Source: Nitrospira sp.
GTDB lineage: Bacteria; Nitrospirota; Nitrospiria; Nitrospirales; Nitrospiraceae
Assembly: GCA_019636875.1 (NCBI GenBank)
Contig: JAHBWR010000001.1
Location: 1 to 64,000, forward strand
Length of the DNA: 64,000 nt
Direction of reading: 5' to 3'
The translations under genes and the position numbers were made by a program. A model generated the notes under the pieces. The model made no database searches, was not told where the DNA came from, and saw only the letters and a program-made list of their open reading frames with translations. Each line of letters begins with the position of its first letter. Position 1 is the stretch's first letter. Positions 1 to 64,000 of this stretch are shown here, in pieces.

Positions 1-504
1 CCTCGGGAATATCTCAATCGAGAGAGCCATTACCTCTGGGGAAAACGCTACTTGCTCACGGTTCAGGAAAAAGATTGCACTCCATCGATCGAACTGTGGC
101 ATCGCCGGATTCTTCTGAGCGTTCGCCCAGGTGCGAGTGAGGAGCGGAAGCAGGAATTATTTGAAGCGTGGCATCGCCAGCAGCTCAAGCAAGCCGTACT
201 ACCGCTGCTTGCCAAGTGGCAACCATTGATGGGCGTGACAGTCAGCCGCGTCTTCGTTCAGCGCATGAAAACGAAATGGGGAAGCTGTAACCCCACGGCA
301 AGGCATATTCGCCTGAACACCGAGTTAGCGAAGAAGCCACCAGAATGTCTTGAATACATCGTCGTGCACGAGTTAGCCCATCTCATTGAGCGGACCCACA
401 CGCAACGATTCATTGCCTTGATGGATCGCTTCATGCCGAAGTGGAAGTTCTATCGGCAGGTGCTTAATCGGTTGCCGGTGCGACATGAGGAATGGGCGCA
501 TTGA
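1..504 (+). CDS. YgjP-type (DUF45) zinc metallopeptidase, 5' end cut by window edge
   Basis: The reading frame is open from base 1, and the residues before the first possible start (TTG at 52) still match the family pattern SHYLWGKRY, so the true start lies outside the window. Visible motifs are KTKWGSC and the zinc-binding HELAH, which define the YgjP/DUF45 (SprT-like) metallopeptidase family. HELAH supplies two zinc ligands and the catalytic Glu. Members are cytoplasmic and their substrate is generally unknown; some lie beside restriction genes, but no such partner is visible here. The roughly 280 bases after the stop hold no gene I can support. Confidence 0.85.
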   Translation, partial: PREYLNRESHYLWGKRYLLTVQEKDCTPSIELWHRRILLSVRPGASEERKQELFEAWHRQQLKQAVLPLLAKWQPLMGVTVSRVFVQRMKTKWGSCNPTARHIRLNTELAKKPPECLEYIVVHELAHLIERTHTQRFIALMDRFMPKWKFYRQVLNRLPVRHEEWAH

Positions 505-783
505 GATAGTCCGCAAGGCGGGGCTGCGCTACCTATACCCGGAAGCATACAACCGCGGAAGGTGACAGCGGAGAAAGCTGGATAGGATCGCCCTGGAACA
601 ACTGCCACACAGTAAGCCTTGAGGATCTGTGTAACTCAGCCCTAGTCCCAGGTTTCCTTCCCTCCCACGTCCATTAACCATATTTCATTGGTCTGTCCCG
701 AGAGATGATCCCCATGATCAGCTGAGTTTGCCGCTGAGCTTTCGCCGGGCTCGGAAGCCGATCCCGGAGTGGTCAGGATCTCC

Positions 784-957
784 CTACCGCGTGGCAACAG
801 CTTGGGAGCTTCTGGCAGCCAAACTCTTTCGGCGGTTGTTGGAAATGGTGCGATCGATAATGGCGCCGCAGTTGATACACTTCCAGGCATAGAACACGAG
901 AAAGAAATCCGAGAACCGCTCCAACATCATCATCCCCTTACACTTCGGACAATCCAT
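784..957 (-). CDS. small zinc-ribbon protein
   Basis: A 57-residue protein beginning MDCPKCKG, with a second pair CINCG about 25 residues later. The two CxxC knuckles would bind one zinc ion. I chose ATG at 957 because a good Shine-Dalgarno (GGAGGGA) sits just before it and because the family usually starts directly with MxCPKC; the longer upstream extension looks non-coding. The function is unknown. Proteins of this shape are small soluble zinc-ribbon proteins. It stands alone, with about 280 bases of apparently empty sequence on each side. Confidence 0.6.
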   Translation of the reverse strand: MDCPKCKGMMMLERFSDFFLVFYAWKCINCGAIIDRTISNNRRKSLAARSSQAVATR

Positions 958-1241
958 TGCTCCCTCCAGGGTGATTACGTACACGGCTGGGAGTGGGCTC
1001 AAGCAAGAGCTGGGCCACATCGCCGTATCATAGTATTTCAATAACTTAAGATGTACGTAGTCACACGTATCGATCGATTTTCAGAAAATTGACGCTGTCA
1101 AAGAATTGAATCTGTCAATGTTTTGTCAGCCTGAGAGCGCGAGATGGGGTTGCTCTAGGGGTGGGCTTGGGGATAAGCATCGAGAGAAGCAGCGATAGCT
1201 CAGTGGTGAGATCTCTGTATGGACTCCTCGGCTGATGCTCC

Positions 1242-2462
1242 CTATGCCGCCTTCTTGTCGAGGTAGTCGGTCGGGTCGATTCCGGCTTGTTTGGAATCGA
1301 GGATCGCGGTGATCTTCCGATGCGGCGTTTCGATCTGTGCGACGAGATCCAACTCGTGCGGAGTCGAGAGGAGGGTATTGCCCGCGCTTTTCACGATGAG
1401 CACGACCGGCGTGAGGGGGACGTGATGGTGGATCTGTTTGACGACACCCACTTCCCCTGTATTCAGCTCAACGACTGACCCGACCGGATAGACACCCACC
1501 ACGTGGATGAACCGCTGAACCAGGGTGGCGTCCAAATGTCCTTCTAACGCGAGGCGATACAAAAACTGCAGCGCTTCATGGGCCACCCGTCCCTTATGGT
1601 AGCACCGATCGCTGGTGATGGCATCGTAGATGTCGACGACCGCTGCCATGAGCCCGAATTGGCTGAGCTCGCTTCGTACTCGTCTGTGTGGATAGCCGGT
1701 GCCATCGACCCGTTCGTGATGTTCCAAAGCGGGACGTAAGTAGGAATCTCCCAAGCAGGTTGTGGTGGAGAGTACCTCCACGCCTCGAAGGACGTGCTGC
1801 TTCATGATTTCCATCTCATGCGGTTCAAAGCGGCCGGGCTTGTTCAGAATTTCGGGAGGAACTTTGGTCTTGCCGATGTCGTGTAGGAGTGTGCCCACTC
1901 CGATCTGATGCAACATGGTGCGGTCAAACTCCAAATTGCGTCCGAGGGACATGGCTAGCACGGATGTGTTGACCGAGTGGTAAAAGGTGTACTCATCGAA
2001 CTGTTTCAGACGTGACAGACTGGTGAGAGCATCGGGATTCCTCAGGACACTGTCGGTCATGTCGGAGACGACTCGATTGACCTCATCCATATTGATCGCT
2101 CGCCCCAGCCGCGTGTCGTGCATGGCATTCTGTACGATCGTTTTGGCGGCTTGATAGATCTGCCTGGCAGTAGGCAACTCTTCTTCGAAGGGACTCGCGG
2201 GTGGTACCGATGGTGATGCTTCCACCGCCGTGAGCAAGGGATCCGTGGCAATGTCCGGTTCCGAGACAGGCTCGACGTCGTCGGCGACCACATCGGTGTT
2301 TACGACGAGGGTTTGTACCCCACAGGCTTTGAGCTGCGCGATCTGGGCTACTGAGGTGATCGTCATCTTGTGGCGAAAGAACGGCGTCTCCAGCCAGGAC
2401 CGATCCAGTTGGTCGATTTGCATGCCAGGCTGTAGTTCGTCGATGCCGATTCGTTTTTTCAT
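1242..2462 (-). CDS. HD-GYP domain protein with DUF3391 N-terminus (cyclic-di-GMP phosphodiesterase), copy 1
   Basis: 406 residues. The N-terminal part (about 1-130) matches the DUF3391 type that precedes many HD-GYP domains. The catalytic region shows HDIGK at 194-198, HHER at 248-251 and GTGYP at 254-258, so all metal-binding signatures are present. HD-GYP enzymes hydrolyse cyclic di-GMP in the cytoplasm and thereby control motility and biofilm formation. No transmembrane segment or receiver domain is visible, so the input signal is unknown. It is a tandem paralogue of the next gene, with only about 140 bases between them, and is probably co-transcribed with it. A third, degenerate relative lies at 31.4 kb. 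Confidence 0.9.
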   Translation of the reverse strand: MKKRIGIDELQPGMQIDQLDRSWLETPFFRHKMTITSVAQIAQLKACGVQTLVVNTDVVADDVEPVSEPDIATDPLLTAVEASPSVPPASPFEEELPTARQIYQAAKTIVQNAMHDTRLGRAINMDEVNRVVSDMTDSVLRNPDALTSLSRLKQFDEYTFYHSVNTSVLAMSLGRNLEFDRTMLHQIGVGTLLHDIGKTKVPPEILNKPGRFEPHEMEIMKQHVLRGVEVLSTTTCLGDSYLRPALEHHERVDGTGYPHRRVRSELSQFGLMAAVVDIYDAITSDRCYHKGRVAHEALQFLYRLALEGHLDATLVQRFIHVVGVYPVGSVVELNTGEVGVVKQIHHHVPLTPVVLIVKSAGNTLLSTPHELDLVAQIETPHRKITAILDSKQAGIDPTDYLDKKAA

Positions 2463-2598
2463 GGCTCAGGTGAGGGACGTCGGATCTCCCGATAAGCGAT
2501 ATCGGAACGCCAACGGCAAATCTTGAGAAGCAGAGGCCCGCAGTACGTACTGTCCCATGGAGACGAGTGGCAGGGTCCTACGCAACGGTTGGTGGTAG

Positions 2599-3816
2599 TT
2601 ACGCCGCTTTCTTATCGAGGTAGTTGGCTGGGTCTATACCGGCTTGGTGGGGATGCAAGACGGTTTTGACATGTTGAGGCGGTTGCGTGCCCTGCTGGGA
2701 GAGGTCGTGCTCGGTAGGCTTGGACAACAAGGTATTCCCGGCGCTCTTTACGAGTACGAGGACCGGCGCCAATGGTGCATTATGATTAATCCGCTTGACG
2801 ATGCCGGTCTCACCCGTATTCAACTCGACGACTGAGCCCACTGGGTAGATGCCGACAACTTGGATAAATCGTTGGACCAGTGTTGTATCGAGGTGCCCTT
2901 CAAGCGAGAGACGATAGAGCAATTGAAGGATTTCATGGGCAGGTTTCCCCTTGTGGTAACACCGGTCACTCGTCATGGCGTCGTAAATGTCAACAATTGC
3001 CGTGATGAGGCCGACTTGGCTGATGTCTTGGTGCGCGCGCCGATGCGGATACCCGTCGCCATTCACTCGCTCGTGGTGTTCCAACGCGGGCTGGATATAT
3101 GTACTGCCGAGTCCAGTCGTGCTGGTAAGGACCTCGACGCCTCGGAGTACATGCTGCTTCATGATTTCCATTTCATGGGCCTCGAAGCGTCCAGGCTTAT
3201 TGAGAATTTCGAGCGGGACTTTTGTCTTTCCGATGTCATGGAGGAGTGTGCCGACTCCGGCCAAATGAATCATGTCCCGATCGAAACCGAGAATTCGCCC
3301 CAAGGACATCGCCAGCAGAGACGTGTTCACGGAATGGTAAAAGGTGTATTCGTCGAATCGCTTGAGTCGGGAGAGACTGGACAACGCGTCGGGGTTCCGA
3401 AAGACACTGTCGGTCATGTCCGAGATGACCGTCCGCACGGCATCGACGTTGATCGCCCGTCCAAGTCGCGTGTCATTCATCGCATCTTGAATGACCGTTT
3501 TGGCCGCCTGGTACACCTGCCTCGCCGCCGGCAACTCTTCCTCGAAGGGCACCACGGGTGGTGCTGAAGCCGTCTCCTCTGCCGGAGCTGCAGCCGGTGC
3601 ATCCACCCGTTCGCTTCCCACGACCGGCGTCTCACCGACCTCTTCTTCCATATGAACGATTAAGGTCTGTACGCCAGAGGCTTTCAATTGTGTGATTTGG
3701 TGGGTCGAGGTAATCGTCATCTTGTGACGAAAAAATGGTGTGCTTAACCAGGAGCGGTCCAGCTGGTCCACTCGCATTCCAAGCTGCAGTTCATCGATTC
3801 GGATCTGTTTTTTCAT
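2599..3816 (-). CDS. HD-GYP domain protein with DUF3391 N-terminus, copy 2
   Basis: 405 residues from ATG at 3816, chosen because GGTGAGG precedes it and because this start matches MKKRIGIDEL of the downstream paralogue. The frame continues upstream to 3888 without a good ribosome site. Catalytic motifs are intact: HDIGK at 193-197 and HHER at 247-250 followed by NGDGYP. The protein aligns with the neighbouring copy along its whole length; the Ala/Pro/Glu-rich linker around residues 60-95 diverges most. It is therefore a probable cyclic-di-GMP phosphodiesterase that arose by tandem duplication. It is divergent from radA, sharing a 170-base spacer. Confidence 0.9.
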   Translation of the reverse strand: MKKQIRIDELQLGMRVDQLDRSWLSTPFFRHKMTITSTHQITQLKASGVQTLIVHMEEEVGETPVVGSERVDAPAAAPAEETASAPPVVPFEEELPAARQVYQAAKTVIQDAMNDTRLGRAINVDAVRTVISDMTDSVFRNPDALSSLSRLKRFDEYTFYHSVNTSLLAMSLGRILGFDRDMIHLAGVGTLLHDIGKTKVPLEILNKPGRFEAHEMEIMKQHVLRGVEVLTSTTGLGSTYIQPALEHHERVNGDGYPHRRAHQDISQVGLITAIVDIYDAMTSDRCYHKGKPAHEILQLLYRLSLEGHLDTTLVQRFIQVVGIYPVGSVVELNTGETGIVKRINHNAPLAPVLVLVKSAGNTLLSKPTEHDLSQQGTQPPQHVKTVLHPHQAGIDPANYLDKKAA

Positions 3817-3986
3817 CGCCTCACCAGGCTTCGCCGGATCCCCTCCAAGCCCTATCGGGTTACGCTGAAGAATTCTTAAGGCGGCCATGCCTGTCTTGTG
3901 ATAGCCACCTGAACCGGTCCTTTTCTTCCCTCAGGACATCCATTAAGATAGCGTCCAAGTGTTCCTTTCCCTGTGAGGCCAATTCG

Positions 3987-5348
3987 TTGAAAGCCAAGGT
4001 CGTCTTTTCCTGTCAAGCCTGTGGGCATCAATCCCCACGGTGGCTCGGGCGCTGCCCCGACTGCAGCGGTTGGAATACGATGAAGGAAGAACGCCAAGCC
4101 GCGAGCGGCAAGGGTCGTCCCGCTGCGATGAAAACGGCCCAAGCCAAGGCCACGCCGATCGCTGAGATTGAAGTGGTGGGTGAGGATCGTCGATTGACCA
4201 ACATCGGCGAGTTTGATCGGGTGTTAGGGGGCGGTGTGATTCCCGGGGCGGTGATTTTGATCGGCGGTGATCCTGGGATTGGTAAGACGACACTGCTCCT
4301 GCAAGCGCTGCCACGGTTGGCCGCAAAGGATGCGCCGGTCTTGTATGTGTCCGGAGAGGAATCACCACGGCAGATCAAAATGCGCGGACAGCGTCTGGGT
4401 ATTGAACATCCACATCTATTAATTCTGGCAGAAACATCACTGGAACAGATTCTCAAGGCGGTCCAGGAAATTCAGCCGGTGGCGGTGGTCGTCGATTCGA
4501 TCCAAACCGTGTATACAGAGCAGATCACGTCCGCTCCAGGCAGTATCAGTCAGGTGCAGGAAGTGGCCGGACAACTCATGTGGTTCGCCAAGCGGGCCGG
4601 AGTTCCGGTCTTCATCATCGGACATGTGACAAAAGAGGGGGCCATTGCCGGGCCACGGTTGCTGGAACACATCGTCGACACCGTGTTGTACTTCGAGGGA
4701 GACAAAGGACACAGCTACCGGATTCTTCGTGCTGTCAAAAATCGGTTTGGGTCGACGAATGAAATCGGCGTGTTTGAGATGAAAGATGGGGGGCTGGAAG
4801 AGGTAAGCAACCCATCCGAGTTGTTCTTGGCCGAACGTCCTGAGCGAAGTACCGGTTCGGTCGTTGTCTCGAGCCTTGAGGGGACCAGGCCCATTCTTGT
4901 CGAACTCCAAGCGCTGGTTTCGTCGACCAGTTATGCCATGCCCAAACGGATGGCCAACGGTGTGGAGCTCAATCGCGTCTCGCTGTTGCTCGCGGTGATG
5001 GAGAAACGGTTAGGGTTTCATTTGTCTGGACAGGACGTCTATGTGAATATTGTGGGAGGGATGCGTATCGAGGAACCGGCGATTGATCTTGGGATTGTCG
5101 CGGCTGTCACCTCAAGTTTACGGGAGATACCGGTAGAACCGGGGATGCTCGTCTTAGGGGAGGTTGGTTTGGGCGGCGAAGTGCGGGCTGTCAGCCAGGC
5201 GGAATTGCGCATCCGGGAGGCAGCCAAGATGGGATTTAAACGCTGCATGTTGCCAGAACGCAATCTGACGAAGCTGGATCCCATCGATGGGATGGAATTG
5301 ATCGGGATTCACGAAGTGAGAGAGGCGCTTGATATTGTACTGGCCTAA
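3987..5348 (+). CDS. radA: DNA repair protein RadA
   Basis: 453 residues from TTG at 3987. This start is preceded by GTGAGG and makes the protein begin immediately before the zinc finger (Cys9, Cys12, Cys23, Cys26), as in other RadA proteins. The Walker A motif GGDPGIGKTT lies near residue 95, and the RadA-specific KNRFGSTNEIG follows in the middle. The C-terminal third resembles the Lon protease-like domain. RadA is a RecA-related ATPase that drives branch migration during recombinational repair. The frame runs open to 3735, but the upstream part overlaps the divergent HD-GYP gene and is unlikely to be translated. Confidence 0.93.
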   Translation: MKAKVVFSCQACGHQSPRWLGRCPDCSGWNTMKEERQAASGKGRPAAMKTAQAKATPIAEIEVVGEDRRLTNIGEFDRVLGGGVIPGAVILIGGDPGIGKTTLLLQALPRLAAKDAPVLYVSGEESPRQIKMRGQRLGIEHPHLLILAETSLEQILKAVQEIQPVAVVVDSIQTVYTEQITSAPGSISQVQEVAGQLMWFAKRAGVPVFIIGHVTKEGAIAGPRLLEHIVDTVLYFEGDKGHSYRILRAVKNRFGSTNEIGVFEMKDGGLEEVSNPSELFLAERPERSTGSVVVSSLEGTRPILVELQALVSSTSYAMPKRMANGVELNRVSLLLAVMEKRLGFHLSGQDVYVNIVGGMRIEEPAIDLGIVAAVTSSLREIPVEPGMLVLGEVGLGGEVRAVSQAELRIREAAKMGFKRCMLPERNLTKLDPIDGMELIGIHEVREALDIVLA

Positions 5349-5394
5349 CCATCGAGGTCGGCCGCCACAGGGAATAGCCCCCCTCCTGACACAG

Positions 5395-6219
5395 GTGGTT
5401 CGTTCGTTTCTCATCCTCTTATTGATAGCGATAGGGCTGGCCGGCTGTACGCTCATCCATCCGAAAGACGCACCGCCGTTGAAACGGGTCACGGCTGAAG
5501 AACTCACGACGCTGTTGCGGCAGCGAGAGGCCGCCATTCATTCCATGAAGGGCCTGTTCACCGCTAAGGTGCGGGGCGGGCTTATGCCGATCGCAACACG
5601 GGTAGAGGGAACCGTCCACTACCGTCGTCCCAACACCTTGCGCCTGCGAGGTTTTACACCGATCGGACACGAGCTGTTTGAATTTGTACAGGCAGACGAT
5701 TGGTATACGCTCCGTTTGCCGCTGGAAGGGAAAGTGTATAGTGGTCACCGATCCGATATGAAGGATCTCGGGAAGCTTGCTCGATTCTCGCAATTGAGTG
5801 CCTGGGCGGTCGGAGGGGTCTTGGGGACCGGTGTGATCACCCACGAGGAAACCGTGAAAGTCGTAGAAGATCGTGATAGGTATCGTCTCGATGTCTATGC
5901 GGCCGTCAGCGCTGAGGCAGGTGCAGGGCGCCACGCTATCCGGCGTCTCTGGTTTGATCGTCGACTCTTAGTGGTTCAAGAAGATCGGTTGGGAACGGAC
6001 GGCGATGTGGAAGCGACGATTCAATACGATGATTTTAGGAGACTCGATGATTCGGAGAGAGATCCAGCTCGGATAGTGGTTGAGCAAGGCGGCCCACTCT
6101 TACGCCCGTTCAAGGTTTCTCTCGTCGATGGTCATGGGGAGGGATCGATTCAGGTGACCTTCCACGAGTTGCATCATAACCAAACCATCAATGCAAAGGA
6201 CTTCGGGCAGGCTTCGTAA
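5395..6219 (+). CDS. putative outer-membrane lipoprotein
   Basis: From GTG at 5395 the protein begins with a short hydrophobic signal ending in the lipobox LAGC, so it should be lipidated and anchored in an envelope membrane. The mature part (~255 residues) has the beta-rich, LolA/LolB-like look of lipoprotein families that follow radA or precede tsaB in some genomes; I cannot name the family with confidence. A longer frame starts at TTG 5329 inside radA, but it would put 22 polar residues before the signal. It is followed by tsaB after 6 bases, suggesting one operon. Confidence 0.7.
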   Translation: MVRSFLILLLIAIGLAGCTLIHPKDAPPLKRVTAEELTTLLRQREAAIHSMKGLFTAKVRGGLMPIATRVEGTVHYRRPNTLRLRGFTPIGHELFEFVQADDWYTLRLPLEGKVYSGHRSDMKDLGKLARFSQLSAWAVGGVLGTGVITHEETVKVVEDRDRYRLDVYAAVSAEAGAGRHAIRRLWFDRRLLVVQEDRLGTDGDVEATIQYDDFRRLDDSERDPARIVVEQGGPLLRPFKVSLVDGHGEGSIQVTFHELHHNQTINAKDFGQAS

Positions 6220-6225
6220 GTTGCG

Positions 6226-7017
6226 ATGAAAATTCTGGCAATTGAAACGGCTACGGCATGGCAGAGTGTGGCCATCCTGGACGATGATCGGGTGTTGGGC
6301 GTCCATGAACAAGAAGCGGGTGGCGCCCATGGGGCGCTCCTGCTGCCGGCCATCGATCAACTGCTCAACAAGTCTCAGTTACGACTTAGTGAGCTGGATG
6401 GCCTCTGCTGTTCATCCGGGCCTGGGTCGTTTACGGGGATCCGTGTCGGACTTGCGACCTGCCTCGGGCTGCGGGCAGCTACTGGGCTTTCTCTTACGCT
6501 GGTTCCCACCTTGGAAGCGATGGCGAGGATGGTACAAGGGGAATCTCGTCCTCTCTGTCCCGTATTGATGAGTCGTCGGGATGAGGTCTATTGGGCCTTG
6601 TTTCGTCAGGTGGGTGAGGGGCAGTGGGAACGGCTTGTGAGCGAGCAGGTCGGCAGCCCCACTACGCTCGCGCAGAGCCTGCCTGACCAGGCTGTCATGA
6701 TCGGGCTTGGATGGTCCGCGCTGGAGAATGAAATCCGAGCCGCATTGCCGGAGTCGGTCACGGTCAGGGTCGGTCCGGAGCATGCTTTCAGGCCTTCGGC
6801 GATTCAGGTCGCTCGCATGGGAATGGAGCAGATACGGCGGGGCGTGATTGCCGGGAGTATGGTGGCTCCGTTGTACGTACAGCGTGCGGAGGCGGAAATC
6901 CAGTATGAGCGTTCGGGAGGCCTGTCGCCGGTGGCGCGACGTCGGAAGCGGGTCGAAACGAAAGTTGCGGCACGACTGGCTCGTCGTCCACGATCGAAGA
7001 ATACAGGGAACAGATGA
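6226..7017 (+). CDS. tsaB: tRNA threonylcarbamoyladenosine biosynthesis protein TsaB
   Basis: 263 residues. The N-terminus MKILAIETATAWQSVAI and the motif SSGPGSFTGIRVGL are diagnostic for TsaB, an ASKHA-fold protein. TsaB forms the TsaB-TsaD-TsaE complex that makes the t6A37 modification of ANN-decoding tRNAs. Its partner tsaD is 10 kb downstream in this window. The last ~35 residues are very basic (RRRKR, RPRSKN) and look like an addition to the family's usual ~230 residues. The stop overlaps the start of rimI (ATGA), indicating translational coupling. Confidence 0.92.
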   Translation: MKILAIETATAWQSVAILDDDRVLGVHEQEAGGAHGALLLPAIDQLLNKSQLRLSELDGLCCSSGPGSFTGIRVGLATCLGLRAATGLSLTLVPTLEAMARMVQGESRPLCPVLMSRRDEVYWALFRQVGEGQWERLVSEQVGSPTTLAQSLPDQAVMIGLGWSALENEIRAALPESVTVRVGPEHAFRPSAIQVARMGMEQIRRGVIAGSMVAPLYVQRAEAEIQYERSGGLSPVARRRKRVETKVAARLARRPRSKNTGNR

Positions 7018-7577
7018 CCCACGACCGAACACGATTGTCATGTGACATCCGGCCTGCGACGCCGGAGATGTTGCCGGAGATCCTCTCCTTGGAAGAGGCT
7101 TGCTTCTCGTCCCCCTGGACGCGCAAAATGCTCGAATCAGAGTTAATGGGTAATCAATTTGCACACTTTCTCGTTGCGATGCAGCAGGAAGCGTCATCGA
7201 CAGGGGAAAAGAGTGCGATCGTGGGGTATCACTGTTTTTGGATCGTCTTTGAAGAGCTGCGCCTGATGAATCTGGCGGTGCGAGAGTCGGTGCGGAGGCA
7301 AGGGATTGGAACTGCCCTGGCGGCGGAAGCGTTTCGCGTGGCACTCAATCACGCGGCGACTCGAGCAGTTCTTGAAGTCAGAGCGTCAAACACGCCCGCG
7401 CGCTTCCTCTATACGACAATGGGGTTTATTCAGGTCGGAACTCGTCCTCAGTATTATTCCAATCCACTCGAAGATGCCGTGCTGATGGAAATGAATCCGC
7501 TCGTCATGCCGAGCGGTCGACAGAATGGACCACCGTGTCGCGCAGGAGGTGAATCAACCTCAACAGACTCACTCTAA
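7014..7577 (+). CDS. rimI: ribosomal protein S18 alanine N-acetyltransferase-like GNAT (RimI)
   Basis: 187 residues of GNAT acetyltransferase fold. The acetyl-CoA binding loop RRQGIGTAL and the RimI-type motifs LEVRASN and FYTTMGF-like (LYTTMGF) are visible. RimI acetylates the N-terminal alanine of ribosomal protein S18. tsaB-rimI adjacency is widespread and supports the call. The gene overlaps tsaB by four bases. The final ~25 residues are Ser/Thr/Gly-rich and outside the conserved domain. Confidence 0.88.
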   Translation: MTHDRTRLSCDIRPATPEMLPEILSLEEACFSSPWTRKMLESELMGNQFAHFLVAMQQEASSTGEKSAIVGYHCFWIVFEELRLMNLAVRESVRRQGIGTALAAEAFRVALNHAATRAVLEVRASNTPARFLYTTMGFIQVGTRPQYYSNPLEDAVLMEMNPLVMPSGRQNGPPCRAGGESTSTDSL

Positions 7578-7591
7578 CCGGGAGGTGTCGT

Positions 7592-7831
7592 ATGTTGACG
7601 GAAGATGCGATTGTCGAACAGCTTCGCCGGAGCAACACCGAATTCCGCGAGCTGGAAGAATCTCACCATCGTCTGGACCGCGAGCTGAACGAGTTGCAAA
7701 GACGCCATGTCCTGACGCCGAATGAAGAGATCGAGAAAAAGCGAATCCAAAAAGAAAAATTGGCCATGAAAGACAAGCTGGCGGAGTTCGTTCGTCTCCA
7801 CCGAGATCAACGACTGGAACCGGCACGGTAG
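7592..7831 (+). CDS. DUF465 (YdcH-like) small coiled-coil protein
   Basis: 79 residues, preceded by a strong ribosome site (GGGAGGT). The sequence is almost wholly charged and helical: a first helix LRRSNTEFRELEESHHRLDR, a short turn at LTPNEE, then a Lys-rich helix. This helix-turn-helix hairpin with an E-KK-K core is the DUF465/YdcH pattern. The role is unknown. It lies between rimI and tatC and is probably in the same transcript. Confidence 0.8.
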   Translation: MLTEDAIVEQLRRSNTEFRELEESHHRLDRELNELQRRHVLTPNEEIEKKRIQKEKLAMKDKLAEFVRLHRDQRLEPAR

Positions 7832-7874
7832 AGTGCCGTGAGGCCAGTGCTGCGTCCACGGCTAAGCCATCACC

Positions 7875-8651
7875 ATGGAACAGATCGTCCATCCGCTTGC
7901 CGCGCACCTCCAAAACATCAAGCGCCGATTGCTGATCGTCGGCGCGACGATGCTCGGGTTGCTTGTGCTCACATTCTCGTTTTCTGCCGACATGGTCGCG
8001 TGGCTCAATCGGCCGTTTGAGAACCAACTGGCGTTTTATGGGCCGACGGAAGCCTTGTTCGCGTCCATCAAGGTGTCGTTGTTGGCCGCCTTTATCCTCA
8101 GTCTACCGGTCATTTTCTACCACTGTTGGAAGTTGATTGAGCCCGCGTTGTTGCCGAAGGAGCAGCGATGGGCGATCCCGCTGTTTATGTTGGCCGGAGC
8201 GTTGTTTGGGTTGGGGATGGTGTTTTGTAACGCCGTCATCCTCCCGCTCGTGATCGATTGGTTTGTGAGTTTCGGGCTTGATCGCGACATTACTCCGCAG
8301 CTTGGGGTGGGAATCTATATTGATTTCAACGTGAAATTCCTGCTCATTTTTGGATGTGCGTTCGAACTCCCGTTGGCGATGACGCTGGCGGCCGTGATCG
8401 GCGCAGTGTCGGCTCGGACATTCGCACGGTACCGAAAACACGCCATCTTGCTGTGCCTCATCGTTTCTGCCGTCGTGACTCCCGATGCCACGCTCTTTAC
8501 GATGTTACTGATGGCAGTTCCGTTGATGGTGCTGTATGAAGTTGGGATTATCGGAGCCCGCGTGTTTGGGAGAAGTCCGGACCATGATGGGATGGATTTA
8601 CCGACTGACCCTGATGTGCCGTTCAGGACGGCAGGAACCCGAATGCGATGA
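7875..8651 (+). CDS. tatC: Sec-independent protein translocase TatC
   Basis: 258 residues with six hydrophobic segments. It shows the TatC features: an N-terminal cytoplasmic HLQNIKRRLL segment, the periplasmic GPTEALFASIKVS loop, FELPLAM in the fourth segment, and SAVVTPDATLFTMLLMAVPLMVLYE near the end. TatC is the twin-arginine signal receptor in the inner membrane. No tatA or tatB is in this window. The stop overlaps the start of the next gene by four bases. Confidence 0.93.
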   Translation: MEQIVHPLAAHLQNIKRRLLIVGATMLGLLVLTFSFSADMVAWLNRPFENQLAFYGPTEALFASIKVSLLAAFILSLPVIFYHCWKLIEPALLPKEQRWAIPLFMLAGALFGLGMVFCNAVILPLVIDWFVSFGLDRDITPQLGVGIYIDFNVKFLLIFGCAFELPLAMTLAAVIGAVSARTFARYRKHAILLCLIVSAVVTPDATLFTMLLMAVPLMVLYEVGIIGARVFGRSPDHDGMDLPTDPDVPFRTAGTRMR

Positions 8652-9748
8652 AGCTCATTGGGACTGCAAATAGACCGGGACGCGCTGCCTGGCTGGTCCT
8701 CATAGTATGGACTAGTGGGGTTCTCGGAGTAGGGTATGCTGAAGAGCCTCGATCGAGAGATGCGATGGTGGCATCGAAGGCACAGATGGTGGCAGATTCT
8801 CCAGTGACCTTGGGGCCGTCAGAACAGTCTGCGACAAGCGTACAGGCGCTCGCGATCAGCGAAAACGGTGTTCTCTATGCCGGTTCGTTTGGACACGGCG
8901 TATTCCGGACCGTGGATCGAGGGATCACATGGATTTCTGTGGGAGAGGGAGTCACCGATCCCTTTATCTTGAGTTTGGCGGTCGCGGGGAACGGGAATGT
9001 GTATGCCGGGACGTTTCGTGGGGGAGTGTTCCGATCCCGTGATGATGGCACGACGTGGCAGCCCGTGAATGAGGGACTGAAACGACTGGAAGTCAAATCG
9101 CTACTGACGGTCGATCATGAGCTCTATGCCGGAACGGGCGACGGCGTATATCGCCTCCGCCGTGACGATGATCGCTGGGTTCCTGTCACGACGGGGCTTG
9201 ATGACACATTAGTCCATTCGCTTGCACGGGCCAAGGATGGAACATTGTTTGCGGGCACCTCAGGAAAAGGGATTTTTCGACTGAGCCCTCGTTCTTCAGG
9301 GTGGGTTCGTGTCCGACATGGGCTGAAAGATCATGAAGGCATGATTGAAAACTTCATCCGTGTGCTGGTAATCGATCAGGACCAGAGTATTTTGGCCGGG
9401 ACCTTCGATGGGGGAGTCTTTCGCAGCACCGATGGCGGACTGACCTGGCGTCCCATTAGTCGGGCCCTTCCCAATGACTCTATCCGTGGCATCGTTCTGA
9501 GCGACCAAACCATGGTTGTTGCCACAGGGCACGGAATCTTTAAGACCGTTGATAAAGGGAAACAGTGGACCCCACTGAATAGAGGCCTCACGAACCTGTC
9601 CATTCAAGTATTATTGGGAGTCGGTGAGAGAGGCCTGTATGCGGGAACGAGTTCAGGGGTGTTCCGCAGTGACGATGGTCTTTCCTGGATAGCTGTGAAC
9701 GAAGGATTGGAGGTTGGGATCGCTCCACCTCCGTTTCTTTTTCGATAA
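8648..9748 (+). CDS. secreted seven-repeat beta-propeller protein (BNR/YCF48-like)
   Basis: 366 residues starting with a signal-like hydrophobic stretch (about 12-30, ending near YAEEP). The rest is seven copies of a motif of the form LYAGT-GVFRS-DGG-TW, the BNR/photosystem-II-assembly-like repeat; seven repeats would close a seven-bladed propeller. The protein is probably periplasmic or secreted. No catalytic Asp/Glu set typical of sialidases can be recognised, so a binding or assembly role is more likely. The start overlaps tatC (ATGA), so the gene is coupled to the translocase operon. Confidence 0.75.
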   Translation: MKLIGTANRPGRAAWLVLIVWTSGVLGVGYAEEPRSRDAMVASKAQMVADSPVTLGPSEQSATSVQALAISENGVLYAGSFGHGVFRTVDRGITWISVGEGVTDPFILSLAVAGNGNVYAGTFRGGVFRSRDDGTTWQPVNEGLKRLEVKSLLTVDHELYAGTGDGVYRLRRDDDRWVPVTTGLDDTLVHSLARAKDGTLFAGTSGKGIFRLSPRSSGWVRVRHGLKDHEGMIENFIRVLVIDQDQSILAGTFDGGVFRSTDGGLTWRPISRALPNDSIRGIVLSDQTMVVATGHGIFKTVDKGKQWTPLNRGLTNLSIQVLLGVGERGLYAGTSSGVFRSDDGLSWIAVNEGLEVGIAPPPFLFR

Positions 9749-9767
9749 AAATAGAAAGGATAACCTC

Positions 9768-10280
9768 ATGAGTGATGTGTCGAAGAATACACGGGCTACC
9801 ATCGCCGTGACGAGCAAGGGACAACCGATCGGAGAGATCGTACTCAAATTCCATCCGGACGTGGCGCCAGGTCATGTGAACAACTTCATCAAGCTTTCCA
9901 AGGAAGGGTTTTATAATGGAACGACATTTCACCGTGTCATCCCCGGTTTCATGATCCAGGGAGGAGACCCCAACAGTAAGACCGCGGACCGCTCTTCACA
10001 TGGGATGGGTGGACCTGGCTATAAAGTGAAGGCCGAATTCAATAGTACGCCCCACAAGCGTGGGATTGTCTCAATGGCGAGAGCCAACGATCCCGATAGT
10101 GCCGGATCACAGTTCTTCATTTGTGTCTCGGACGCTAACTTTCTGGACTGGCAATACACGGTGTTCGGAGAGGTCGAGAGCGGGATGGATGTCGCCGATA
10201 CGATCGTCAACATGAAACGGGATGGGCGGGACAATCCGTTAGAGCGTGCGGAAATGACCGTTACGATCAGTGAGCGCTAG
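9768..10280 (+). CDS. ppiB: cyclophilin-type peptidyl-prolyl isomerase
   Basis: 170 residues from ATG at 9768, preceded by AAAGGA. Cyclophilin motifs are clear: FHRVIPGFMIQGGDP, then GIVSMARA and GSQFFICVSD near the middle. The conserved Arg of FHRV and the Gln-Phe-Phe segment form the proline-binding pocket. The enzyme catalyses cis-trans isomerisation of X-Pro bonds. No signal peptide is seen, so it is cytoplasmic (PpiB type). A longer frame upstream overlaps the propeller gene and is not needed. Confidence 0.92.
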   Translation: MSDVSKNTRATIAVTSKGQPIGEIVLKFHPDVAPGHVNNFIKLSKEGFYNGTTFHRVIPGFMIQGGDPNSKTADRSSHGMGGPGYKVKAEFNSTPHKRGIVSMARANDPDSAGSQFFICVSDANFLDWQYTVFGEVESGMDVADTIVNMKRDGRDNPLERAEMTVTISER

Positions 10281-10286
10281 GTTTTC

Positions 10287-11027
10287 GTGATCATGCAGGT
10301 GAAGTCTCTGAGCCTACTGACAGCCGGGGTAGTACTAGGTTTGGTCGTGATGGCTGGATGTGCCGTTCCGCATGTGCCATCGAGAATTATCTATGAAGAC
10401 CCGGTGAATTTTGTTCGCTTGGAACAAGACTCCGAAGTCCTAGCCGAATGGCCCCCGACCCATCATGCGCACCCCTTTCTAATCGAACCTGAGCGATTAC
10501 GGAAGATCCTGTCGGGATTGATGGTGCAGGAGCATTGGATTGCTCTGAAACGATGGATGCGAGGCGAGTCTCCGCTGGTTCCAGCTTTCACGGACGAAGA
10601 ATTGACATTGCTATCGGTGCGATTGGCGGAAGCGCTCGCAGAGGCGAACTACAACGAACGAGTCACGTTCTATCTGAGCGAGCCTCAAACCTTCGCGAGG
10701 CGTATTATCACGACGGGAGGACTCTATATTCAGGGGACAGAACTGCATATGCTCTTGGGGAACTGGCGTATTATTTATGGTATTCCGGCCTACGGGATGA
10801 TCTATGATCGACGATATCCCATGCGTCCGACTGCAGCGAAAGGTTTTGACTTACGGTTCCAACCCACAGAGGCCGTCGTTCCGATTAACAACAGTCTGTT
10901 CGATGTCATCATCGCGAATGCCAAGGACGAGCTGGTCATTGATCTTTCGAAGCTTGACTCGTCTGGACCGTCGAGTTCGTTGCGTGATCCTTGCTTGAAA
11001 CAGGAAACCGACTGTGAAGGCTCGTAG
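10287..11027 (+). CDS. putative lipoprotein of unknown function
   Basis: 246 residues starting at GTG 10287 (or ATG 10293). A signal peptide of about 24 residues ends in the lipobox VMAGC, so the mature protein should be lipid-anchored. The body has no motif I recognise; it includes AQ-free helical stretches and a beta-rich half with YGMIYDRRYPMRPTAAKG. It follows the cyclophilin gene after only 6 bases. It is convergent with the glycosyltransferase gene. Confidence 0.65.
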   Translation: MIMQVKSLSLLTAGVVLGLVVMAGCAVPHVPSRIIYEDPVNFVRLEQDSEVLAEWPPTHHAHPFLIEPERLRKILSGLMVQEHWIALKRWMRGESPLVPAFTDEELTLLSVRLAEALAEANYNERVTFYLSEPQTFARRIITTGGLYIQGTELHMLLGNWRIIYGIPAYGMIYDRRYPMRPTAAKGFDLRFQPTEAVVPINNSLFDVIIANAKDELVIDLSKLDSSGPSSSLRDPCLKQETDCEGS

Positions 11028-11034
11028 TGAGTTG

Positions 11035-12018
11035 TCAACGATGAAAGCTCATCTTGGGCACTTCTAGGAGTCCTTCGATAAGGGACGACCAGCCCAACTT
11101 ACTCTGGCCTTGCACCCGGTCCGTGAAACGAATGGGTATTTCACGAATCTCGGCACCGAGTTGAACGGCTCGCCAGGCCAACTCTACCTGAAAGACGTAT
11201 CCCTTCGCGCCTACTGTTTCTAGGCGCATCCTCATCAACAGGTCGCGATGATAACATCGAAATCCGCCTGTCCAGTCCTGGATCATCGGACCTAAAAAGA
11301 GCCGGACATAGGTGTTGCCGCAGCGAGAGACCAGGCGTCGCTTGGCGTCCCAGTTGTCGGTACTTCCACCAGGCACGTAGCGACTGCCGATCACTAGGTT
11401 GGCGGTTTTGCTACCGTGCACCAAGCGGGGTAAGTCCCACGGTGCGTGGCTGAAATCACAATCCATTTCGATGATACGGTCGTACTTCCGTTGGAGCGCC
11501 CAGTTAAACCCCGCCAAATAAGCTGGCCCAAGCCCCTGTTTTTGTGGCCGATGCAAAACATGGACATGCCTATGTTTACAACTCAGTTCATCGGCGAGTT
11601 GTCCGGTTCCATCCGGTGAATTATCATCGACGACTAAAATATCAGCGACGAGATAGCGACCAATCGCATTGATGAGCGCTTCAAGGTTGGATCGTTCGTT
11701 GTACGTTGGAAGTACAATGACGATCGATTGGTCGAAGGTGAATGGTGAGTTGGGGACAAGCGGGCTGCCGAGCGAAAGCTGGGAATATTCAGGGGATGGA
11801 CCATCGGGAGGTATGTGTTCGCTGATGGCAATGCGCGCGCTATCGGCTCCACGAGCGACGAGGTATTCGACGCACTCAAAATTCTGGACGAGATAGGCTT
11901 CGTCGGTGTTCAACTGTTTTAAGGAGAACGATCGGTCAACGGTTGAGACTCGGCAATAGCGTATTGGGGGAGTCTTGTCCTCCTCACACGATGCGGGGAG
12001 TGGTTGACCGATAGGCAT
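11035..12018 (-). CDS. family 2 glycosyltransferase, polyprenol-phosphate mannose synthase-like
   Basis: 327 residues. From about residue 98 it shows the dolichol/polyprenol-phosphate mannose synthase pattern: VLPTYNERSNLE, VVDDNSPDGTG, the metal-binding EMDCDFSH, WTGGFRCY and QGQSKLG. These enzymes move a sugar from GDP or UDP to a polyprenyl phosphate at the membrane. No C-terminal GtrA-like membrane domain is present. The first ~95 residues are an extra N-terminal region not typical of the family, and no ribosome site precedes ATG 12018. No better internal start was found. Confidence 0.85.
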   Translation of the reverse strand: MPIGQPLPASCEEDKTPPIRYCRVSTVDRSFSLKQLNTDEAYLVQNFECVEYLVARGADSARIAISEHIPPDGPSPEYSQLSLGSPLVPNSPFTFDQSIVIVLPTYNERSNLEALINAIGRYLVADILVVDDNSPDGTGQLADELSCKHRHVHVLHRPQKQGLGPAYLAGFNWALQRKYDRIIEMDCDFSHAPWDLPRLVHGSKTANLVIGSRYVPGGSTDNWDAKRRLVSRCGNTYVRLFLGPMIQDWTGGFRCYHRDLLMRMRLETVGAKGYVFQVELAWRAVQLGAEIREIPIRFTDRVQGQSKLGWSSLIEGLLEVPKMSFHR

Positions 12019-12141
12019 AAGGATTTAGGCGTATGCCATCTGATAGTCGCTCGACGAAGTTTGCTTCAAAGGCAGAAGTGGGCGGATTCTAGATGACTAC
12101 ACCGAGTCGTGCAAGTAGATGCGCGTGCGAGTCGTTCATTT

Positions 12142-12170
12142 TTGACAGTGCGAGAACCGCTGTGTTACAG
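12142..12170 (+). promoter_or_regulatory. candidate sigma70 promoter for the flavoprotein gene
   Basis: TTGACA at 12142-12147 is followed after 17 bases by TTACAG at 12165-12170, about 57 bases before the start codon at 12228. The -35 box is perfect and the -10 box is weak. It lies in the divergent spacer between the glycosyltransferase and the flavoprotein gene. Confidence 0.45.
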
Positions 12171-12227
12171 TCCGCGAATCGTTGATATTCCTAGCTTTTT
12201 GATCATATGGAGTAAAGGGTAATTGTT

Positions 12228-13586
12228 ATGAGTGGATCGCGGCCACATGTGATTATTGTTGCAGGAGCAGGGCCGGCCGGCATGGCCGTCGCCAGTTCGC
12301 TTTCGAAAGCCGGACATGAAATCATCATTCTCAATCGAGACATCAGATTCGGGGGGTTGGCCGAGTATGGAATCTTCCCGTCTAAATTGAAACTCCGGGG
12401 TGGTCTTAAGAAACAGTATTGGGAGCTCCTTCAGCAGAAAAATGTGCACTATTTCGGCAATGTCTCGATTGGAAACGGGAAAGACCTCACGGTTGATGAT
12501 GTCCGTGGACTTGGAGCAAGCGCGGTTGTGTTCACCATTGGGGCGCAAGGAACGAAAGCGATCGGAGTGGAGGGAGATTCAGCGCAGGGTGTGTTCCACG
12601 CGAAAGATGTCGTGTATCACTACAATCGTCTTCCCGGTTTTGGCGACAAACCCTTTGAAGTGGGAAAACATGTTTGTGTAATTGGCGCCGGGGACGTGAT
12701 GGTGGACATTGCCCACTGGTTGGTTCGCTATAAGAAGGTTGAGCGGGTCACGGCCATTGTCAGACGAGGCCCAGTGGAACGAAAGTACAACCCGAAGGAG
12801 ATCCGTAGTATCTGTGCCAATATGGATCTAGAAGGGATCCGTGGGGAGTTCGAGCGGATCAAAGATCGTTTGGCCAAGGTTGGACAGAACCATGATGAGG
12901 TCTTAAAAGGTTTTACGGATGAATTCACGAAGTGCGAGCCTCCGGTATCAGAAACAAAAATGGGCTTCCGTTTCCTGGCTTCCCCAAAGCGTATTTTGGT
13001 AGACGAGCACAACCGTGTTCGTGCGCTGGAAATGGAGGATAATCGGTTGGATCCAAAGGGCGAGGATACCGTCGCGGTCGGCTTGAAGCAGTACTATGAA
13101 TTTCCCTGTGATGCGGTCGTCTTTGCCGTTGGTGACAAAGTTGATGAGACTGTCGGGCTCCCCTACAAGAATGGGATATTTATTACCAACCCCAACAAAA
13201 CGGGTAACGATCCTGACGATGCGCTTTTTCAGGCTTACGACGAGACGAGCGGGAACGTGATAGACGGTGTTTTCCTTGCTGGGTGGGCTAGAAAAGCGAG
13301 TGAAGGTCTTGTCGGCGTGGCGAAGCGCGACGGTGATTGGTGTGCAGAGGTTGTGGAGCGCTATCTGTCGACTAAAAACTCGGGTGGGGGGGATGCAAAG
13401 ACGGTGTTGGACCAGTTACATTCCCTGCTCAGAACGCGACAGAGTCGTCCTGTTGATGTGAACGGGCTGCGGGCGCTTGAAGTGGCGGAGCGCTCATTCG
13501 TTGGGAAAACTGACTGTATCGGGGAGTTCAAATTTACAGCGAATCAAGACATGCTGGCCTGTATCGAACAGGGGAAGTCGTCCTAG
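12228..13586 (+). CDS. ferredoxin-NADP reductase/adrenodoxin reductase-like FAD flavoprotein
   Basis: 452 residues. An N-terminal FAD-binding motif GAGPAGMAVASSL and an NADPH-binding motif GAGDVMVDIAHWL (near residue 150) give the two-dinucleotide layout of adrenodoxin reductase/FprA and of the glutamate synthase small subunit. The C-terminal GWARKASEGLVGVAKRDGD resembles the FprA flavin-closing motif (GW-RG-G-IG--K). No iron-sulfur cysteine clusters are seen, arguing against a GltD-type protein. The probable role is electron transfer between NADPH and ferredoxin or a related carrier. It ends 15 bases from convergent nadK, with which it shares the NADP theme. Confidence 0.75.
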   Translation: MSGSRPHVIIVAGAGPAGMAVASSLSKAGHEIIILNRDIRFGGLAEYGIFPSKLKLRGGLKKQYWELLQQKNVHYFGNVSIGNGKDLTVDDVRGLGASAVVFTIGAQGTKAIGVEGDSAQGVFHAKDVVYHYNRLPGFGDKPFEVGKHVCVIGAGDVMVDIAHWLVRYKKVERVTAIVRRGPVERKYNPKEIRSICANMDLEGIRGEFERIKDRLAKVGQNHDEVLKGFTDEFTKCEPPVSETKMGFRFLASPKRILVDEHNRVRALEMEDNRLDPKGEDTVAVGLKQYYEFPCDAVVFAVGDKVDETVGLPYKNGIFITNPNKTGNDPDDALFQAYDETSGNVIDGVFLAGWARKASEGLVGVAKRDGDWCAEVVERYLSTKNSGGGDAKTVLDQLHSLLRTRQSRPVDVNGLRALEVAERSFVGKTDCIGEFKFTANQDMLACIEQGKSS

Positions 13587-13600
13587 TGAGGTTGAAGTCG

Positions 13601-14461
13601 TTATCCGTGTCCCCATTTTAGCTTTCCCCTCAACACCTCATAGTAGTGGCTCTCGGGAAAACGAATCAATCGAGTCCGATAGTCCGACGCTTTGATGACT
13701 GCGTTATCTCCCTGGATAATGGCGACTCCCACCTGACCGTCGAGCGTGACCATCGATCCTTCATCCTGACTCGTTAAGGTAACGTCAATCACCACATTGC
13801 TCGGCACGATAAGCGGCCGATGGCTCAAGGTGTGTGGAGAAATGGGTGTCAAAATGAGGGCCTGCACGCCAGGATTGATGATGGGCCCCCCTGCAGAAAG
13901 TGAGTAGGCAGTGGATCCTGTAGGTGTTCCGATGATAAGGCCGTCCCCTCTCAGGTTTGTGACGAATTGACCGTCGATCGAAATCTGTAGGTCGATCATA
14001 CGGGCGAGGGTACCTTTGCTGATGACCACATCATTGAGGACAGTTCCTCGGGCGACGGTTTCTCCATGGCGATGGATATGGGTTGCCAACATCAGCCGCT
14101 CATCGAGGATGCAATCGTTGGCAAATACTCGGTCGAGCGAGGGATAGAGATTGTCCAGCCTCACTTCGGTCAGAAAGCCAAGACCACCCATGTTGACGCC
14201 GAGAATGGGAATGCTCCGTTCTGCTGCGAGGCGCGCAGCACTCAGGATGGTCCCGTCTCCACCTAATACCAAGAGGACGTCTGCCTTCTGAGCCAGTTGG
14301 GTTTTCGGCATACCACCCGGTTCGTTCAGCAACGCTGCAGATGTTGTATCAAGCAGGACGTCGATGCTGCGGGCACGGAGCCAGGCAACGACCCCTAACA
14401 ACGTACTCTTGACCTCTAGAAACTTGGGCTTAGTTAAAATACCAATACTTTTGCTTCTCAT
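13601..14461 (-). CDS. nadK: NAD kinase
   Basis: 286 residues with all family signatures: the ATP/polyphosphate loop LGGDGTILSAAR, NDVVISKG, and TPTGSTAYSLSAGGP. It phosphorylates NAD to NADP in the cytoplasm. The length is normal for bacterial NadK. The gene is convergent with the flavoprotein gene and divergent from clpC. Confidence 0.95.
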   Translation of the reverse strand: MRSKSIGILTKPKFLEVKSTLLGVVAWLRARSIDVLLDTTSAALLNEPGGMPKTQLAQKADVLLVLGGDGTILSAARLAAERSIPILGVNMGGLGFLTEVRLDNLYPSLDRVFANDCILDERLMLATHIHRHGETVARGTVLNDVVISKGTLARMIDLQISIDGQFVTNLRGDGLIIGTPTGSTAYSLSAGGPIINPGVQALILTPISPHTLSHRPLIVPSNVVIDVTLTSQDEGSMVTLDGQVGVAIIQGDNAVIKASDYRTRLIRFPESHYYEVLRGKLKWGHG

Positions 14462-14623
14462 TCGGTGTGTGTATAGAGGAGAAAATGAGTGTGATTGTAT
14501 AGAGATATTTCTTTTTATGTCAATGAGAAGTCTCTTCCCGTTTTATATGGATATCAATTTTGGCAGGACTGAGAACTATACAATTGATGCTGTTATGTCA
14601 CCAGTCTGGTTCTCCTCGCAACC

Positions 14624-14652
14624 TTGACTCTCAATCATACTGTGGTTAGAAT
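14624..14652 (+). promoter_or_regulatory. candidate sigma70 promoter for clpC
   Basis: TTGACT at 14624-14629 and TAGAAT at 14647-14652 are separated by 17 bases, each one mismatch from consensus. The predicted start site near 14659 gives a leader of about 60 bases before ATG 14721. I see no CtsR-type direct heptamer repeat in the leader. Confidence 0.55.
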
Positions 14653-14720
14653 TAGGTCAAGATTTTTCAAGGGTTTTGCTCCAGCGCAGCCAAGGTGTGC
14701 ACTCACTAAGAGGAGGCAGG

Positions 14721-17147
14721 ATGTTCGAACGATTTACTGACAAAGGTCGAAAGATCATCATCCTTGCGCGGGAAGAAGCCGAACGTCATCAAAACGATTA
14801 CCTCGGCACCGAACATTTGGTCTTGGCGATCCTCCGTGAGTCGGATGGGATTGCGCTGATGATCCTCAAAAAGATGGGACTATCCACAGAGCAGATCCGG
14901 CTAGAAATCGAACGGAATCTGCCCGGTGGAGGGACGACGATGACATTCGGGGAAATCCCGTTTAGTCCTCGAGTGAAGAAGGTGATCGAGTACGGTGTTG
15001 AGGAAGCGAGGCTGCTGGGTCACAATCATATCGGCAGTGAGCATCTCCTTCTTGGTCTCCTCCGTGAAGAGGAAGGAATCGGGGGGAAAATCCTTCGGAG
15101 CTTAGGTGCCAATCTTCTCACAGCGCGGCAATTGACCGTAACGTTCCTGCGGAAGTCCGCGCCACGGGAGAGGGATCGGAAGAGTAATACGCCGGCGCTT
15201 GACGAATTCGGTCGGGATCTGACCCAGTTGGCGCAAGAAGGCCAGCTGGATCCTGTGATCGGACGGGCTGATGAAATTGAACGCGTCCTCCAGATTCTGA
15301 GCCGAAGAAGTAAGAATAATCCGGTATTGATCGGTGAGTCCGGTGTCGGTAAGACGGCGATTGTGGAAGGGCTTGCTCAACGAATCATCCAATCGGAAGT
15401 TCCTGATAACCTGCTCTCTCGTCGAGTCATTGCGTTGGATCTTGGCTCGCTCGTCGCAGGGACCAAGTATCGCGGGCAGTTCGAAGAACGCCTCAAGGTT
15501 GTCATGAAGGAAATCGTGCAAGCTGGGAATATCATCATTTTTATTGATGAGCTTCATACGCTGGTAGGGGCGGGAGCTGCGGAGGGATCGATCGATGCTT
15601 CCAATATGCTGAAACCTGCTCTCTCACGGGGTGAGATTCAGTGTATTGGGGCCACAACGTTAGATGAATACCGTAAACACATTGAAAAGGACGGGGCGCT
15701 GAAGCGGCGTTTCCAGCCGATATACGTTCAACCGCCCAATCTCGATGAAACAATCCGTATTATCCAAGGCCTTCGAGATCGATATGAGGAGCATCATGGC
15801 GTCGAAATCACAGAGGATGCCATTGTTGAAGCCGTGAAGTTATCAGATCGGTATATTACCGATCGGTTCCTACCAGACAAGGCCATTGATCTCATCGATG
15901 AAACTGGGTCTCGTGCCAAGCTCCAAACGTACGCCCTTCCGTCTGAACTGAAGGCGATGGAGCAGGAACTCAAAAAAGTCGCGCGCGAGAAGGAACTCTC
16001 GATCTCCATGCAGAACTTTGAGGAGGCGGTTCGGCATCGGGAGGAAGAAGAACGGCTGCGTAAGTTACTTGATGAATCCAAGCGCGAGTGGAAAAAGAAT
16101 CAGGAAAAGAACAAGCCTGTGATCGGCAAAGAGGATGTTGCTTACGTCGTGTCTAAAATGACCGGGATCCCGCTCTTCAAGTTGGAAGAGGAGGAATCGA
16201 ACAAGTTGCTGCGAATGGAAGAGTTCTTGCATAAACGCGTGGTCGGGCAAAATGAAGCCATTTCCGCCGTGGCACGTGCCATCCGTCGATCCCGAGCTGG
16301 CCTGAAGGAGGCCAAAAAGCCGATTGGTTCGTTCATCTTCCTCGGACCGACAGGTGTCGGAAAGACAGAATTGGCGAGAACATTAGCGGAGTTCTTGTTC
16401 AATAGCGAGGACGCATTGATTCGTGTCGACATGTCGGAATACCAGGAGAAGTTTACGAGTTCTCGTCTATTCGGAGCGCCTCCCGGTTATGTGGGGTATG
16501 AGGAGGGAGGACAGTTGACCGAGAAAGTGCGTCGTCGGCCGTACTCAGTCGTACTCTTCGATGAAATTGAAAAGGCACATCCCGACGTGTTTAATGTATT
16601 ACTGCAAGTGCTAGATGATGGGGTGTTGACTGATAGTCTAGGCCGAAAGGTTGACTTTAAGAACACCGTCGTCATTATGACTTCCAATATTGGGACCAAG
16701 ATGATTCAAAAAGGCGTGTCGCTTGGGTTCCAGAGCACCGAAGGTGAAGCGGCACGGAAGAAGAAGGATGAGGTCCTCGGTGAGCTTCGGAAATCGTTCA
16801 GCCCAGAGTTTTTGAACCGAATTGATGAAATAGTGATTTTCCATCAGCTGGAGAAAGAGCAGCTTTACTCTATTTTGGACATTCTTCTTCGTGAATTGAA
16901 TCTGAGGTTGTTGGACAAGGGAATAGAGATTGAGGTCGATGACGAAGTCAAACAATGGTTGATTCAGGAAGGCTATGAGCCGTTGTACGGAGCCAGGCCT
17001 ATGCGGCGTGCCATCCAACGTGCTATTGGGGACCCACTTTCGGATGAGCTCATCAGAGGACGATTCAAGGAAAGTCGGAAGGTAAAAGTCGTGCTTCGCG
17101 ACGGAGCCCCAACCTTCATAGAGCAGGAGGCGATGGCCGGAGTCTGA
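14721..17147 (+). CDS. clpC: ATP-dependent Clp protease ATPase subunit ClpC
   Basis: 808 residues from ATG 14721, preceded by AGAGGAGG. The order is: double Clp N domain (1-150), first AAA domain with GESGVGKTA, a middle domain with the UVR-like [18 protein letters not shown], second AAA domain with GPTGVGKTE, and a C-terminal domain containing [15 protein letters not shown]. ClpC unfolds substrates and feeds them to ClpP. The short N-terminal extension up to 14676 is not needed. A perfect 16-bp stem follows the gene. Confidence 0.95.
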
Positions 17148-17181
17148 TGCCTTCGTGAGTATCAGAGTGTCGATCTAGTCC

Positions 17182-17220
17182 GAAACGGCCTCTGCGGTGA
17201 ATCCCCGCAGAGGCCGTTTC
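17182..17220 (+). terminator. hairpin terminator after clpC
   Basis: A perfect 16-bp inverted repeat, GAAACGGCCTCTGCGG at 17182-17197 and its complement at 17205-17220, with a 7-base loop. Only a short ATT follows, not a T-run, so release may be inefficient or factor-assisted. It lies 25 bases before the likely tsaD start and should uncouple clpC from the downstream genes. Confidence 0.7.
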
Positions 17221-17244
17221 ATTAGTAGGTGTGTGTGGTTCCAT

Positions 17245-18372
17245 ATGCAGATCAATCTTTCTTCTCATCACGTAGAACCTCCAGGTTGTGTCAGGTGGCG
17301 TCCTGGGTCGGTGCTTGGTATTGAATCTTCATGTGATGAAACAGCTGCTGCCATCATTGACCACAAGGGAACAGTGTTATCGAACGTTGTCTCTTCTCAG
17401 ATAGGCATTCATGAAAAATTCGGCGGCATCGTCCCTGAATTGGCCGCCCGAGCCCATCTCGGCCTGATCGATCAGGTTGTAGAACAGGCGTTGTCGCAGG
17501 CTCATGTCTCGAAGTGCGACCTTGGCGCGATCGCTGTGACTCAAGGGCCTGGTCTTGCTGGTGCGCTGTTGGTCGGTACAAGCTACGCGAAGGCCCTCAG
17601 CTATGGATTGAGCATTCCAATCGTTGGGGTCAATCATCTGCAAGGGCATATAGCCTCGGCGTGGATTGCAGATCCGACGTTTCCGGTCTCATGTATTGTT
17701 CTGGTTGTCTCGGGAGGGCATACGCATCTCTATCGGCGAGAAATTGATGGAGGCTGTGTTCTGCTCGGTCGTACTCGCGATGATGCTGCCGGTGAAGCCT
17801 TTGATAAGGGGGCCCAGATGCTTGGACTCGGCTATCCGGGGGGACCGGCTATTGATAGGGTCGCCCGTTCCGGGGATCCAGGAGCGATTGCCTTCCCTCG
17901 ATTCCGAGGCGGAAAACACAGCCTAGACTTCAGTTTCAGCGGCCTCAAGACGTCGTTGCTCTACAAGTTGCGTGACAGGGTGGGCGCTCCATCTCCTGAT
18001 CAGATCGCCGACTTGGCGGCCAGTTATCAGGAAGCGATTGTGGACGTCTTGGTTGCCAAAGCGTTCGTTGCGCTCGAGCGGGGGAACTTGGATGCTCTGG
18101 CAGTCGTCGGCGGTGTCTCTGCGAACTCACGGCTGCGGATGCTCTTAAATGAGCGGGCAGCACGGTCTTGTATTCGTCTCGCGATTCCTCCGGCCGAATA
18201 TTGCACCGATAATGCTGCGATGATTGCAGCAGCAGGACGTCAACTGCTCGTGAGCGGAGCACAACCATCGTTTGGCGTGGAGGTTGATTCGATGGCTGCC
18301 CCAACATTGATTGCAATGGAACCTCATGAGCGTGAGAGTTCCGACCCCAAGAAGGAGGCGAGCTATTTCTAA
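17245..18372 (+). CDS. tsaD: tRNA N6-adenosine threonylcarbamoyltransferase TsaD
   Basis: The TsaD core starts with LGIESSCDETAAAI and contains the metal-binding GVNHLQGHIASAW (two His), VSGGHTHLY, and the C-terminal CTDNAAMIAAAG. It transfers the threonylcarbamoyl group to A37 of tRNA, working with TsaB (present at 6.2 kb) and TsaE. The start is uncertain: ATG 17245 gives 375 residues, while GTG 17311 gives 353 and begins just before the conserved core, closer to the usual length. The gene's 3' end overlaps hflX. Confidence 0.92.
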   Translation: MQINLSSHHVEPPGCVRWRPGSVLGIESSCDETAAAIIDHKGTVLSNVVSSQIGIHEKFGGIVPELAARAHLGLIDQVVEQALSQAHVSKCDLGAIAVTQGPGLAGALLVGTSYAKALSYGLSIPIVGVNHLQGHIASAWIADPTFPVSCIVLVVSGGHTHLYRREIDGGCVLLGRTRDDAAGEAFDKGAQMLGLGYPGGPAIDRVARSGDPGAIAFPRFRGGKHSLDFSFSGLKTSLLYKLRDRVGAPSPDQIADLAASYQEAIVDVLVAKAFVALERGNLDALAVVGGVSANSRLRMLLNERAARSCIRLAIPPAEYCTDNAAMIAAAGRQLLVSGAQPSFGVEVDSMAAPTLIAMEPHERESSDPKKEASYF

Positions 18373-20059
18373 CATCCGAGGGCAGATCACAGGACTTCGA
18401 GCGAGTCAGGTGGCAGCGGTTGAACGGCTGTACCGGCGTCGAGTCCCAATCGACAAGATCGTGTCATCGGAGCTGGCAAAAGCCATGGCTCAGCTTACCC
18501 TTGACATTCGTCGTCCTCTCGGAGTGTTACTGACCAGAAGAGGTCAGGTTCAAGAAGTGATCGTGGGAACACAGCTGACTCTGTCTTCTACAACGATGAC
18601 GCTGTTCCGAGCGAGCCCTCGATCGCTTCGAGGATTACGCTTCGTCCGTACCCAACTGCATGACCAACCCCTCAGTCAAGAAGTCCTGACGGACCTCGCG
18701 TTTTTGAGGCTGGATTTGGTCGGCATCCTATCCGTTAGGGAGGACGGGCATATAGGGAACATCTACATGGCCCATCTTATGCCTCCTGGTCCTACCGGGC
18801 AATTGTTCAAGGTCCTCAAATCAATTCCTTTCCATAACCTCACGATCCCATTCGACGTCTTCATGAAGGACCTTGAGTCTCAGTTGCAGGTTGCCCGTGC
18901 CCATCACGCGGTAGGCGACGGCAAGGAATCGGCGATCCTGGTGAGTGCTTCTGCGAAGAGCCGGGCCGAGCAAGAAGAATTCTTGCTGGAATTGGCGGAG
19001 CTCGCGACTTCAGCCGATGTGAGGGTGATTGATCGTATCGCTCAACGCACGTCAGATGGGCATCAGCGGTATCTTCTGGGGAGCGGCAAGATGAAGGAGG
19101 TGTTGATCCAGACGCTGCATCGAGGTGCGGATATGGTGATCTTTGATCAAACCTTGTCGCCTGCTCAACTGCGGGCCATCTCGGAAATGACTGATATCAA
19201 GGTTATCGATCGCACACAGCTGATTCTCGACATCTTTGCCCGACGAGCCCATAGTCGTGAGGGGAAGGTACAAGTAGAGCTTGCCCAGTTACGCTATTTA
19301 CTTCCGAGATTGTCGGGAAAAGGTACGCAATTGTCGCGGCTAGGAGGAGGCATTGGAACTCGAGGCCCCGGTGAGACTAAACTGGAAACCGATCGACGGA
19401 GGGTGCGGAATCGTATCACCCATTTGGAGCGAGATCTGGCTCAATTTGAGCGACATCAGGACCAACGACGAGCTCGTCGAGTCCGATACGGACTTCCTGT
19501 CGTGTCGCTTGTGGGCTATACGAACGCCGGCAAGTCCACCCTCCTCAATGTACTGACCAAAAGCCATGTTGCCGCACAAGACCGATTATTTGAGACGCTC
19601 GATACGACCAGCCGACGTCTGCGGTTTCCTGAAGATCGAGAGGTCATCATTACCGATACAGTCGGATTTATTCGAGATCTCCCGCCAGAGCTAGTTGGCG
19701 CCTTCCGGACCACGCTAGATGAATTGCGAGAGGCGGATCTCCTCCTTCATGTCGTCGATATTAATGCGAGAGATATCGAGGTTCAGCTTGCAGCGGTCGA
19801 GGCTATCCTCGATGAGTTGAGGCTTGGTTCCGTGTCGAGATGGCTTGTGTTTAATAAATGCGATCAGGCACCACCGCAGCAGGTCGCAGTGCTGTGCCGG
19901 CGGTTCGGAGCTATTGGAATTTCGGCACTACAGCCCACTACACTGCGTCCTCTTCTCGTTCGACTAGAAACCTACGTGAGATCTCTGTCATCCTCGGTTG
20001 ACCGGACGTGCCAAGTGACTGAACAGGACCATGCGCTGCCGGTTGGGTCTCGTCGCTGA
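18326..20059 (+). CDS. hflX: ribosome-associated GTPase HflX (long form)
   Basis: 577 residues from ATG 18326, overlapping the end of tsaD by 47 bases. HflX motifs are clear: the glycine-rich LSRLGGGIGTRGPGETKLE, then the G domain with GYTNAGKSTLLN, DTVGFIRDLP and NKCD. HflX splits stalled 70S ribosomes under stress. About 190 residues precede the standard HflX N-terminal domain, so this is the longer version; that extension contains the segment VSSELAKAMAQLTLDIRRP. The start could also be TTG 18311. Confidence 0.9.
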   Translation: MSVRVPTPRRRRAISNIRGQITGLRASQVAAVERLYRRRVPIDKIVSSELAKAMAQLTLDIRRPLGVLLTRRGQVQEVIVGTQLTLSSTTMTLFRASPRSLRGLRFVRTQLHDQPLSQEVLTDLAFLRLDLVGILSVREDGHIGNIYMAHLMPPGPTGQLFKVLKSIPFHNLTIPFDVFMKDLESQLQVARAHHAVGDGKESAILVSASAKSRAEQEEFLLELAELATSADVRVIDRIAQRTSDGHQRYLLGSGKMKEVLIQTLHRGADMVIFDQTLSPAQLRAISEMTDIKVIDRTQLILDIFARRAHSREGKVQVELAQLRYLLPRLSGKGTQLSRLGGGIGTRGPGETKLETDRRRVRNRITHLERDLAQFERHQDQRRARRVRYGLPVVSLVGYTNAGKSTLLNVLTKSHVAAQDRLFETLDTTSRRLRFPEDREVIITDTVGFIRDLPPELVGAFRTTLDELREADLLLHVVDINARDIEVQLAAVEAILDELRLGSVSRWLVFNKCDQAPPQQVAVLCRRFGAIGISALQPTTLRPLLVRLETYVRSLSSSVDRTCQVTEQDHALPVGSRR

Positions 20060-20080
20060 CCACTGCAGAATCAGCCTGCT

Positions 20081-20746
20081 GTGACTAGAGCAAAGAACAA
20101 GAAGAAGCAGGTGGTGATGGACCGGGCTAAGCAGATCGCTGAGCGGCTGCATCGTGCTATCACCCTCGCGAAAGTAGAACTGGACCATCGTTCCCCGTGG
20201 GAGCTCCTGGTGGCAACTATTCTGTCAGCCCAGTGCACCGATCAAAGGGTCAACCAAGTGACACCGGCACTGTTCAAACGGTACGCCACTCCTCGTGCTC
20301 TGGCGAACGCAACCGTAAGTGATCTGGAGGAGCTCATCAGATCCACGGGGTTTTACAAAAGCAAGGCGAAGAACTTGATCGGCTGTGCGCATGCCGTTAT
20401 CACGCGATTCGGCGGCGAGGTGCCCGACACAATGGAGGAGCTCACCTCGATTCCCGGTGTCGGTCGTAAAACGGCCAACGTTTTGCTTGGAGCGGCTTTC
20501 GGAAAGCCTGGGATTGTGGTGGATACACATGTGAAGCGGGTGGCTAACCGGTTGTCGATGACTTACTCAAGCAATCCCGAACAAATTGAGCGTGATCTTC
20601 AATCTGTATTCCCTGAAGGCCAGTGGACTAGTGTGTCCCAGCGGTTATTACTGCATGGCCGCTATATATGCCTTGCACGAAAGCCACGCTGCCTTGAATG
20701 TCCGATTGATGACATCTGTGAGTGGGAAGGAAAAGTATCGACATGA
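20081..20746 (+). CDS. nth: endonuclease III
   Basis: 221 residues from GTG. The helix-hairpin-helix IPGVGRKTANVLLG carries the catalytic Lys130, and Asp148 in VVDTHVKRV is the second catalytic residue. The iron-sulfur loop has Cys197, Cys204, Cys207 and Cys213 with the normal C-x6-C-x2-C-x5-C spacing. It is a bifunctional DNA glycosylase/AP lyase that removes oxidised pyrimidines. Its stop overlaps the yicC start (ATGA). Confidence 0.95.
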   Translation: MTRAKNKKKQVVMDRAKQIAERLHRAITLAKVELDHRSPWELLVATILSAQCTDQRVNQVTPALFKRYATPRALANATVSDLEELIRSTGFYKSKAKNLIGCAHAVITRFGGEVPDTMEELTSIPGVGRKTANVLLGAAFGKPGIVVDTHVKRVANRLSMTYSSNPEQIERDLQSVFPEGQWTSVSQRLLLHGRYICLARKPRCLECPIDDICEWEGKVST

Positions 20747-21621
20747 TCACAAGTATGACGGGGTTCGGCCGACAACAGGCGGCATGGTCAGATGGAACCG
20801 TGACGATAGAGGTGAGATCGGTCAATCATCGCTTCCTCGAAACCTCGATTCGACTGCCGAAAACCATGACGAGCTTGGAGGAAGGTTTTAAGAAGACTAT
20901 TCAGCAACATTGTGCGCGTGGGAGAGTCGACCTCACAGTCATCCTGCAGGGAAGTCGAGGTAATGTTCGCTCGCTTCAGGTTGACGTTGGTCTGGCCAAA
21001 CAGTACCATGAAGCGCTTCGTACGCTTCAGCGCACCCTCAAGCTGAAAGGGGTCATTGATATCGGATTAATGGCGGGGTTACGGGATCTGCTTGTGGTTT
21101 CTGAGCAGCCGACCGATGATCGAAAGCTAACCAGATTGGTCGAGAAACTGGGACGTCAGGCCGTTCTGGAAATGGCGAATATGCGAAAGAGGGAGGGAGC
21201 GCTTCTCGCTGAGGATATTCGTGATCGGCTGAAACGATTGCGCGAAGCGACAACGACGGTGTCTGCTCGGGCACCCCTGGTTGCTCAGGAGGCCTTCGAG
21301 CGTATGAAGGTCCGTGTCGAGAAACTATTAGGTGACTCTATCCCAGACGTCCCTCGACTCAATCAGGAACTGGCCTTATACGCCGATCGGTGTGACATTA
21401 TGGAAGAATTGGTCAGATTAAACGCGCATATGATACAGTTTGACGATACTATCCAACGTGCGGAACCGGTCGGCAAGACATTGGATTTTCTTCTTCAGGA
21501 AATGAGCCGTGAAGTCAACACGATTGGATCTAAAGCGAATGACGTCACAATCACCGCGGAAGTTGTCATCATGAAAACCGAGCTCGAACGTCTACGTGAA
21601 CAAATGCAAAATGTCGAATGA
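20743..21621 (+). CDS. yicC: YicC/YloC family endoribonuclease
   Basis: 292 residues from ATG 20743, beginning with the family hallmark MITSMTGFGR. The C-terminal block with EEMSREVNTIGSKAND-like residues (QEMSREVNTIGSKAND) is the conserved DUF1732 end. Members are endoribonucleases, and the gene is commonly next to gmk and rpoZ, as here. It overlaps nth and gmk by four bases at each end, so the three are translationally coupled. Confidence 0.93.
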   Translation: MITSMTGFGRQQAAWSDGTVTIEVRSVNHRFLETSIRLPKTMTSLEEGFKKTIQQHCARGRVDLTVILQGSRGNVRSLQVDVGLAKQYHEALRTLQRTLKLKGVIDIGLMAGLRDLLVVSEQPTDDRKLTRLVEKLGRQAVLEMANMRKREGALLAEDIRDRLKRLREATTTVSARAPLVAQEAFERMKVRVEKLLGDSIPDVPRLNQELALYADRCDIMEELVRLNAHMIQFDDTIQRAEPVGKTLDFLLQEMSREVNTIGSKANDVTITAEVVIMKTELERLREQMQNVE

Positions 21622-22334
21622 GTACCGTGATGTCCCCAGATAGCCACTCATCCACCTCAACGGAAAACTGTCAGGTTTCAGACCGTCGGGGAATCCTGTA
21701 CATCGTCTCAGCACCGTCTGGTGCAGGAAAGACGACGCTGTGCAAGCAGATCATCACGTCTGTGCCTGCGATTTGGCATTCCGTCTCGTTTACGACCAGG
21801 CAGCCTCGTCCTGGAGAAGAAGACGGACGTGACTACTTCTTCGTCGATGAGAACGTATTTCAAGGTATGGTTGCCCGAAACGAGTTTTTAGAATATGCCC
21901 ATGTCTACAGCCATTGGTATGGGACCCCGCGGAAGCCTCTGATGGAGCAGATGGAAGCGGGGGTTGATGTGTTGCTTGAGATTGACGTGCAGGGCGCCCT
22001 CCAGCTAAAGAAGGGTTTTGATGATGCGGTCTGCATTTTTATTTTACCTCCGTCTTTGGACATCCTACGGAGTCGATTGCAAAATCGAAAGTCAGACTCT
22101 CCCGAAGAAATTGTTCGCCGATTGAGGAAGGTGAAAGAAGAGATATGGTGTTTCCGGGAGTACGACTACATCGTGCGGAACGATGATCTCACTCGGTCTC
22201 TTCTCGATCTACAGAGTATTGTGTTAGCCGAACGTCTCAGGACCAAGCGGTTAGATATGCGTTGGTTTGAGCAGAATTTTATCCGCGAGAAGAATGTCGA
22301 AGCAGGAGAACGGGAGCCATCAACCACTTCATAG
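21618..22334 (+). CDS. gmk: guanylate kinase
   Basis: 238 residues. The P-loop SAPSGAGKTTLCK, the GMP-binding SFTTRQPRPGEEDGRDYFFV and EIDVQGALQLK are diagnostic. It phosphorylates GMP to GDP. A ~25-residue Ser/Thr-rich N-terminal extension precedes the domain, and a second possible start (ATG 21630) would shorten it slightly. Part of the yicC-gmk-rpoZ-coaBC block. Confidence 0.95.
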   Translation: MSTVMSPDSHSSTSTENCQVSDRRGILYIVSAPSGAGKTTLCKQIITSVPAIWHSVSFTTRQPRPGEEDGRDYFFVDENVFQGMVARNEFLEYAHVYSHWYGTPRKPLMEQMEAGVDVLLEIDVQGALQLKKGFDDAVCIFILPPSLDILRSRLQNRKSDSPEEIVRRLRKVKEEIWCFREYDYIVRNDDLTRSLLDLQSIVLAERLRTKRLDMRWFEQNFIREKNVEAGEREPSTTS

Positions 22335-22351
22335 CAGGAGCAAGGTGAATT

Positions 22352-22711
22352 ATGATCGATATGCTGAGCTTATTGCCGCAGTACACGACCGATGAATTTG
22401 ATTCTCGCCATCGCTTGGTAATCGTTGCGTCGCAACGTGCAAAACATCTCACCCAAGGAGCCAAGTCGGCCGTGTCCTCTCGATTTACGAAAGAAACCAC
22501 CATTGCTCTTGATGAGGTGTTGAGGGGGCATTCCCGCTACCTCACTGGCAAGGAAGCGCGCGATGCGATGAAGGAAGCCAAGCGCGGGAAAGAGGGAGAA
22601 ACCGAGCGCATCGCGATGATGACGGGAGAAGATGCGCGCGAAATCAAGAAGGAACTCAGCGTGTACGTCGATGACACCGCCCAACCTGCTGTGACGCCGA
22701 CCGAGGAGTAG
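22352..22711 (+). CDS. rpoZ: RNA polymerase omega subunit
   Basis: 119 residues following gmk by 17 bases, with AGGTG before the start. The N-terminal half carries the omega motif RLVIVASQRAKHLTQGAK, and the middle part ALDEVLRG matches the conserved C-terminal end of omega. The last ~50 residues are a charged, variable tail. Omega helps assemble RNA polymerase and is part of the ppGpp site in some bacteria. The gmk-rpoZ-coaBC order supports the call. Confidence 0.85.
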   Translation: MIDMLSLLPQYTTDEFDSRHRLVIVASQRAKHLTQGAKSAVSSRFTKETTIALDEVLRGHSRYLTGKEARDAMKEAKRGKEGETERIAMMTGEDAREIKKELSVYVDDTAQPAVTPTEE

Positions 22712-22715
22712 AGAT

Positions 22716-23960
22716 TTGGACGAGGCACGATTCGTTACGCATCTATCGGGCAAGCGGATTGTTCTGGGAGTGACTGGGAGCATCGCTGCCTATAAAGCGG
22801 TGAGCGTGCTTCGAACCTTGCGGTGTGCGGGGGCCTCCGTGTCTGTGGTGATGACCAAGGCCGCGACGAAGTTTGTTACGCCTCTCACATTTGAGGTTCT
22901 GTCAGGGGAGCGAGTGGTCACCGATCTTTTCGACGCTCATGAACCGATGGCCCACCTGATGATTCCGGAGCGCGCTGATGTGATGCTTGTGGCACCTGCA
23001 ACAGCAAACTTTCTGGCAAGAGCCGCTCTTGGGCTTGCCGACGATGTGTTAACCACAATGCTGTTAAGTGTTCGCTGTCCAATCATTGTCGCTCCTGCGA
23101 TGGATGGGGATATGTGGACACACCCTTCGGTCGTTCAGCATGTACAGACGCTTCGATCTCGTGGGGTCGTGGTACTCGATCCTGAAGTTGGACCACTCGC
23201 CTCAGGGCAGATTGCGCAAGGGCGGTTATCCGAGGAGCCCAAAATTGTTGCAGCAGTTGATAGCGTGCTGGCTTCACGATGCGATTGGCAAAATGAAGTC
23301 GTCCTCGTCTCCGCGGGCCCAACACAGGAGTCGATCGATCCTGTTCGTTTTCTTTCCAATCGTTCGTCGGGAAAGATGGGATATGCGATTGCTGCCGCTG
23401 CCAAGGCCCGTGGCGCAGAGGTGATCTTAGTGTCAGGCCCCTCATCCTTGAGTCTCGAGCCGGGAATTACCACGGTCCGCGTGAACACTGCTGCAGAAAT
23501 GGCGGATGCCTTATGCCGACATTTTTCTACCTGTACCGTTCTAATTATGGCCGCAGCCGTCTCAGACTTTCGTCCCAAACAATCGTTCGTACAGAAGGTG
23601 AAGAAGCAGGGGAAAACTGACATGGTTCTTGAGCTTGAAGCAACGCCTGATATCCTCGCGATGCTCTCTGCGCGTCGAACCTCGCAAATCATGGTGGGAT
23701 TTGCTGCAGAAACGGAGCATATGGTGTCCCATGCGACAGACAAGTTGAACGCGAAGGGACTGGATCTCATTGTGGCCAATGATGTGACCCAAACAGGAGG
23801 GGGATTCGGCAGTGATGACAATGCGGCGATCATTCTCTCGGCGAGAGGCGAACAGCGAGACTTGGGGTTGATGTCCAAGCGTCGGTTAGCCGACGAAATC
23901 TTAACCGCGGTGCACGAACTGTGTCGAGTCAGGCCTTGTCAAAAAGTTTCAGTGGAATGA
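22716..23960 (+). CDS. coaBC: bifunctional phosphopantothenoylcysteine decarboxylase / phosphopantothenate-cysteine ligase
   Basis: 414 residues, apparently from TTG 22716, four bases after rpoZ. The CoaC half shows VLGVTGSIAAYKA, PATANFLARAALGLADD and APAMDGDMW. The CoaB half shows SAGPTQESIDPVRFLSNRSSGKMGYAIA and MAAAVSDFRP. The two activities carry out consecutive steps of coenzyme A synthesis. The stop overlaps the next start (ATGA). Confidence 0.95.
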   Translation: MDEARFVTHLSGKRIVLGVTGSIAAYKAVSVLRTLRCAGASVSVVMTKAATKFVTPLTFEVLSGERVVTDLFDAHEPMAHLMIPERADVMLVAPATANFLARAALGLADDVLTTMLLSVRCPIIVAPAMDGDMWTHPSVVQHVQTLRSRGVVVLDPEVGPLASGQIAQGRLSEEPKIVAAVDSVLASRCDWQNEVVLVSAGPTQESIDPVRFLSNRSSGKMGYAIAAAAKARGAEVILVSGPSSLSLEPGITTVRVNTAAEMADALCRHFSTCTVLIMAAAVSDFRPKQSFVQKVKKQGKTDMVLELEATPDILAMLSARRTSQIMVGFAAETEHMVSHATDKLNAKGLDLIVANDVTQTGGGFGSDDNAAIILSARGEQRDLGLMSKRRLADEILTAVHELCRVRPCQKVSVE

Positions 23961-24724
23961 GCAGGGAAATGGCTTCCGGATCCAAAAAGACGAATAATGC
24001 AGCGGAAATTGACCGGTTGGCGCTGGCATTTGCCAAGGAGCCGGGATCAAAGGCGTTTATTCCGTTGGCGGAGGAATATGGAAAAGCCGCCATGTGGGAA
24101 GAGGCTGCTGCAGTTCTTGAAGATGGATTGAAGACCTATCCAGGCTTTATCACCGCTATGGTGGCCCTCGGCCGTGCCTACGACCATATGAATCAGCCTG
24201 TGAAAGCCCAAGCGATTCTCGAAGAAGCCATAAAGCTGAGCCCTGAGAATCTACGGGCTCATCGGACCTTGGCCAAGCTGTATGCCGCCCAGGGGGCGAA
24301 CGACGCAGCAATCCAATCCTGCAATGTCATTCTGGCATTGCACCCACAGGATCAAGAAGCGCTGGCTTTACGAGCTGGGCTCGAGGTGCCGCTGGAATCA
24401 GGAGCAACAAAGACGGAGGGACCGGCTCCTGATCAACGATCGAACACCGCGGCTTCTGATTCTGGTAGCAGGGAGTCACGATCCTCTGTCAAAGGTGGTC
24501 CACTATTGGTCAAGGCCAACGAAGCAGATGGTCTACATAGCCACCGTATATCTCAGGGAGACACGAGTACTCATTCCCGTCCTCGCGAGGCGCTTCGCCA
24601 GGAGAACCCACAACGAGGCAGCAGCGCAGTCGTTCTGAAATTAGAGCAGTGGCTCCGTTCAATTCAGGCCCGTCGTCATGACTCCCAGCACTGTTCGAAC
24701 CCACCCACAAAAGCCTCTACGTGA
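23957..24724 (+). CDS. TPR-repeat protein
   Basis: 255 residues from ATG 23957, which overlaps coaBC by four bases. Two to three tetratricopeptide repeats are visible between about residues 25 and 130 (for example ITAMVALGRAYDHMNQPVKA and LRAHRTLAKLYAAQGANDAA). The C-terminal half is polar, Ser/Gly/Arg-rich and probably disordered. TPR proteins are binding scaffolds and no partner can be named. There is no signal peptide. Confidence 0.8.
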   Translation: MSREMASGSKKTNNAAEIDRLALAFAKEPGSKAFIPLAEEYGKAAMWEEAAAVLEDGLKTYPGFITAMVALGRAYDHMNQPVKAQAILEEAIKLSPENLRAHRTLAKLYAAQGANDAAIQSCNVILALHPQDQEALALRAGLEVPLESGATKTEGPAPDQRSNTAASDSGSRESRSSVKGGPLLVKANEADGLHSHRISQGDTSTHSRPREALRQENPQRGSSAVVLKLEQWLRSIQARRHDSQHCSNPPTKAST

Positions 24725-24807
24725 CTCGACTGTTTGACCCCTAGAATCTGGACTGCTAGAATGCCTCGTTCAGCCCGATGGTGTGTGCGTGAGGTTTCAT
24801 ACGAAAC

Positions 24808-25290
24808 ATGCTGCGGATTTTGGTGCTACATGGTCCCAACCTCAATCTACTAGGCAGTCGGGAAGAGTCGATCTACGGTACCGAGACGCTCGAGATGATC
24901 GACAGCTCTCTTCATAAACTGAGTGGTGAGCTCGGAGTCGAGCTTGTCATCCACCAGTCGAATCTTGAAGGGGAATTGGTCAACTGGGTTCAGGAGGCGC
25001 GCCATGGGTATCATGGCATCATCATCAATCCGGCGGCCTACACTCATACGAGTGTCGCCATACGAGATGCGCTTGCGGCCGTGAATCTACCGACCGTCGA
25101 AGTACACTTATCAAATATTTATCGGCGGGAGGAGTTCAGACAGCATTCATACGTGTCAGGGGTTGCGTTAGGCCAGATCGCCGGTTTTGGCCCCAGTGGA
25201 TATCGGCTGGCGCTCAGGGGATTGTATGAGTACATCACTGATACGGGTGCGAAGGGGTCGCCAGGCAGTCATCGTGCGGCTCCTAAGTAG
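24808..25290 (+). CDS. aroQ: type II 3-dehydroquinate dehydratase
   Basis: 160 residues with [17 protein letters not shown] (catalytic Tyr23), [15 protein letters not shown] and [15 protein letters not shown]. It removes water from 3-dehydroquinate in the shikimate pathway as a cytoplasmic dodecamer. aroQ-efp-accB-accC is a familiar gene order and is complete here. Confidence 0.95.
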
Positions 25291-25349
25291 ACTTCGTGTT
25301 CAGTCATGCAATCACTGAATGGAGCGTGTGTAATCGAAGGGAGTGAAGA

Positions 25350-25910
25350 GTGATCTCTACGGTTGATTTTCGCAGTGGCGTTCGGTTGATGGTTGAAGGG
25401 GAACCTTTCTATATTGTCGATTTTCAACATGTCAAGCCTGGCAAGGGCGGGGCATTTGTCCGTACCAAATTGAAGAGTTATCTCTCTGGGAATGTATTGG
25501 ACCGAACGTTTCGATCGGGCGAACGGTTTGAAGAACCTGACCTCGAAGAACGGGACATGCAGTTTCTCTACGCGTCCGGTGAGTCCTATACACTGATGGA
25601 TACAGAATCCTATGAGCAGCTCACCTTTGAAAAAAACCAGTTGGGTGAGAATGCGGACCTGCTCAAGGAAAATATGGTTGTGAAGATTCTTATCTACGAG
25701 CATCGTCCCATCGCGGTCGAGTTGCCGAATTTTATTGAGCTGAAAGTAGTTGATGCCGAACCAGGAGTGCGGGGGGATACCGCATCTGGTGGGACTAAAC
25801 CGGCAGTCGTTGAAACGGGAGCTACGATCAAAGTACCCTTATACCTGGAGGTTGGTACTACAATTCGGATTGACACGCGCACTAGGTCCTATGTGGAGCG
25901 AGTCCGGTGA
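25350..25910 (+). CDS. efp: translation elongation factor P
   Basis: 186 residues from GTG 25350, preceded by GAAGGGAG. The tip loop [12 protein letters not shown] presents Lys32 at the position modified in other EF-P proteins, so a lysine-type rather than arginine-type EF-P. EF-P relieves ribosome stalling at polyproline. No epmA/epmB is in the window. The stop overlaps accB (GTGA). Confidence 0.95.
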
Positions 25911-26458
25911 AGCGTCGTCGATCAAACGTCAAGGCTCGCCGGATCGTGATGCCGGAGATCGCAAACGAGCCAATCCCCGAGGCCTCATTGACCGGAGGGT
26001 CCGGAAAACAAATTCAAGAACTGATCGATCTGCTCCGCCGGAACAACCTGACCGAGCTTGAGTTTGAATCCCACGGGACCCGCATCCGTGTGAGGCACGA
26101 AGCTCCTGTTAAGGCTACCACAACTGTGGTTCAAGAGTCGGTTCCTACCTCGCCACAACAACCAACACATTCCGCCTCCACGACGACTTCGGTTCCTGAA
26201 ACGGCTATCGGTTTCCTCACGGTCACCTCTCCCATTGTCGGTACGTTCTATCGGTCGCCTTCTCCTGACGCCGATGCGTATGTTGAAGAGGGGGATTCGG
26301 TCAAAAAAGGCCAAGTGCTGTGCATTGTTGAGGCCATGAAGCTGATGAATGAGATTGAGTCTGAAGTGGACGGCCGTATCGTGAAGATCCTGGTTGAGAA
26401 TACAAAATCCGTGGAATACGGTCAGGCCCTTTTTCTCATCGACCCCAAAGCTGTGTAA
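25907..26458 (+). CDS. accB: biotin carboxyl carrier protein of acetyl-CoA carboxylase
   Basis: 183 residues. The C-terminal biotinyl domain has [10 protein letters not shown] with the biotin-accepting Lys145, and the thumb-type [16 protein letters not shown] Pro/Thr/Ser-rich linker (about 65-100) joins it to the N-terminal domain. GTG 25907 overlaps efp. An in-frame ATG at residue 15 would remove a very basic leader and is a plausible alternative start. Confidence 0.95.
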
Positions 26459-26505
26459 ATAGGTTATTCTCACGTCAATCCTCACCCATGTGTCGGAGTT
26501 GAGTC

Positions 26506-27846
26506 GTGTTCAAGAGAGTATTAGTCGCTAATCGCGGAGAAATCGCACTGCGAGTCATACGAGCGTGCAGAGAGCTCGGTATCGAGACTGTCGCCATTCA
26601 TTCAGAAGCCGATGCCTCGGGTTTGCACGTTCGAGCGGCTGACGCAAAGGTGTGTGTTGGGCCTGCCGATTCGTCCTTAAGCTACCGGAATATTCCCAAC
26701 GTCCTCAGTGCTGCTGAGATCACGGGAGTCGATGCGATTCATCCTGGGTATGGATTTCTATCTGAGAATGCTCATTTCGCAGAGGTCTGTGAGTCTATCG
26801 GCATAAAATTTATCGGTCCCAGTTCCGAGAATATCGCCCTGCTGGGTGATAAGGCGAAAGCACGGGAGATCGTGGCAAAACGAGGTCTCCCTGTCACACC
26901 AGGCAGCCCAGGAGAGTTGCGCAGTGAAGAAGAGGCGTTGCAGGCTGCCAAGCAAATAGGCTTTCCCGTCATCATTAAGGCAATTGCTGGAGGAGGCGGT
27001 CGGGGGATGCGCGTCGTCAGTCGAGTCGAGGATTTAAGCCGAGCATTTCAGGCTGCTCAGGCTGAGGCGAAGTCGACGTTTGGCAATGATGGTGTCTACC
27101 TCGAACGCTATTTTTTGGAACCGCGACATATTGAAGTGCAAATCATGGCGGACCAGCACGGGCGGGTCGTCCATCTAGGAGAACGGGACTGTTCGATTCA
27201 GCGCCGGCATCAGAAGCTGGTTGAGGAGACACCGTCACCTGTCGTCGATGAGAAGCTTCGTCGGGAAATGGGACGGGTTGCGATTGAAGCCGTCAAGGCA
27301 GCCCAGTACCGAAATGTTGGAACAGTTGAATTTCTGCTCGATAAGGACAAGAACTTCTACTTTATGGAAGTCAACACTCGGATTCAGGTTGAGCATCCGA
27401 TCACGGAGATGGTAACGGGGATTGATCTCATTAAGGAACAAATCCGTCTTGCCGCAGGTCATCCTCTTGCGATCCGACAGCAAGATGTAGTCCTCACGGG
27501 CCATAGTATCGAGTGTCGTATTAATGCTGAGGACCCGGAGAAATTTACCCCATCCCCCGGCACGATCACGAGGTATGGTCCGCCTGGAGGGTTCGGAGTT
27601 CGTGTTGACTCAGCCATGGAATCAGGCTCAACGGTCGTACCGTATTACGACTCGATGATCGCCAAGCTGATTACACATGGCCGCGATCGGCAGGAGTCCA
27701 TGGCACGTATGAAACGTGCGCTGGGTGAATTCACGATCGAAGGCATCAAGACGACCATCCCACTGCATCATCGGATTCTTGAGGATCCTGACTTTCAGAA
27801 GGGGCACGTGTCGACGACGTTTCTTGAACGATTTCTCGCCAGGTAG
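26506..27846 (+). CDS. accC: biotin carboxylase subunit of acetyl-CoA carboxylase
   Basis: 446 residues from GTG. It has the ATP-grasp signatures [45 protein letters not shown] and the N-terminal [21 protein letters not shown]. It carboxylates the biotin on AccB in the first committed step of fatty-acid synthesis. The length is normal. About 200 bases without a gene separate it from the exporter genes. Confidence 0.96.
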
Positions 27847-28049
27847 ATCCACAACCTCAGTTCACACCGTCTGACGGCAGATTCTTTCCTTCCTGAAGGG
27901 TTCTGATTCCTTGGTGTGTGATTGAAGCCATGATAGGCTAGCCCAAACCAGAGATGAACAGCGTGGTCGCTTCGTACCGATACAGAGGTGATTCTCTCCG
28001 GTCTTCTTGATAGGATGGATCTATCTTTCGAGGGTGCTGCATCGAACGT

Positions 28050-29303
28050 ATGAAACGAATTGGATTAATTATCAGTGTGTTAGCCGTCGGGTTGGCCATA
28101 GGGGGTTACGTATTTTTTAATGGGGAGCGCAAAACCCCGGTACACTACCGAACGGCAGCCGTCGAACGAGGTCCGGTGATTTCTATCGTCAGCGCGACCG
28201 GAACGATTAATCCCGTCGTGTTAGTGGAGGTGGGGACGCAAGTGTCAGGGATGATTAAGGCGCTCCACGTTGATTTTAATTCGCGAGTGAAGGCAGGGGA
28301 AACCGTTGCAGTGATCGATCCTGAGCCGTTTAAGGCGCGCCGAGAACAAGCCGTCAGTAATTTGGAAGTGGCTCGCTCCAATGTGGCACGTTCTAAAGCT
28401 GATTTGGCGCAGCGAAAGCGTGAGCTCGAGCGAGTGCAGTCTCTCTTACCTCAGCAATTCGTGGCGCAAAATGACGTGGATGTCGCACTGACAAGTTATC
28501 AGAGTGCGGAAGCACAGTTGCGGGTTGCCGAGGCGCAGGTCAAGCAGGCAACGGCGGCGTTGAGCGCAGCCGAACAAGAATTGAAATATACCGTCATTCG
28601 GTCACCCATCGATGGGATTGTCGTGGCGCGGAATGTTGAGGTAGGGCAAACAGTTGCAGCGAGTTTTTCGACGCCGAACCTTTTTCTCATCGCTCTCGAT
28701 CTCACCAAAATGCAGGTTAATACCAACGTGAGTGAATCGGATATCGGCGGAATGACAGAGGGACAAGCAGCTGTCTTTACGGTGGATGCCTACCCAGGTG
28801 AGTCGTTTACGGGCACTATTCGACAAGTTCGCCTTGCCCCCATCAACGTGCAGAATGTGGTCACCTATAATGTCGTGGTTGGCGTGGATAATACGGATCT
28901 CCGGCTTAAGCCAGGCATGACTGCTAATGTGTCGATCATCGTCGCCCAGAATGATAAAGCGCTGAAGGTTCCCAACGCGGCGCTTCGCTTCAGACCTCCA
29001 CAGGCAGAGAGAGGGCAACCTGAGGTCAATGGTGCAACGGCGAGTGTTGTTGCAGGAGGCTCAGTATTGAAGACCGGTGAAGCGCTGACACAGAAAGGTG
29101 TCTGGAAGTTAACGGATAATGAAAACCTTGCGCAGACTCCGGTTCAAACGGGGATTTCGGATGGTGTGGCTACGGAAATCCTATCTGGAGGTTTGACGGA
29201 GGGCGATATGGTGGTTATTGGCATTGAGCAGTCGTCAGGAGAGGAGAGAGGCAGTGAGTTGCCGCCTGGTTTTGGAAGCAAGCGGCGTTCACGTTCCCGA
29301 TGA
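28050..29303 (+). CDS. MacA-like periplasmic adaptor (membrane fusion protein)
   Basis: 417 residues with one N-terminal membrane anchor (about 4-24). Then come a biotinyl-lipoyl half motif (VEVGTQVSGMIKALHVDFN), a long alpha-hairpin coiled coil (100-185), the second lipoyl half (VIRSPIDGIVVARNVEVGQT) and beta-barrel domains. This is the MacA/HlyD order. It should link the inner-membrane ABC transporter encoded next to an outer-membrane TolC-type channel, which is not in this window. Possible substrates are macrolides, lipopeptides or envelope lipids. Confidence 0.88.
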   Translation: MKRIGLIISVLAVGLAIGGYVFFNGERKTPVHYRTAAVERGPVISIVSATGTINPVVLVEVGTQVSGMIKALHVDFNSRVKAGETVAVIDPEPFKARREQAVSNLEVARSNVARSKADLAQRKRELERVQSLLPQQFVAQNDVDVALTSYQSAEAQLRVAEAQVKQATAALSAAEQELKYTVIRSPIDGIVVARNVEVGQTVAASFSTPNLFLIALDLTKMQVNTNVSESDIGGMTEGQAAVFTVDAYPGESFTGTIRQVRLAPINVQNVVTYNVVVGVDNTDLRLKPGMTANVSIIVAQNDKALKVPNAALRFRPPQAERGQPEVNGATASVVAGGSVLKTGEALTQKGVWKLTDNENLAQTPVQTGISDGVATEILSGGLTEGDMVVIGIEQSSGEERGSELPPGFGSKRRSRSR

Positions 29304-29416
29304 GGCATGCCCACGCGCGACGGATCTTTAAGAAGGTGTCAGTACGGGCTGATTCAAGGGAGCCATAGGCAGCTCTCCGTAGTTGCCCTGTGTCTCTTCG
29401 ACTATGGTCTCTTCTC

Positions 29417-30127
29417 GTGAATTCCCTGATTGCCTGCAAAGACATGTGGAAGGTCTATCGAGTCGGTGATGTTGAAGTCCAAGCGCTACGAGGGTTGAGT
29501 CTCTCAATCGACCAGGGTGAGTTTGTCGCAATTATGGGATCAAGTGGTTCCGGCAAGTCGACGCTGATGAACATCCTGGGTTGCCTGGATCAGCCAAGCC
29601 GTGGGCATTACTGGCTCAACGGAATCGATACAGGAAGTCTTCGCCCTGACCAGCTGGCGGAAATTCGGAATCAGCAGATTGGGTTTGTCTTTCAGAGTTT
29701 TAATCTGATTCCTCGTACCAGCGCGTTGGAAAACACCCAATTACCGTTGTTTTACCGAGGACTTTCTGTAAGAGAGCAGCGGGCACTCGCAGTTGCGGCA
29801 TTGCAGCGTGTCGGATTACACGGTCGCGAAGGGCATTCCCCGACGCAACTTTCTGGCGGGCAGCAACAACGAGTAGCGATCGCCCGTGCATTGGTCGCAA
29901 CCCCCTCGCTACTTTTGGCGGATGAACCAACCGGGAATCTTGATACACAGTCTAGCCGAGAGATCATGGATATTCTCAGCGCGCTCAATCAGGAGGGGAT
30001 GACGGTGATCTTGGTCACGCATGAGCATGATGTCGCCGCCTTTGCCTCACGGGAAATTATAATCAAAGATGGTCAGATCCAGAGTGACCGGGTAACTAAG
30101 GGTCATGTGCATGCGACGGAGGGCTAG
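29417..30127 (+). CDS. MacB-type ABC transporter ATP-binding protein
   Basis: 236 residues from GTG 29417; an earlier GTG at 29390 is possible. Walker [13 protein letters not shown], signature [15 protein letters not shown], Walker [13 protein letters not shown] and the H-loop VTHEHD are intact. In E. coli MacB the ATPase and permease are fused; here they are two genes. It ends directly at the permease start. Confidence 0.9.
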
Positions 30128-31357
30128 GTGTTTATCTGGTTGACGATCGTGACGGCACTGCGAATTCTTCAGCGAAATCAGTTGCGGGCTGGTTTGACGC
30201 TGCTCGGGATCGTTATCGGTGTGGCTGCAGTCATCGCGATGGTCAGCATCGGAGAGGGGGCAAAACAGGCCGTGCAGAAGCAAATTGCCTCAATCGGTAC
30301 GAATGTCATCATGATCTGGCCGAGCGCAACGAGAGTAGGTGGTGTACGAGGCGCACAGGGGAGTGCGGTGACGCTGACCGTTGCGGATGCGATGGAGCTC
30401 AAGAAGAAGGTTCCTCTCTTGACCGAGACCGGGTGGTCCATGAAAAACGTCACACAAATCGTCCATGGGAATCGCAATTGTAACAGCCCGGTTTATGGGG
30501 TCTCCACGAGTTATCTTCATATCCGAGATTGGAGGTTAAGCAGTGGAGGTCCATTTACACAGACAGATATGGACAGTGCGGCCCTTGTAGCCATTCTCGG
30601 CCAGACCGTGGTGAATGAAATTTTTGAACCAGGCGAGGAACCGCTAGGGGCACTGATTCGCATCAATAATGTCCCACTCCGGGTAATTGGAGTGTTATCG
30701 CCGAAGGGGCAGTCACTGTATGGTTCCGATCAGGACGATGTCGTCGTGATTCCTTTTTCGACCGCTGAACGAAAAGTCCTGGGAACCATGTTTCTTGGAT
30801 CGGTCGGTGGTGTCTACGTGTCTACCGGGCGTGTGGATGATCTCCAAGAAGCAACGGAGGAGATCCGTCAGGTGATGAGAGCGCGTCACCGTATAAAAGG
30901 TGAAGAGCCTGATGATTTCACGATTCGCACGCAAGTAGAGATCGGAATGGTCCAAGAGGAGACCAGTGAAACATTGACTGTCATGTTGATGGTCATCGCC
31001 TGTGTCTCGCTGCTAGTCGGCGGCATCGGAATCATGAATATTCTCCTGGTCTCTGTTACCGAACGGACCAGGGAAATTGGTATCCGGATGGCGGTTGGAG
31101 CGAAACGGGTACACATCATGATGCAATTCCTTATCGAAGCGATGACGCTTGGTGTCGTGGGAGGATTGATCGGAATCGCGTGTGGAATTCTGGCGGCTCG
31201 CTTAACTACGATTATTGCCGGGTGGCCCACCATTATCTCAACCGATGCGGTCGTGGTGGCCTTCATTTTTTCCGTCGTCGTCGGCCTGTTTTTCGGGCTT
31301 TATCCGGCCAACAAAGCTGCTCGACTGAACCCTATCGAAGCATTGCGCTACGAGTAG
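30128..31357 (+). CDS. MacB-type ABC transporter permease (FtsX family)
   Basis: 409 residues from GTG 30128, immediately after the ATPase stop. It has an N-terminal membrane segment (LRAGLTLLGIVIGVAAVIAM), a large periplasmic MacB core domain, and three C-terminal membrane segments with the FtsX motif TERTREIGIRMAVGA. It should form a dimer with the ATPase and use mechanical movement to drive export through MacA. No terminator was recognised before the convergent HD gene 22 bases away. Confidence 0.9.
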   Translation: MFIWLTIVTALRILQRNQLRAGLTLLGIVIGVAAVIAMVSIGEGAKQAVQKQIASIGTNVIMIWPSATRVGGVRGAQGSAVTLTVADAMELKKKVPLLTETGWSMKNVTQIVHGNRNCNSPVYGVSTSYLHIRDWRLSSGGPFTQTDMDSAALVAILGQTVVNEIFEPGEEPLGALIRINNVPLRVIGVLSPKGQSLYGSDQDDVVVIPFSTAERKVLGTMFLGSVGGVYVSTGRVDDLQEATEEIRQVMRARHRIKGEEPDDFTIRTQVEIGMVQEETSETLTVMLMVIACVSLLVGGIGIMNILLVSVTERTREIGIRMAVGAKRVHIMMQFLIEAMTLGVVGGLIGIACGILAARLTTIIAGWPTIISTDAVVVAFIFSVVVGLFFGLYPANKAARLNPIEALRYE

Positions 31358-31379
31358 GAAACTGCTCCAGGACTGTTCA

Positions 31380-32582
31380 TCAGTTGTTCAATCGGATGAT
31401 GGTTTCGATCGATCTCGGTTCGTCTGCGTCGACTTGCTCGGCAAGGTTAATGACAAAGGGGTCGGGATACTCTTTTCCGCCTGGTCGATGCGTGATGGTG
31501 ATGATCGGTTGATGTAATTGTGTCTGGTTGAGTTCTGTGACGACGGCCACCTCTTGTGTATTGAGGCGAACCTGGCTATGAATCGGATAGATTCCGATCA
31601 GGGTAATGAATGTCGACACAATGCGTTCGTCGAGTGTTCCCTTCTGCACTTCCTGATAGAGACGTTGAAATGTTTGATGTGATGTCAGTGGAGTGGTCCC
31701 TCCAAATCCTGTGAGCAACTCATCGTATCGGTCGACGACCATGAGAATCCGAGTGCGATCGGAGGTAAACTCCCCACGGGCCTCTTGAGGGTACCCGCTG
31801 TCGTCGAGGTACACGTGATGGTTGGCGATGAGATGAAGGATGGGCCCGTCAAACCCACCTTGTCGTTGTAGCGTACGCACCCCTCGATTTGGGTGAGTCT
31901 CAAATTCGGACTTCTCCGCCTGAGAAAGACCGGATCCCGAATGGATACGATGTCGGATAGTGGGTTTGATCTGCAAGAGGCCGACGTCGTGTAACAGCGC
32001 GGCGGTGGCGAGTTCCTGCAGTTCCAGGGGATTGAATTGAAATGCTTGGCCAAGGACGAGAGAAAGTGTGCATGTCGTCAGGGCATGTTGGCTCAGCATC
32101 GATTCCCCTGGTTGATTCTGACTGAGCGCCATAAATAGAGAAGCATGCGTGAGGGTTCGCGTGACGATGGTGATTTCCTGAACTGCTTCGGCGGCTTGCT
32201 GAGTATTAACTGTGCCGGTCTTGGAGATTGTCGTGAATACGGACTGGACGGCCTGGGTCAGTTGCTGCTTGGCCAGTTTGGCTTGCCTATACTCATCAGT
32301 CAATTGAGCTAAGGGTTTGAGTTGTTTCACCATTGGAGTCGGCGAAGGCAGGGCTGCGGGAGCCGATGGTGCCGCTTCGTCATCCCGAGAGTCTGGGGCA
32401 AGTCCACGGACGAGATCGATCGTGACAGATCGAACTCCCGCTCGAATCAATTTATCGATTTGACTGTCGCGTTCTACAAGAAACGAATGACGAAGAAATG
32501 GACTGCGATACCAAGGAAGATCTAACGCGGAGACATACATGCCGATTTGCAGGTCGGCGATTGAGATGCGTTGTGATGTCAT
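31380..32582 (-). CDS. degenerate HD-GYP-like protein with DUF3391 N-terminus
   Basis: 400 residues, related in layout to the two HD-GYP proteins at 1.2-3.8 kb (start MTSQRISIADLQIGMYV against MKKRIGIDELQPGMQID). The metal motif is HDVGL at 198-202, with Leu where HD-GYP enzymes have Lys. The second motif is NHHVYLDDSGYP at 254-265, with Val in place of the Glu of HHE. His and Asp ligands are otherwise kept. It may be a weak or inactive cyclic-di-GMP binder, or hydrolyse another substrate. It could be co-transcribed with the rusA-mraZ block, about 100 bases upstream. Confidence 0.85.
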   Translation of the reverse strand: MTSQRISIADLQIGMYVSALDLPWYRSPFLRHSFLVERDSQIDKLIRAGVRSVTIDLVRGLAPDSRDDEAAPSAPAALPSPTPMVKQLKPLAQLTDEYRQAKLAKQQLTQAVQSVFTTISKTGTVNTQQAAEAVQEITIVTRTLTHASLFMALSQNQPGESMLSQHALTTCTLSLVLGQAFQFNPLELQELATAALLHDVGLLQIKPTIRHRIHSGSGLSQAEKSEFETHPNRGVRTLQRQGGFDGPILHLIANHHVYLDDSGYPQEARGEFTSDRTRILMVVDRYDELLTGFGGTTPLTSHQTFQRLYQEVQKGTLDERIVSTFITLIGIYPIHSQVRLNTQEVAVVTELNQTQLHQPIITITHRPGGKEYPDPFVINLAEQVDADEPRSIETIIRLNN

Positions 32583-32684
32583 ATTCTAGAGCAGAATATG
32601 TGGGCTCCATGACATGAAAGTACGGCTCTTATCTATCGGTCTGAAGGAAAGAAAACTATAGCCGGCGAGTGAGGATACCTGTTG

Positions 32685-33281
32685 CTAGGGTAGCGTGGAT
32701 GAGGGAGCACGGGTAGAAAGCGAGAGCTCAATACGAGGGCTTGCTTTATCGACATGTTTGTACAGATGGGTTTCGACGATGCGATTATCGTTGATCCCAA
32801 GCCCCTCACAGACGGAATCTTGAGTGATTTTAAGACCGCCATCGAGGTCACGGCGGAGCGAGGAGGCAAAGAAAAAGTTAATGGAGATCACCAATGGTTC
32901 AGAAAGGAGTTGATCCAATAAGGTGACCTTGAACGGGGATTGTACCAAGGCTAACCATACATGGTGCCCGACTTGTGTTTTGTAGGCTCGTCCAGCAGAG
33001 GAGAGCACACGGCGTCCGTTGACGGTCGCATACTGATGGTTGATGCTGGGAGGGATTGGGAGTGTGATGGTGAGTCCGTTTGATGAGACAACTGGTGGGT
33101 GCCAGGTCTTCCTCGAGGCGGTTCTTGAGGTCGACCGCTCGAATTCGACCGCTACCGTCGGATGCTGGGTGGGCGGTCGAGTGGTTGAAGTAGCGGCAAG
33201 CCTTCTTCTACTTCGATGAGTGATGGTCTGAGACGGAGACATCGTTCTGCGATCGTGATGGGGGAGTTGGCTCGACGACAT
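32685..33281 (-). CDS. RusA-like Holliday junction resolvase
   Basis: 198 residues. The C-terminal ~130 match RusA: LPIPPSINHQY, then RRDLDGGLK with Asp145, Asp147 and Lys151, and GINDNRIVE with Asp165. These correspond to the metal-binding Asp/Asp/Asp set and catalytic Lys of E. coli RusA. RusA enzymes cut four-way DNA junctions and are mostly prophage-borne. The first ~65 residues are Ser/Thr/Arg-rich and probably disordered, and an internal ATG (33242) is a possible start. It follows mraZ by 9 bases with no other phage gene nearby. Confidence 0.75.
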   Translation of the reverse strand: MSSSQLPHHDRRTMSPSQTITHRSRRRLAATSTTRPPTQHPTVAVEFERSTSRTASRKTWHPPVVSSNGLTITLPIPPSINHQYATVNGRRVLSSAGRAYKTQVGHHVWLALVQSPFKVTLLDQLLSEPLVISINFFFASSLRRDLDGGLKITQDSVCEGLGINDNRIVETHLYKHVDKASPRIELSLSTRAPSSTLP

Positions 33282-33290
33282 GCGATGGGG

Positions 33291-33731
33291 CTACAGGAGG
33301 TTTTGGATCTTGGCCATGTTTTGCTCGTAACGATCTTCCGTGCGGGCAATATACCGACGCCAATCGCTTGGGTTCCAAATTTCCATTCTGTGATAGAGGC
33401 CGACGAGGATGATTTCCTGATCTTCATCGACAGGGACGAGCTTCCGCAAGCGACTTGGGATCAAGATCCGCCCCGTCTTATCAATGTCGGATGGGCCAGC
33501 CTCTGAAACCACATAATGCATGAACAGGCGGCTCTGGTCCTCATCCAACGAGGTTCTGGTTCGTTCGAGGACCTTCTCCCATTCCTTCGTTGAATAGATC
33601 AATAACGATTGGTCCGATCCTTTGAGCAGCATCACCGTTTGTCCATCGGCCTCAAGTTGTTCACGGATAGGCGAGGGAACGATGAAGCGTCCCTTCTCAT
33701 CGAGTTTGCAGAGGTATTCACCAGCGAACAT
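33291..33731 (-). CDS. mraZ: MraZ transcriptional regulator, outside a dcw cluster
   Basis: 146 residues with two SpoVT/AbrB-like halves, each carrying the MraZ signature: LDEKGRFIVPSPIRE and IDKTGRILIPSRLRK. MraZ is a ring-forming DNA-binding repressor that normally heads the division and cell-wall (dcw) cluster and represses it. Here rsmH/mraW, ftsL and ftsI do not follow; the next gene is RusA-like. It lies 14 bases after the excisionase-like HTH gene and is probably co-transcribed with it. Confidence 0.9.
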   Translation of the reverse strand: MFAGEYLCKLDEKGRFIVPSPIREQLEADGQTVMLLKGSDQSLLIYSTKEWEKVLERTRTSLDEDQSRLFMHYVVSEAGPSDIDKTGRILIPSRLRKLVPVDEDQEIILVGLYHRMEIWNPSDWRRYIARTEDRYEQNMAKIQNLL

Positions 33732-33745
33732 CTTGATAACCTAGT

Positions 33746-33943
33746 TTAGGAGCCGGTGGAAGACTTGGTGCGATCTCGAACCCATTGCGCTAAGTCGGAA
33801 CGGACAAATCGCCACTCTTTTCCCAGCTTGAAGGCCGGAATCTTCCGACTTTGGAGGTACCGGTAGAGTGTGCGCTGAGTGATCCTGAGGTAACGGCATG
33901 TTTCTGTCGCCGTCATCAGTTCGCTTTTGGAGGAGCTCCGCAT
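33746..33943 (-). CDS. excisionase-like (HTH_17) DNA-binding protein
   Basis: 65 residues. ELMTATETCRYLRITQRTLY followed by RYLQSRKIPAFKLGKEWRF is the winged helix-turn-helix of the MerR/excisionase (HTH_17) type. Such proteins bind DNA as small regulators or recombination directionality factors. The start is ATG 33943 or the later ATG 33916. A good promoter lies upstream at 34001-34028. No integrase is nearby, so a regulatory role is more likely than excision. Confidence 0.8.
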   Translation of the reverse strand: MRSSSKSELMTATETCRYLRITQRTLYRYLQSRKIPAFKLGKEWRFVRSDLAQWVRDRTKSSTGS

Positions 33944-34000
33944 GATTATGTTTCACAACCGGACCGGCGAGATCCACTCCACCCTCCAGTACTTATGGAC

Positions 34001-34028
34001 ATTCTAGAGGCCGTCGATCAAATGTCAA
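34001..34028 (-). promoter_or_regulatory. candidate sigma70 promoter for the HTH-mraZ-rusA genes
   Basis: On the reverse strand TTGACA (34028-34023) and TAGAAT (34006-34001) are separated by 16 bases. This is close to consensus. It gives a leader of about 50 bases before ATG 33943. The leader contains a GTGGAGTGGA tandem, reminiscent of the GTGG repeats bound by MraZ, but too short to be sure. Confidence 0.55.
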
Positions 34029-34051
34029 GGAAAAATGTATGGCAGTGTATG

Positions 34052-34396
34052 TCAAAGATCGTCGGTATGGTCGGTTGATTCTTCACCTTCTGGGCGCTCC
34101 ATCGCCAGGGCCTCTTCTATGTCACTCACATCTTCCCCCATTTCCTGTCCCATTTTCTTCATGAGCCGAGCGACGCTCGCTGGGTCATTCTCATCGAGAT
34201 GACCAAGTTTGCTTGGATCCATCAGTGATTCAAGCCTCGCGTGTCCCGATTTTGGAGAAGCAAATTTGGACAGGAGCCGGTCCACGTTTGGACTGTCGCA
34301 GTGGCGACATCTGGTTGAACCGGGTGTCCCAACAGTGAGGGTTAGAATAGAAGTTCGTCGATGGCATTGGTGGCAGAGGTATTCGTATATTGGCAC
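34052..34396 (-). CDS. FmdB-family zinc-ribbon protein
   Basis: 114 residues from GTG 34396, which is preceded by GGAG and starts the protein with the family hallmark PIYEYLCHQC. A second knuckle CRHC completes a zinc ribbon in the first 45 residues. The remainder is acidic and helical (for example EMGEDVSDIEEALAMERPEG). FmdB-like proteins are small putative regulators without an agreed function. It is directly downstream of comF, 4 bases away. Confidence 0.8.
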   Translation of the reverse strand: MPIYEYLCHQCHRRTSILTLTVGTPGSTRCRHCDSPNVDRLLSKFASPKSGHARLESLMDPSKLGHLDENDPASVARLMKKMGQEMGEDVSDIEEALAMERPEGEESTDHTDDL

Positions 34397-34400
34397 GGGT

Positions 34401-35216
34401 TTAGACTCCGAACGGTTCGAACGGGTGTCGGTGTGGAACACGTACATGATCCGGAATGAGATCATGATCGAGGGTCCGCCCTAATGTGAGCACTAGGACA
34501 TCGGATGAACCAGCCCTACGCAATGACTTCGCACACTCGTTGACTGTCGTACCGGTTGTAAAAACATCGTCGATGAGAAGCACACGTTTGTGTCTGATCT
34601 CATCAGGACATTGCAACGCGAACGCGCCACGCAGGTTCCTTAGGCGCCTCTGTTTCGTGAGGGACGTTTGAGGGGGAGAGGAGGTTGTGCGCAGCAGGTT
34701 GGTGTATGAGACAGCAATGCCGAGTGCGCGCCCGATCTGATCAGCAAGGAGCAACGATTGATTGAATTCCCGTTGACGAAGTCGTTCAGCGTGTAAGGGA
34801 ACCGGTATGATGACATCCACGCGATCGAGTAAAGGGAGTTGCTTGATCATCAGCGCCCCAAGAGCCGATGCCAATGAGACGGTACCTCGATACTTAAATA
34901 AGCGGATGGCGTCCCGGAGTGGGGATGTGTAGGGGTAGAGAGTCCACGCTCTCGTGTACGAAGGTGGACGTATAAGGCATGATTGGCACATGTGGTTGGG
35001 ACTGTAGGCAGTGGCGATGGCCGACGGAAACGGACGGTCGCACCGGGAGCATCGGGAGGAGGGCATCAGTCCGATCGTGCGCCAGCAATCAGTACAGAAA
35101 TGAGGAGTCGGATCATCGGTCAGAGAGGAATCGCAGATGGAACAATGCATCGGCAGCACAAATCGAATCGTACGGCGCACGAGTCCTGGCATCCATTCTG
35201 AGATACGGCGGTCCAT
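34401..35216 (-). CDS. comF: ComF family phosphoribosyltransferase-like protein
   Basis: 271 residues. The N-terminus has CSIC, CTDC, CSRC and CQSC pairs that form zinc fingers, and the C-terminal phosphoribosyltransferase fold has VLLIDDVFTTGTTVNEC. The intermediate LRDAIRLFKYRG and PVPLHAERLRQREFNQS are typical ComF motifs. In competent bacteria ComF helps process imported single-stranded DNA. No other com gene is in the window apart from cinA at 45.4 kb. Confidence 0.9.
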   Translation of the reverse strand: MDRRISEWMPGLVRRTIRFVLPMHCSICDSSLTDDPTPHFCTDCWRTIGLMPSSRCSRCDRPFPSAIATAYSPNHMCQSCLIRPPSYTRAWTLYPYTSPLRDAIRLFKYRGTVSLASALGALMIKQLPLLDRVDVIIPVPLHAERLRQREFNQSLLLADQIGRALGIAVSYTNLLRTTSSPPQTSLTKQRRLRNLRGAFALQCPDEIRHKRVLLIDDVFTTGTTVNECAKSLRRAGSSDVLVLTLGRTLDHDLIPDHVRVPHRHPFEPFGV

Positions 35217-35363
35217 TACCTGACCTTATGTCTTTCGTCGAGAGCATCTCTTTATGGCGAAGTGCTGCCGGCTGTCAAGGTTGTCGCTCTTCGATTTGTT
35301 GTGCTATAGGAATGCGAACATGTAGCTTGGTTGGGGGTAGTACGCTTTGGAGTGAGCAACCGA

Positions 35364-36062
35364 ATGGTTACCTTGAGACATTTGTGTAAAACCCATGCAC
35401 GCGGTCAAACCATGGTTTCGGCACTGCAAGACGTGAACCTGGAAATCCAATACGGAGAGTTTTGTGCATTCGTGGGGCCCAGCGGATGTGGGAAAAGTAC
35501 GCTGCTCAACCTCATAGCTGGTTTGGATATGCCGACCTCAGGAGAAATCGTACTCGATGGACGGTCTACGACAACGCTGACCAGTGCTGAATGGACCAGG
35601 ATCCGACGTGAAACAATCGGTATTGTCTTTCAAGCCTTTCACCTTGTCCATGGATTAACGGCAGAAGAAAATATCGCATTACCCCTGATGTTACGGGGAG
35701 ATGAAGGACGAGAGGTCAGGAAGCGAGTCGACGAACTGTTGGAACGTGTGGGGATGGCCCATCGACGTCTCCACCGGCCGGCGGAGCTTTCAGGCGGGGA
35801 ACAGCAACGTGTTGCGATTGCGAGAGCGTTGGCCCACCGGCCGCGTCTCCTCCTGGCCGATGAACCCACGGGCAATCTGGATTCCCATCATGGAGCAGAC
35901 ATCATGGCACTTATTCGGGACCTGGCAACCTCGGGAGGACAAACGGTGCTCTTGGTGACTCATAGTCTACAGGCAGCGCAAGCCGGGGACTATACGTGGA
36001 CTATGCGGGATGGACAATTGCTCTCCCGCACGCCACGACAAGCTGGCGCGGTCGCTTTATGA
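35364..36062 (+). CDS. YbbA/LolD-type ABC transporter ATP-binding protein
   Basis: 232 residues from ATG 35364, preceded by GGAGTGAG. Walker [13 protein letters not shown], signature [15 protein letters not shown], Walker [13 protein letters not shown] and H-loop VTHS are intact. This subfamily pairs with FtsX-type permeases and moves lipoproteins or lipids. Its likely permease is at 37.4 kb, separated by pyrD and an opposite-strand gene. The stop overlaps pyrD (ATGA). Confidence 0.88.
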
Positions 36063-36988
36063 TAAACCTGTCTACGACGATCGCCGGGGTGACGTTTCCC
36101 AGCTGCTTCATGAATGCCGCTGGGGCACTGTGCGTGACACAGGCTGAACTTGAGTCGTTGGGACGGTCCGGTGCCGGGGCGATCGTTACGAAGTCTATGA
36201 CGATCGAACCGCGTCAAGGCAATCCTGAGCCACGGTATTACGGGTTTCTTGACGGATCCATTAATTCCATGGGACTACCCAATCTTGGATATCGAGCCTA
36301 TGCGGAAATAATTCCTCACCTCAAACGTTTCGGCAAGCCTGTTATCGCAAGTGTGGCGGGACTTGGGGAGGACGATTTCCCCACCATTGCTGAATTCATT
36401 AATGCAGCCGGCCCGGATCTGATTGAGGTGAACCTTTCTTGCCCGAATATTCCCGGCAAGCCTCAGATTGGTTACGATCCAGATGCTTCTGAGCGCCTCC
36501 TCAAGAGAGTCCGACCCCACGTGACAGTGCCGATGGGAGTCAAGCTGCCCCCGTACTTTGACCCGGCACATCATCAGGTGATGGGGGCGGTGATCGGTCG
36601 ATGTGGCGTCGATTTTCTAAGTTTGATCAATTCAGTGGGGAATGGATTGGTGGTGGACCCGGAGCGAGAAACGGTGGTCATTAAGCCGAAAGGCGGATTT
36701 GGTGGGGTGGGGGGGCGAATGATTAAACCGGTGGCATTGGCCAATGTCCGAGCCTTCTTTAAGCTCTTTGAGGGGAAGATGCCCATCATCGGTACCGGAG
36801 GGATTGTTGAAGGAATCGACGCCTTTGAACATTTCTTGTGCGGCGCTTCGGCCGTTCAAATCGGCACGGCGTTAGTGGAAGAAGGGTTGGATGTCTTCGG
36901 CCAACTTGAAGCAGAACTGAGGGCAGTTTTAATGAGGAAAGGATACCAATCGATTCAGGAATGCCGAGGGCGGCTCAACGAACTCTGA
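36059..36988 (+). CDS. pyrD: dihydroorotate dehydrogenase, class 1A-like
   Basis: 309 residues from ATG 36059. The active-site loop EVNLSCPNIPGKPQIGYD carries Cys128, the base used by class 1 soluble enzymes. The absence of an N-terminal membrane helix and the PGKPQ loop point to class 1A (fumarate-dependent) rather than the membrane-bound class 2. NSVGNGL and GTGGIVEGIDAFEHFL support FMN binding. It makes orotate in pyrimidine synthesis. No pyrK is adjacent, which also fits 1A. The 35996 frame start overlaps the ABC gene and is not used. Confidence 0.9.
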   Translation: MINLSTTIAGVTFPSCFMNAAGALCVTQAELESLGRSGAGAIVTKSMTIEPRQGNPEPRYYGFLDGSINSMGLPNLGYRAYAEIIPHLKRFGKPVIASVAGLGEDDFPTIAEFINAAGPDLIEVNLSCPNIPGKPQIGYDPDASERLLKRVRPHVTVPMGVKLPPYFDPAHHQVMGAVIGRCGVDFLSLINSVGNGLVVDPERETVVIKPKGGFGGVGGRMIKPVALANVRAFFKLFEGKMPIIGTGGIVEGIDAFEHFLCGASAVQIGTALVEEGLDVFGQLEAELRAVLMRKGYQSIQECRGRLNEL

Positions 36989-36990
36989 TG

Positions 36991-37269
36991 CTACTTGCCG
37001 CTGAAATTACGAGGCAACAGGTTTTGCTGGAGCGCTTGACGCAGAAGTTGCGCGACGTTCCGAACATCAAGCCGATGCATCAAATTGAACCGATGGACCT
37101 CAACGGTGCGGACACTGATCTTCAGGGACCCGGCAATTTCGCGATTGGTATGGCCGAGAGCGACGAGGCGCAAAATCTCACGTTGCCGAGGGGTAATGTG
37201 TGGTGCGGTCTTAGAGCGGCGAACGGTCCGTTTCAATCGAGCTGTTGCGATACCTTTGTGCTTAGTCAT
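36991..37269 (-). CDS. stand-alone LuxR/GerE-type HTH protein
   Basis: 92 residues. ITPRQREILRLVALGHTNRE and ISVRTVEVHRFNLMHRL form a complete LuxR C-terminal helix-turn-helix, with no receiver or sensor domain. The first ~25 residues are basic. It could be a minimal regulator or the surviving output domain of a response regulator. It is convergent with pyrD (2 bases between stops) and sits between the ABC ATPase and its presumed permease. Confidence 0.82.
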   Translation of the reverse strand: MTKHKGIATARLKRTVRRSKTAPHITPRQREILRLVALGHTNREIAGSLKISVRTVEVHRFNLMHRLDVRNVAQLLRQALQQNLLPRNFSGK

Positions 37270-37421
37270 CGGAGCTCCTTCTCAATGTTCATCGGAAGTG
37301 TAGCAAATGATGGAAATTCTGTAAACGAAATGACCGATATGCGCAGAGACCCCAGTAATACGATCGCCCACAGGCTACTTCAAATGCGTCCATTGCCGTA
37401 GAACCTGTCCTTTCCAATGTG

Positions 37422-40034
37422 ATGCCCACATTTATCAAGGTTCTGGTCCTTATCCTCCTCTCCCATCTCCGACAGTGGCCGTTACGGACGCTGCTCACCA
37501 TTGTCGGTGTCTCGTTAGGGGTGTCCGCGTCTGTCGCCGTACGAACCGCAAATGTTGATGTTCTCCGTTCATTTGAACAGGGTGTCCTCACGGTGGCCGG
37601 TCCGACGACATTGGAAGTCGCCGGGGATGACACGGGACTCGATGAACAGGTTATCACGTCCGTGCGAAAGGTGTCCGGTGTCATATCGGCATCTCCGGTG
37701 ATCATCCAAACGGCCGTGCGAATGCAGGGAACTCAACCGGGCCAAGCTATTCAAATCCTGGGGCTTGACTTGCTGGACGAACTCCATACCCGGGGGTTCC
37801 AGGTGGACCAGCCGGAGACAGAAAACCAGCTCATGGACATGGTCGATCCACAGTCCCTGTTCTTAGGGGAGGCATTGGCGAATGAGTGGCGGCTTGCCGT
37901 CGGCGATGACATCGATCTCTTAGTCGGGACCGGGCGCCTCCAGTTCCGAGTTGTCGGGATCCTTCAGGAGAAGTCAGATCGGAGCTCTGCATGGGAGCGC
38001 ATGGCCATCATGGATATCGCGGCCGCACAAATCGTATTTGGCCTGGTAGGGAAGATTGATCGGCTCGATATCGTTACCGAGACGAGTCAGTCTGTTGAAG
38101 AAGTGAGAGAGAGAATAAGAACGGTCCTCCCTCCTCATGTGACGGTCGCGCGGCCGGCCAATCGGACCAGTCAAGTTGAACAAATGCTGGGTGCCTTCCG
38201 CATGAACTTGACTGTTCTGAGCTGGGTTGGGCTGTTGGTGGGGATGTTCCTCATTTACAACACGATGGCATTTGCCGTCGCCCAGCGCCGACGAGAAATC
38301 GGAATCTATCGGGCGATCGGGATGAGTCAGCCTAGGATCGCCGTTCTCTTTCTCATGGAGGCGGCACTTTATGGGTTCATAGGAGGAGTTCTCGGAAGCG
38401 CAGCAGGTATCGCGTTGGCTCACGAGCTGATCATACTCCTGAGTCGGACCATTTCAGACCTCTATGTTCCAGTGGGAATCGGTGCGAACAGCCTGCTCCG
38501 CACTGAGTTCCTCGGTGGCATTGTGATTGAAGGAATCCTGATTGGATGTGTTGTATCGATGATCGGTGCTATCGGTCCAAGTTGGGATGCGAGCCGAACC
38601 ACGCCGGTGAAGGCTCTCGCCCCCGGTGACTATGAGGCCAGCCAACAGCTACGCGTCGGAACGCTCGCCTGTATGGGTATGGTGTTACTCCTTGGCGCAG
38701 GACTTCTGAGTTGGCCAGGGCCTATTGGAGGGGTTCCGCTTTTGGGGTATGCGGCAACCTTATGTCTATTGGCGGGATTGGCCTGTTTGGCTCCGATCTG
38801 CGTCTCTGGCTGGCACCGACGGCGATATCTGGGTCGGGAACGTGCGGTGTCGGGTGTGATGAGAGGTATTGCGGTGGAGCATGCCGCTCGCAATCCAGGA
38901 CGGAATGGAGTCACCGTGTCTGCCTTCATGGTGGGACTCGCGATCATGATCGGAGTGCTGGTGATGGTACGGAGTTTTCGCCATACCGTGGAAGTGTGGG
39001 TCACGGACACGGTGCTGGCCGATCTTGTCGTCGCTCCCTCAATGTGGTTGCGCGGCACGGAAATCGGAACTGTCGGCCGGAGCTTACCCGCATCGTGGCT
39101 GGGCATCCTGGCCTCCGATCCCGATATTGCCGCAGTCGATAGTTACCGTGATGTGCGTATCGAGGTGAACGGCCAGCGCGTCGCGGTCGTGTCACGAGAT
39201 CTCCGGTTGCATGCTCAATGGAGCCGGTACCTTGTGAGAAGCGGTGATTCGTCCGAGTCGCTCAATCGTGCCGCTGAGATCGGTGGGCTACTCGTGTCGG
39301 AGGTGTTGGCGAACCGGTTAGGAGTGGAAGAAGGCTCAATGCTCGAAGTCATCACGCCGAGTGGTGTTCGACGATTTCCGATCGTGGCCGTGTTTTATGA
39401 CTATTCGACCGACGGCGGGAAATTGCTTATGGACCGGGCCCTGTACCAATCACTCTGGCACGATGACCTCGTCACGGTCTTTCCAGTGTATCTGCGGGAT
39501 GGAGCGCAGCTCGATCGCGTGAAGGCGCGAATGACCACACTGCTAAGCACTTCCGACGACGGTGGTCTTCCACCGTTAGTCATCAGCAATGTCGAACTCC
39601 GGAAAGAGATTCTTGAGATCTTTGATCGGACATTCCTGTTGACCTATGTCTTGGAGGCCATTGCGGTTGTGATCGCCATGCTCGGGATCGTAAATACGCT
39701 GATCACTTCCGTTCTCGAACGACGCCGAGAGTTTTCGACGTTGCGTGCCATTGGTGGCAGCTCGGCACAGATCCGTCAGCTTGTCCTGTGGGAGGCGGTG
39801 TACCTCGGTGCAGTTGGCATCTTCTTAGGGCTGATCGGGGGTGGCTTCCTCTCGCTGCTCCTGATTAAGGTCATCAATCGACAATCATTCGGCTGGACCA
39901 TCCAAATGATCGTGCCGACCGCCTCACTGATCCAGGCATTGTTGTTGGCGGCACTGGCGACGTTAGTGGCGGGCTACTTCCCAGCGAGGTGGGCAGCCCG
40001 GCAACCTATCGTGGAAGGATTGCGGGAGGAGTAA
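37422..40034 (+). CDS. YbbP-like ABC transporter permease with two FtsX domains
   Basis: 870 residues from ATG 37422 (a GTG lies one codon earlier). The layout is an N-terminal helix, periplasmic MacB-like domain, FtsX block with QRRREIGIYRAIG, a central group of helices (620-790 bases before the middle), a second periplasmic domain, and a final FtsX block with ERRREFSTLRAIGG. This doubled arrangement matches YbbP. With the ATPase at 35.4 kb it should form an extractor or exporter of membrane components. No lipase (tesA) partner is adjacent. Confidence 0.88.
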   Translation: MPTFIKVLVLILLSHLRQWPLRTLLTIVGVSLGVSASVAVRTANVDVLRSFEQGVLTVAGPTTLEVAGDDTGLDEQVITSVRKVSGVISASPVIIQTAVRMQGTQPGQAIQILGLDLLDELHTRGFQVDQPETENQLMDMVDPQSLFLGEALANEWRLAVGDDIDLLVGTGRLQFRVVGILQEKSDRSSAWERMAIMDIAAAQIVFGLVGKIDRLDIVTETSQSVEEVRERIRTVLPPHVTVARPANRTSQVEQMLGAFRMNLTVLSWVGLLVGMFLIYNTMAFAVAQRRREIGIYRAIGMSQPRIAVLFLMEAALYGFIGGVLGSAAGIALAHELIILLSRTISDLYVPVGIGANSLLRTEFLGGIVIEGILIGCVVSMIGAIGPSWDASRTTPVKALAPGDYEASQQLRVGTLACMGMVLLLGAGLLSWPGPIGGVPLLGYAATLCLLAGLACLAPICVSGWHRRRYLGRERAVSGVMRGIAVEHAARNPGRNGVTVSAFMVGLAIMIGVLVMVRSFRHTVEVWVTDTVLADLVVAPSMWLRGTEIGTVGRSLPASWLGILASDPDIAAVDSYRDVRIEVNGQRVAVVSRDLRLHAQWSRYLVRSGDSSESLNRAAEIGGLLVSEVLANRLGVEEGSMLEVITPSGVRRFPIVAVFYDYSTDGGKLLMDRALYQSLWHDDLVTVFPVYLRDGAQLDRVKARMTTLLSTSDDGGLPPLVISNVELRKEILEIFDRTFLLTYVLEAIAVVIAMLGIVNTLITSVLERRREFSTLRAIGGSSAQIRQLVLWEAVYLGAVGIFLGLIGGGFLSLLLIKVINRQSFGWTIQMIVPTASLIQALLLAALATLVAGYFPARWAARQPIVEGLREE

Positions 40035-40043
40035 GGGATGTGG

Positions 40044-40439
40044 TTAGTCGGCCTCGGCGCCTCGTCCGTACTTGTCCAAAATGATTTGAAGGTCATCGGG
40101 AATTGCCATTGACTTGAACGGGGGAACGCGTGAGCCACCCGTATTGCCTACCGGAACCCAAATCTGTGAGAACAGCAGCGCTCCAAGGATCCGCGGAATC
40201 TGACCAGTAATCTCGACGGCGTCTCGGCATTTCCATCCAACTTTCAGCATCCACCAGTGGGCTCGCGCATGGGCGATCGGGAAGGATTGACCGAGGATAT
40301 GGGCTCGCTCAAGATGAGTGAATGCGGATTTCAGGTTGCCGGTCTGGTACTGCTCGGTGGCTGCGGTCATTTCTCTCTGGTAAGCCTGTCGGAGTTGGGG
40401 ATGCATCATGGTCCAGGAAGGAATGGTTCTCTCATGCAT
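40044..40439 (-). CDS. DUF3703 family protein
   Basis: 131 residues. The sequence has the DUF3703 look: an N-terminal helical pair (LRQAYQREMTAATEQYQTGN), HLERAHILGQ, HARAHWWMLKVGW and a C-terminal PVGNTGGSRV. The function is unknown. The protein is soluble, and alternative starts exist at residues 11 and 12. It is convergent with the large permease. Confidence 0.75.
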   Translation of the reverse strand: MHERTIPSWTMMHPQLRQAYQREMTAATEQYQTGNLKSAFTHLERAHILGQSFPIAHARAHWWMLKVGWKCRDAVEITGQIPRILGALLFSQIWVPVGNTGGSRVPPFKSMAIPDDLQIILDKYGRGAEAD

Positions 40440-40535
40440 GCGCGGGCGCTAAAAACTAGGCGCTTGAGAATTCTATCGTTGCGAAAAAATCACGATAAAA
40501 CGATGAATGGCGCACTGGTCAACCGAAGCTTGGTT

Positions 40536-40611
40536 TGGTGGCGGTGACCCGGATTGAACGGGTGACCCGCGGCTTATGAGTCCGCTGCTCTACCAACTGA
40601 GCTACACCGCC
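40536..40611 (-). tRNA. tRNA-Met (anticodon CAT)
   Basis: A full cloverleaf on the reverse strand: 7-bp acceptor stem GGCGGTG/CACCGCC (40605-40611 with 40540-40546), D arm GCTC-AGTTGGTA-GAGC, anticodon loop CTCATAA, T arm with GTTCAATCC, and an encoded CCA (40536-40538). The anticodon stem has an A-G mismatch next to the loop. CAT could also belong to tRNA-Ile2 (lysidine-modified); without reference sequences I cannot decide. It is not an initiator by its paired first base. Confidence 0.93.
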
Positions 40612-40635
40612 ACGATGAGGCAACGAAGAGTGCCG

Positions 40636-40665
40636 ATGATAGCCGAAGACGAGGGCCAGTGTCTA
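40636..40665 (-). promoter_or_regulatory. candidate promoter of the tRNA gene
   Basis: On the reverse strand TAGACA (40665-40660) and TATCAT (40641-40636) are 18 bases apart, about 25 bases before the tRNA 5' end. Each box has one mismatch from consensus. Confidence 0.45.
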
Positions 40666-40753
40666 CCGAACGCATCAAGAAACAGGATCCGAACTCTGGA
40701 GGAGCGTCGTCTAAACCTGTTATGGTCTTCTCTGCGATATCCATGAGGGAAGC

Positions 40754-41617
40754 ATGTCGAATGAAATGAGTCGGGCAGTCGTCATCACGGGGGCTTCAAC
40801 AGGGATCGGTGCGGCCTGCGCGATCCATCTTGATCGATTGGGTTATCAAGTCTTCGCGGGAGTGCGTAAGGCAGAGGACGGCGTCGCCCTTCAAAAGACC
40901 TGCTCGGATCGATTGGTGCCGATTGAGCTTGATGTCACCGATCTTTCTACGATTCAGAAAGCGCATGCATTAGTTTTGCAGCACATCGAGCAGGACGGAC
41001 TGGTTGGCCTCGTGAACAACGCCGGAATCGCGGTAGTCGGTCCACTGGAAGCTGTCCCCCTTGCGGACTTTCGCCGGCAACTCGAGGTCAATGTCATCGG
41101 GCAGGTCGCAGTCACGCAAATATTTCTGCCGTTATTAAGACAAACCCGGGGTCGAATCATCAATATGGGGTCGATTGCTGGGCTCACAACGATGCCACTC
41201 ATGGGGCCCTATTCGGCGTCAAAATTTGCGCTTGAGGCGATTACGGATGCTCTGCGGTTAGAAGTCCGGCAATGGGGAATTCACGTCTCGATCATCGAAC
41301 CCGGTGCGATTGCCACGCCGATCTGGAACAAATCGACTCTCGATGCGGCTGACCGAGAAGCAGTAATCACGGAGGAGCTTCGATCGTTGTATCAGCCCAT
41401 TATGGCCGCCGTGCGGAAGGTTGTCGGGGAGGCGTCGAAGCGGGCCATTTCCGCTGAGGCTGTGGCGAAGGTGGTGGAAGACGCCCTCACGGCATCGACT
41501 CCCAGGACACGGTATTTAGTTGGAACTGATGCCAAGCTTCGCGCGCTCATGAGAAAGCTACTGTCGGATCGCCTCTCTGACAAGATCCTAAGTTGGATTC
41601 TTAAACTCCCGCGATGA
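40754..41617 (+). CDS. short-chain dehydrogenase/reductase
   Basis: 287 residues with the classical SDR pattern: NAD(P)-binding TGASTGIG near residue 12, NNAG, the catalytic Ser in GSIAG, and YSASK with catalytic Tyr and Lys. IEPGAIATPIW follows. The overall character resembles 17-beta-hydroxysteroid or retinol dehydrogenase-like SDRs, but the substrate cannot be told from sequence. It is a single-gene unit with its own spacer on each side. Confidence 0.85.
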   Translation: MSNEMSRAVVITGASTGIGAACAIHLDRLGYQVFAGVRKAEDGVALQKTCSDRLVPIELDVTDLSTIQKAHALVLQHIEQDGLVGLVNNAGIAVVGPLEAVPLADFRRQLEVNVIGQVAVTQIFLPLLRQTRGRIINMGSIAGLTTMPLMGPYSASKFALEAITDALRLEVRQWGIHVSIIEPGAIATPIWNKSTLDAADREAVITEELRSLYQPIMAAVRKVVGEASKRAISAEAVAKVVEDALTASTPRTRYLVGTDAKLRALMRKLLSDRLSDKILSWILKLPR

Positions 41618-41681
41618 GCCGAATCGGGAAGTGGGTTGCTCACAAGAACGTGGGTGGTAGGGTGATTGAAACTATAGGTGT

Positions 41682-42125
41682 TTAGCCGACCAGATCCGGG
41701 TTCAGGCGGGTGAGTGGTTTGACAGAGATGGCCTTAATCTCGTTGTAGACGATCTTACGGCCGACCTGGCGGAGACGACTAAAAATGCCTTCGACAATAA
41801 CTTGATCCCCTTCATGGACCGCTACCTGCCCTAGACTGACGACCTTCAAGGTGCCGGCTGGATCTTGGAGCAAAAATCCATAGGCTGGTTGTCCTTGACG
41901 ATTTGTGGCGAGTTGAACATTCATCACTTTCCCGGTCACCATGACATCGAGATGATCATATTGCTCCGGATGGGCCAAGAGCTCGGCGATTTCAATCAGC
42001 CCTCCAGCCAAAGCTGGTGTGGCCCCACAGAGGGTCATAGCGACGATCAGGGTATATGAGAGGAACCGACCGAGAACCCTGAATTGAACAATGCGACGGT
42101 AATGGAGGAGGGGGATAACCTTCAT
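41682..42125 (-). CDS. exported small protein, OB-fold-like
   Basis: 147 residues from ATG 42125. A Sec signal peptide ends near ATPALAG at about residue 40. The mature part reads like an OB-fold: YDHLDVMVTGKVMNVQL, then FLLQDPAGTLKVVSLG and DQVIVEGIFSRLRQVG. The family is unnamed here. Its frame opens at a TTG three codons earlier, but the ATG lies 8 bases behind a consensus TATAAT, so translation from a leaderless message is likely. Confidence 0.7.
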   Translation of the reverse strand: MKVIPLLHYRRIVQFRVLGRFLSYTLIVAMTLCGATPALAGGLIEIAELLAHPEQYDHLDVMVTGKVMNVQLATNRQGQPAYGFLLQDPAGTLKVVSLGQVAVHEGDQVIVEGIFSRLRQVGRKIVYNEIKAISVKPLTRLNPDLVG

Positions 42126-42133
42126 TGAAAGCA

Positions 42134-42161
42134 ATTATACCGAATGACGACGGATTGGCAA
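42134..42161 (-). promoter_or_regulatory. strong promoter for a possible leaderless mRNA
   Basis: On the reverse strand TTGCCA (42161-42156) and a perfect TATAAT (42139-42134) are 16 bases apart. The ATG of the exported protein begins 8 bases after the -10 box, so transcription should start at or within a few bases of the A of the ATG. No ribosome binding site is present. Confidence 0.6.
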
Positions 42162-42171
42162 CGGAGAATAT

Positions 42172-43359
42172 TTACCACTTGTCTGAAAATCTACCACTGA
42201 CGTCCTCTCCGATGAAGTTATGCAGAATCTGGCGTTGCAAGTCCGTGAGTTCTCCATGTCCAGCTTCTCGTTCTCCAGAGGCTGTGAGAGAGTCCTTGGA
42301 TGGCGGTCTCGATCGCGCGAGCAACACGTCATCCAATGCCTCGTGAGAGCTGTCGACATCTTTTTGGATGGCCACCAGCCGCTGAAGTCCGAACAAGGTT
42401 CTGGTGATTTCAGTATGCATCGCGTTTGAACTGGCCCCATAGACCAGCGAATTCCAAAATTTGGTCTCGCTGGCTTCGGGGATGGCGAGGGTCGCATAAG
42501 CAGTCAACTTTTCGATCAATGCTGACTCGGTCCGTTCAAGCCCGTCATAGGTGGGAATCGAGCGTTCAATGGGACGCTGGGAAAGGACCCGCATCGTTTC
42601 TTTCCAAACATCCTGGGAGGGGACGAGATTCCCGCCTGTACGAGGGTCTGACCCTGAACATTTGGCCTGGACAGCCAGGAGATACTGAGCCAAAAACTTC
42701 ACCTTGCGGGCGGCAAGCGTGCCGGCAGGAATTCCCCAAATGTGACCGATCTCATGGTCCTGCAGCGTGGTCAGATCCGACGATTGCTGTTCCCGTTCCG
42801 CGAGTGCCAAGCGCTTTTTGAACCGCTCGGCGAAACGAAGCTGGGTTTGCAGTTCAATGACGAGGCGATGGTTCTGGTACTCGTGGGGGGTGATCTCCTC
42901 TTTGTCCCAGGCTTCCTGCAACAGGCGCAGTGTGGTTGATGGAACAGCCGAACGTGCCTGTGCCTTCAAAGTGAGAACCGTCTCGGAGGAAACCCCGCGA
43001 TCGACCAGAAGTGCAGCTGCACGAGTCGCGAAGGCGTCGGCCATGAACGCGAGATGTTCGAGCGCGACGCATTGCAGCCAGGTTCTCTCCCGTCGGAGTC
43101 GAACTCGTCGTCGATATTCATTCCGTCGTTCAACCATCGCGGTGATGGATTCCTGGGTCATCGTCGTGACGGGTTTTGTCCCAGATACACAACGAGGGTC
43201 AGGACGATCAGCGACCATGAAGAGAATTTCGTCGTGCGTCACATCGAGATATTGGAGCAACAGAAGCCGAAGAATAATACGGCCTTGGATGGGTAAGCCG
43301 GCAATGGTCTCTTCGATCAGGTCTGCGGTCAACGTCGGTGAACTCAAAGTTTTCGTCAT
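42172..43359 (-). CDS. unknown 395-residue protein with sigma-region-4-like HTH segments
   Basis: I do not recognise a named family. It is soluble and mostly helical and rich in Arg, Leu and Glu, without a signal peptide. Residues about 200-225 (QDHEIGHIWGIPAGTLAARK) resemble the HTH of sigma-factor region 4 (EIA-ILGIP-GTV-SR), and residues 22-50 (LPIQGRIILRLLLLQYLDVT) resemble the preceding helices of such a domain. HEIGH is also a metallopeptidase-like string, but no third ligand follows. A cluster of TGACG repeats lies directly before the start. A DNA-binding role is an inference only. Confidence 0.65.
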   Translation of the reverse strand: MTKTLSSPTLTADLIEETIAGLPIQGRIILRLLLLQYLDVTHDEILFMVADRPDPRCVSGTKPVTTMTQESITAMVERRNEYRRRVRLRRERTWLQCVALEHLAFMADAFATRAAALLVDRGVSSETVLTLKAQARSAVPSTTLRLLQEAWDKEEITPHEYQNHRLVIELQTQLRFAERFKKRLALAEREQQSSDLTTLQDHEIGHIWGIPAGTLAARKVKFLAQYLLAVQAKCSGSDPRTGGNLVPSQDVWKETMRVLSQRPIERSIPTYDGLERTESALIEKLTAYATLAIPEASETKFWNSLVYGASSNAMHTEITRTLFGLQRLVAIQKDVDSSHEALDDVLLARSRPPSKDSLTASGEREAGHGELTDLQRQILHNFIGEDVSGRFSDKW

Positions 43360-43361
43360 TG

Positions 43362-43396
43362 TACGTCAGTTACGTCATCTTTGTGACGAGGCGTCA
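43362..43396 (-). promoter_or_regulatory. TGACG repeat cluster, candidate operator
   Basis: Read on the reverse strand, TGACGTA occurs at 43377-43371 and 43368-43362 (9-base period). Just upstream lies an inverted pair, TGACG-AGG-CGTCA, at 43384-43396. Four copies of the pentamer fall within 35 bases, from 3 to 37 bases before the ATG of the 395-residue protein. No ribosome site is present there, so a bound protein could block both transcription and translation starts. Confidence 0.45.
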
Positions 43397-43410
43397 AGAC
43401 CATATCATGG

Positions 43411-43626
43411 TTAGGCTGTCCCCGTCTGTGGTTGCTGCTCGAGCTGAAGTGCCACGTATTCACGAATATCCTGAATCGTTCCGGTAATAAACATCTCTCG
43501 GGGGATTTCTACCCGTACGAGTTGTGATGGGTCGATGCCCCGATCCTGCGCATAAGCTTCATCGACATAGAGGCTTACGGAACCGTCGGGAAACCGGAGA
43601 GCATAAAGGGCAGTCGTATCAGCCAT
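43411..43626 (-). CDS. small unknown protein (71 residues)
   Basis: The protein reads as a compact beta-alpha domain (ALYALRFPDGSVSLYVDEAY, then a C-terminal helix). It has no Cys, no signal and no motif I know. It precedes the 395-residue gene on the same strand with 51 bases between, and lies after the Cld-family gene and its terminator. No clear ribosome site is seen. I regard it as probable because its residue composition is protein-like and the opposite strand is empty. Confidence 0.55.
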   Translation of the reverse strand: MADTTALYALRFPDGSVSLYVDEAYAQDRGIDPSQLVRVEIPREMFITGTIQDIREYVALQLEQQPQTGTA

Positions 43627-43811
43627 GATGAGTTGATGGTCCAGATCAGGTATCCGTTAGAGGTAACACAGGCCTCGTGAGGCTGTCAAAGCGGCTCTCA
43701 GACGGGGGAGCTTCGAAACAGACTACGAGACCAGTCTACTGTGGTAGCGATGTGAGGTGGGAAGGTCGAACCATCCGTTTGGCCTCTTCGGCGTCTATGG
43801 CTTACAAAGCA

Positions 43812-43845
43812 GAAGGGCCTCCGGTCCTCTGACCGAAAGCCCTTC
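43812..43845 (-). terminator. hairpin terminator of the Cld-family gene
   Basis: A two-part stem: GAAGGGC (43812-43818) pairs with GCCCTTC (43839-43845), and an inner CGGTC/GACCG closes a CTCT loop. It lies about 55 bases past the stop of the reverse-strand Cld-family gene and is followed on that strand by CTGCTTTGT, a weak T-rich tract. Confidence 0.6.
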
Positions 43846-43900
43846 ACGATGACGACTACGTGGGAGATAAGGATGAGGAAGTTACTCCTCGAGGATGCTC

Positions 43901-44623
43901 TTAGCCCCCCAGCGTATCGAGGGTTTCCTTGAGACTTTTACGGATGCAGGTGAAGATCGGGGTGTCCCGCAACGTATAGCGCGAGCCCTCCGTTTCGCGG
44001 AGCGCCATCACTAGATCCAGAAAATCTTCAGGTTTGTCGCTCTCAAATGCGACGACCCATTCTTGATCATCCAACCCGAAGGAATAGGTGGTGTTCAGCT
44101 TGACGGAAGGGAATCGATGCCCGACCTCGATATGCTCATCCATCATTCCCTGGCGAGCTGCTTTTGTCAGCAGAAACCATTCTCGCGTTTTCAAGAAGGG
44201 ATACACAAAGATGTATTTGCCCTTTCCAGGCACCACGGTCAGGCGCTTTCCCTCCTGTCCTGCATGTGAATGGTGATCTACATAGACCGACCGCTTGGTC
44301 ATTGCCAGATAGGAATAGGGCGTCGACAAATACTGTCCGAGCCCGGATGCGAGGATTTTAGCACTCATGTCCTGAAACAAATCCAGGTCATAGCTGATAC
44401 GCCAGAGCATAAAATCACAGTCCCCACGGATACCGACCGCTGAGTAAGGAACTACCAACACTTTGCCGTTGAAGTCTTCCACGGCTCGTAGAAATTCTTG
44501 TTTGCCTTGAGTGCGCACATCCTCCGGCAGGCGGCGCCACGCTGGATCCACTTTGTAAAAGATGAAGTTTACGAACTGCCGACGAGGCGTCTGGGCAGGT
44601 TGGGGTGTGTCCGGAGTCGACAT
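43901..44623 (-). CDS. chlorite dismutase/HemQ-family heme protein, distal Arg not conserved
   Basis: 240 residues of the Cld fold. The C-terminal half has YPFLK (Tyr141, Lys145), proximal heme ligand His164 in MMDEHIEVG, then SFGLDDQEW. True chlorite dismutases carry Arg 13 residues after the ligand and firmicute coproheme decarboxylases carry Gln; here the residue is Asn177. The Tyr and Lys used in coproheme decarboxylation are present. I therefore favour a HemQ/ChdC-like or other peroxidase role over chlorite breakdown. A good AAAGGAG ribosome site precedes the ATG. An upstream TTGACA is present, but its -10 partner is weak. Confidence 0.85.
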   Translation of the reverse strand: MSTPDTPQPAQTPRRQFVNFIFYKVDPAWRRLPEDVRTQGKQEFLRAVEDFNGKVLVVPYSAVGIRGDCDFMLWRISYDLDLFQDMSAKILASGLGQYLSTPYSYLAMTKRSVYVDHHSHAGQEGKRLTVVPGKGKYIFVYPFLKTREWFLLTKAARQGMMDEHIEVGHRFPSVKLNTTYSFGLDDQEWVVAFESDKPEDFLDLVMALRETEGSRYTLRDTPIFTCIRKSLKETLDTLGG

Positions 44624-44768
44624 TCAAAGCTCCTTTAGATAGGTAGAAGTAAAACGCATATTTTGTTTTTCTTTCGTTTAGCATTTCCGCTTCAGTCTTG
44701 TCAACGGGAAGACTAGGCTGAGAAGCGTTCATTGACAGGCTCTCTTCGGTTCTGTTAGTCGCAATCGC

Positions 44769-45365
44769 ATGAACTGTGATTGGCGGTGGGCAATAGGATG
44801 GGTATCGGCCTGCTCATGGTGCTTCGTCAGTCCGGTGACAGCAATTGAAGTGCACCCATCACAGACGAAAATCCAGACCGCTCTCGATCGAGGGAGAAGC
44901 GCTGGTGCTCAGCATCAGCCGCCCGAGAGATGGTATGCCCGCTTCGGAGGCACTGGCGAGCTGGAAGCCGGTGGGTTCCTTCTGACGAAACTTGGCAGCT
45001 TGTCCGTGATGGCCACGCATATGGCGAGGCGTGGACTGGACCCAAGTGCGACGGACATTGCTCAAGTGGTGGGGACCCCGACCATGCTGGTGAATGCCGT
45101 CATATTCGGTGATGATCCATCCTTTGCGACGGATAGTTATATGTTGTTTGATCAGAAGGGAAAGACCATCAAGCCTGTCATGGTTCGTGTCGACGGCCAA
45201 GCTGAACGGAGTACTGCATGGCCCGAAAAGCCCCGATTCAAGGCAAAGATTGTGGCGTCTTTCGCCTATACTAACTTCGATCCCTCGGCAACGACAACCA
45301 TTACGCTGTATCCGGCGCACGGTGGAGAGATCAGTTTCTCTCTCGACTTTGCACAGATTGAATAG
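44769..45365 (+). CDS. exported protein of unknown function
   Basis: 198 residues. The first ~25 residues form a signal peptide (IGWVSACSWCFVSPVTA), and the rest is beta-rich with no recognised domain. The segments VVGTPTMLVNAVIFGDDPSF and YTLYPA-like ends suggest a soluble periplasmic domain. It is divergent from the Cld-family gene and lies 15 bases before cinA. Confidence 0.65.
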   Translation: MNCDWRWAIGWVSACSWCFVSPVTAIEVHPSQTKIQTALDRGRSAGAQHQPPERWYARFGGTGELEAGGFLLTKLGSLSVMATHMARRGLDPSATDIAQVVGTPTMLVNAVIFGDDPSFATDSYMLFDQKGKTIKPVMVRVDGQAERSTAWPEKPRFKAKIVASFAYTNFDPSATTTITLYPAHGGEISFSLDFAQIE

Positions 45366-45380
45366 AACGTTCTCCTGGCC

Positions 45381-46676
45381 ATGTCTATGCGTGCACGAAA
45401 CGATCGGTCCTTCATTGCAGGAACCATTGCGATCGGCTCCGAACTGCTGGTGGGAGGCCGAACAGACAGCAATTCACTCTTCATCACTGATGTTCTTGGT
45501 GCGATCGGTGTAGAAGTGCGGTTTAAATCCATTGTGGGTGATAATCGATCGGATATCGAGAGGGTCTTGAAGACAGCCTGTAACCGTGCCGGAATCGTGA
45601 TAGTGACGGGAGGGCTTGGCCCCACTGTCGATGACCGTACCAGGGAGGCCATCGCAGCCGTCACTGGGGCCCGACTTGCACGCCGCAAAGAGGCCCTTGA
45701 AGGAATGAAGGCACGGTTGGCGCAGTGGGGACGAATACCGAATAAAGGACAGTTGCGACAGGCGCTGATTCCCTCCCAAGCCATTGTATTACCCAATCCG
45801 GTGGGGTCGGCGCCAGGTTTTTCGTTGGTGTGGCGTGGTACACACATTATTGCCTTACCCGGCGTCCCGAGTGAGATGCGTGCAATGGTTGAGCAGTCAG
45901 TGATTCCCTATCTGATTTCTCAACTCAAGCCTTCCAAGAGCCGAGGTCGGCAGCCTCTGACACGCCTGGTGTTTCACACGTGGGGTATGTCGGAAGCCGA
46001 CGTGGATGCCAAGTTAACAGGACTCATAAAGAAGAGTCTGCCGGTTGCTCTAGGGCTACTCGCGTCCCCAACAGGGGTCCTAGTGTCACTGACTACCGAG
46101 GCAGGACGGGCTCTCAAGGAAGATGCGTTGATATCATTGGCCGAGGAAGTGCGCACACGATTGGGTGAATGGATCTATGCTGAGGGACAGGATACGATGG
46201 AGGAGGTCGTTGGCCGACTCTTGCATGGGCAGAGACGGACCGTTGCGGTAGCGGAATCCTGCACCGGGGGACTCATTGCCTACCGGTTGACGCAGGTGCC
46301 GGGATCGTCCTCTTATCTTGATCGGGCGGTCGTGTGCTACAGCAATCAGGCAAAGATGGAATTGCTTGGTGTTCCGGAACATCTTTTACGCGAGCATGGT
46401 GCCGTCAGTCGTGAAGTGGCTGAGGCCATGGCCAAGGGGATGCGTGAACGAACCGGCGTGTCAGTGGCGTTGAGTGTCACAGGCATTGCGGGACCTGGTG
46501 GTGCGACCGAGACGAAACCAGTCGGCCTCGTGTATATCGGACTCGATGGTGGCAGAGACGACATGATGACCAGAGAGTTTCGATTCCACGGCGATCGATC
46601 CGTGATTCGACAGCGCGCCGCACAGGCCGCTCTTGATATGCTCCGGCGGTGGCTCATGAACAAAGGCAACCTATGA
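45381..46676 (+). CDS. cinA: competence/damage-inducible protein CinA (NMN deamidase-type)
   Basis: 431 residues. The N-terminal MoaB/COG1058 domain has IAIGSELLVGGRTDSNS and VTGGLGPTVDD; the C-terminal CinA domain has AESCTGGLIAYRLTQVPGSS and VSVTGIAGPGG. CinA proteins recycle NMN by deamidation (C-terminal domain) and hydrolyse ADP-ribose (N-terminal domain). cinA-thpR-recA is a known operon order; here recA has been moved 10 kb away. The stop overlaps thpR (ATGA). Confidence 0.93.
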   Translation: MSMRARNDRSFIAGTIAIGSELLVGGRTDSNSLFITDVLGAIGVEVRFKSIVGDNRSDIERVLKTACNRAGIVIVTGGLGPTVDDRTREAIAAVTGARLARRKEALEGMKARLAQWGRIPNKGQLRQALIPSQAIVLPNPVGSAPGFSLVWRGTHIIALPGVPSEMRAMVEQSVIPYLISQLKPSKSRGRQPLTRLVFHTWGMSEADVDAKLTGLIKKSLPVALGLLASPTGVLVSLTTEAGRALKEDALISLAEEVRTRLGEWIYAEGQDTMEEVVGRLLHGQRRTVAVAESCTGGLIAYRLTQVPGSSSYLDRAVVCYSNQAKMELLGVPEHLLREHGAVSREVAEAMAKGMRERTGVSVALSVTGIAGPGGATETKPVGLVYIGLDGGRDDMMTREFRFHGDRSVIRQRAAQAALDMLRRWLMNKGNL

Positions 46677-47287
46677 TACGGGCATTTCTTGCTGTAGAGA
46701 TCAGTGATGACCTTCGGGCAGGCCTCGTCCGAGTGCAGCACGACATGAAAGAACGACTCACGCCCCATTTATCCAAAGACGTTCGCATTACCTGGGGTCA
46801 GCCTAATTCGTTCCATCTGACCGTCCGGTTTCTGGGACTGACGGACGAGAAACTGTTGCCGTTGATGCAGGAGGCTCTAGCCAGGATCAATCAACCTCGC
46901 CCAGTCATGGAGATTCCCGTCGAACGGCTCGAAGCATTTCCGACGCTCCACAAGCCACGGGTGCTGTGGGTCGGACCGTCTGAGGAGTGGTTGCGGAGTG
47001 ACGCTGCCACGCAGCTCTCGACTTGGCAGCAACACGTTGAATCCTGTTGCTGCTCGTTGGGGGTCGCGCCGGATGACAAATCGTTCACCCCCCATTTGAC
47101 ACTCGCACGGATCAAGATGGGTGAGCGACAGGTGGGGCCACTGCTGGCACAGAGCGGCGTCTGTGATCAACCTCTAACGTTGGGAAAAATCACGGTGGAG
47201 TCACTCGCGCTGATAAAAAGCGATCTCAGGCCGACCGGCCCACGGTATACCAAGCTATGGGACGTGAAGGTGGGTGGCAGCAGTTAG
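46673..47287 (+). CDS. thpR: RNA 2',3'-cyclic phosphodiesterase (LigT-like)
   Basis: 204 residues from ATG 46673. The two HxT motifs of the 2H phosphoesterase fold are seen: FHLTVRFLG with His48 and FTPHLTLAR. Members open 2',3'-cyclic RNA ends or ligate tRNA halves in vitro. The four-base overlap with cinA indicates a common transcript. It is the last gene of the core block before the accessory region. Confidence 0.9.
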   Translation: MIRAFLAVEISDDLRAGLVRVQHDMKERLTPHLSKDVRITWGQPNSFHLTVRFLGLTDEKLLPLMQEALARINQPRPVMEIPVERLEAFPTLHKPRVLWVGPSEEWLRSDAATQLSTWQQHVESCCCSLGVAPDDKSFTPHLTLARIKMGERQVGPLLAQSGVCDQPLTLGKITVESLALIKSDLRPTGPRYTKLWDVKVGGSS

Positions 47288-47330
47288 CGCCTGCGTCTCG
47301 TGATGCAAAGCGATCTGAGACGCCAACACC

Positions 47331-47879
47331 TCATGGTTCGAGGAGCGGAATCAACGCGGTGTGTCCCTGTGTGCGGGCTAAATCCACGGGACGCTCACCC
47401 GCTGTCATTCTGGCATTCTTGTCCGCTCCGTGCCGGAGTAACAGTGTGACAATTTCTCGGTCGCCTCGAAATGCACCAATGTGCAATAGCGTGACACCAC
47501 CCATCGGCGCCTGAAGGTTGACGTCGGCTCCTTTTTCAAGAAGGAGTGCGAGCACGTCCAGCCGTCGCTCTTGTCCCGCGACGAAGAGCGGTGAGACGCT
47601 GTCCTGCCTTGCGGGAGTCACCGTAGCCCCTCGTTCTAAAAGAAGGGCGACCACATCTCGGTGCCCGTTCTTCGCTGCCATGAAGATCGGCGTGTTCCCT
47701 TGCTCATCGGCTGCCTGAGTACTGACTCCTTGTTCAAGGAATGTTTGCACGCGAAGGACATTCCCTTCCGCCGCAGCCTTGCGCAATTGTTCCTCCGGCG
47801 ACGTCGCACAGCCAGTGATGAGGATGAGTGCAAGTACAGAAAAGATTCGCTTCCAATCTTGGGTCTTAATTCTCGTCAT
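47331..47879 (-). CDS. ankyrin-repeat lipoprotein
   Basis: 182 residues from ATG 47879. The signal peptide ends in LITGC, so it is a lipoprotein. Four to five ankyrin repeats follow (for example GNTPIFMAAKNGHRDVVALL and VTLLHIGAFRGDREIVTLLL). Such periplasmic ankyrin proteins bind partners; no partner is obvious here. An upstream in-frame ATG (47909) would put a charged segment before the signal and is less likely. Confidence 0.82.
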   Translation of the reverse strand: MTRIKTQDWKRIFSVLALILITGCATSPEEQLRKAAAEGNVLRVQTFLEQGVSTQAADEQGNTPIFMAAKNGHRDVVALLLERGATVTPARQDSVSPLFVAGQERRLDVLALLLEKGADVNLQAPMGGVTLLHIGAFRGDREIVTLLLRHGADKNARMTAGERPVDLARTQGHTALIPLLEP

Positions 47880-47912
47880 GCATCGTTTCTTGGAAGAAGT
47901 TTCAGACAAGAG

Positions 47913-48122
47913 CTAATATCGGGAGGTAGTTTCGAGCTGTGAAAAAGAGAGTCGCATCAGGGCCCGCATTTCTTTGAATTCATCTCGAAATTGATCTCGG
48001 ATCGCTTGTGACCCATGCCGAATGCCTGAATAGCCCTCGGCGATTTGGCAGATTTCGCCACGAAGGGCTTCGGCAACTATGCCAAAGTGCCGCTTGATTT
48101 CTTCAACCTGTGCATCAGTCAT
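47913..48122 (-). CDS. small helical protein of unknown function
   Basis: 69 residues from ATG 48122 (MTDAQVEEIKRHF). It is charged and probably helical, with a heptad-like C-terminal half (RDEFKEMRALMRLSFSQLET). Small proteins of this type occur with mobile or defence loci, but no catalytic domain is near. The longer frame to 48173 has no ribosome site. The assignment as a real gene is moderate. Confidence 0.5.
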   Translation of the reverse strand: MTDAQVEEIKRHFGIVAEALRGEICQIAEGYSGIRHGSQAIRDQFRDEFKEMRALMRLSFSQLETTSRY

Positions 48123-48222
48123 GGCCCGTCTGTATAGACTGATCAAATGGGAAAAGCAACGGCTGTCCTTCAATCAATTTCTGTAGCAATGGGCATTCTC
48201 ATGTAAGACCGAATTGGTAATG

Positions 48223-49290
48223 TTATGCCAAGGTTGGATAGTCACTGTAGCCGTCAGGTCCTCCGCCATAGAGCCGATCGTAGTTGACCTCGTTGAGTGG
48301 TGCCTGTTCGGCGAATCGTTCGACCAAGTCTGGATTGGCGATATAGGGACGTCCATAGACAATCGCGTCGGCTGCTCCGCTGCTCACTGTTACCTCGCCA
48401 CTTTCACGAGTATAACTCCCATTGGTCATGAGGACACCGTGGAAATGTTGTCGAGCAGTTGCCAAGATGGCTTGTTCTTCCGGCAGCGCATGATTTTCAT
48501 GTCGGATTTCAAGAAAAGCGATCTTACGTTGACTCATTTCCTGTGCGATGTACGTCACTAGCGCGTTTGGTTGAGTGTCACTCATGTCATTGAATGGGAC
48601 CAGCGGTGAGATCCGAACGGCCACACGCCCGGCGCCCCAGACGCCGATGACGGCGTCTGTCACCTGCAACAGAAACCGGGCACGGTTGGGGATAGGACCT
48701 CCATAGGAGTCCGTTCGGGCGTTCACACCATCACGTAAAAAGTTATCAATCAAGTAGCCGTGTGCACCATGGACCTGGACCCCGTCAAACCCTGCCAGTT
48801 TGGCATTCTGCGCAGCAAGCCGGAACATCTCCACATATCGTGGTATCTCCTCGGTGCGGAGCGCGCGAGGGACTTCGTAGGGTTTCAATCCCTGTGGTGT
48901 CTGAGTCGTCTCGTTGCGAATTGCTATGGCGCTGCTGGAGACCGGTTGTTCACCGTCATTCAAGAGTGAATGGGCTGCTCTGCCGGGATGCCAAATTTGC
49001 ATGAAGATCCGGCCTCCCTTGGCATGCACCGCATCCGTGACACGTTTCCAGCCTGCGACATGCGCAGGACTGTAAATGCCGCCTTCACCCATAAAGGCGC
49101 AGGCGTGGGCATCGACCATCGTACATTCTGTCATGATGAGCCCGCTCGACGCGCGCTGGGAATAGTAGTCGACCATCATGTCGTTGGGAATGTGTGTCGA
49201 GCCAGCGCGCACGCGAGTGAGGGGAGCCATCACGATGCGGTTTGGTAGGAGCAGATCTCCAACTTGGAGTGGGGTAAACAATGTGGGCAT
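48223..49290 (-). CDS. Old Yellow Enzyme family alkene reductase (NemA-like)
   Basis: 355 residues with the OYE signatures: LPNRIVMAPLTRVRA for FMN binding, MQIWHPGR, and VHGAHGYLIDNFL where the two His and the following Tyr bind substrate. GYSDYPTLA ends the protein as in NemA/PETN reductase. It uses NADPH and FMN to reduce activated C=C bonds or nitro compounds. In the accessory region it may be acquired cargo. Confidence 0.92.
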   Translation of the reverse strand: MPTLFTPLQVGDLLLPNRIVMAPLTRVRAGSTHIPNDMMVDYYSQRASSGLIMTECTMVDAHACAFMGEGGIYSPAHVAGWKRVTDAVHAKGGRIFMQIWHPGRAAHSLLNDGEQPVSSSAIAIRNETTQTPQGLKPYEVPRALRTEEIPRYVEMFRLAAQNAKLAGFDGVQVHGAHGYLIDNFLRDGVNARTDSYGGPIPNRARFLLQVTDAVIGVWGAGRVAVRISPLVPFNDMSDTQPNALVTYIAQEMSQRKIAFLEIRHENHALPEEQAILATARQHFHGVLMTNGSYTRESGEVTVSSGAADAIVYGRPYIANPDLVERFAEQAPLNEVNYDRLYGGGPDGYSDYPTLA

Positions 49291-49411
49291 GGGCTATCCT
49301 TTACGTAACGAGTTAAGCGTTGGCAGAAGAATTTATAAGTGAGATGGTGGGGGAGTCAAGGTTGCGGAGAGAACTGCCCTCGATCAAGACACTGATACAA
49401 ACGTGACGAAG

Positions 49412-49642
49412 CTAGTGGTAGGCAAATACGTCCATCTGAACCGATTTGATCGGCTTGGCTTCTCCGCGCACCATTCGGCGAACTCGTTCTGTGGTATCTC
49501 GGCTGAACACCGCTTCCCCGCAATGAAGGCAGACGGTTGCGGGAATTTGCTCAACCTGCACCGGTTTGCCATCGATGTCAAAAACTTCGCTGATGGGTTC
49601 TTCACGACTTTCGGTTTTTCCACACACATGACACCGAAACAT
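49412..49642 (-). CDS. YgiT-type zinc-finger antitoxin
   Basis: 76 residues. Two CxxC pairs (CHVCG and CLHCGE) form the N-terminal zinc domain typical of YgiT/MqsA-type antitoxins. The longer DNA-binding C-terminal domain of full MqsA is absent. It follows the DUF4258 gene by 2 bases, the usual toxin-first order of such pairs, and should bind and inhibit that toxin. Confidence 0.75.
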   Translation of the reverse strand: MFRCHVCGKTESREEPISEVFDIDGKPVQVEQIPATVCLHCGEAVFSRDTTERVRRMVRGEAKPIKSVQMDVFAYH

Positions 49643-49644
49643 GG

Positions 49645-49953
49645 CTACCTCCGTCTGCTGTAATCATACCACTCAGTAGGATCTGGCTGATAGATCGTGA
49701 TGATCTTCAGCAGGTCAGAATCCACACGTGAGACCTGAATGTGTAGTGGCCGATCCGCGGCGGTAAACCCGAGCAAGAGGCTACTGGGTGCGTACTTGTC
49801 CTCTGGATAGTCTTCAATAATCGTGGCTCGTGCTCCAGCCTGTCGGATTTCCAAGTCGCTGATATTGCGTTCGACGGCACGTTTGAACGCATGGTGGCTA
49901 AATTCGAATTCACCAGCGGATAATTGTCGACGTATATCGTCCAACGTTTTCAT
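49645..49953 (-). CDS. DUF4258 family putative toxin
   Basis: 102 residues. It has the DUF4258 layout: SHHAFKRAVERNISDLEI, then IIEDYPEDKYAPSSLLLGFT, RPLHIQVSR and KIITIYQPDPTEWYD. The family is related to BrnT/MqsR-like RNase folds, with a His near the start. Together with the downstream zinc-finger protein it forms a two-gene toxin-antitoxin module. A good promoter is directly upstream. Confidence 0.78.
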   Translation of the reverse strand: MKTLDDIRRQLSAGEFEFSHHAFKRAVERNISDLEIRQAGARATIIEDYPEDKYAPSSLLLGFTAADRPLHIQVSRVDSDLLKIITIYQPDPTEWYDYSRRR

Positions 49954-49970
49954 CAGGTGAGCGTGCGGCG

Positions 49971-49999
49971 ACTATAGCGGAAGTCTACATTCAGCACAA
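49971..49999 (-). promoter_or_regulatory. candidate promoter of the toxin-antitoxin pair
   Basis: On the reverse strand TTGTGC (49999-49994) and TATAGT (49976-49971) are 17 bases apart. The -10 box ends 17 bases before the toxin ATG, so the leader would be about 10 bases. It carries no clear ribosome site. Confidence 0.5.
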
Positions 50000-50036
50000 C
50001 GTGAGGGTAGGTGAGTCTAATACGCTGTACCATCAG

Positions 50037-50129
50037 GCGGTTCATAATTATGGGTACAGCCAGCGAGAAGTTACGGATGTGTTGGGGCTGCACTACGCCA
50101 CGGACAGCCGAATCGCCAACAGGCCGTGA
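50037..50129 (+). pseudogene. remnant of a RAYT/REP-transposase C-terminal HTH
   Basis: A short open stretch reads AVHNYGYSQREVTDVLGLHY then ATDSRIANRP and a stop. This matches the DnaA-like helix-turn-helix at the end of many REP-associated tyrosine (RAYT) transposases (YGYS-REVA-HLGLHYATVSRI). The upstream part of the transposase is absent, so it is a decayed fragment. It fills the otherwise empty 327-base gap between the TA pair and the next gene. Confidence 0.55.
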
Positions 50130-50280
50130 TGCAAGAAACAAGACTTGGCCCTAATACGATAATACGATTTCTTGATACTGTCTCGTGGACAGGGAAGCTT
50201 ACAAGTGGATAGCCTATCCGCTGGCGTATCGAACTCTCAATAGCGGGGTATGGAGCACCCTGCAAGCGAGGCCGGGTAAT

Positions 50281-50985
50281 TCAGTCATGTCTGGAGGAAC
50301 CTGACCCTTCTGATGTCTGCTTTTGAATAGACTTTATGTCTATTAGCGTGAGAAGTTTCTGATGAATTGTTTCACGATAACCGGATCCAATTCTGGACTG
50401 CTCTATCAAAATGTTTACCTCACCTGCAACTCTTTTTGGCACTTTGTCATATTCTGCTTTTATCCGCTCTCGGATGATGGGCAATTCCTGATTCAAAGCA
50501 GAAATATTTTCGTCGAAGAGTTTGCGATCTTCGGGTCTCAGCTCATCGAGAGGAAGGAACTTCTCTGCCTCTCTGGTTATACAACCAGGAACATCTAACT
50601 CAAAGAGTTCTTCAAATGGAGGAGACCTGCCAGGCTCAGGTTTTCCAAGTGGTTCCAATGCGGGTAGGGGACGCCATAGCAAGTTAGTGCATTTAGCGCC
50701 TGTCATGAATACGAAGTCTTTAACCACAGAAAACTTGATACGCATATATGCTTTTTCCAATGCAGCAGTTGCTTTTTTAAGTTCGACCTCCTTTCTCGCG
50801 ATTGCTTCATCGAGAAGCGCTTTTTGATATAGCGGAATTACTGTATAAAAAAGAGCCCACGCGGTGAGGAGACAAAGAGCGATTTGGGAGACGTAACTGA
50901 ATCGTTGGAGGTAAATATCGAGTCGGTTACATGCTTTTCGCCAAAGTGCGAACATGCATGAATGGAGAGCATGACGGTAATTCAT
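50281..50985 (-). CDS. membrane-anchored protein of unknown function
   Basis: 234 residues with one membrane segment (VSQIALCLLTAWALFYTVIP, about 31-50), followed by a charged helical stretch and a larger soluble domain. No family is recognised. It contains a few Cys (CTNLLWRP, VPGCITRE). Base use is more AT-rich than in the core genes. It is isolated in the accessory region. Confidence 0.6.
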   Translation of the reverse strand: MNYRHALHSCMFALWRKACNRLDIYLQRFSYVSQIALCLLTAWALFYTVIPLYQKALLDEAIARKEVELKKATAALEKAYMRIKFSVVKDFVFMTGAKCTNLLWRPLPALEPLGKPEPGRSPPFEELFELDVPGCITREAEKFLPLDELRPEDRKLFDENISALNQELPIIRERIKAEYDKVPKRVAGEVNILIEQSRIGSGYRETIHQKLLTLIDIKSIQKQTSEGSGSSRHD

Positions 50986-51180
50986 GGGGTTTGTCCCATT
51001 AAGCGAATCTTTCGTTAAGGACTAGTCAGCGGAGTATATGCTTCCATTGTTATTGACGCAACGTAAGAGGGAAGTATCACGGTTACCCTTCTAATCCAGC
51101 GGGAGGTCCTCGCCTGTAAAGGCAGGGGAGTGAGCAGGATCCCGCGTCTTCCGGTGGACTGGGATGCGTGAACGAGTAAG

Positions 51181-51212
51181 AGGTGTCGAGAGTCTTTTTG
51201 TGACAGGCGAGC
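51181..51212 (+). repeat. REP-like repeat, copy 1
   Basis: The core GTCGAGAGTCTTTTTGTGAC followed by AGGCGA is repeated with few changes at 51567-51593 in the same direction. A related element lies in inverted orientation at 52283-52312. The last two flank the RAYT pseudogene. Confidence 0.5.
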
Positions 51213-51251
51213 GCTACCTTGGCCGGTCAGTAGCATGGAGAGAGCCGAACG

Positions 51252-51551
51252 CTACTTTTCCGGCTCCAGGACGAACCCATAAGTTTCAGGATCGTGTTTC
51301 CATGCGCCGGAAGACAACAAGCCTAAGAGTGGCAAGAGAAGGAAATAGGCTCCAATGACATCGACCGTGCCGATCGAGCTGAGGGTGCGGGAAGTCGTGC
51401 GGAATTGGCTTTGATACCCTGGCTTCTTGATTTCGATGAGGAGGTCCTTGCCTCTGTGCGCGTCAAATTGAATGGGCGTTTCCCCAACAAGTTTTCCTCC
51501 AGCGATGACCGTGGCTCCATCAGGGGAGGAGCTCACCTGAAGGGTTTGCAT
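51252..51551 (-). pseudogene. 5'-truncated PEGA-domain gene, duplicate of 56795-57190
   Basis: 99 residues that match residues 33-131 of the lipoprotein at 56795 with only a few changes. The signal peptide and lipobox are missing: the homology stops exactly where the REP-like/RAYT sequence begins (about 51553). The PEGA part (VSSSPDGATVIAGGKLVGET) and a hydrophobic hairpin near the C-terminus are kept. Without its signal the product is unlikely to be exported, so I treat it as a broken copy. Confidence 0.75.
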
Positions 51552-51552
51552 G
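51252..51552. repeat. 300-bp direct duplication, copy A (partner 56795-57095)
   Basis: By eye the two copies differ at about five positions in 300 (for example CCGGCTCC/CCAGCTCC and GCGATGACC/GCGACGACC), roughly 98% identity, and have the same orientation. They bracket about 5.2 kb containing the RAYT pseudogene, a secreted protein, the truncated lipase and the IS. Confidence 0.85.
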
Positions 51553-51555
51553 GGG

Positions 51556-51593
51556 GTCGAAAAGGGGTCGGGAGTCTTTTCTTGACAGGCGAT
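51556..51593 (+). repeat. REP-like repeat, copy 2 (left flank of RAYT)
   Basis: GTCGAAAAGGGGTCGGGAGT followed by CTTTTCTTGACAGG. Its first ~28 bases match the reverse complement of 52283-52312, giving an inverted repeat around the transposase gene, as expected for a RAYT unit. Confidence 0.6.
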
Positions 51594-51615
51594 CCTGGCT
51601 TAGGTTGAAGAGCCC

Positions 51616-52286
51616 ATGCCGCGTCGTCCTCGGTTGGCTGCCGGTGCGCTGGCCTATCATGTGTTGAACCGTCGAGTCGGCCGTTTGCCGCTGTTCAAGA
51701 CATCGGCCGACTATGCCGCGTTTGAAAAGATCTTGACCGAAGCCCATGCGGCCACAGGCTTGTGTATCATGGCGTATTGTCTGATGCCGAATCATTGGCA
51801 TGTGCTCCTGTGGCCACGACGAGATGGGGAACTCTCTGACGTGCTGTGATGGATCACGGCGACGCATACCCAACGCTGACATGCCCATCACCAGACCGCG
51901 GGCACAGGGCCGGTCTACCAGGGACGCTTCAAATCGTTCCCAGTGCAAACGGACGAGCATTTCCTCACAGTCGCCCGCTATGTAGAGCGCAACGCGCTGC
52001 GGGCAAACTTGGTTAGCCGAGCCGAAGACTGGCAATGGGGGAGTCTCTGGGGCGGACGCACGGAGATTCCCCAAAGACGGCGTGGCTTGGCGACTGGCCG
52101 GTGGATCGCCCGCGCGATTGGGTCGTGCGGGTCAACCGGTCGCAAGGGGCTTCGGGACTGGAGGCCCTCCGGACGAGTGTGCAGCGAGGGCGGCCGTTCG
52201 GCGAGGAGGGCTGGGTGCGACGGATAGCCAAACGTTTCGATCTGGAATCCACCTTGCGGCCACGTGGACGGCCCAAGGGGTCGTGA
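51616..52286 (+). pseudogene. REP-associated tyrosine transposase (RAYT), inactivated
   Basis: The product starts MPRRPRLAAGALAYHVLNRR and has the HUH-type motif NHWHVLL and the later TyrSer-type segment ARYVERNALRANLV, typical of the Y1_Tnp/RAYT family. The frame is broken: a TGA at 51847 follows LSDVL, where a codon for Arg is expected, a second TGA at about 51877 replaces Trp in THTQRWH, and a frameshift near 52075 moves the C-terminal GLEALRTSVQRGRPFGEE into another frame. It cannot make a full-length protein. RAYTs act on single-stranded REP DNA, and REP-like repeats flank this one. Confidence 0.85.
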
Positions 52287-52312
52287 GAAGAGACTCTCGA
52301 CTCCTTTTCGTC
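52283..52312 (-). repeat. REP-like repeat, copy 3 (right flank of RAYT, inverted)
   Basis: Read on the reverse strand it starts GACGAAAAGGAGTCGAGAGT and continues CTCTTCTCAC, matching copy 2 at most positions of the first 28. It begins at the end of the RAYT reading frame. Confidence 0.6.
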
Positions 52313-52350
52313 TCTCTCGGTACGCTTTGTGTCTCGCAATATGTGTACGG

Positions 52351-53097
52351 CTAGTAGATGGATGTGGGGGCTTCTTCCCCAGAAAGGTCAGGCACATGCA
52401 CCGTACGGCACTGCAGGCCGACACCAATCAGCGAGCGTGGAAGTTTCCCTGGCCCGAAATGGAGAATCACGCCCGTGGCGATCTGGTGTTTATCTGGACA
52501 TGATGCCCAGTTTTTCCAATCGTTGCAGTTGGAGCGTTCGTCTTGTGGTTGGAGCGGGGCGATATCGCGTGGGTTGATCTGGTGCTTTGGACGAATCGGG
52601 CCAAACATCCCAACATCGTCAATAGTACGTCCTTTGACTTGCAGCCCCTTTACGCGGTCCTTCTGTTTGTTCATGCAGACACGCACACCGGTGATAAAAG
52701 AACGCTTATCGTAGTTGAGGTTGCCATAGCCGGTTGAAATTTCCTTACTGCTGGGACTTCCGTCACAAAGTTCCTTTGTGAGTTCCTGTTGCCTGTTCGA
52801 GTCGTTGATATTTTCGCTGCGAACCTTCACATAACAAGGCTGGTCACGCTGTTCTTCTGATGCGATGCCATACACCGCGTAGTCATCGTTCCCTTGTGCA
52901 TCTGGTACTCCTACAATGAAAGAGGAGCCCTGAAATCCAGAGATGGTATCAGACGAAACAGGTTCCCCGGTGAAATGGATGTCGCGGGAATACCGCTCAG
53001 CTTTGGCAACTTCTCCCTGCACGATAAAGAAAATGCTGAAGGCGATGCAGGTCGTGAGTTGGGCAAACGAACCTCTGTTGTTTAGACATCGTAGCAT
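52351..53097 (-). CDS. secreted protein of unknown function
   Basis: 248 residues. A signal peptide of about 33 residues ends near GEVAKA. The mature protein has six or more Cys spread through it (for example VGLQCRTV and WASCPDKHQ), which suggests disulfides, and no domain I can name. It lies between the RAYT pseudogene and the solitary IS end. Confidence 0.65.
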   Translation of the reverse strand: MLRCLNNRGSFAQLTTCIAFSIFFIVQGEVAKAERYSRDIHFTGEPVSSDTISGFQGSSFIVGVPDAQGNDDYAVYGIASEEQRDQPCYVKVRSENINDSNRQQELTKELCDGSPSSKEISTGYGNLNYDKRSFITGVRVCMNKQKDRVKGLQVKGRTIDDVGMFGPIRPKHQINPRDIAPLQPQDERSNCNDWKNWASCPDKHQIATGVILHFGPGKLPRSLIGVGLQCRTVHVPDLSGEEAPTSIY

Positions 53098-53256
53098 GAC
53101 GCTTTCCTTTCCTTCTTCGGAGGGGAGCGAACCATCAACGCAATCGATACAGGTGAATTCATCTCATACTCGGACGTCTGAAGACAATTTCCTCCGCTGG
53201 CCAGAGGTGAAATAGCGTTAGACTCATTGTCTGAATGAATCGGTGATCCCCTGCCT

Positions 53257-53325
53257 CACGATTTTCTTGGACACTGAATTGGGGCATACTTGCCCCTTCT
53301 GAATGGAGGTGTCCATAGCGAAAAC
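53257..53325 (+). mobile_element. solitary left end of an IS related to the IS3-family element
   Basis: The sequence begins with the same 18 bases as IR-L of the complete IS (CACGATTTTCTTGGACAC) and stays similar through GGTGTCCATAGCG. No transposase follows. The GGGGCA...TGCCCC hairpin near the start codon is preserved despite changes around it. It is a remnant of an older, related insertion. Confidence 0.75.
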
Positions 53326-53375
53326 TTGAAATGCGATCGTCAGGGAGACTCCAAACAATTCGTTTTCCGTCTGGC

Positions 53376-54770
53376 TTAGGTGGACGTCGATCCTGAGGTC
53401 ATGTCTTGAGCTTCCTCGACTTTCCTCAAGGCCTCGGCATAACGCTCTGGAAGGTGATCAAGAAAGTTAAGCGCGAGATGAGCCGTTGGATAGCTGTTAC
53501 TCACAATCCCATCCTTATCTATGTAGAATAGGGTATCGGCGGTTCGATACTGCTGGCCGATCTGAGGAATGGCATTACCTAGTCCAATGTGAATACCAGC
53601 CAGATCCACACTAATTGGTTGCTTGAAGGTGATTGGGAAATTCGGACCAATCGGGGGTAGGTGTACTACTGGGTCGCCGCCTTGAGCGATTAGCGTTGAT
53701 TTATTGACCCGTTCCGCTAAAAGCTTGTTGAGATTAGCATCTCCCACTCTGGGAGCAGCAAAGGTAAAGAGTTCAACGGGGATGGTTCCTTTACCGTTGG
53801 CTTTGTTAATAGCGGTCATTCCCTCGGCGATGTCTAACGCGGCCAGCGACGCCAGTGCGCCTCCCAACGAAAACCCCGTGACAAAAATGCGTCTTGCTGG
53901 TCTTACCAGGGTTGCCTGACGAGTCACTTCGGCCAGCATGGGGTTGCGAATAATCTGATAAGCCTGCCAAATTCCCGAATGCACCCATCGCTGATCCGGC
54001 CAGGACTTTGGAGCCGGCGGGTAGGCAATGCGTTGCGATCGAAAGTCGGTCAACATCCAATCTTTGAAGCCCCCTCCTGGTGTGAAAGGAGATTCAGACC
54101 CACGGAAGGCCACGACTACATCATTGCCGTCGCTGCGGGCAACAAAGCACTCTGTGTCACTACTCCAGCTCTTCCCGGTGATTTCTCGTGACTCACCTAT
54201 TGTTTTGGTTTCGCCACGAAGAGGGAATCCGTCAAAGGTGAGCCCCTTCTCCAGGCTCCAAGTCAGGTTCAAGAGATCGTGCGCAAGCTTGATGTCAAGT
54301 CTTCGTGGCCCTGGTGCGCTGACTGCAGCTAGGGCTTGTTTTTCCTGCTCTCGAGAGTCTTCAATCGTGTCTTTTCTTGTGCCCTGAATATTGTTAATAT
54401 TGTCCTGCTTCGCGTCTTTGATGTCACGGATCTCATTTCTCTTCTCGTCTCGTGCCTCCTGTTTTGCTTCGCGCTTCTCTCTCCCTTTCAGATCAGACTG
54501 GCGAATCTCCTTCGTAGCGTCGCGCTTTATCTGTCGCGCCTCTTTTTTGTCATCGCGTGCCTCTTGCCGTACCTCGCGTTTGTCCTCACGCGCTTCTTGC
54601 CGAGTCTCTTTTCGGTCTTCGCGGGCCTCTTGCTTTATCTCCTTGGCCTCCTCTTTGCGTCGTTTTTCTGCGTCGGTTTTCTTATCGAAGAGTTCACTCC
54701 TCCGCCCCACGATTTTCTTGGACACACCATTGGGGCATACTGCCCCCTGCTGATGAACGGAGGTGTCCAT
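53376..54770 (-). CDS. class-3 lipase with long charged coiled-coil region, 5' end cut by IS
   Basis: The C-terminal ~300 residues are an alpha/beta-hydrolase of the lipase-3 type: VVAFRGSESP, the nucleophile motif GFSLGGALA (Ser), FAAPRVGD and a later GGDPVVHLPP. Ahead lie about 90 residues of Lys/Arg/Glu/Asp/Gln with repeated QEARED units, likely a coiled coil. Native sequence ends at about 54707, where the IS left end begins; residues beyond are antisense IS codons. The start in the IS (ATG 54770) has no ribosome site. The original start and any signal peptide are lost, so function is doubtful. Confidence 0.65.
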   Translation of the reverse strand: MDTSVHQQGAVCPNGVSKKIVGRRSELFDKKTDAEKRRKEEAKEIKQEAREDRKETRQEAREDKREVRQEARDDKKEARQIKRDATKEIRQSDLKGREKREAKQEARDEKRNEIRDIKDAKQDNINNIQGTRKDTIEDSREQEKQALAAVSAPGPRRLDIKLAHDLLNLTWSLEKGLTFDGFPLRGETKTIGESREITGKSWSSDTECFVARSDGNDVVVAFRGSESPFTPGGGFKDWMLTDFRSQRIAYPPAPKSWPDQRWVHSGIWQAYQIIRNPMLAEVTRQATLVRPARRIFVTGFSLGGALASLAALDIAEGMTAINKANGKGTIPVELFTFAAPRVGDANLNKLLAERVNKSTLIAQGGDPVVHLPPIGPNFPITFKQPISVDLAGIHIGLGNAIPQIGQQYRTADTLFYIDKDGIVSNSYPTAHLALNFLDHLPERYAEALRKVEEAQDMTSGSTST

Positions 54771-55092
54771 GGCGAAGCCGAAAACGGAGCGAGGCCGGTT
54801 TTCCTCGCGCAAGAAGATGGAGGTCGTGCTCCGCGTCCTGCATGGCGACGATCTGGATCTGGTCTCCCGTGACGCGGGCATCACGGCCGCGACGGTGTCG
54901 GCGTGGCGGGACCAGTTCGTGGCCAGTGGCCAGGCCGGGTTGAAGAGTCGGGCCGATGATGGCCGTGATGACGAACTCGCACGGTTGAAAGCCTTGGTTG
55001 GAGACTTGACGATGCGGCTGGAACTGTCGCGGGAAGCGGTTCAGCGGCTGCGGGGTGGCACCCCTTTGGCCACCGGGAGGTCGACGCGATGA
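54769..55092 (+). CDS. IS3-family transposase OrfA
   Basis: 107 residues from ATG 54769, with GGAGG six bases before it. SSRKKMEVVLRVLHGDDLDL then SRDAGITAATVSAWRDQFVA is the HTH that binds the IS ends, and the C-terminal half has a leucine-zipper-like stretch (LARLKALVGDLTMRLELSRE). The stop overlaps the orfB start (ATGA). Confidence 0.85.
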   Translation: MAKPKTERGRFSSRKKMEVVLRVLHGDDLDLVSRDAGITAATVSAWRDQFVASGQAGLKSRADDGRDDELARLKALVGDLTMRLELSREAVQRLRGGTPLATGRSTR

Positions 55093-55985
55093 GCCACACC
55101 CCGTCGCCTTCCACGCATCGTCCGTATGGTGTGGTCCGGGTCTGTCAGGAATGGGGCCTGAGTCGCTCCTCGTTTTATGTCCAGCCGGGCCGTCGTGGGT
55201 CACCGCCCCATGAGCCGGCGAAACGGGGCCCGAAGACCTTGTACACCGACACAGTCTTGACCGAGCATATTCGGCAGGTGCTGGCCACCTCACCGTTTCT
55301 CGGGGAAGGCCATCGCAAAGTCTGGGCGCGGTTGCGGGCGCGAGGGATTCGCACCTCGAAACCCCGTGTGCTGCGGCTCATGCGGCAGGCCGACCTCTTG
55401 GCTCCCAGCCGGGTGCCGCGCGTCGTGGGGCCGCGGGTTCACGATGGCACGATTACCACCGAGTGCCCGAATCAGATGTGGGGCACCGATGCGACCAGCA
55501 CGGTGACGCTGCACGATGGGGCCGTCACGGTCTTCATCGGCGTGGATCATTGTACGCTCGAAGGGATCGGCATCCATGCGGCGAAGCGGGCCACGCGGTT
55601 CGAGGCCTTGGAGCCGATTCGCCAAGGGGTGCGCCAGCAGTTCGGGGCCGTTTCTGCCGGCATCGCGGCGGGCCTGCAGGTGCGGCACGATCATGGCAGT
55701 CAATATATGAGTGACGAGTTCCAGGCCGAACTCCGATTTCTGGGCATCACCTCGAGTCCGGCATTTGTCCGTGCCCCAGAAGGCAACGGCGTGGCAGAGC
55801 GGTTCATTCGCACGCTCAAAGAGCAGCTTTTGTGGATGCGCACGTTCCAGACCGTGGAGGAGCTTCGTCTCGCCCTCCAGGACTGGCTGCGTCTCTATAA
55901 CGAGCAGTGGCTTGTCGAGCGGCATGGGTTCCGCTCACCGGCGCAGGTGCGTCGAGACTTGCTGCCCAGGCCGGAGGCCGCATGA
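55089..55985 (+). CDS. IS3-family transposase OrfB (DDE integrase core)
   Basis: 298 residues with the rve fold. The catalytic triad is visible: Asp in QMWGTDATS, Asp in VRHDHGSQYMS, Glu in NGVAERFIRTLKEQ. The N-terminal part has LGEGHRKVWARLRARGIRTS, typical of the HTH_21 region. It cuts and joins the element ends. Start ATG 55089 overlaps orfA. Confidence 0.9.
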   Translation: MSHTPSPSTHRPYGVVRVCQEWGLSRSSFYVQPGRRGSPPHEPAKRGPKTLYTDTVLTEHIRQVLATSPFLGEGHRKVWARLRARGIRTSKPRVLRLMRQADLLAPSRVPRVVGPRVHDGTITTECPNQMWGTDATSTVTLHDGAVTVFIGVDHCTLEGIGIHAAKRATRFEALEPIRQGVRQQFGAVSAGIAAGLQVRHDHGSQYMSDEFQAELRFLGITSSPAFVRAPEGNGVAERFIRTLKEQLLWMRTFQTVEELRLALQDWLRLYNEQWLVERHGFRSPAQVRRDLLPRPEAA

Positions 55986-56130
55986 CGAGGGGGACCGCCA
56001 AAACCAGGAGATGTCTTGTGGAGTGGCCCTTAAAATACGACGCCCAGGGTGGCCGAGGAGCGACGATCGCCGAACGTTGCGACCCACAGGTCGCGGCGAA
56101 TATGGCTATACCCGTGTCCAAACAATCGTG

Positions 56131-56794
56131 AGCGGTACATCACCTAAGAGTCCCATTTTTGATCCTCCTTATTGGTAGCACGAGCATCTCCAAATTGTGA
56201 CTCACCGAGTGAAGCACGATTAATGCCACGAGCAATGTAGGATCTAAGAACCTCGCTCTATCGTGCATTGTCAGAGCATTTGCGGTACAGCCTAAGCTCG
56301 AGAGACGTTCTGTTTCTGGCAATCTCTCGCTGCATCAAAGTTATCCTTTTCGATACGCCACAGTATCTGAGTGGATACAAATGAAAACGCAGCTCTACCT
56401 GAGGTTGGAATAGGAGACTAGTGCCAGGTTGGTTTTCTGAATGGTCGCTAGTCCGTTACGATCGATGGACTGCTTCGTGGGAGAGATTGATAGCTTTCAG
56501 GGGGGGGACGTAGAGGTGGGAAGTTGTGCGGTGGTGGTCGGGAGAAGGCCGAGTAGTTCTTTAGCCGTGTAGTGACTGGCAGTTCGAGGTTTTCGCCAGC
56601 AGTGAAGGACCTGAGCTAGACGGAAAGTATACGGTTTGGTGAGACAGCTTGTTCGCAGCGTTCAGAATGTGCTCCTCATCCCTTACAGCAATGTGGAACG
56701 GGTTGATGTATATACAAGGTGATGGGGGACAATTCCGCCGAGTGACAGGCCTCGACTTGTTGGACAGTTATGATCATAGAGGCGGAATCAAACA
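56131..56794. other. 664-base gap without a supported gene
   Basis: Only short frames are found. On the reverse strand about 56510-56650 gives a short coding-like string (YTFRLAQVLHCWRKPR) without start or family, which may be a fragment of a decayed gene. A run of eight G lies near 56500. I see no RNA structure I can name. Confidence 0.4.
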
Positions 56795-57095
56795 CTACTT
56801 TTCCAGCTCCAGGACGAACCCATAGGTTTCAGGATCGTGTTTCCATGCGCCGGAAGACAACAAGCCTAAGAGTGGCAAGAGAAGGAAATAGGCTCCAATG
56901 ACATCGACCGTGCCGATCGAGCTGAGGGTGCGGGAAGTCGTGCGGAATTGGCCTTGATACCCTGGCTTCTTGATTTCGATGAGGAGGTCCTTGCCTCTGT
57001 GCGCGTCAAATTGAATGGGCGTTTCCCCAACAAGTTTTCCTCCAGCGACGACCGTGGCTCCATCAGGGGAGGAGCTCACGTGAAGGGTTTGCATG
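56795..57095. repeat. 300-bp direct duplication, copy B (partner 51252-51552)
   Basis: This copy is within an intact gene, so it is probably the source of copy A. See the entry at 51252 for differences. Confidence 0.85.
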
Positions 57096-57190
57096 GATGG
57101 GGCAAAGATCGAGCAACCGGTAAAGCTCACCGTAACGACCGCAATAGTTACTTGCCGAAAGACATGCCAACGGAATCGTATGCTCTCCAT
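56795..57190 (-). CDS. PEGA-domain lipoprotein
   Basis: 131 residues. A signal peptide ends in SFTGC, so it is lipidated. A PEGA domain (VSSSPDGATVVAGGKLVGET, IEIKKPGYQGQ) follows, then a hydrophobic segment (VIGAYFLLLPLLGLLSSGAW). PEGA domains are found on surface and envelope proteins and are thought to bind ligands or other proteins. It is divergent from recA across a 276-base spacer that holds the recA promoter. A broken copy lies 5.5 kb away. Confidence 0.8.
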   Translation of the reverse strand: MESIRFRWHVFRQVTIAVVTVSFTGCSIFAPSMQTLHVSSSPDGATVVAGGKLVGETPIQFDAHRGKDLLIEIKKPGYQGQFRTTSRTLSSIGTVDVIGAYFLLLPLLGLLSSGAWKHDPETYGFVLELEK

Positions 57191-57399
57191 TCCTGTTATC
57201 TCCCTGTCAGCCTGGACGTGGCGTGTTCGATGTTTTGGAGTACTCAGCTAACTCTCCGCGGCAGATTATCGATGTCGTATTCACGCTGGTAGAGATACAT
57301 AGCCGTAGGATCGGCTAGGGCTGATCGTTCCTGGATGTCTGTAAGGGGCAGGCAAGAAGATTCCGGGCGTCGTGGAGGTGCTCTTCCCAGAGATCAGGC

Positions 57400-57428
57400 T
57401 AGGTTTCCCCTGTCCACTTGGGTATAAT
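57400..57428 (+). promoter_or_regulatory. candidate recA promoter
   Basis: A perfect TATAAT at 57423-57428 lies 38 bases before the recA start. The -35 position (TAGGTT at 57400-57405, 17-base spacer) is poor, as expected for an activated or SOS-controlled promoter. I cannot see a convincing LexA box of either the CTGT-ACAG or GAAC-GTTC type. Confidence 0.5.
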
Positions 57429-57466
57429 CCCCACTTCACATTCGCTCATTTGGTGAGGAGATTTGT

Positions 57467-58561
57467 ATGTCCGAAAAAGACGACAAGAAGCGCGCGCTCG
57501 ACTTAGCCCTATCCCAGATCGAGAAGCAATACGGGAAGGGCGCCATCATGAAGCTGGGAGCTGAAGAGAAGGTTGACGTGCCGGCGATTTCGACCGGTTC
57601 ACTCACGCTCGACATTGCGCTCGGAGTCGGAGGTTTGCCGCGTGGACGAGTCATTGAGATCTTCGGACCTGAGGCTTCCGGCAAAACGACCATGACCTTG
57701 CACTGCATTGCCGAAGTGCAGAAGATGGGAGGGGTGGCTGCCTTTATCGATGCGGAGCACGCACTGGATCTCGCCTACGGCAAGAAGCTTGGTGTTCAAC
57801 CAGACGATCTCCTGGTGTCGCAACCGGACACTGGTGAACAGGCATTGGAGATAGCTGAAACCTTAGTGCGAAGCGGCGCGATCGATTTGATCGTGATCGA
57901 CTCGGTGGCAGCATTGACTCCACGCGCGGAAATCGAAGGCGAGATGGGCGATTCCCATATGGGACTGCAGGCACGACTGATGTCCCAAGCGCTGAGGAAA
58001 CTGACGGCGGCGATTTCCAAATCCCTGACCACGGTGATCTTCATCAATCAGATCCGTATGAAGCTCGGCGTGATGTTCGGCAATCCTGAGACGACCACCG
58101 GCGGCAACGCACTGAAGTTTTACTCCTCCGTCCGACTGGATATTCGTCGGATAGAATCGATCAAGGAGGGCCAGGATGTAATGGGCAGCCGGGTTCGCGT
58201 CAAGGTGGTGAAAAACAAAATGGCCCCCCCGTTCCGTCAGGCAGAATTCGACATCATGTTCGCCGAAGGGATTTCCAAGACCGGCGAACTGGTAGACCTG
58301 GGTGTCGATAAGAAGATCATTGAGAAATCCGGGGCCTGGTATTCCTACAAAGGAGAACGGATCGGACAGGGACGCGATGCCGTTCGAGAGTTCCTGAAGA
58401 ATAATGTCTCCACCGCACGCGAGATCGAAGCAAGAATTCGAGAAGCTGCCGGTGTTCCAGCCCGTGGTGAAAAAAAGACTGACGCCAAGGACGTGAAGGA
58501 AGCGAAGGAAGAGAAGCCTGTTGGGCGGAGCGAGGAAAAACGAGCGCATCGATCGCAGTAG
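57467..58561 (+). CDS. recA: RecA recombinase
   Basis: 364 residues from ATG 57467, preceded by GAGGAG. It has the Walker [14 protein letters not shown], the DNA-binding loop region [19 protein letters not shown], and [26 protein letters not shown]. It forms filaments on single-stranded DNA for recombination and SOS induction. The Lys/Glu-rich C-terminal tail is typical. Normally next to cinA-thpR; here 10 kb of accessory DNA lies between. Confidence 0.97.
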
Positions 58562-58565
58562 AAGC

Positions 58566-59063
58566 GTGACGGCTCGCTCACGCGCAACCTCGTCGGGTCC
58601 GGATGATGTCTTCCGACTCGCTGTTCGCTTTTTAGCCTATCGAGATCGGACGACTGCCCAAGTCGAACAGTTTCTCATCTCACGAGGTTTTTCGTCTCCT
58701 CAGGCCAAGCAAGCCATTCGCCGATTATCTGAACTGCGCTATCTTGATGATGCCGCCTTTGCTCGTCGATATGCTGAGAAGCGGTTGGCGGCTCGACCAG
58801 TAGGTCTGGAACGGCTGAAGGCAGAATTGCAAGCAAAGGGCATTACCGATCGTCTGGCCGACCAAGTGGCTGCTGAAATCTTTCGATCGATTGATGAGGA
58901 GACCTTGGCACAACGAGTCGTGAGAAACGCGCAAAGGCCTGCACGCCGGTTAACGCCGATCCAAATTGGCCGCTTGCTCCATCAACGGGGTTTCACTGAA
59001 GAGACGATCGATCATATAATGGTGAGATTAGAAATGAACAAGGAATGTGCCCATGAACAATAG
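58566..59063 (+). CDS. recX: regulatory protein RecX
   Basis: 165 residues from GTG 58566, just after the recA stop; the frame stays open to 58521 inside recA. It has the three-helix repeats of RecX (AVRFLAYRDRTTAQVEQFL, LSELRYLDDAAFARRYAE, QRGFTEETIDHIM). RecX binds RecA filaments and blocks their growth. It overlaps alaS by 11 bases. Confidence 0.88.
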   Translation: MTARSRATSSGPDDVFRLAVRFLAYRDRTTAQVEQFLISRGFSSPQAKQAIRRLSELRYLDDAAFARRYAEKRLAARPVGLERLKAELQAKGITDRLADQVAAEIFRSIDEETLAQRVVRNAQRPARRLTPIQIGRLLHQRGFTEETIDHIMVRLEMNKECAHEQ

Positions 59064-61686
59064 CGCGACTGAGCTCCGGCGTGCCTTTATACGCTATTTT
59101 GAGCAGCACGGCCACCAGGCTGTTCCCAGCTCCGCTCTGATTCCACAGGCGGATCCGACGCTCTTGTTCACCAATGCCGGAATGAATCAGTTCAAACGGG
59201 TGTTTCTCGGTGAAGAGTCACGCGCGTACAAACGAGCCGTGACGGTGCAAAAGTGTCTGCGTGCCGGCGGCAAGCATAACGATCTGGAAAATGTCGGATA
59301 CACGAGGCGGCACCATACATTTTTCGAGATGCTCGGGAACTTCTCGTTCGGGGACTATTTCAAAGAAGAGGCGATCAAGTTCGGCTGGGAGTTTTTGACC
59401 GACACGGTTGGGTTGGCGAAGGACAGGCTCTGGGTCACGATCTTCCGCGAGGATGAAGAGGCAGACCGGCTCTGGAGGAAAATCGGTGTGCCGGCTTCCC
59501 GCATCATGCGGTGCGGCGAAAATGATAATTTTTGGCAGATGGCGGACACGGGTCCTTGTGGCCCTTGTTCCGAAATTCATTTTGATCAGGGGACAGTGGT
59601 TCCGGGCGACGATCGGCCGAATGGAGAGGGCGATCGAGTCATCGAAATCTGGAACCTCGTCTTCATGCAATACAACCGGGATTCCGCCGGCACACTACAT
59701 CCCTTGCCGAAACCGAGTATCGATACGGGGATGGGGCTTGAGCGACTAGCGGCGGTCGCGCAGGGTGTCTTGAGCAATTATGACAGCGATTTGTTCACGC
59801 CGCTGTTGACTGCCATCGCAAACCGCGCCGGAGTGAAATATGGCGACAACGACCAATCGGATCGATCCATGCGAGTCGTGGCCGACCATCTGCGTGCGAT
59901 CACCTTCCTGATGACCGATGGGGTATTGCCGTCCAATGAAGGACGAGGTTACGTGCTGCGGCGAATCTTACGCCGTGCTGCACGTCATGGACGACTGCTC
60001 GGGATTGTTAAGCCATTCTTGTACGAACTGACGACATCGGTGGTTGAACAAATGGGTGAGGCCTATTCCGAGGTCACCCGTGCGGCAGGCACGATTGCCG
60101 AAGCCACGCGAGGCGAAGAAGAGCGGTTCATCGCGACGTTGGATCAAGGACTGCCGATTCTCAACGATCTAATTGGAAAGACCAGAGCGGCCGGAGGGGC
60201 AGTCCTGGCAGGTGGTGATGTCTTCAAGCTCTACGATACGTACGGGTTTCCAATGGATCTCATCGCCGAAGCCTGCCGTGAGCAGGGGATGACAGTCGAT
60301 GAGCCGGGATTTGATGCAGCAATCGAAGAACAACGCACGCGCGCGCGCAAGACCGGCGGGTTTGAGCAAGTCACGGCCCGTCCGGCTGTGGCAGAGCTGG
60401 CCAAGCGCGTGGGAGCCACGCAATTCATCGGCTACGATCGGCTGGAGAGCGACAGCGTTCTGCGAGCGATTCTCAAAGGCGAGCAGTTGGTGAAGGAAGC
60501 GTCAGAGGGAGATGAAGTAGAGCTCGCGCTGGATGCGACGCCATTTTATGCCGAAGGCGGTGGACAGGTCGGAGATCGTGGGACATTACTAGGCCCGGAA
60601 GGGTTAGTAGAGATTACCGATACGACGAGGCCGGCACCGACGCTGATCCTACACAAAGGTATCGTTCAGAAGGGGACGATCCGAGAAGGCGAGCAACTTC
60701 GTCTCGCCGTCAATGCCTCAACCAGACAGGATGCTGCTCGGAATCACACGGCGACGCACTTGGTCCATGCGGCCTTGCGTGATCTGCTGGGCCCTCACGT
60801 GAAACAATACGGCTCGCTGGTTGGGCCAAACCGACTTCGGTTCGACTTTGCCCATTTTCGGCCGCTGTCGTCTCGCGATATCGATGACATCGAATCGACG
60901 GTCAATGATGAGATCCGGAAGAACGAGGCTGTGTGTGCCGAAGTCATGAACATCCAAGATGCCGTCGCGAACGGTGCCCTGGCATTTTTTGGCGACAAGT
61001 ATGGGGAGCAGGTACGGGTCGTCAGCGTCGAATCATTCAGCAAGGAACTGTGCGGAGGCACCCACGTCGGGCGGACAGGGGACATTGGACTGTTCCGCAT
61101 CGTGTCGGAGGGAGGCGTCGCAGCCGGTGTCCGCCGGATCGAGGCTCAGACCGGCAGTGGGGCCTATACGCTGATGAAGAGGCTCGAAGCCGATGTCCGT
61201 GAACTGTCGGACGTGTTGAAGGTGAGCCAATCAGAATTGGCGGCCAAGACTCGCAAACTCATAGCTCAACTTAAGGACAAGGAACGGGAGTTGGAAGAGC
61301 TGAAGCTCAAGATGGCCGGCGGATCGACGGCGGCTTCGACTGCCCAAACTGTCGCCGGAGTGGCGGTGCATGTTCAACGGACGGACGGGCTTGATGTGAA
61401 TGGTATGCGGGCGCTGGCTGATCAGTTGCGGGATAAGCTGAAGAGCGGCGTGATTGCGCTGGGCGCAGCATTGGCAGATGGGAAAGTTTCGTTGTTGGTC
61501 GTGGTGACGAAAGATTTGATCGGGCGACTGAAAGCAGGCGAGCTGATCAAAGCCATGGCGGCCGAAGTCGGAGGCAGCGGCGGCGGTCGACCTGAAATGG
61601 CTCAGGCCGGAGGCAAGGACCCAGCCAAGCTTGATGCCGCGTTGGAAAAGGTCTTTGGCTTGGTTGAACGCGCGCTTCAGCGGTAG
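59053..61686 (+). CDS. alaS: alanyl-tRNA synthetase
   Basis: 877 residues from ATG 59053. The class II core starts ELRRAFIRYFEQHGHQAVPS and has FLMTDGVLPSNEGRGYVLRR. The editing domain has the zinc motif HTATHLVHAAL and CGGTHVGRTGDIG. A C-terminal DHHA1-like oligomerisation domain ends with GGRPEMAQAGGKDPAKL. It charges tRNA-Ala and removes mischarged Ser/Gly. The length is normal. Confidence 0.97.
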   Translation: MNNSATELRRAFIRYFEQHGHQAVPSSALIPQADPTLLFTNAGMNQFKRVFLGEESRAYKRAVTVQKCLRAGGKHNDLENVGYTRRHHTFFEMLGNFSFGDYFKEEAIKFGWEFLTDTVGLAKDRLWVTIFREDEEADRLWRKIGVPASRIMRCGENDNFWQMADTGPCGPCSEIHFDQGTVVPGDDRPNGEGDRVIEIWNLVFMQYNRDSAGTLHPLPKPSIDTGMGLERLAAVAQGVLSNYDSDLFTPLLTAIANRAGVKYGDNDQSDRSMRVVADHLRAITFLMTDGVLPSNEGRGYVLRRILRRAARHGRLLGIVKPFLYELTTSVVEQMGEAYSEVTRAAGTIAEATRGEEERFIATLDQGLPILNDLIGKTRAAGGAVLAGGDVFKLYDTYGFPMDLIAEACREQGMTVDEPGFDAAIEEQRTRARKTGGFEQVTARPAVAELAKRVGATQFIGYDRLESDSVLRAILKGEQLVKEASEGDEVELALDATPFYAEGGGQVGDRGTLLGPEGLVEITDTTRPAPTLILHKGIVQKGTIREGEQLRLAVNASTRQDAARNHTATHLVHAALRDLLGPHVKQYGSLVGPNRLRFDFAHFRPLSSRDIDDIESTVNDEIRKNEAVCAEVMNIQDAVANGALAFFGDKYGEQVRVVSVESFSKELCGGTHVGRTGDIGLFRIVSEGGVAAGVRRIEAQTGSGAYTLMKRLEADVRELSDVLKVSQSELAAKTRKLIAQLKDKERELEELKLKMAGGSTAASTAQTVAGVAVHVQRTDGLDVNGMRALADQLRDKLKSGVIALGAALADGKVSLLVVVTKDLIGRLKAGELIKAMAAEVGGSGGGRPEMAQAGGKDPAKLDAALEKVFGLVERALQR

Positions 61687-61690
61687 AATC

Positions 61691-62275
61691 ATGCCTGGTC
61701 GTATTCTCGCGCTCGATTATGGCACCAAGCGAATCGGCGTCGCACTCAGCGACGAGTTGAAGTGGACGGCGCAACCTCTTGAAACCTTCGAACGGCGGGC
61801 GTTGGAATGGGATATTGCGCATGTCGCTGGGTTGGTGACGGCTCACGATGTCGAACGAGTCGTCTTGGGCTTCCCGCTTCAGCTGGATGGCCGCGAAGGG
61901 CCTGCCGTCCTAGCCATGCGAGCGTTCGCCGAGAAGCTGGAAGCTGGAATTTCGGTGCCGATCGTCTTGTGGGACGAACGGATGACGACGAAGGCCGCGG
62001 AGGATCTTCTGATTGCCGCCGACGTCAGTCGAAAAAAACGAAAAGGTGTGGTCGATCGAATCGCAGCGGCGATACTCTTGCAGAGCTATCTTGAGGCACA
62101 ATCCTCCTCCTCGACGGCCAACCAAACGAACACCGGTGTTGACGGGATGGAGCAGCCGTGGGTAACAGAGGGGGCAGGCAACCAATCGCATGACGTTACG
62201 CGTACTTCTGACCGGAATCATCGCCGTCGTCGCGCTCGCCGCAACGGTCGGTTATCAGATGATGCGATGGGCTGA
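61691..62275 (+). CDS. ruvX: Holliday junction resolvase-like RuvX (YqgF)
   Basis: 194 residues from ATG 61691, four bases after alaS. It shows ILALDYGTKRIGVALSD, VLGFPLQLDGREG, WDERMTTKAAEDLL and VDRIAAAILLQSYLE. RuvX is an RNase H-fold nuclease that processes pre-16S rRNA. The conserved domain ends near residue 140, and a ~50-residue polar tail runs on into mltG, overlapping it by 86 bases. Confidence 0.9.
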   Translation: MPGRILALDYGTKRIGVALSDELKWTAQPLETFERRALEWDIAHVAGLVTAHDVERVVLGFPLQLDGREGPAVLAMRAFAEKLEAGISVPIVLWDERMTTKAAEDLLIAADVSRKKRKGVVDRIAAAILLQSYLEAQSSSSTANQTNTGVDGMEQPWVTEGAGNQSHDVTRTSDRNHRRRRARRNGRLSDDAMG

Positions 62276-63272
62276 GGAGCCCGTCCTATCCAGCTCCGAT
62301 CATGCGATCAACAAAATCGTCGTGGTCGCGGAAGGGGCGACGTTCCTCCACGTGGCGGCCTTACTTGAACGTGAGGAGCTGATCCGAAGTCGATCCGCGT
62401 TTGTCAGGCTAGGGAAGTCACAAGAAGCGGATCGCAAAATTCAACCGGGGGAGTACGAACTCAATGGTGCGATGCCTCCGGCCGATATTCTTTCCAAACT
62501 GCTTACCGGTCGAGTGCTTCTTCACACTGTGACGATTCCCGAAGGGTATACCGTGAATCAAATCGCCGATGTCCTGGAGGAACGGCAGATTACAAACCGT
62601 GCCGAGTTTCTTGGCTTGGCTTCGGATAAAGCCTTCATGAAGACTCTTGGCATCGCTGCAGAAACTGTTGAGGGGTACCTGTTTCCCGATACCTATCGCT
62701 TTGCCAAGGGCACCGCCGCCAAGGATGTCATCAAAACGATGGTCGAACAGCTCGACCGTGTCATGACCGAGGAATGGCAGACAAAAGCAAACGATATGAA
62801 CTTGACGGTCCATCAAATCCTGACACTGGCCTCGGTGATTGAAAAAGAAACCGGATCGGGGGATGAACGGCCTCACATTTCCTCCGTGTTCCACAATCGG
62901 TTAAAGAAACGTATTCCACTGCAGAGTGATCCAACGGTGATCTACGGTCTGCCGAATTTCGACGGCAACCTTCGCAAGAAAGACCTTTCCCATGCCAGCC
63001 CCTATAACACCTATCGATGGGCCGGTTTGCCACCTGGCCCGATTGCGAGTCCTGGGGCTGAGTCGATTCGTGCTGCCCTGTATCCTGCGACGTCAAAATT
63101 CCTCTACTTTGTATCCAGAAACGACGGCACGCATCACTTTTCGGCCACCTTGATGGAACATAATCGGGCCGTTGAAAAGTACCAGAAGCGTCCATTCAAA
63201 AGGGAGCCTCAATCGCAAACCTCGGTTCGGCCAGCGACTCACGATCTGGCCTTTGTCAAAGGAGTATCGTAA
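62190..63272 (+). CDS. mltG: endolytic murein transglycosylase MltG (YceG-like)
   Basis: 360 residues with one N-terminal membrane segment and the MltG core: IPEGYTVNQIADVLEER, VEGYLFPDTYRFAKG, the catalytic Glu in LASVIEKETG, LQSDPTVIYGLP and HASPYNTYRWAGLPPGPIA. It cuts nascent glycan strands during peptidoglycan synthesis at the inner membrane. The overlap with ruvX is unusually long; a later start is not obvious. Confidence 0.92.
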   Translation: MTLRVLLTGIIAVVALAATVGYQMMRWAEEPVLSSSDHAINKIVVVAEGATFLHVAALLEREELIRSRSAFVRLGKSQEADRKIQPGEYELNGAMPPADILSKLLTGRVLLHTVTIPEGYTVNQIADVLEERQITNRAEFLGLASDKAFMKTLGIAAETVEGYLFPDTYRFAKGTAAKDVIKTMVEQLDRVMTEEWQTKANDMNLTVHQILTLASVIEKETGSGDERPHISSVFHNRLKKRIPLQSDPTVIYGLPNFDGNLRKKDLSHASPYNTYRWAGLPPGPIASPGAESIRAALYPATSKFLYFVSRNDGTHHFSATLMEHNRAVEKYQKRPFKREPQSQTSVRPATHDLAFVKGVS

Positions 63273-63275
63273 CGG

Positions 63276-63938
63276 ATGTCTCGATGGAATCTACCTGATC
63301 TGATTGACCATACTGTGTTGAGGCCGGATGCGACGAAAGACGACGTACTCCGGTTGTGCCAGGAGGCGAGAGACAACAAGTTCACCGTCGTGTTTGTCCC
63401 GCCATGCTATATCGATGAGGCGGTCGAGGCAGTTGCGAATACGGCCATCCGAGTGGGGATTCCGATTGGATTTCCTTTAGGCGGGCATACGACTAAAACC
63501 AAGGTTGCTGAAGCGATCGAGGCTGTGGCTCGCGGCGCACGGGTCTTGGACATGGTGCTCAACGTCAGCCGCCTGAAATCCGGAGATCATACCGTAGTCC
63601 GATCAGACATTGCTGAGATCGTCAAGGCGACACCTGGGGTCGAGCACAAAGTCATTCTTGAGACCTGCTATTTGACGCAGGAGGAGAAGCGGACCGCTTG
63701 TCATCTGGTGGTAGAAGCCGGAGCGGAGTACGTCAAGACGTCGACCGGTTTTGGCGCAGCCGGCGCGACGGTTGAAGATGTGCGGTTGATGAAGGACGTT
63801 GTGGCAGGGCGGGCAAAGGTCAAGGCTTCGGGTGGTATCCGTGATTGGAAGACCACCCTGGCGATGTTGGAAGCAGGAGCTGACCGAATCGGTACCAGCG
63901 CCAGCCTCAAGATCCTTCATGAATGGCGCGTGGCATAA
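63276..63938 (+). CDS. deoC: deoxyribose-phosphate aldolase
   Basis: 220 residues. The Schiff-base Lys is in EYVKTSTGFG, and VKASGGIRDW is the second conserved Lys region. LIDHTVLRPDAT and GFPLGGHTTKTKVAEA complete the TIM-barrel motifs. It splits deoxyribose-5-phosphate into glyceraldehyde-3-phosphate and acetaldehyde. It follows mltG by 3 bases and is the last complete gene in the window. Confidence 0.94.
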   Translation: MSRWNLPDLIDHTVLRPDATKDDVLRLCQEARDNKFTVVFVPPCYIDEAVEAVANTAIRVGIPIGFPLGGHTTKTKVAEAIEAVARGARVLDMVLNVSRLKSGDHTVVRSDIAEIVKATPGVEHKVILETCYLTQEEKRTACHLVVEAGAEYVKTSTGFGAAGATVEDVRLMKDVVAGRAKVKASGGIRDWKTTLAMLEAGADRIGTSASLKILHEWRVA

Positions 63939-64000
63939 CCCGAGCTGGATCATCGCAGAACGCGGTAACTTTCCACTCTAGGTCCTCTCGGATCTCCCTA

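Follow-up and report, generated by a model that had tools for sequence, protein, structure and literature searches.

A predicted coproheme decarboxylase of the chlorite dismutase family in a Nitrospira genome with a separate chlorite dismutase gene

Coproheme decarboxylases (ChdC, or HemQ) carry their catalytic Tyr in the motif Y-P-[MF]-x-[KR]. An active ChdC from a diderm bacterium is said to have been described by Pfanzagl and colleagues in 2018, in work that reportedly names the Nitrospirae and gives the motif as Y-P-M/F-X-K/R. According to a passage of PMC7611857, sequences of the chlorite dismutase (Cld) family that lack the Cld Arg turned out to be ChdCs, in monoderm and in some diderm bacteria. 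For diderm users PMC8819088 refers to Pfanzagl et al. 2018, and a 2025 review (PMC12670364), in an ambiguously worded passage, names N. defluvii as departing from the Gram rule. Members of the family other than Clds are frequently mis-annotated as Cld, as stated in an excerpt of PMC9751292.

The window analyzed here is a 64,000-nucleotide stretch of a Nitrospira sp. contig (JAHBWR010000001.1), and its features are listed in Table 1. The gene under study is an intact open reading frame of 240 codons plus a stop codon. Its product matched PF06778 (Chlor_dismutase) with 195.6 bits (E 8.2e-58; cut-off 25), which bears out the family membership proposed in an earlier sequence-only reading of this DNA. 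No signal-like stretch was seen by eye at its N-terminus. The closest solved sequences found with phmmer were actinobacterial ChdCs (9mhq, E 1.2e-24; 6xub, E 1.7e-21). The NCBIfam equivalog cut-offs for ChdC were not reached (HemQ_actino NF042928, 128.7 of 235 bits; PRK12276, 77.8 of 253); these cut-offs are the naming thresholds of two sub-models and not a biochemical feature of the ChdC family. From the sequence comparisons described below, we conclude that the protein is very probably a coproheme decarboxylase, which would carry out the terminal step of coproporphyrin-dependent heme synthesis in a Nitrospira-type diderm. The family, residue conservation, branch, pathway context, and purifying selection are established here, and the activity is predicted by homology to characterized ChdCs. 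The order of orf198 and orf395 around chdC and cinA was kept in most of the core loci examined.

Table 1. Positions of the chdC gene, of selected codons, and of neighboring features in the window
Feature	Coordinates	Strand	Basis
chdC (hemQ), predicted coproheme decarboxylase	43901..44623	minus	intact ORF, Pfam, alignments
AAAGGAG, Shine-Dalgarno-like sequence	44630..44636	minus	read from sequence; few bases before the chdC ATG
His118 codon, aligned to distal-base His118 of C. diphtheriae ChdC	44270..44272	minus	alignment
Tyr141 codon, catalytic radical Tyr of ChdCs	44201..44203	minus	alignment; role from a passage of PMC7611857
Lys145 codon, Y-P-F-L-K motif	44189..44191	minus	translation, alignment
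His164 codon, proximal heme ligand	44132..44134	minus	alignment
Leu176 codon, equivalent of Cld Arg173 / firmicute Gln	44096..44098	minus	alignments
Asn177 codon, one position past the Arg/Gln site	44093..44095	minus	translation, alignments
Gly213 codon, site of Cld proximal Glu (E210 of NdCld)	43985..43987	minus	alignment
orf395, downstream neighbor without Pfam match	42172..43359	minus	conserved synteny
orf198, divergent neighbor without Pfam match	44769..45365	plus	conserved synteny
cinA	45381..46676	plus	conserved synteny of core chdC locus

The sequence-only reading had named His164, Tyr141, Lys145, and Asn177, the last lying 13 residues after the His, and all four are present in the translation. 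It had also placed Asn177 at the site occupied by Arg in Clds and by Gln in firmicute ChdCs, and this assignment is off by one. The Cld Arg (Arg173) stood opposite Leu176 in a phmmer alignment to NdCld 4m09 and in an hhalign comparison of two profiles, both of which concern Cld only; in MAFFT alignments of 10 proteins and, with L-INS-i, of 170 distinct sequences, the firmicute Gln took the same place as the Cld Arg, opposite Leu176. In the branch that contains the window ChdC, the strand that follows the proximal-His helix is reached by a loop one residue shorter, so that the site lies 12 residues after the His, compared with 13 for Clds and for the firmicute protein; a count of 13 from the His thus misses the site. 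Measured from the site to the G of the GxDD motif further downstream, the spacing is a constant 7 across the 11 sequences listed. Since the alignments agree on the site and its spacing to GxDD is constant, Asn177 is the neighboring residue, and its candidacy as the distal residue was rejected. No Arg was found by alignment at the distal-pocket site, where the reading had said that an Arg would count against it; Leu176 is there instead. Ala, Leu, Gln, or Ser is reported at this site in HemQs in a passage of PMC4793301, so Leu176 is within the known range. Asn177 itself was found in all 62 distinct Nitrospirales proteins, in 78 of 79 actinobacterial ones, and in both sequences each from Thermomicrobia, Omnitrophota, and Bacillota metagenome-assembled genomes (MAGs); judged from these alignments, it is a normal, near-invariant residue of the actinobacterial/Thermomicrobia/Nitrospirales ChdC branch. 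In this branch, an active-site position is misidentified when it is located by a set number of residues from the proximal His.

The remaining active-site positions were compared in the same way. Every Cld and ChdC sequence compared had a His in line with His164, apart from those of one family of the phylum (f11, described below), in agreement with the proposed place of His164 as the proximal heme ligand. The segment Y141-P-F-L-K145 fits Y-P-[MF]-x-[KR], and the Tyr141-x3-Lys145 motif pointed out earlier is thus present; both residues are present in every one of the 62 distinct Nitrospirales proteins. In this set His118, His164, Leu176, and Asn177 were likewise invariant, and at position 213 there were 60 Gly and 2 Ala. 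The 12 Nitrospira Clds had Arg at the Arg/Gln site by construction, having been sorted from the ChdCs by that Arg, and at the other sites, which played no part in the sorting, they had Glu at 213 (12 of 12), no His at 118, and no Tyr at 141. The Tyr141 column held Ile, Leu, Met, or Val in these 12 proteins, and it is mostly Ile in Clds. Both Cld hallmarks sought in the alignments of the window protein, the distal Arg and the proximal Glu, were absent, their places being taken by Leu176 and Gly213.

Passages of PMC11761711 and PMC10427985 assign the role of distal base to His118 of C. diphtheriae ChdC. A His at the aligned position was found in all of the Nitrospirales, actinobacterial, Thermomicrobia, Omnitrophota, and Bacillota-MAG sequences examined, and in the 170-sequence alignment it was never found in the Clds or in the single firmicute protein. 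We consider His118 the likely distal base of the window ChdC. The loop that carries it had block-mean pLDDT values of 56–65, compared with a mean of 85.9 for the whole predicted model, so the placement of His118 in the pocket is taken from sequence. His120, a candidate from one phmmer alignment, was rejected because 118 is the His column invariant with the actinobacterial ChdCs; column 120 is Pro in all 79 of them.

Phylogenetic analysis was performed on 99 rows, with 16 of the 79 actinobacterial and 55 of the 62 Nitrospirales sequences retained and one Cld fragment (L108) omitted. In this family phylogeny, of the kind that had been proposed as a check, the window protein grouped with the ChdCs, and an SH-aLRT value of 99 supported its separation from the 15 rows on the Cld side. 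Long branches were flagged in this tree, and the firmicute row and the f11 proteins were placed with little certainty. In family f11 (loci L109–L115), 8 of the 10 genomes sampled had a PF06778 match; the six distinct sequences examined were all without the proximal His, and the one protein that was scanned (L112) has an N-terminal PCP_red domain. These proteins are possibly non-heme relatives. The best fold matches of the predicted model were ChdCs and Clds with tied scores (Z 24.8 to 9mhq and 24.2 to NdCld 4m05), and fold comparison was therefore set aside as a means of telling the two apart.

The genes of the source genome and its congeners define the pathway in which such an enzyme would act. 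In the source genome (G000) hemE, hemH, and hemY are consecutive on contig C2 (L051). Among the 79 congeneric genomes, the source genome included, profile searches found HemH (ferrochelatase) in 70 and HemY over its cut-off in 72, and found HemF in none and HemN over its cut-off in none; the same searches detected HemF in 3 of 14 controls and HemN over its cut-off in 3 of 14. The best HemN-like protein of the source genome is HemW, over the HemW cut-off. By gene content the host pathway is the coproporphyrin route, with HemH and HemY present and HemF and HemN absent, and the evidence is consistent across the genus. A ChdC-type gene or fragment was present in at least 77 of the 79 genomes, at least 71 by score and 6 as pieces; the only two genomes in which no ChdC type was found (G056 and G057) are each 78% complete. 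A loss of chdC in some congeners was considered and rejected, because pieces of the gene were present (G012, G019, G024, G030, G035, and G046). Split copies were read in G008, G012, and G018, and Ns lie inside the gene. In these draft genomes chdC is often an assembly break point or an N-filled gap (L219–L223, L205–L209, L213, and L216), probably as a result of strong conservation combined with duplication. The ferrochelatase of the source genome contains MAMGGP, with Met at the presumed discriminating site as mapped by eye, and looks PpfC-like there; this site is Tyr in firmicute CpfC, Phe in actinobacterial CpfC, and Met in human PpfC according to a passage of PMC10427985. A literature search for transitional heme pathways found none.

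The source genome has three PF06778 genes: the window chdC, a second chdC, and a Cld gene on another contig (C124). The product of the last (L003) has a signal-like N-terminus and matched the N. defluvii Cld 3nn1 with 325 bits (E 2.8e-96), so the genuine Cld of the lineage, to which the sequence-only reading had alluded, is a different gene from the window gene. One congener, with a genome of 2.0 Mb that is 99% complete, contains a Cld-like PF06778 remnant with in-frame stops (L108, on G030:C23). Among 89 sampled genomes of the phylum, only those in the family of the window and its sister family had the ChdC type, and both sister-family genomes sampled (G129 and G139) had ChdC and lacked Cld. 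The near-universal occurrence of ChdC, together with these two genomes without Cld, fits an essential late step of heme synthesis and not a function in chlorite metabolism.

The second chdC (L050:267–2044 on contig C158, a region that includes a Rieske gene) is intact, and its product is identical to that of the window copy at 211 of 240 residues (88%). Between the two copies pS was 0.77 and pN 0.07, with synonymous sites near saturation and few replacement changes; both copies are thus apparently under purifying selection. The second copies retained all catalytic residues, and only three positions separated them well from the core copies. Of the 15 second copies retrieved, 12 (L050, L052, L053, L054, L057–L063, and L066) are followed, after a constant 14-bp gap, by a gene for a Rieske/VanA_C oxygenase; L064, L065, and L067 are without it. 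A Rieske homologue with an E value of 1e-80 or better was found in 28 of the 79 genomes, and among the matches listed it adjoins chdC in about half of those 28. Other neighbors of the second copies encode a HalD-like 2OG-Fe(II) oxygenase, a small metal-binding protein (SMBP), and a CopD-like protein below its cut-off, and five loci have a gene for a giant multicopper oxidase nearby. It is conceivable that the duplicate was co-opted for a dedicated oxidative pathway, such as one that supplies or modifies a special heme, and not for bulk heme synthesis, with the window copy remaining the housekeeping one; we regard this as a speculative and rather unlikely proposal.

Other explanations of the window gene were weighed against these results. 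That its product is a Cld whose distal residue happens to be unusual is suggested by the shared Pfam family and by the fold score to NdCld (Z 24.2), but the Leu at the catalytic Arg site, the Gly at the proximal Glu site, the position in the tree among the ChdCs, and the bona fide Cld encoded in the same genome make it extremely improbable. It is very unlikely that the protein is a heme peroxidase or a heme-binding protein outside heme synthesis, with an AhbD-like radical-SAM protein performing the terminal step. A match to the AhbD model does occur in all 79 congeners, none over the cut-off, and the window protein falls short of the HemQ equivalog thresholds; nevertheless, the radical-SAM protein of the source genome (L092:1056–3461, on G000:C164) is below both the AhbD (317 of 500 bits) and NirJ2 (324 of 500) cut-offs and has an additional, C-terminal PCP_red domain, whereas the ChdC catalytic residues are invariant and the ChdC-type gene is as widespread as described. 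The radical-SAM gene adjoins a gene whose product has two PCP_red stretches and a rubredoxin-like one. A peroxidase role, which had been offered as one option, is also disfavored by a passage of PMC7611857 stating that ChdCs are not peroxidases.

A mixture of strains or an assembly error could in principle produce two chdC copies and make the window gene foreign to its genome, given that the genome is a draft of 199 contigs and 84% completeness and that in several relatives the assembly breaks at chdC. We consider this highly improbable, because the copies are near saturation at synonymous sites and lie in different neighborhoods that recur across many genomes. None of the points against a ChdC (scores below the NCBIfam cut-offs, the PpfC-like Met of the ferrochelatase, and the AhbD-model match) is strong enough to offset what the residues, the tree, and the pathway show. 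The earlier preference for heme synthesis over chlorite detoxification is thus upheld on the basis of Tyr141, His118, Gly213, the separate Cld, and the coproporphyrin pathway, and not by way of Asn177.

By homology to characterized ChdCs, the predicted decarboxylase would bind coproheme through His164. The loop residue His118 would deprotonate H2O2, like the distal base of the actinobacterial enzyme, and Compound I would then oxidize Tyr141 to a radical, which would remove the 2- and then the 4-propionate to give heme b and two CO2. Leu176, and not Asn177, is at the site of the Cld Arg and firmicute Gln.

These assignments remove a possible mis-annotation, since many such proteins are labeled 'chlorite dismutase', and tell apart two paralogous PF06778 families within one Nitrospira-type genome. 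They also give consistent genus-wide support for a coproporphyrin route to heme in a Nitrospira-type diderm lineage. Diderm ChdCs have already been published, and the window ChdC is an ordinary one that belongs to a known family and was to be expected in this lineage; its YPFLK fits the motif Y-P-M/F-X-K/R reportedly given by Pfanzagl and colleagues.

Compared with NdCld 3nn1 and L003, the window protein shares the Pfam family and the fold, but the Cld Arg, Glu, and Ile are replaced by Leu176, Gly213, and Tyr141. The firmicute ChdCs (Listeria 5loq and Geobacillus 5t2k) have in common with it the fold, the Tyr, the Lys, and the proximal His; their Gln site is Leu in the window protein, and the distal His is without an equivalent in Priestia, the sole firmicute sequence aligned. 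The actinobacterial ChdCs (C. diphtheriae 6xub and 6xuc; S. coelicolor 9miq) have the same fold (Z 24–25), the proximal His, the catalytic Tyr, an aligned distal His, the Asn after the Arg/Gln site, and the shorter loop from the His to the strand. The window protein differs from them in its diderm host, its overall sequence (approximately 25–30% identity), Leu in place of Ala, Ser, or Pro at the Arg/Gln site, Lys in place of Arg at 145, and a longer loop linking the domains. From these alignments, it appears to combine the distal His of the actinobacterial enzymes with a Leu at the Arg/Gln site.
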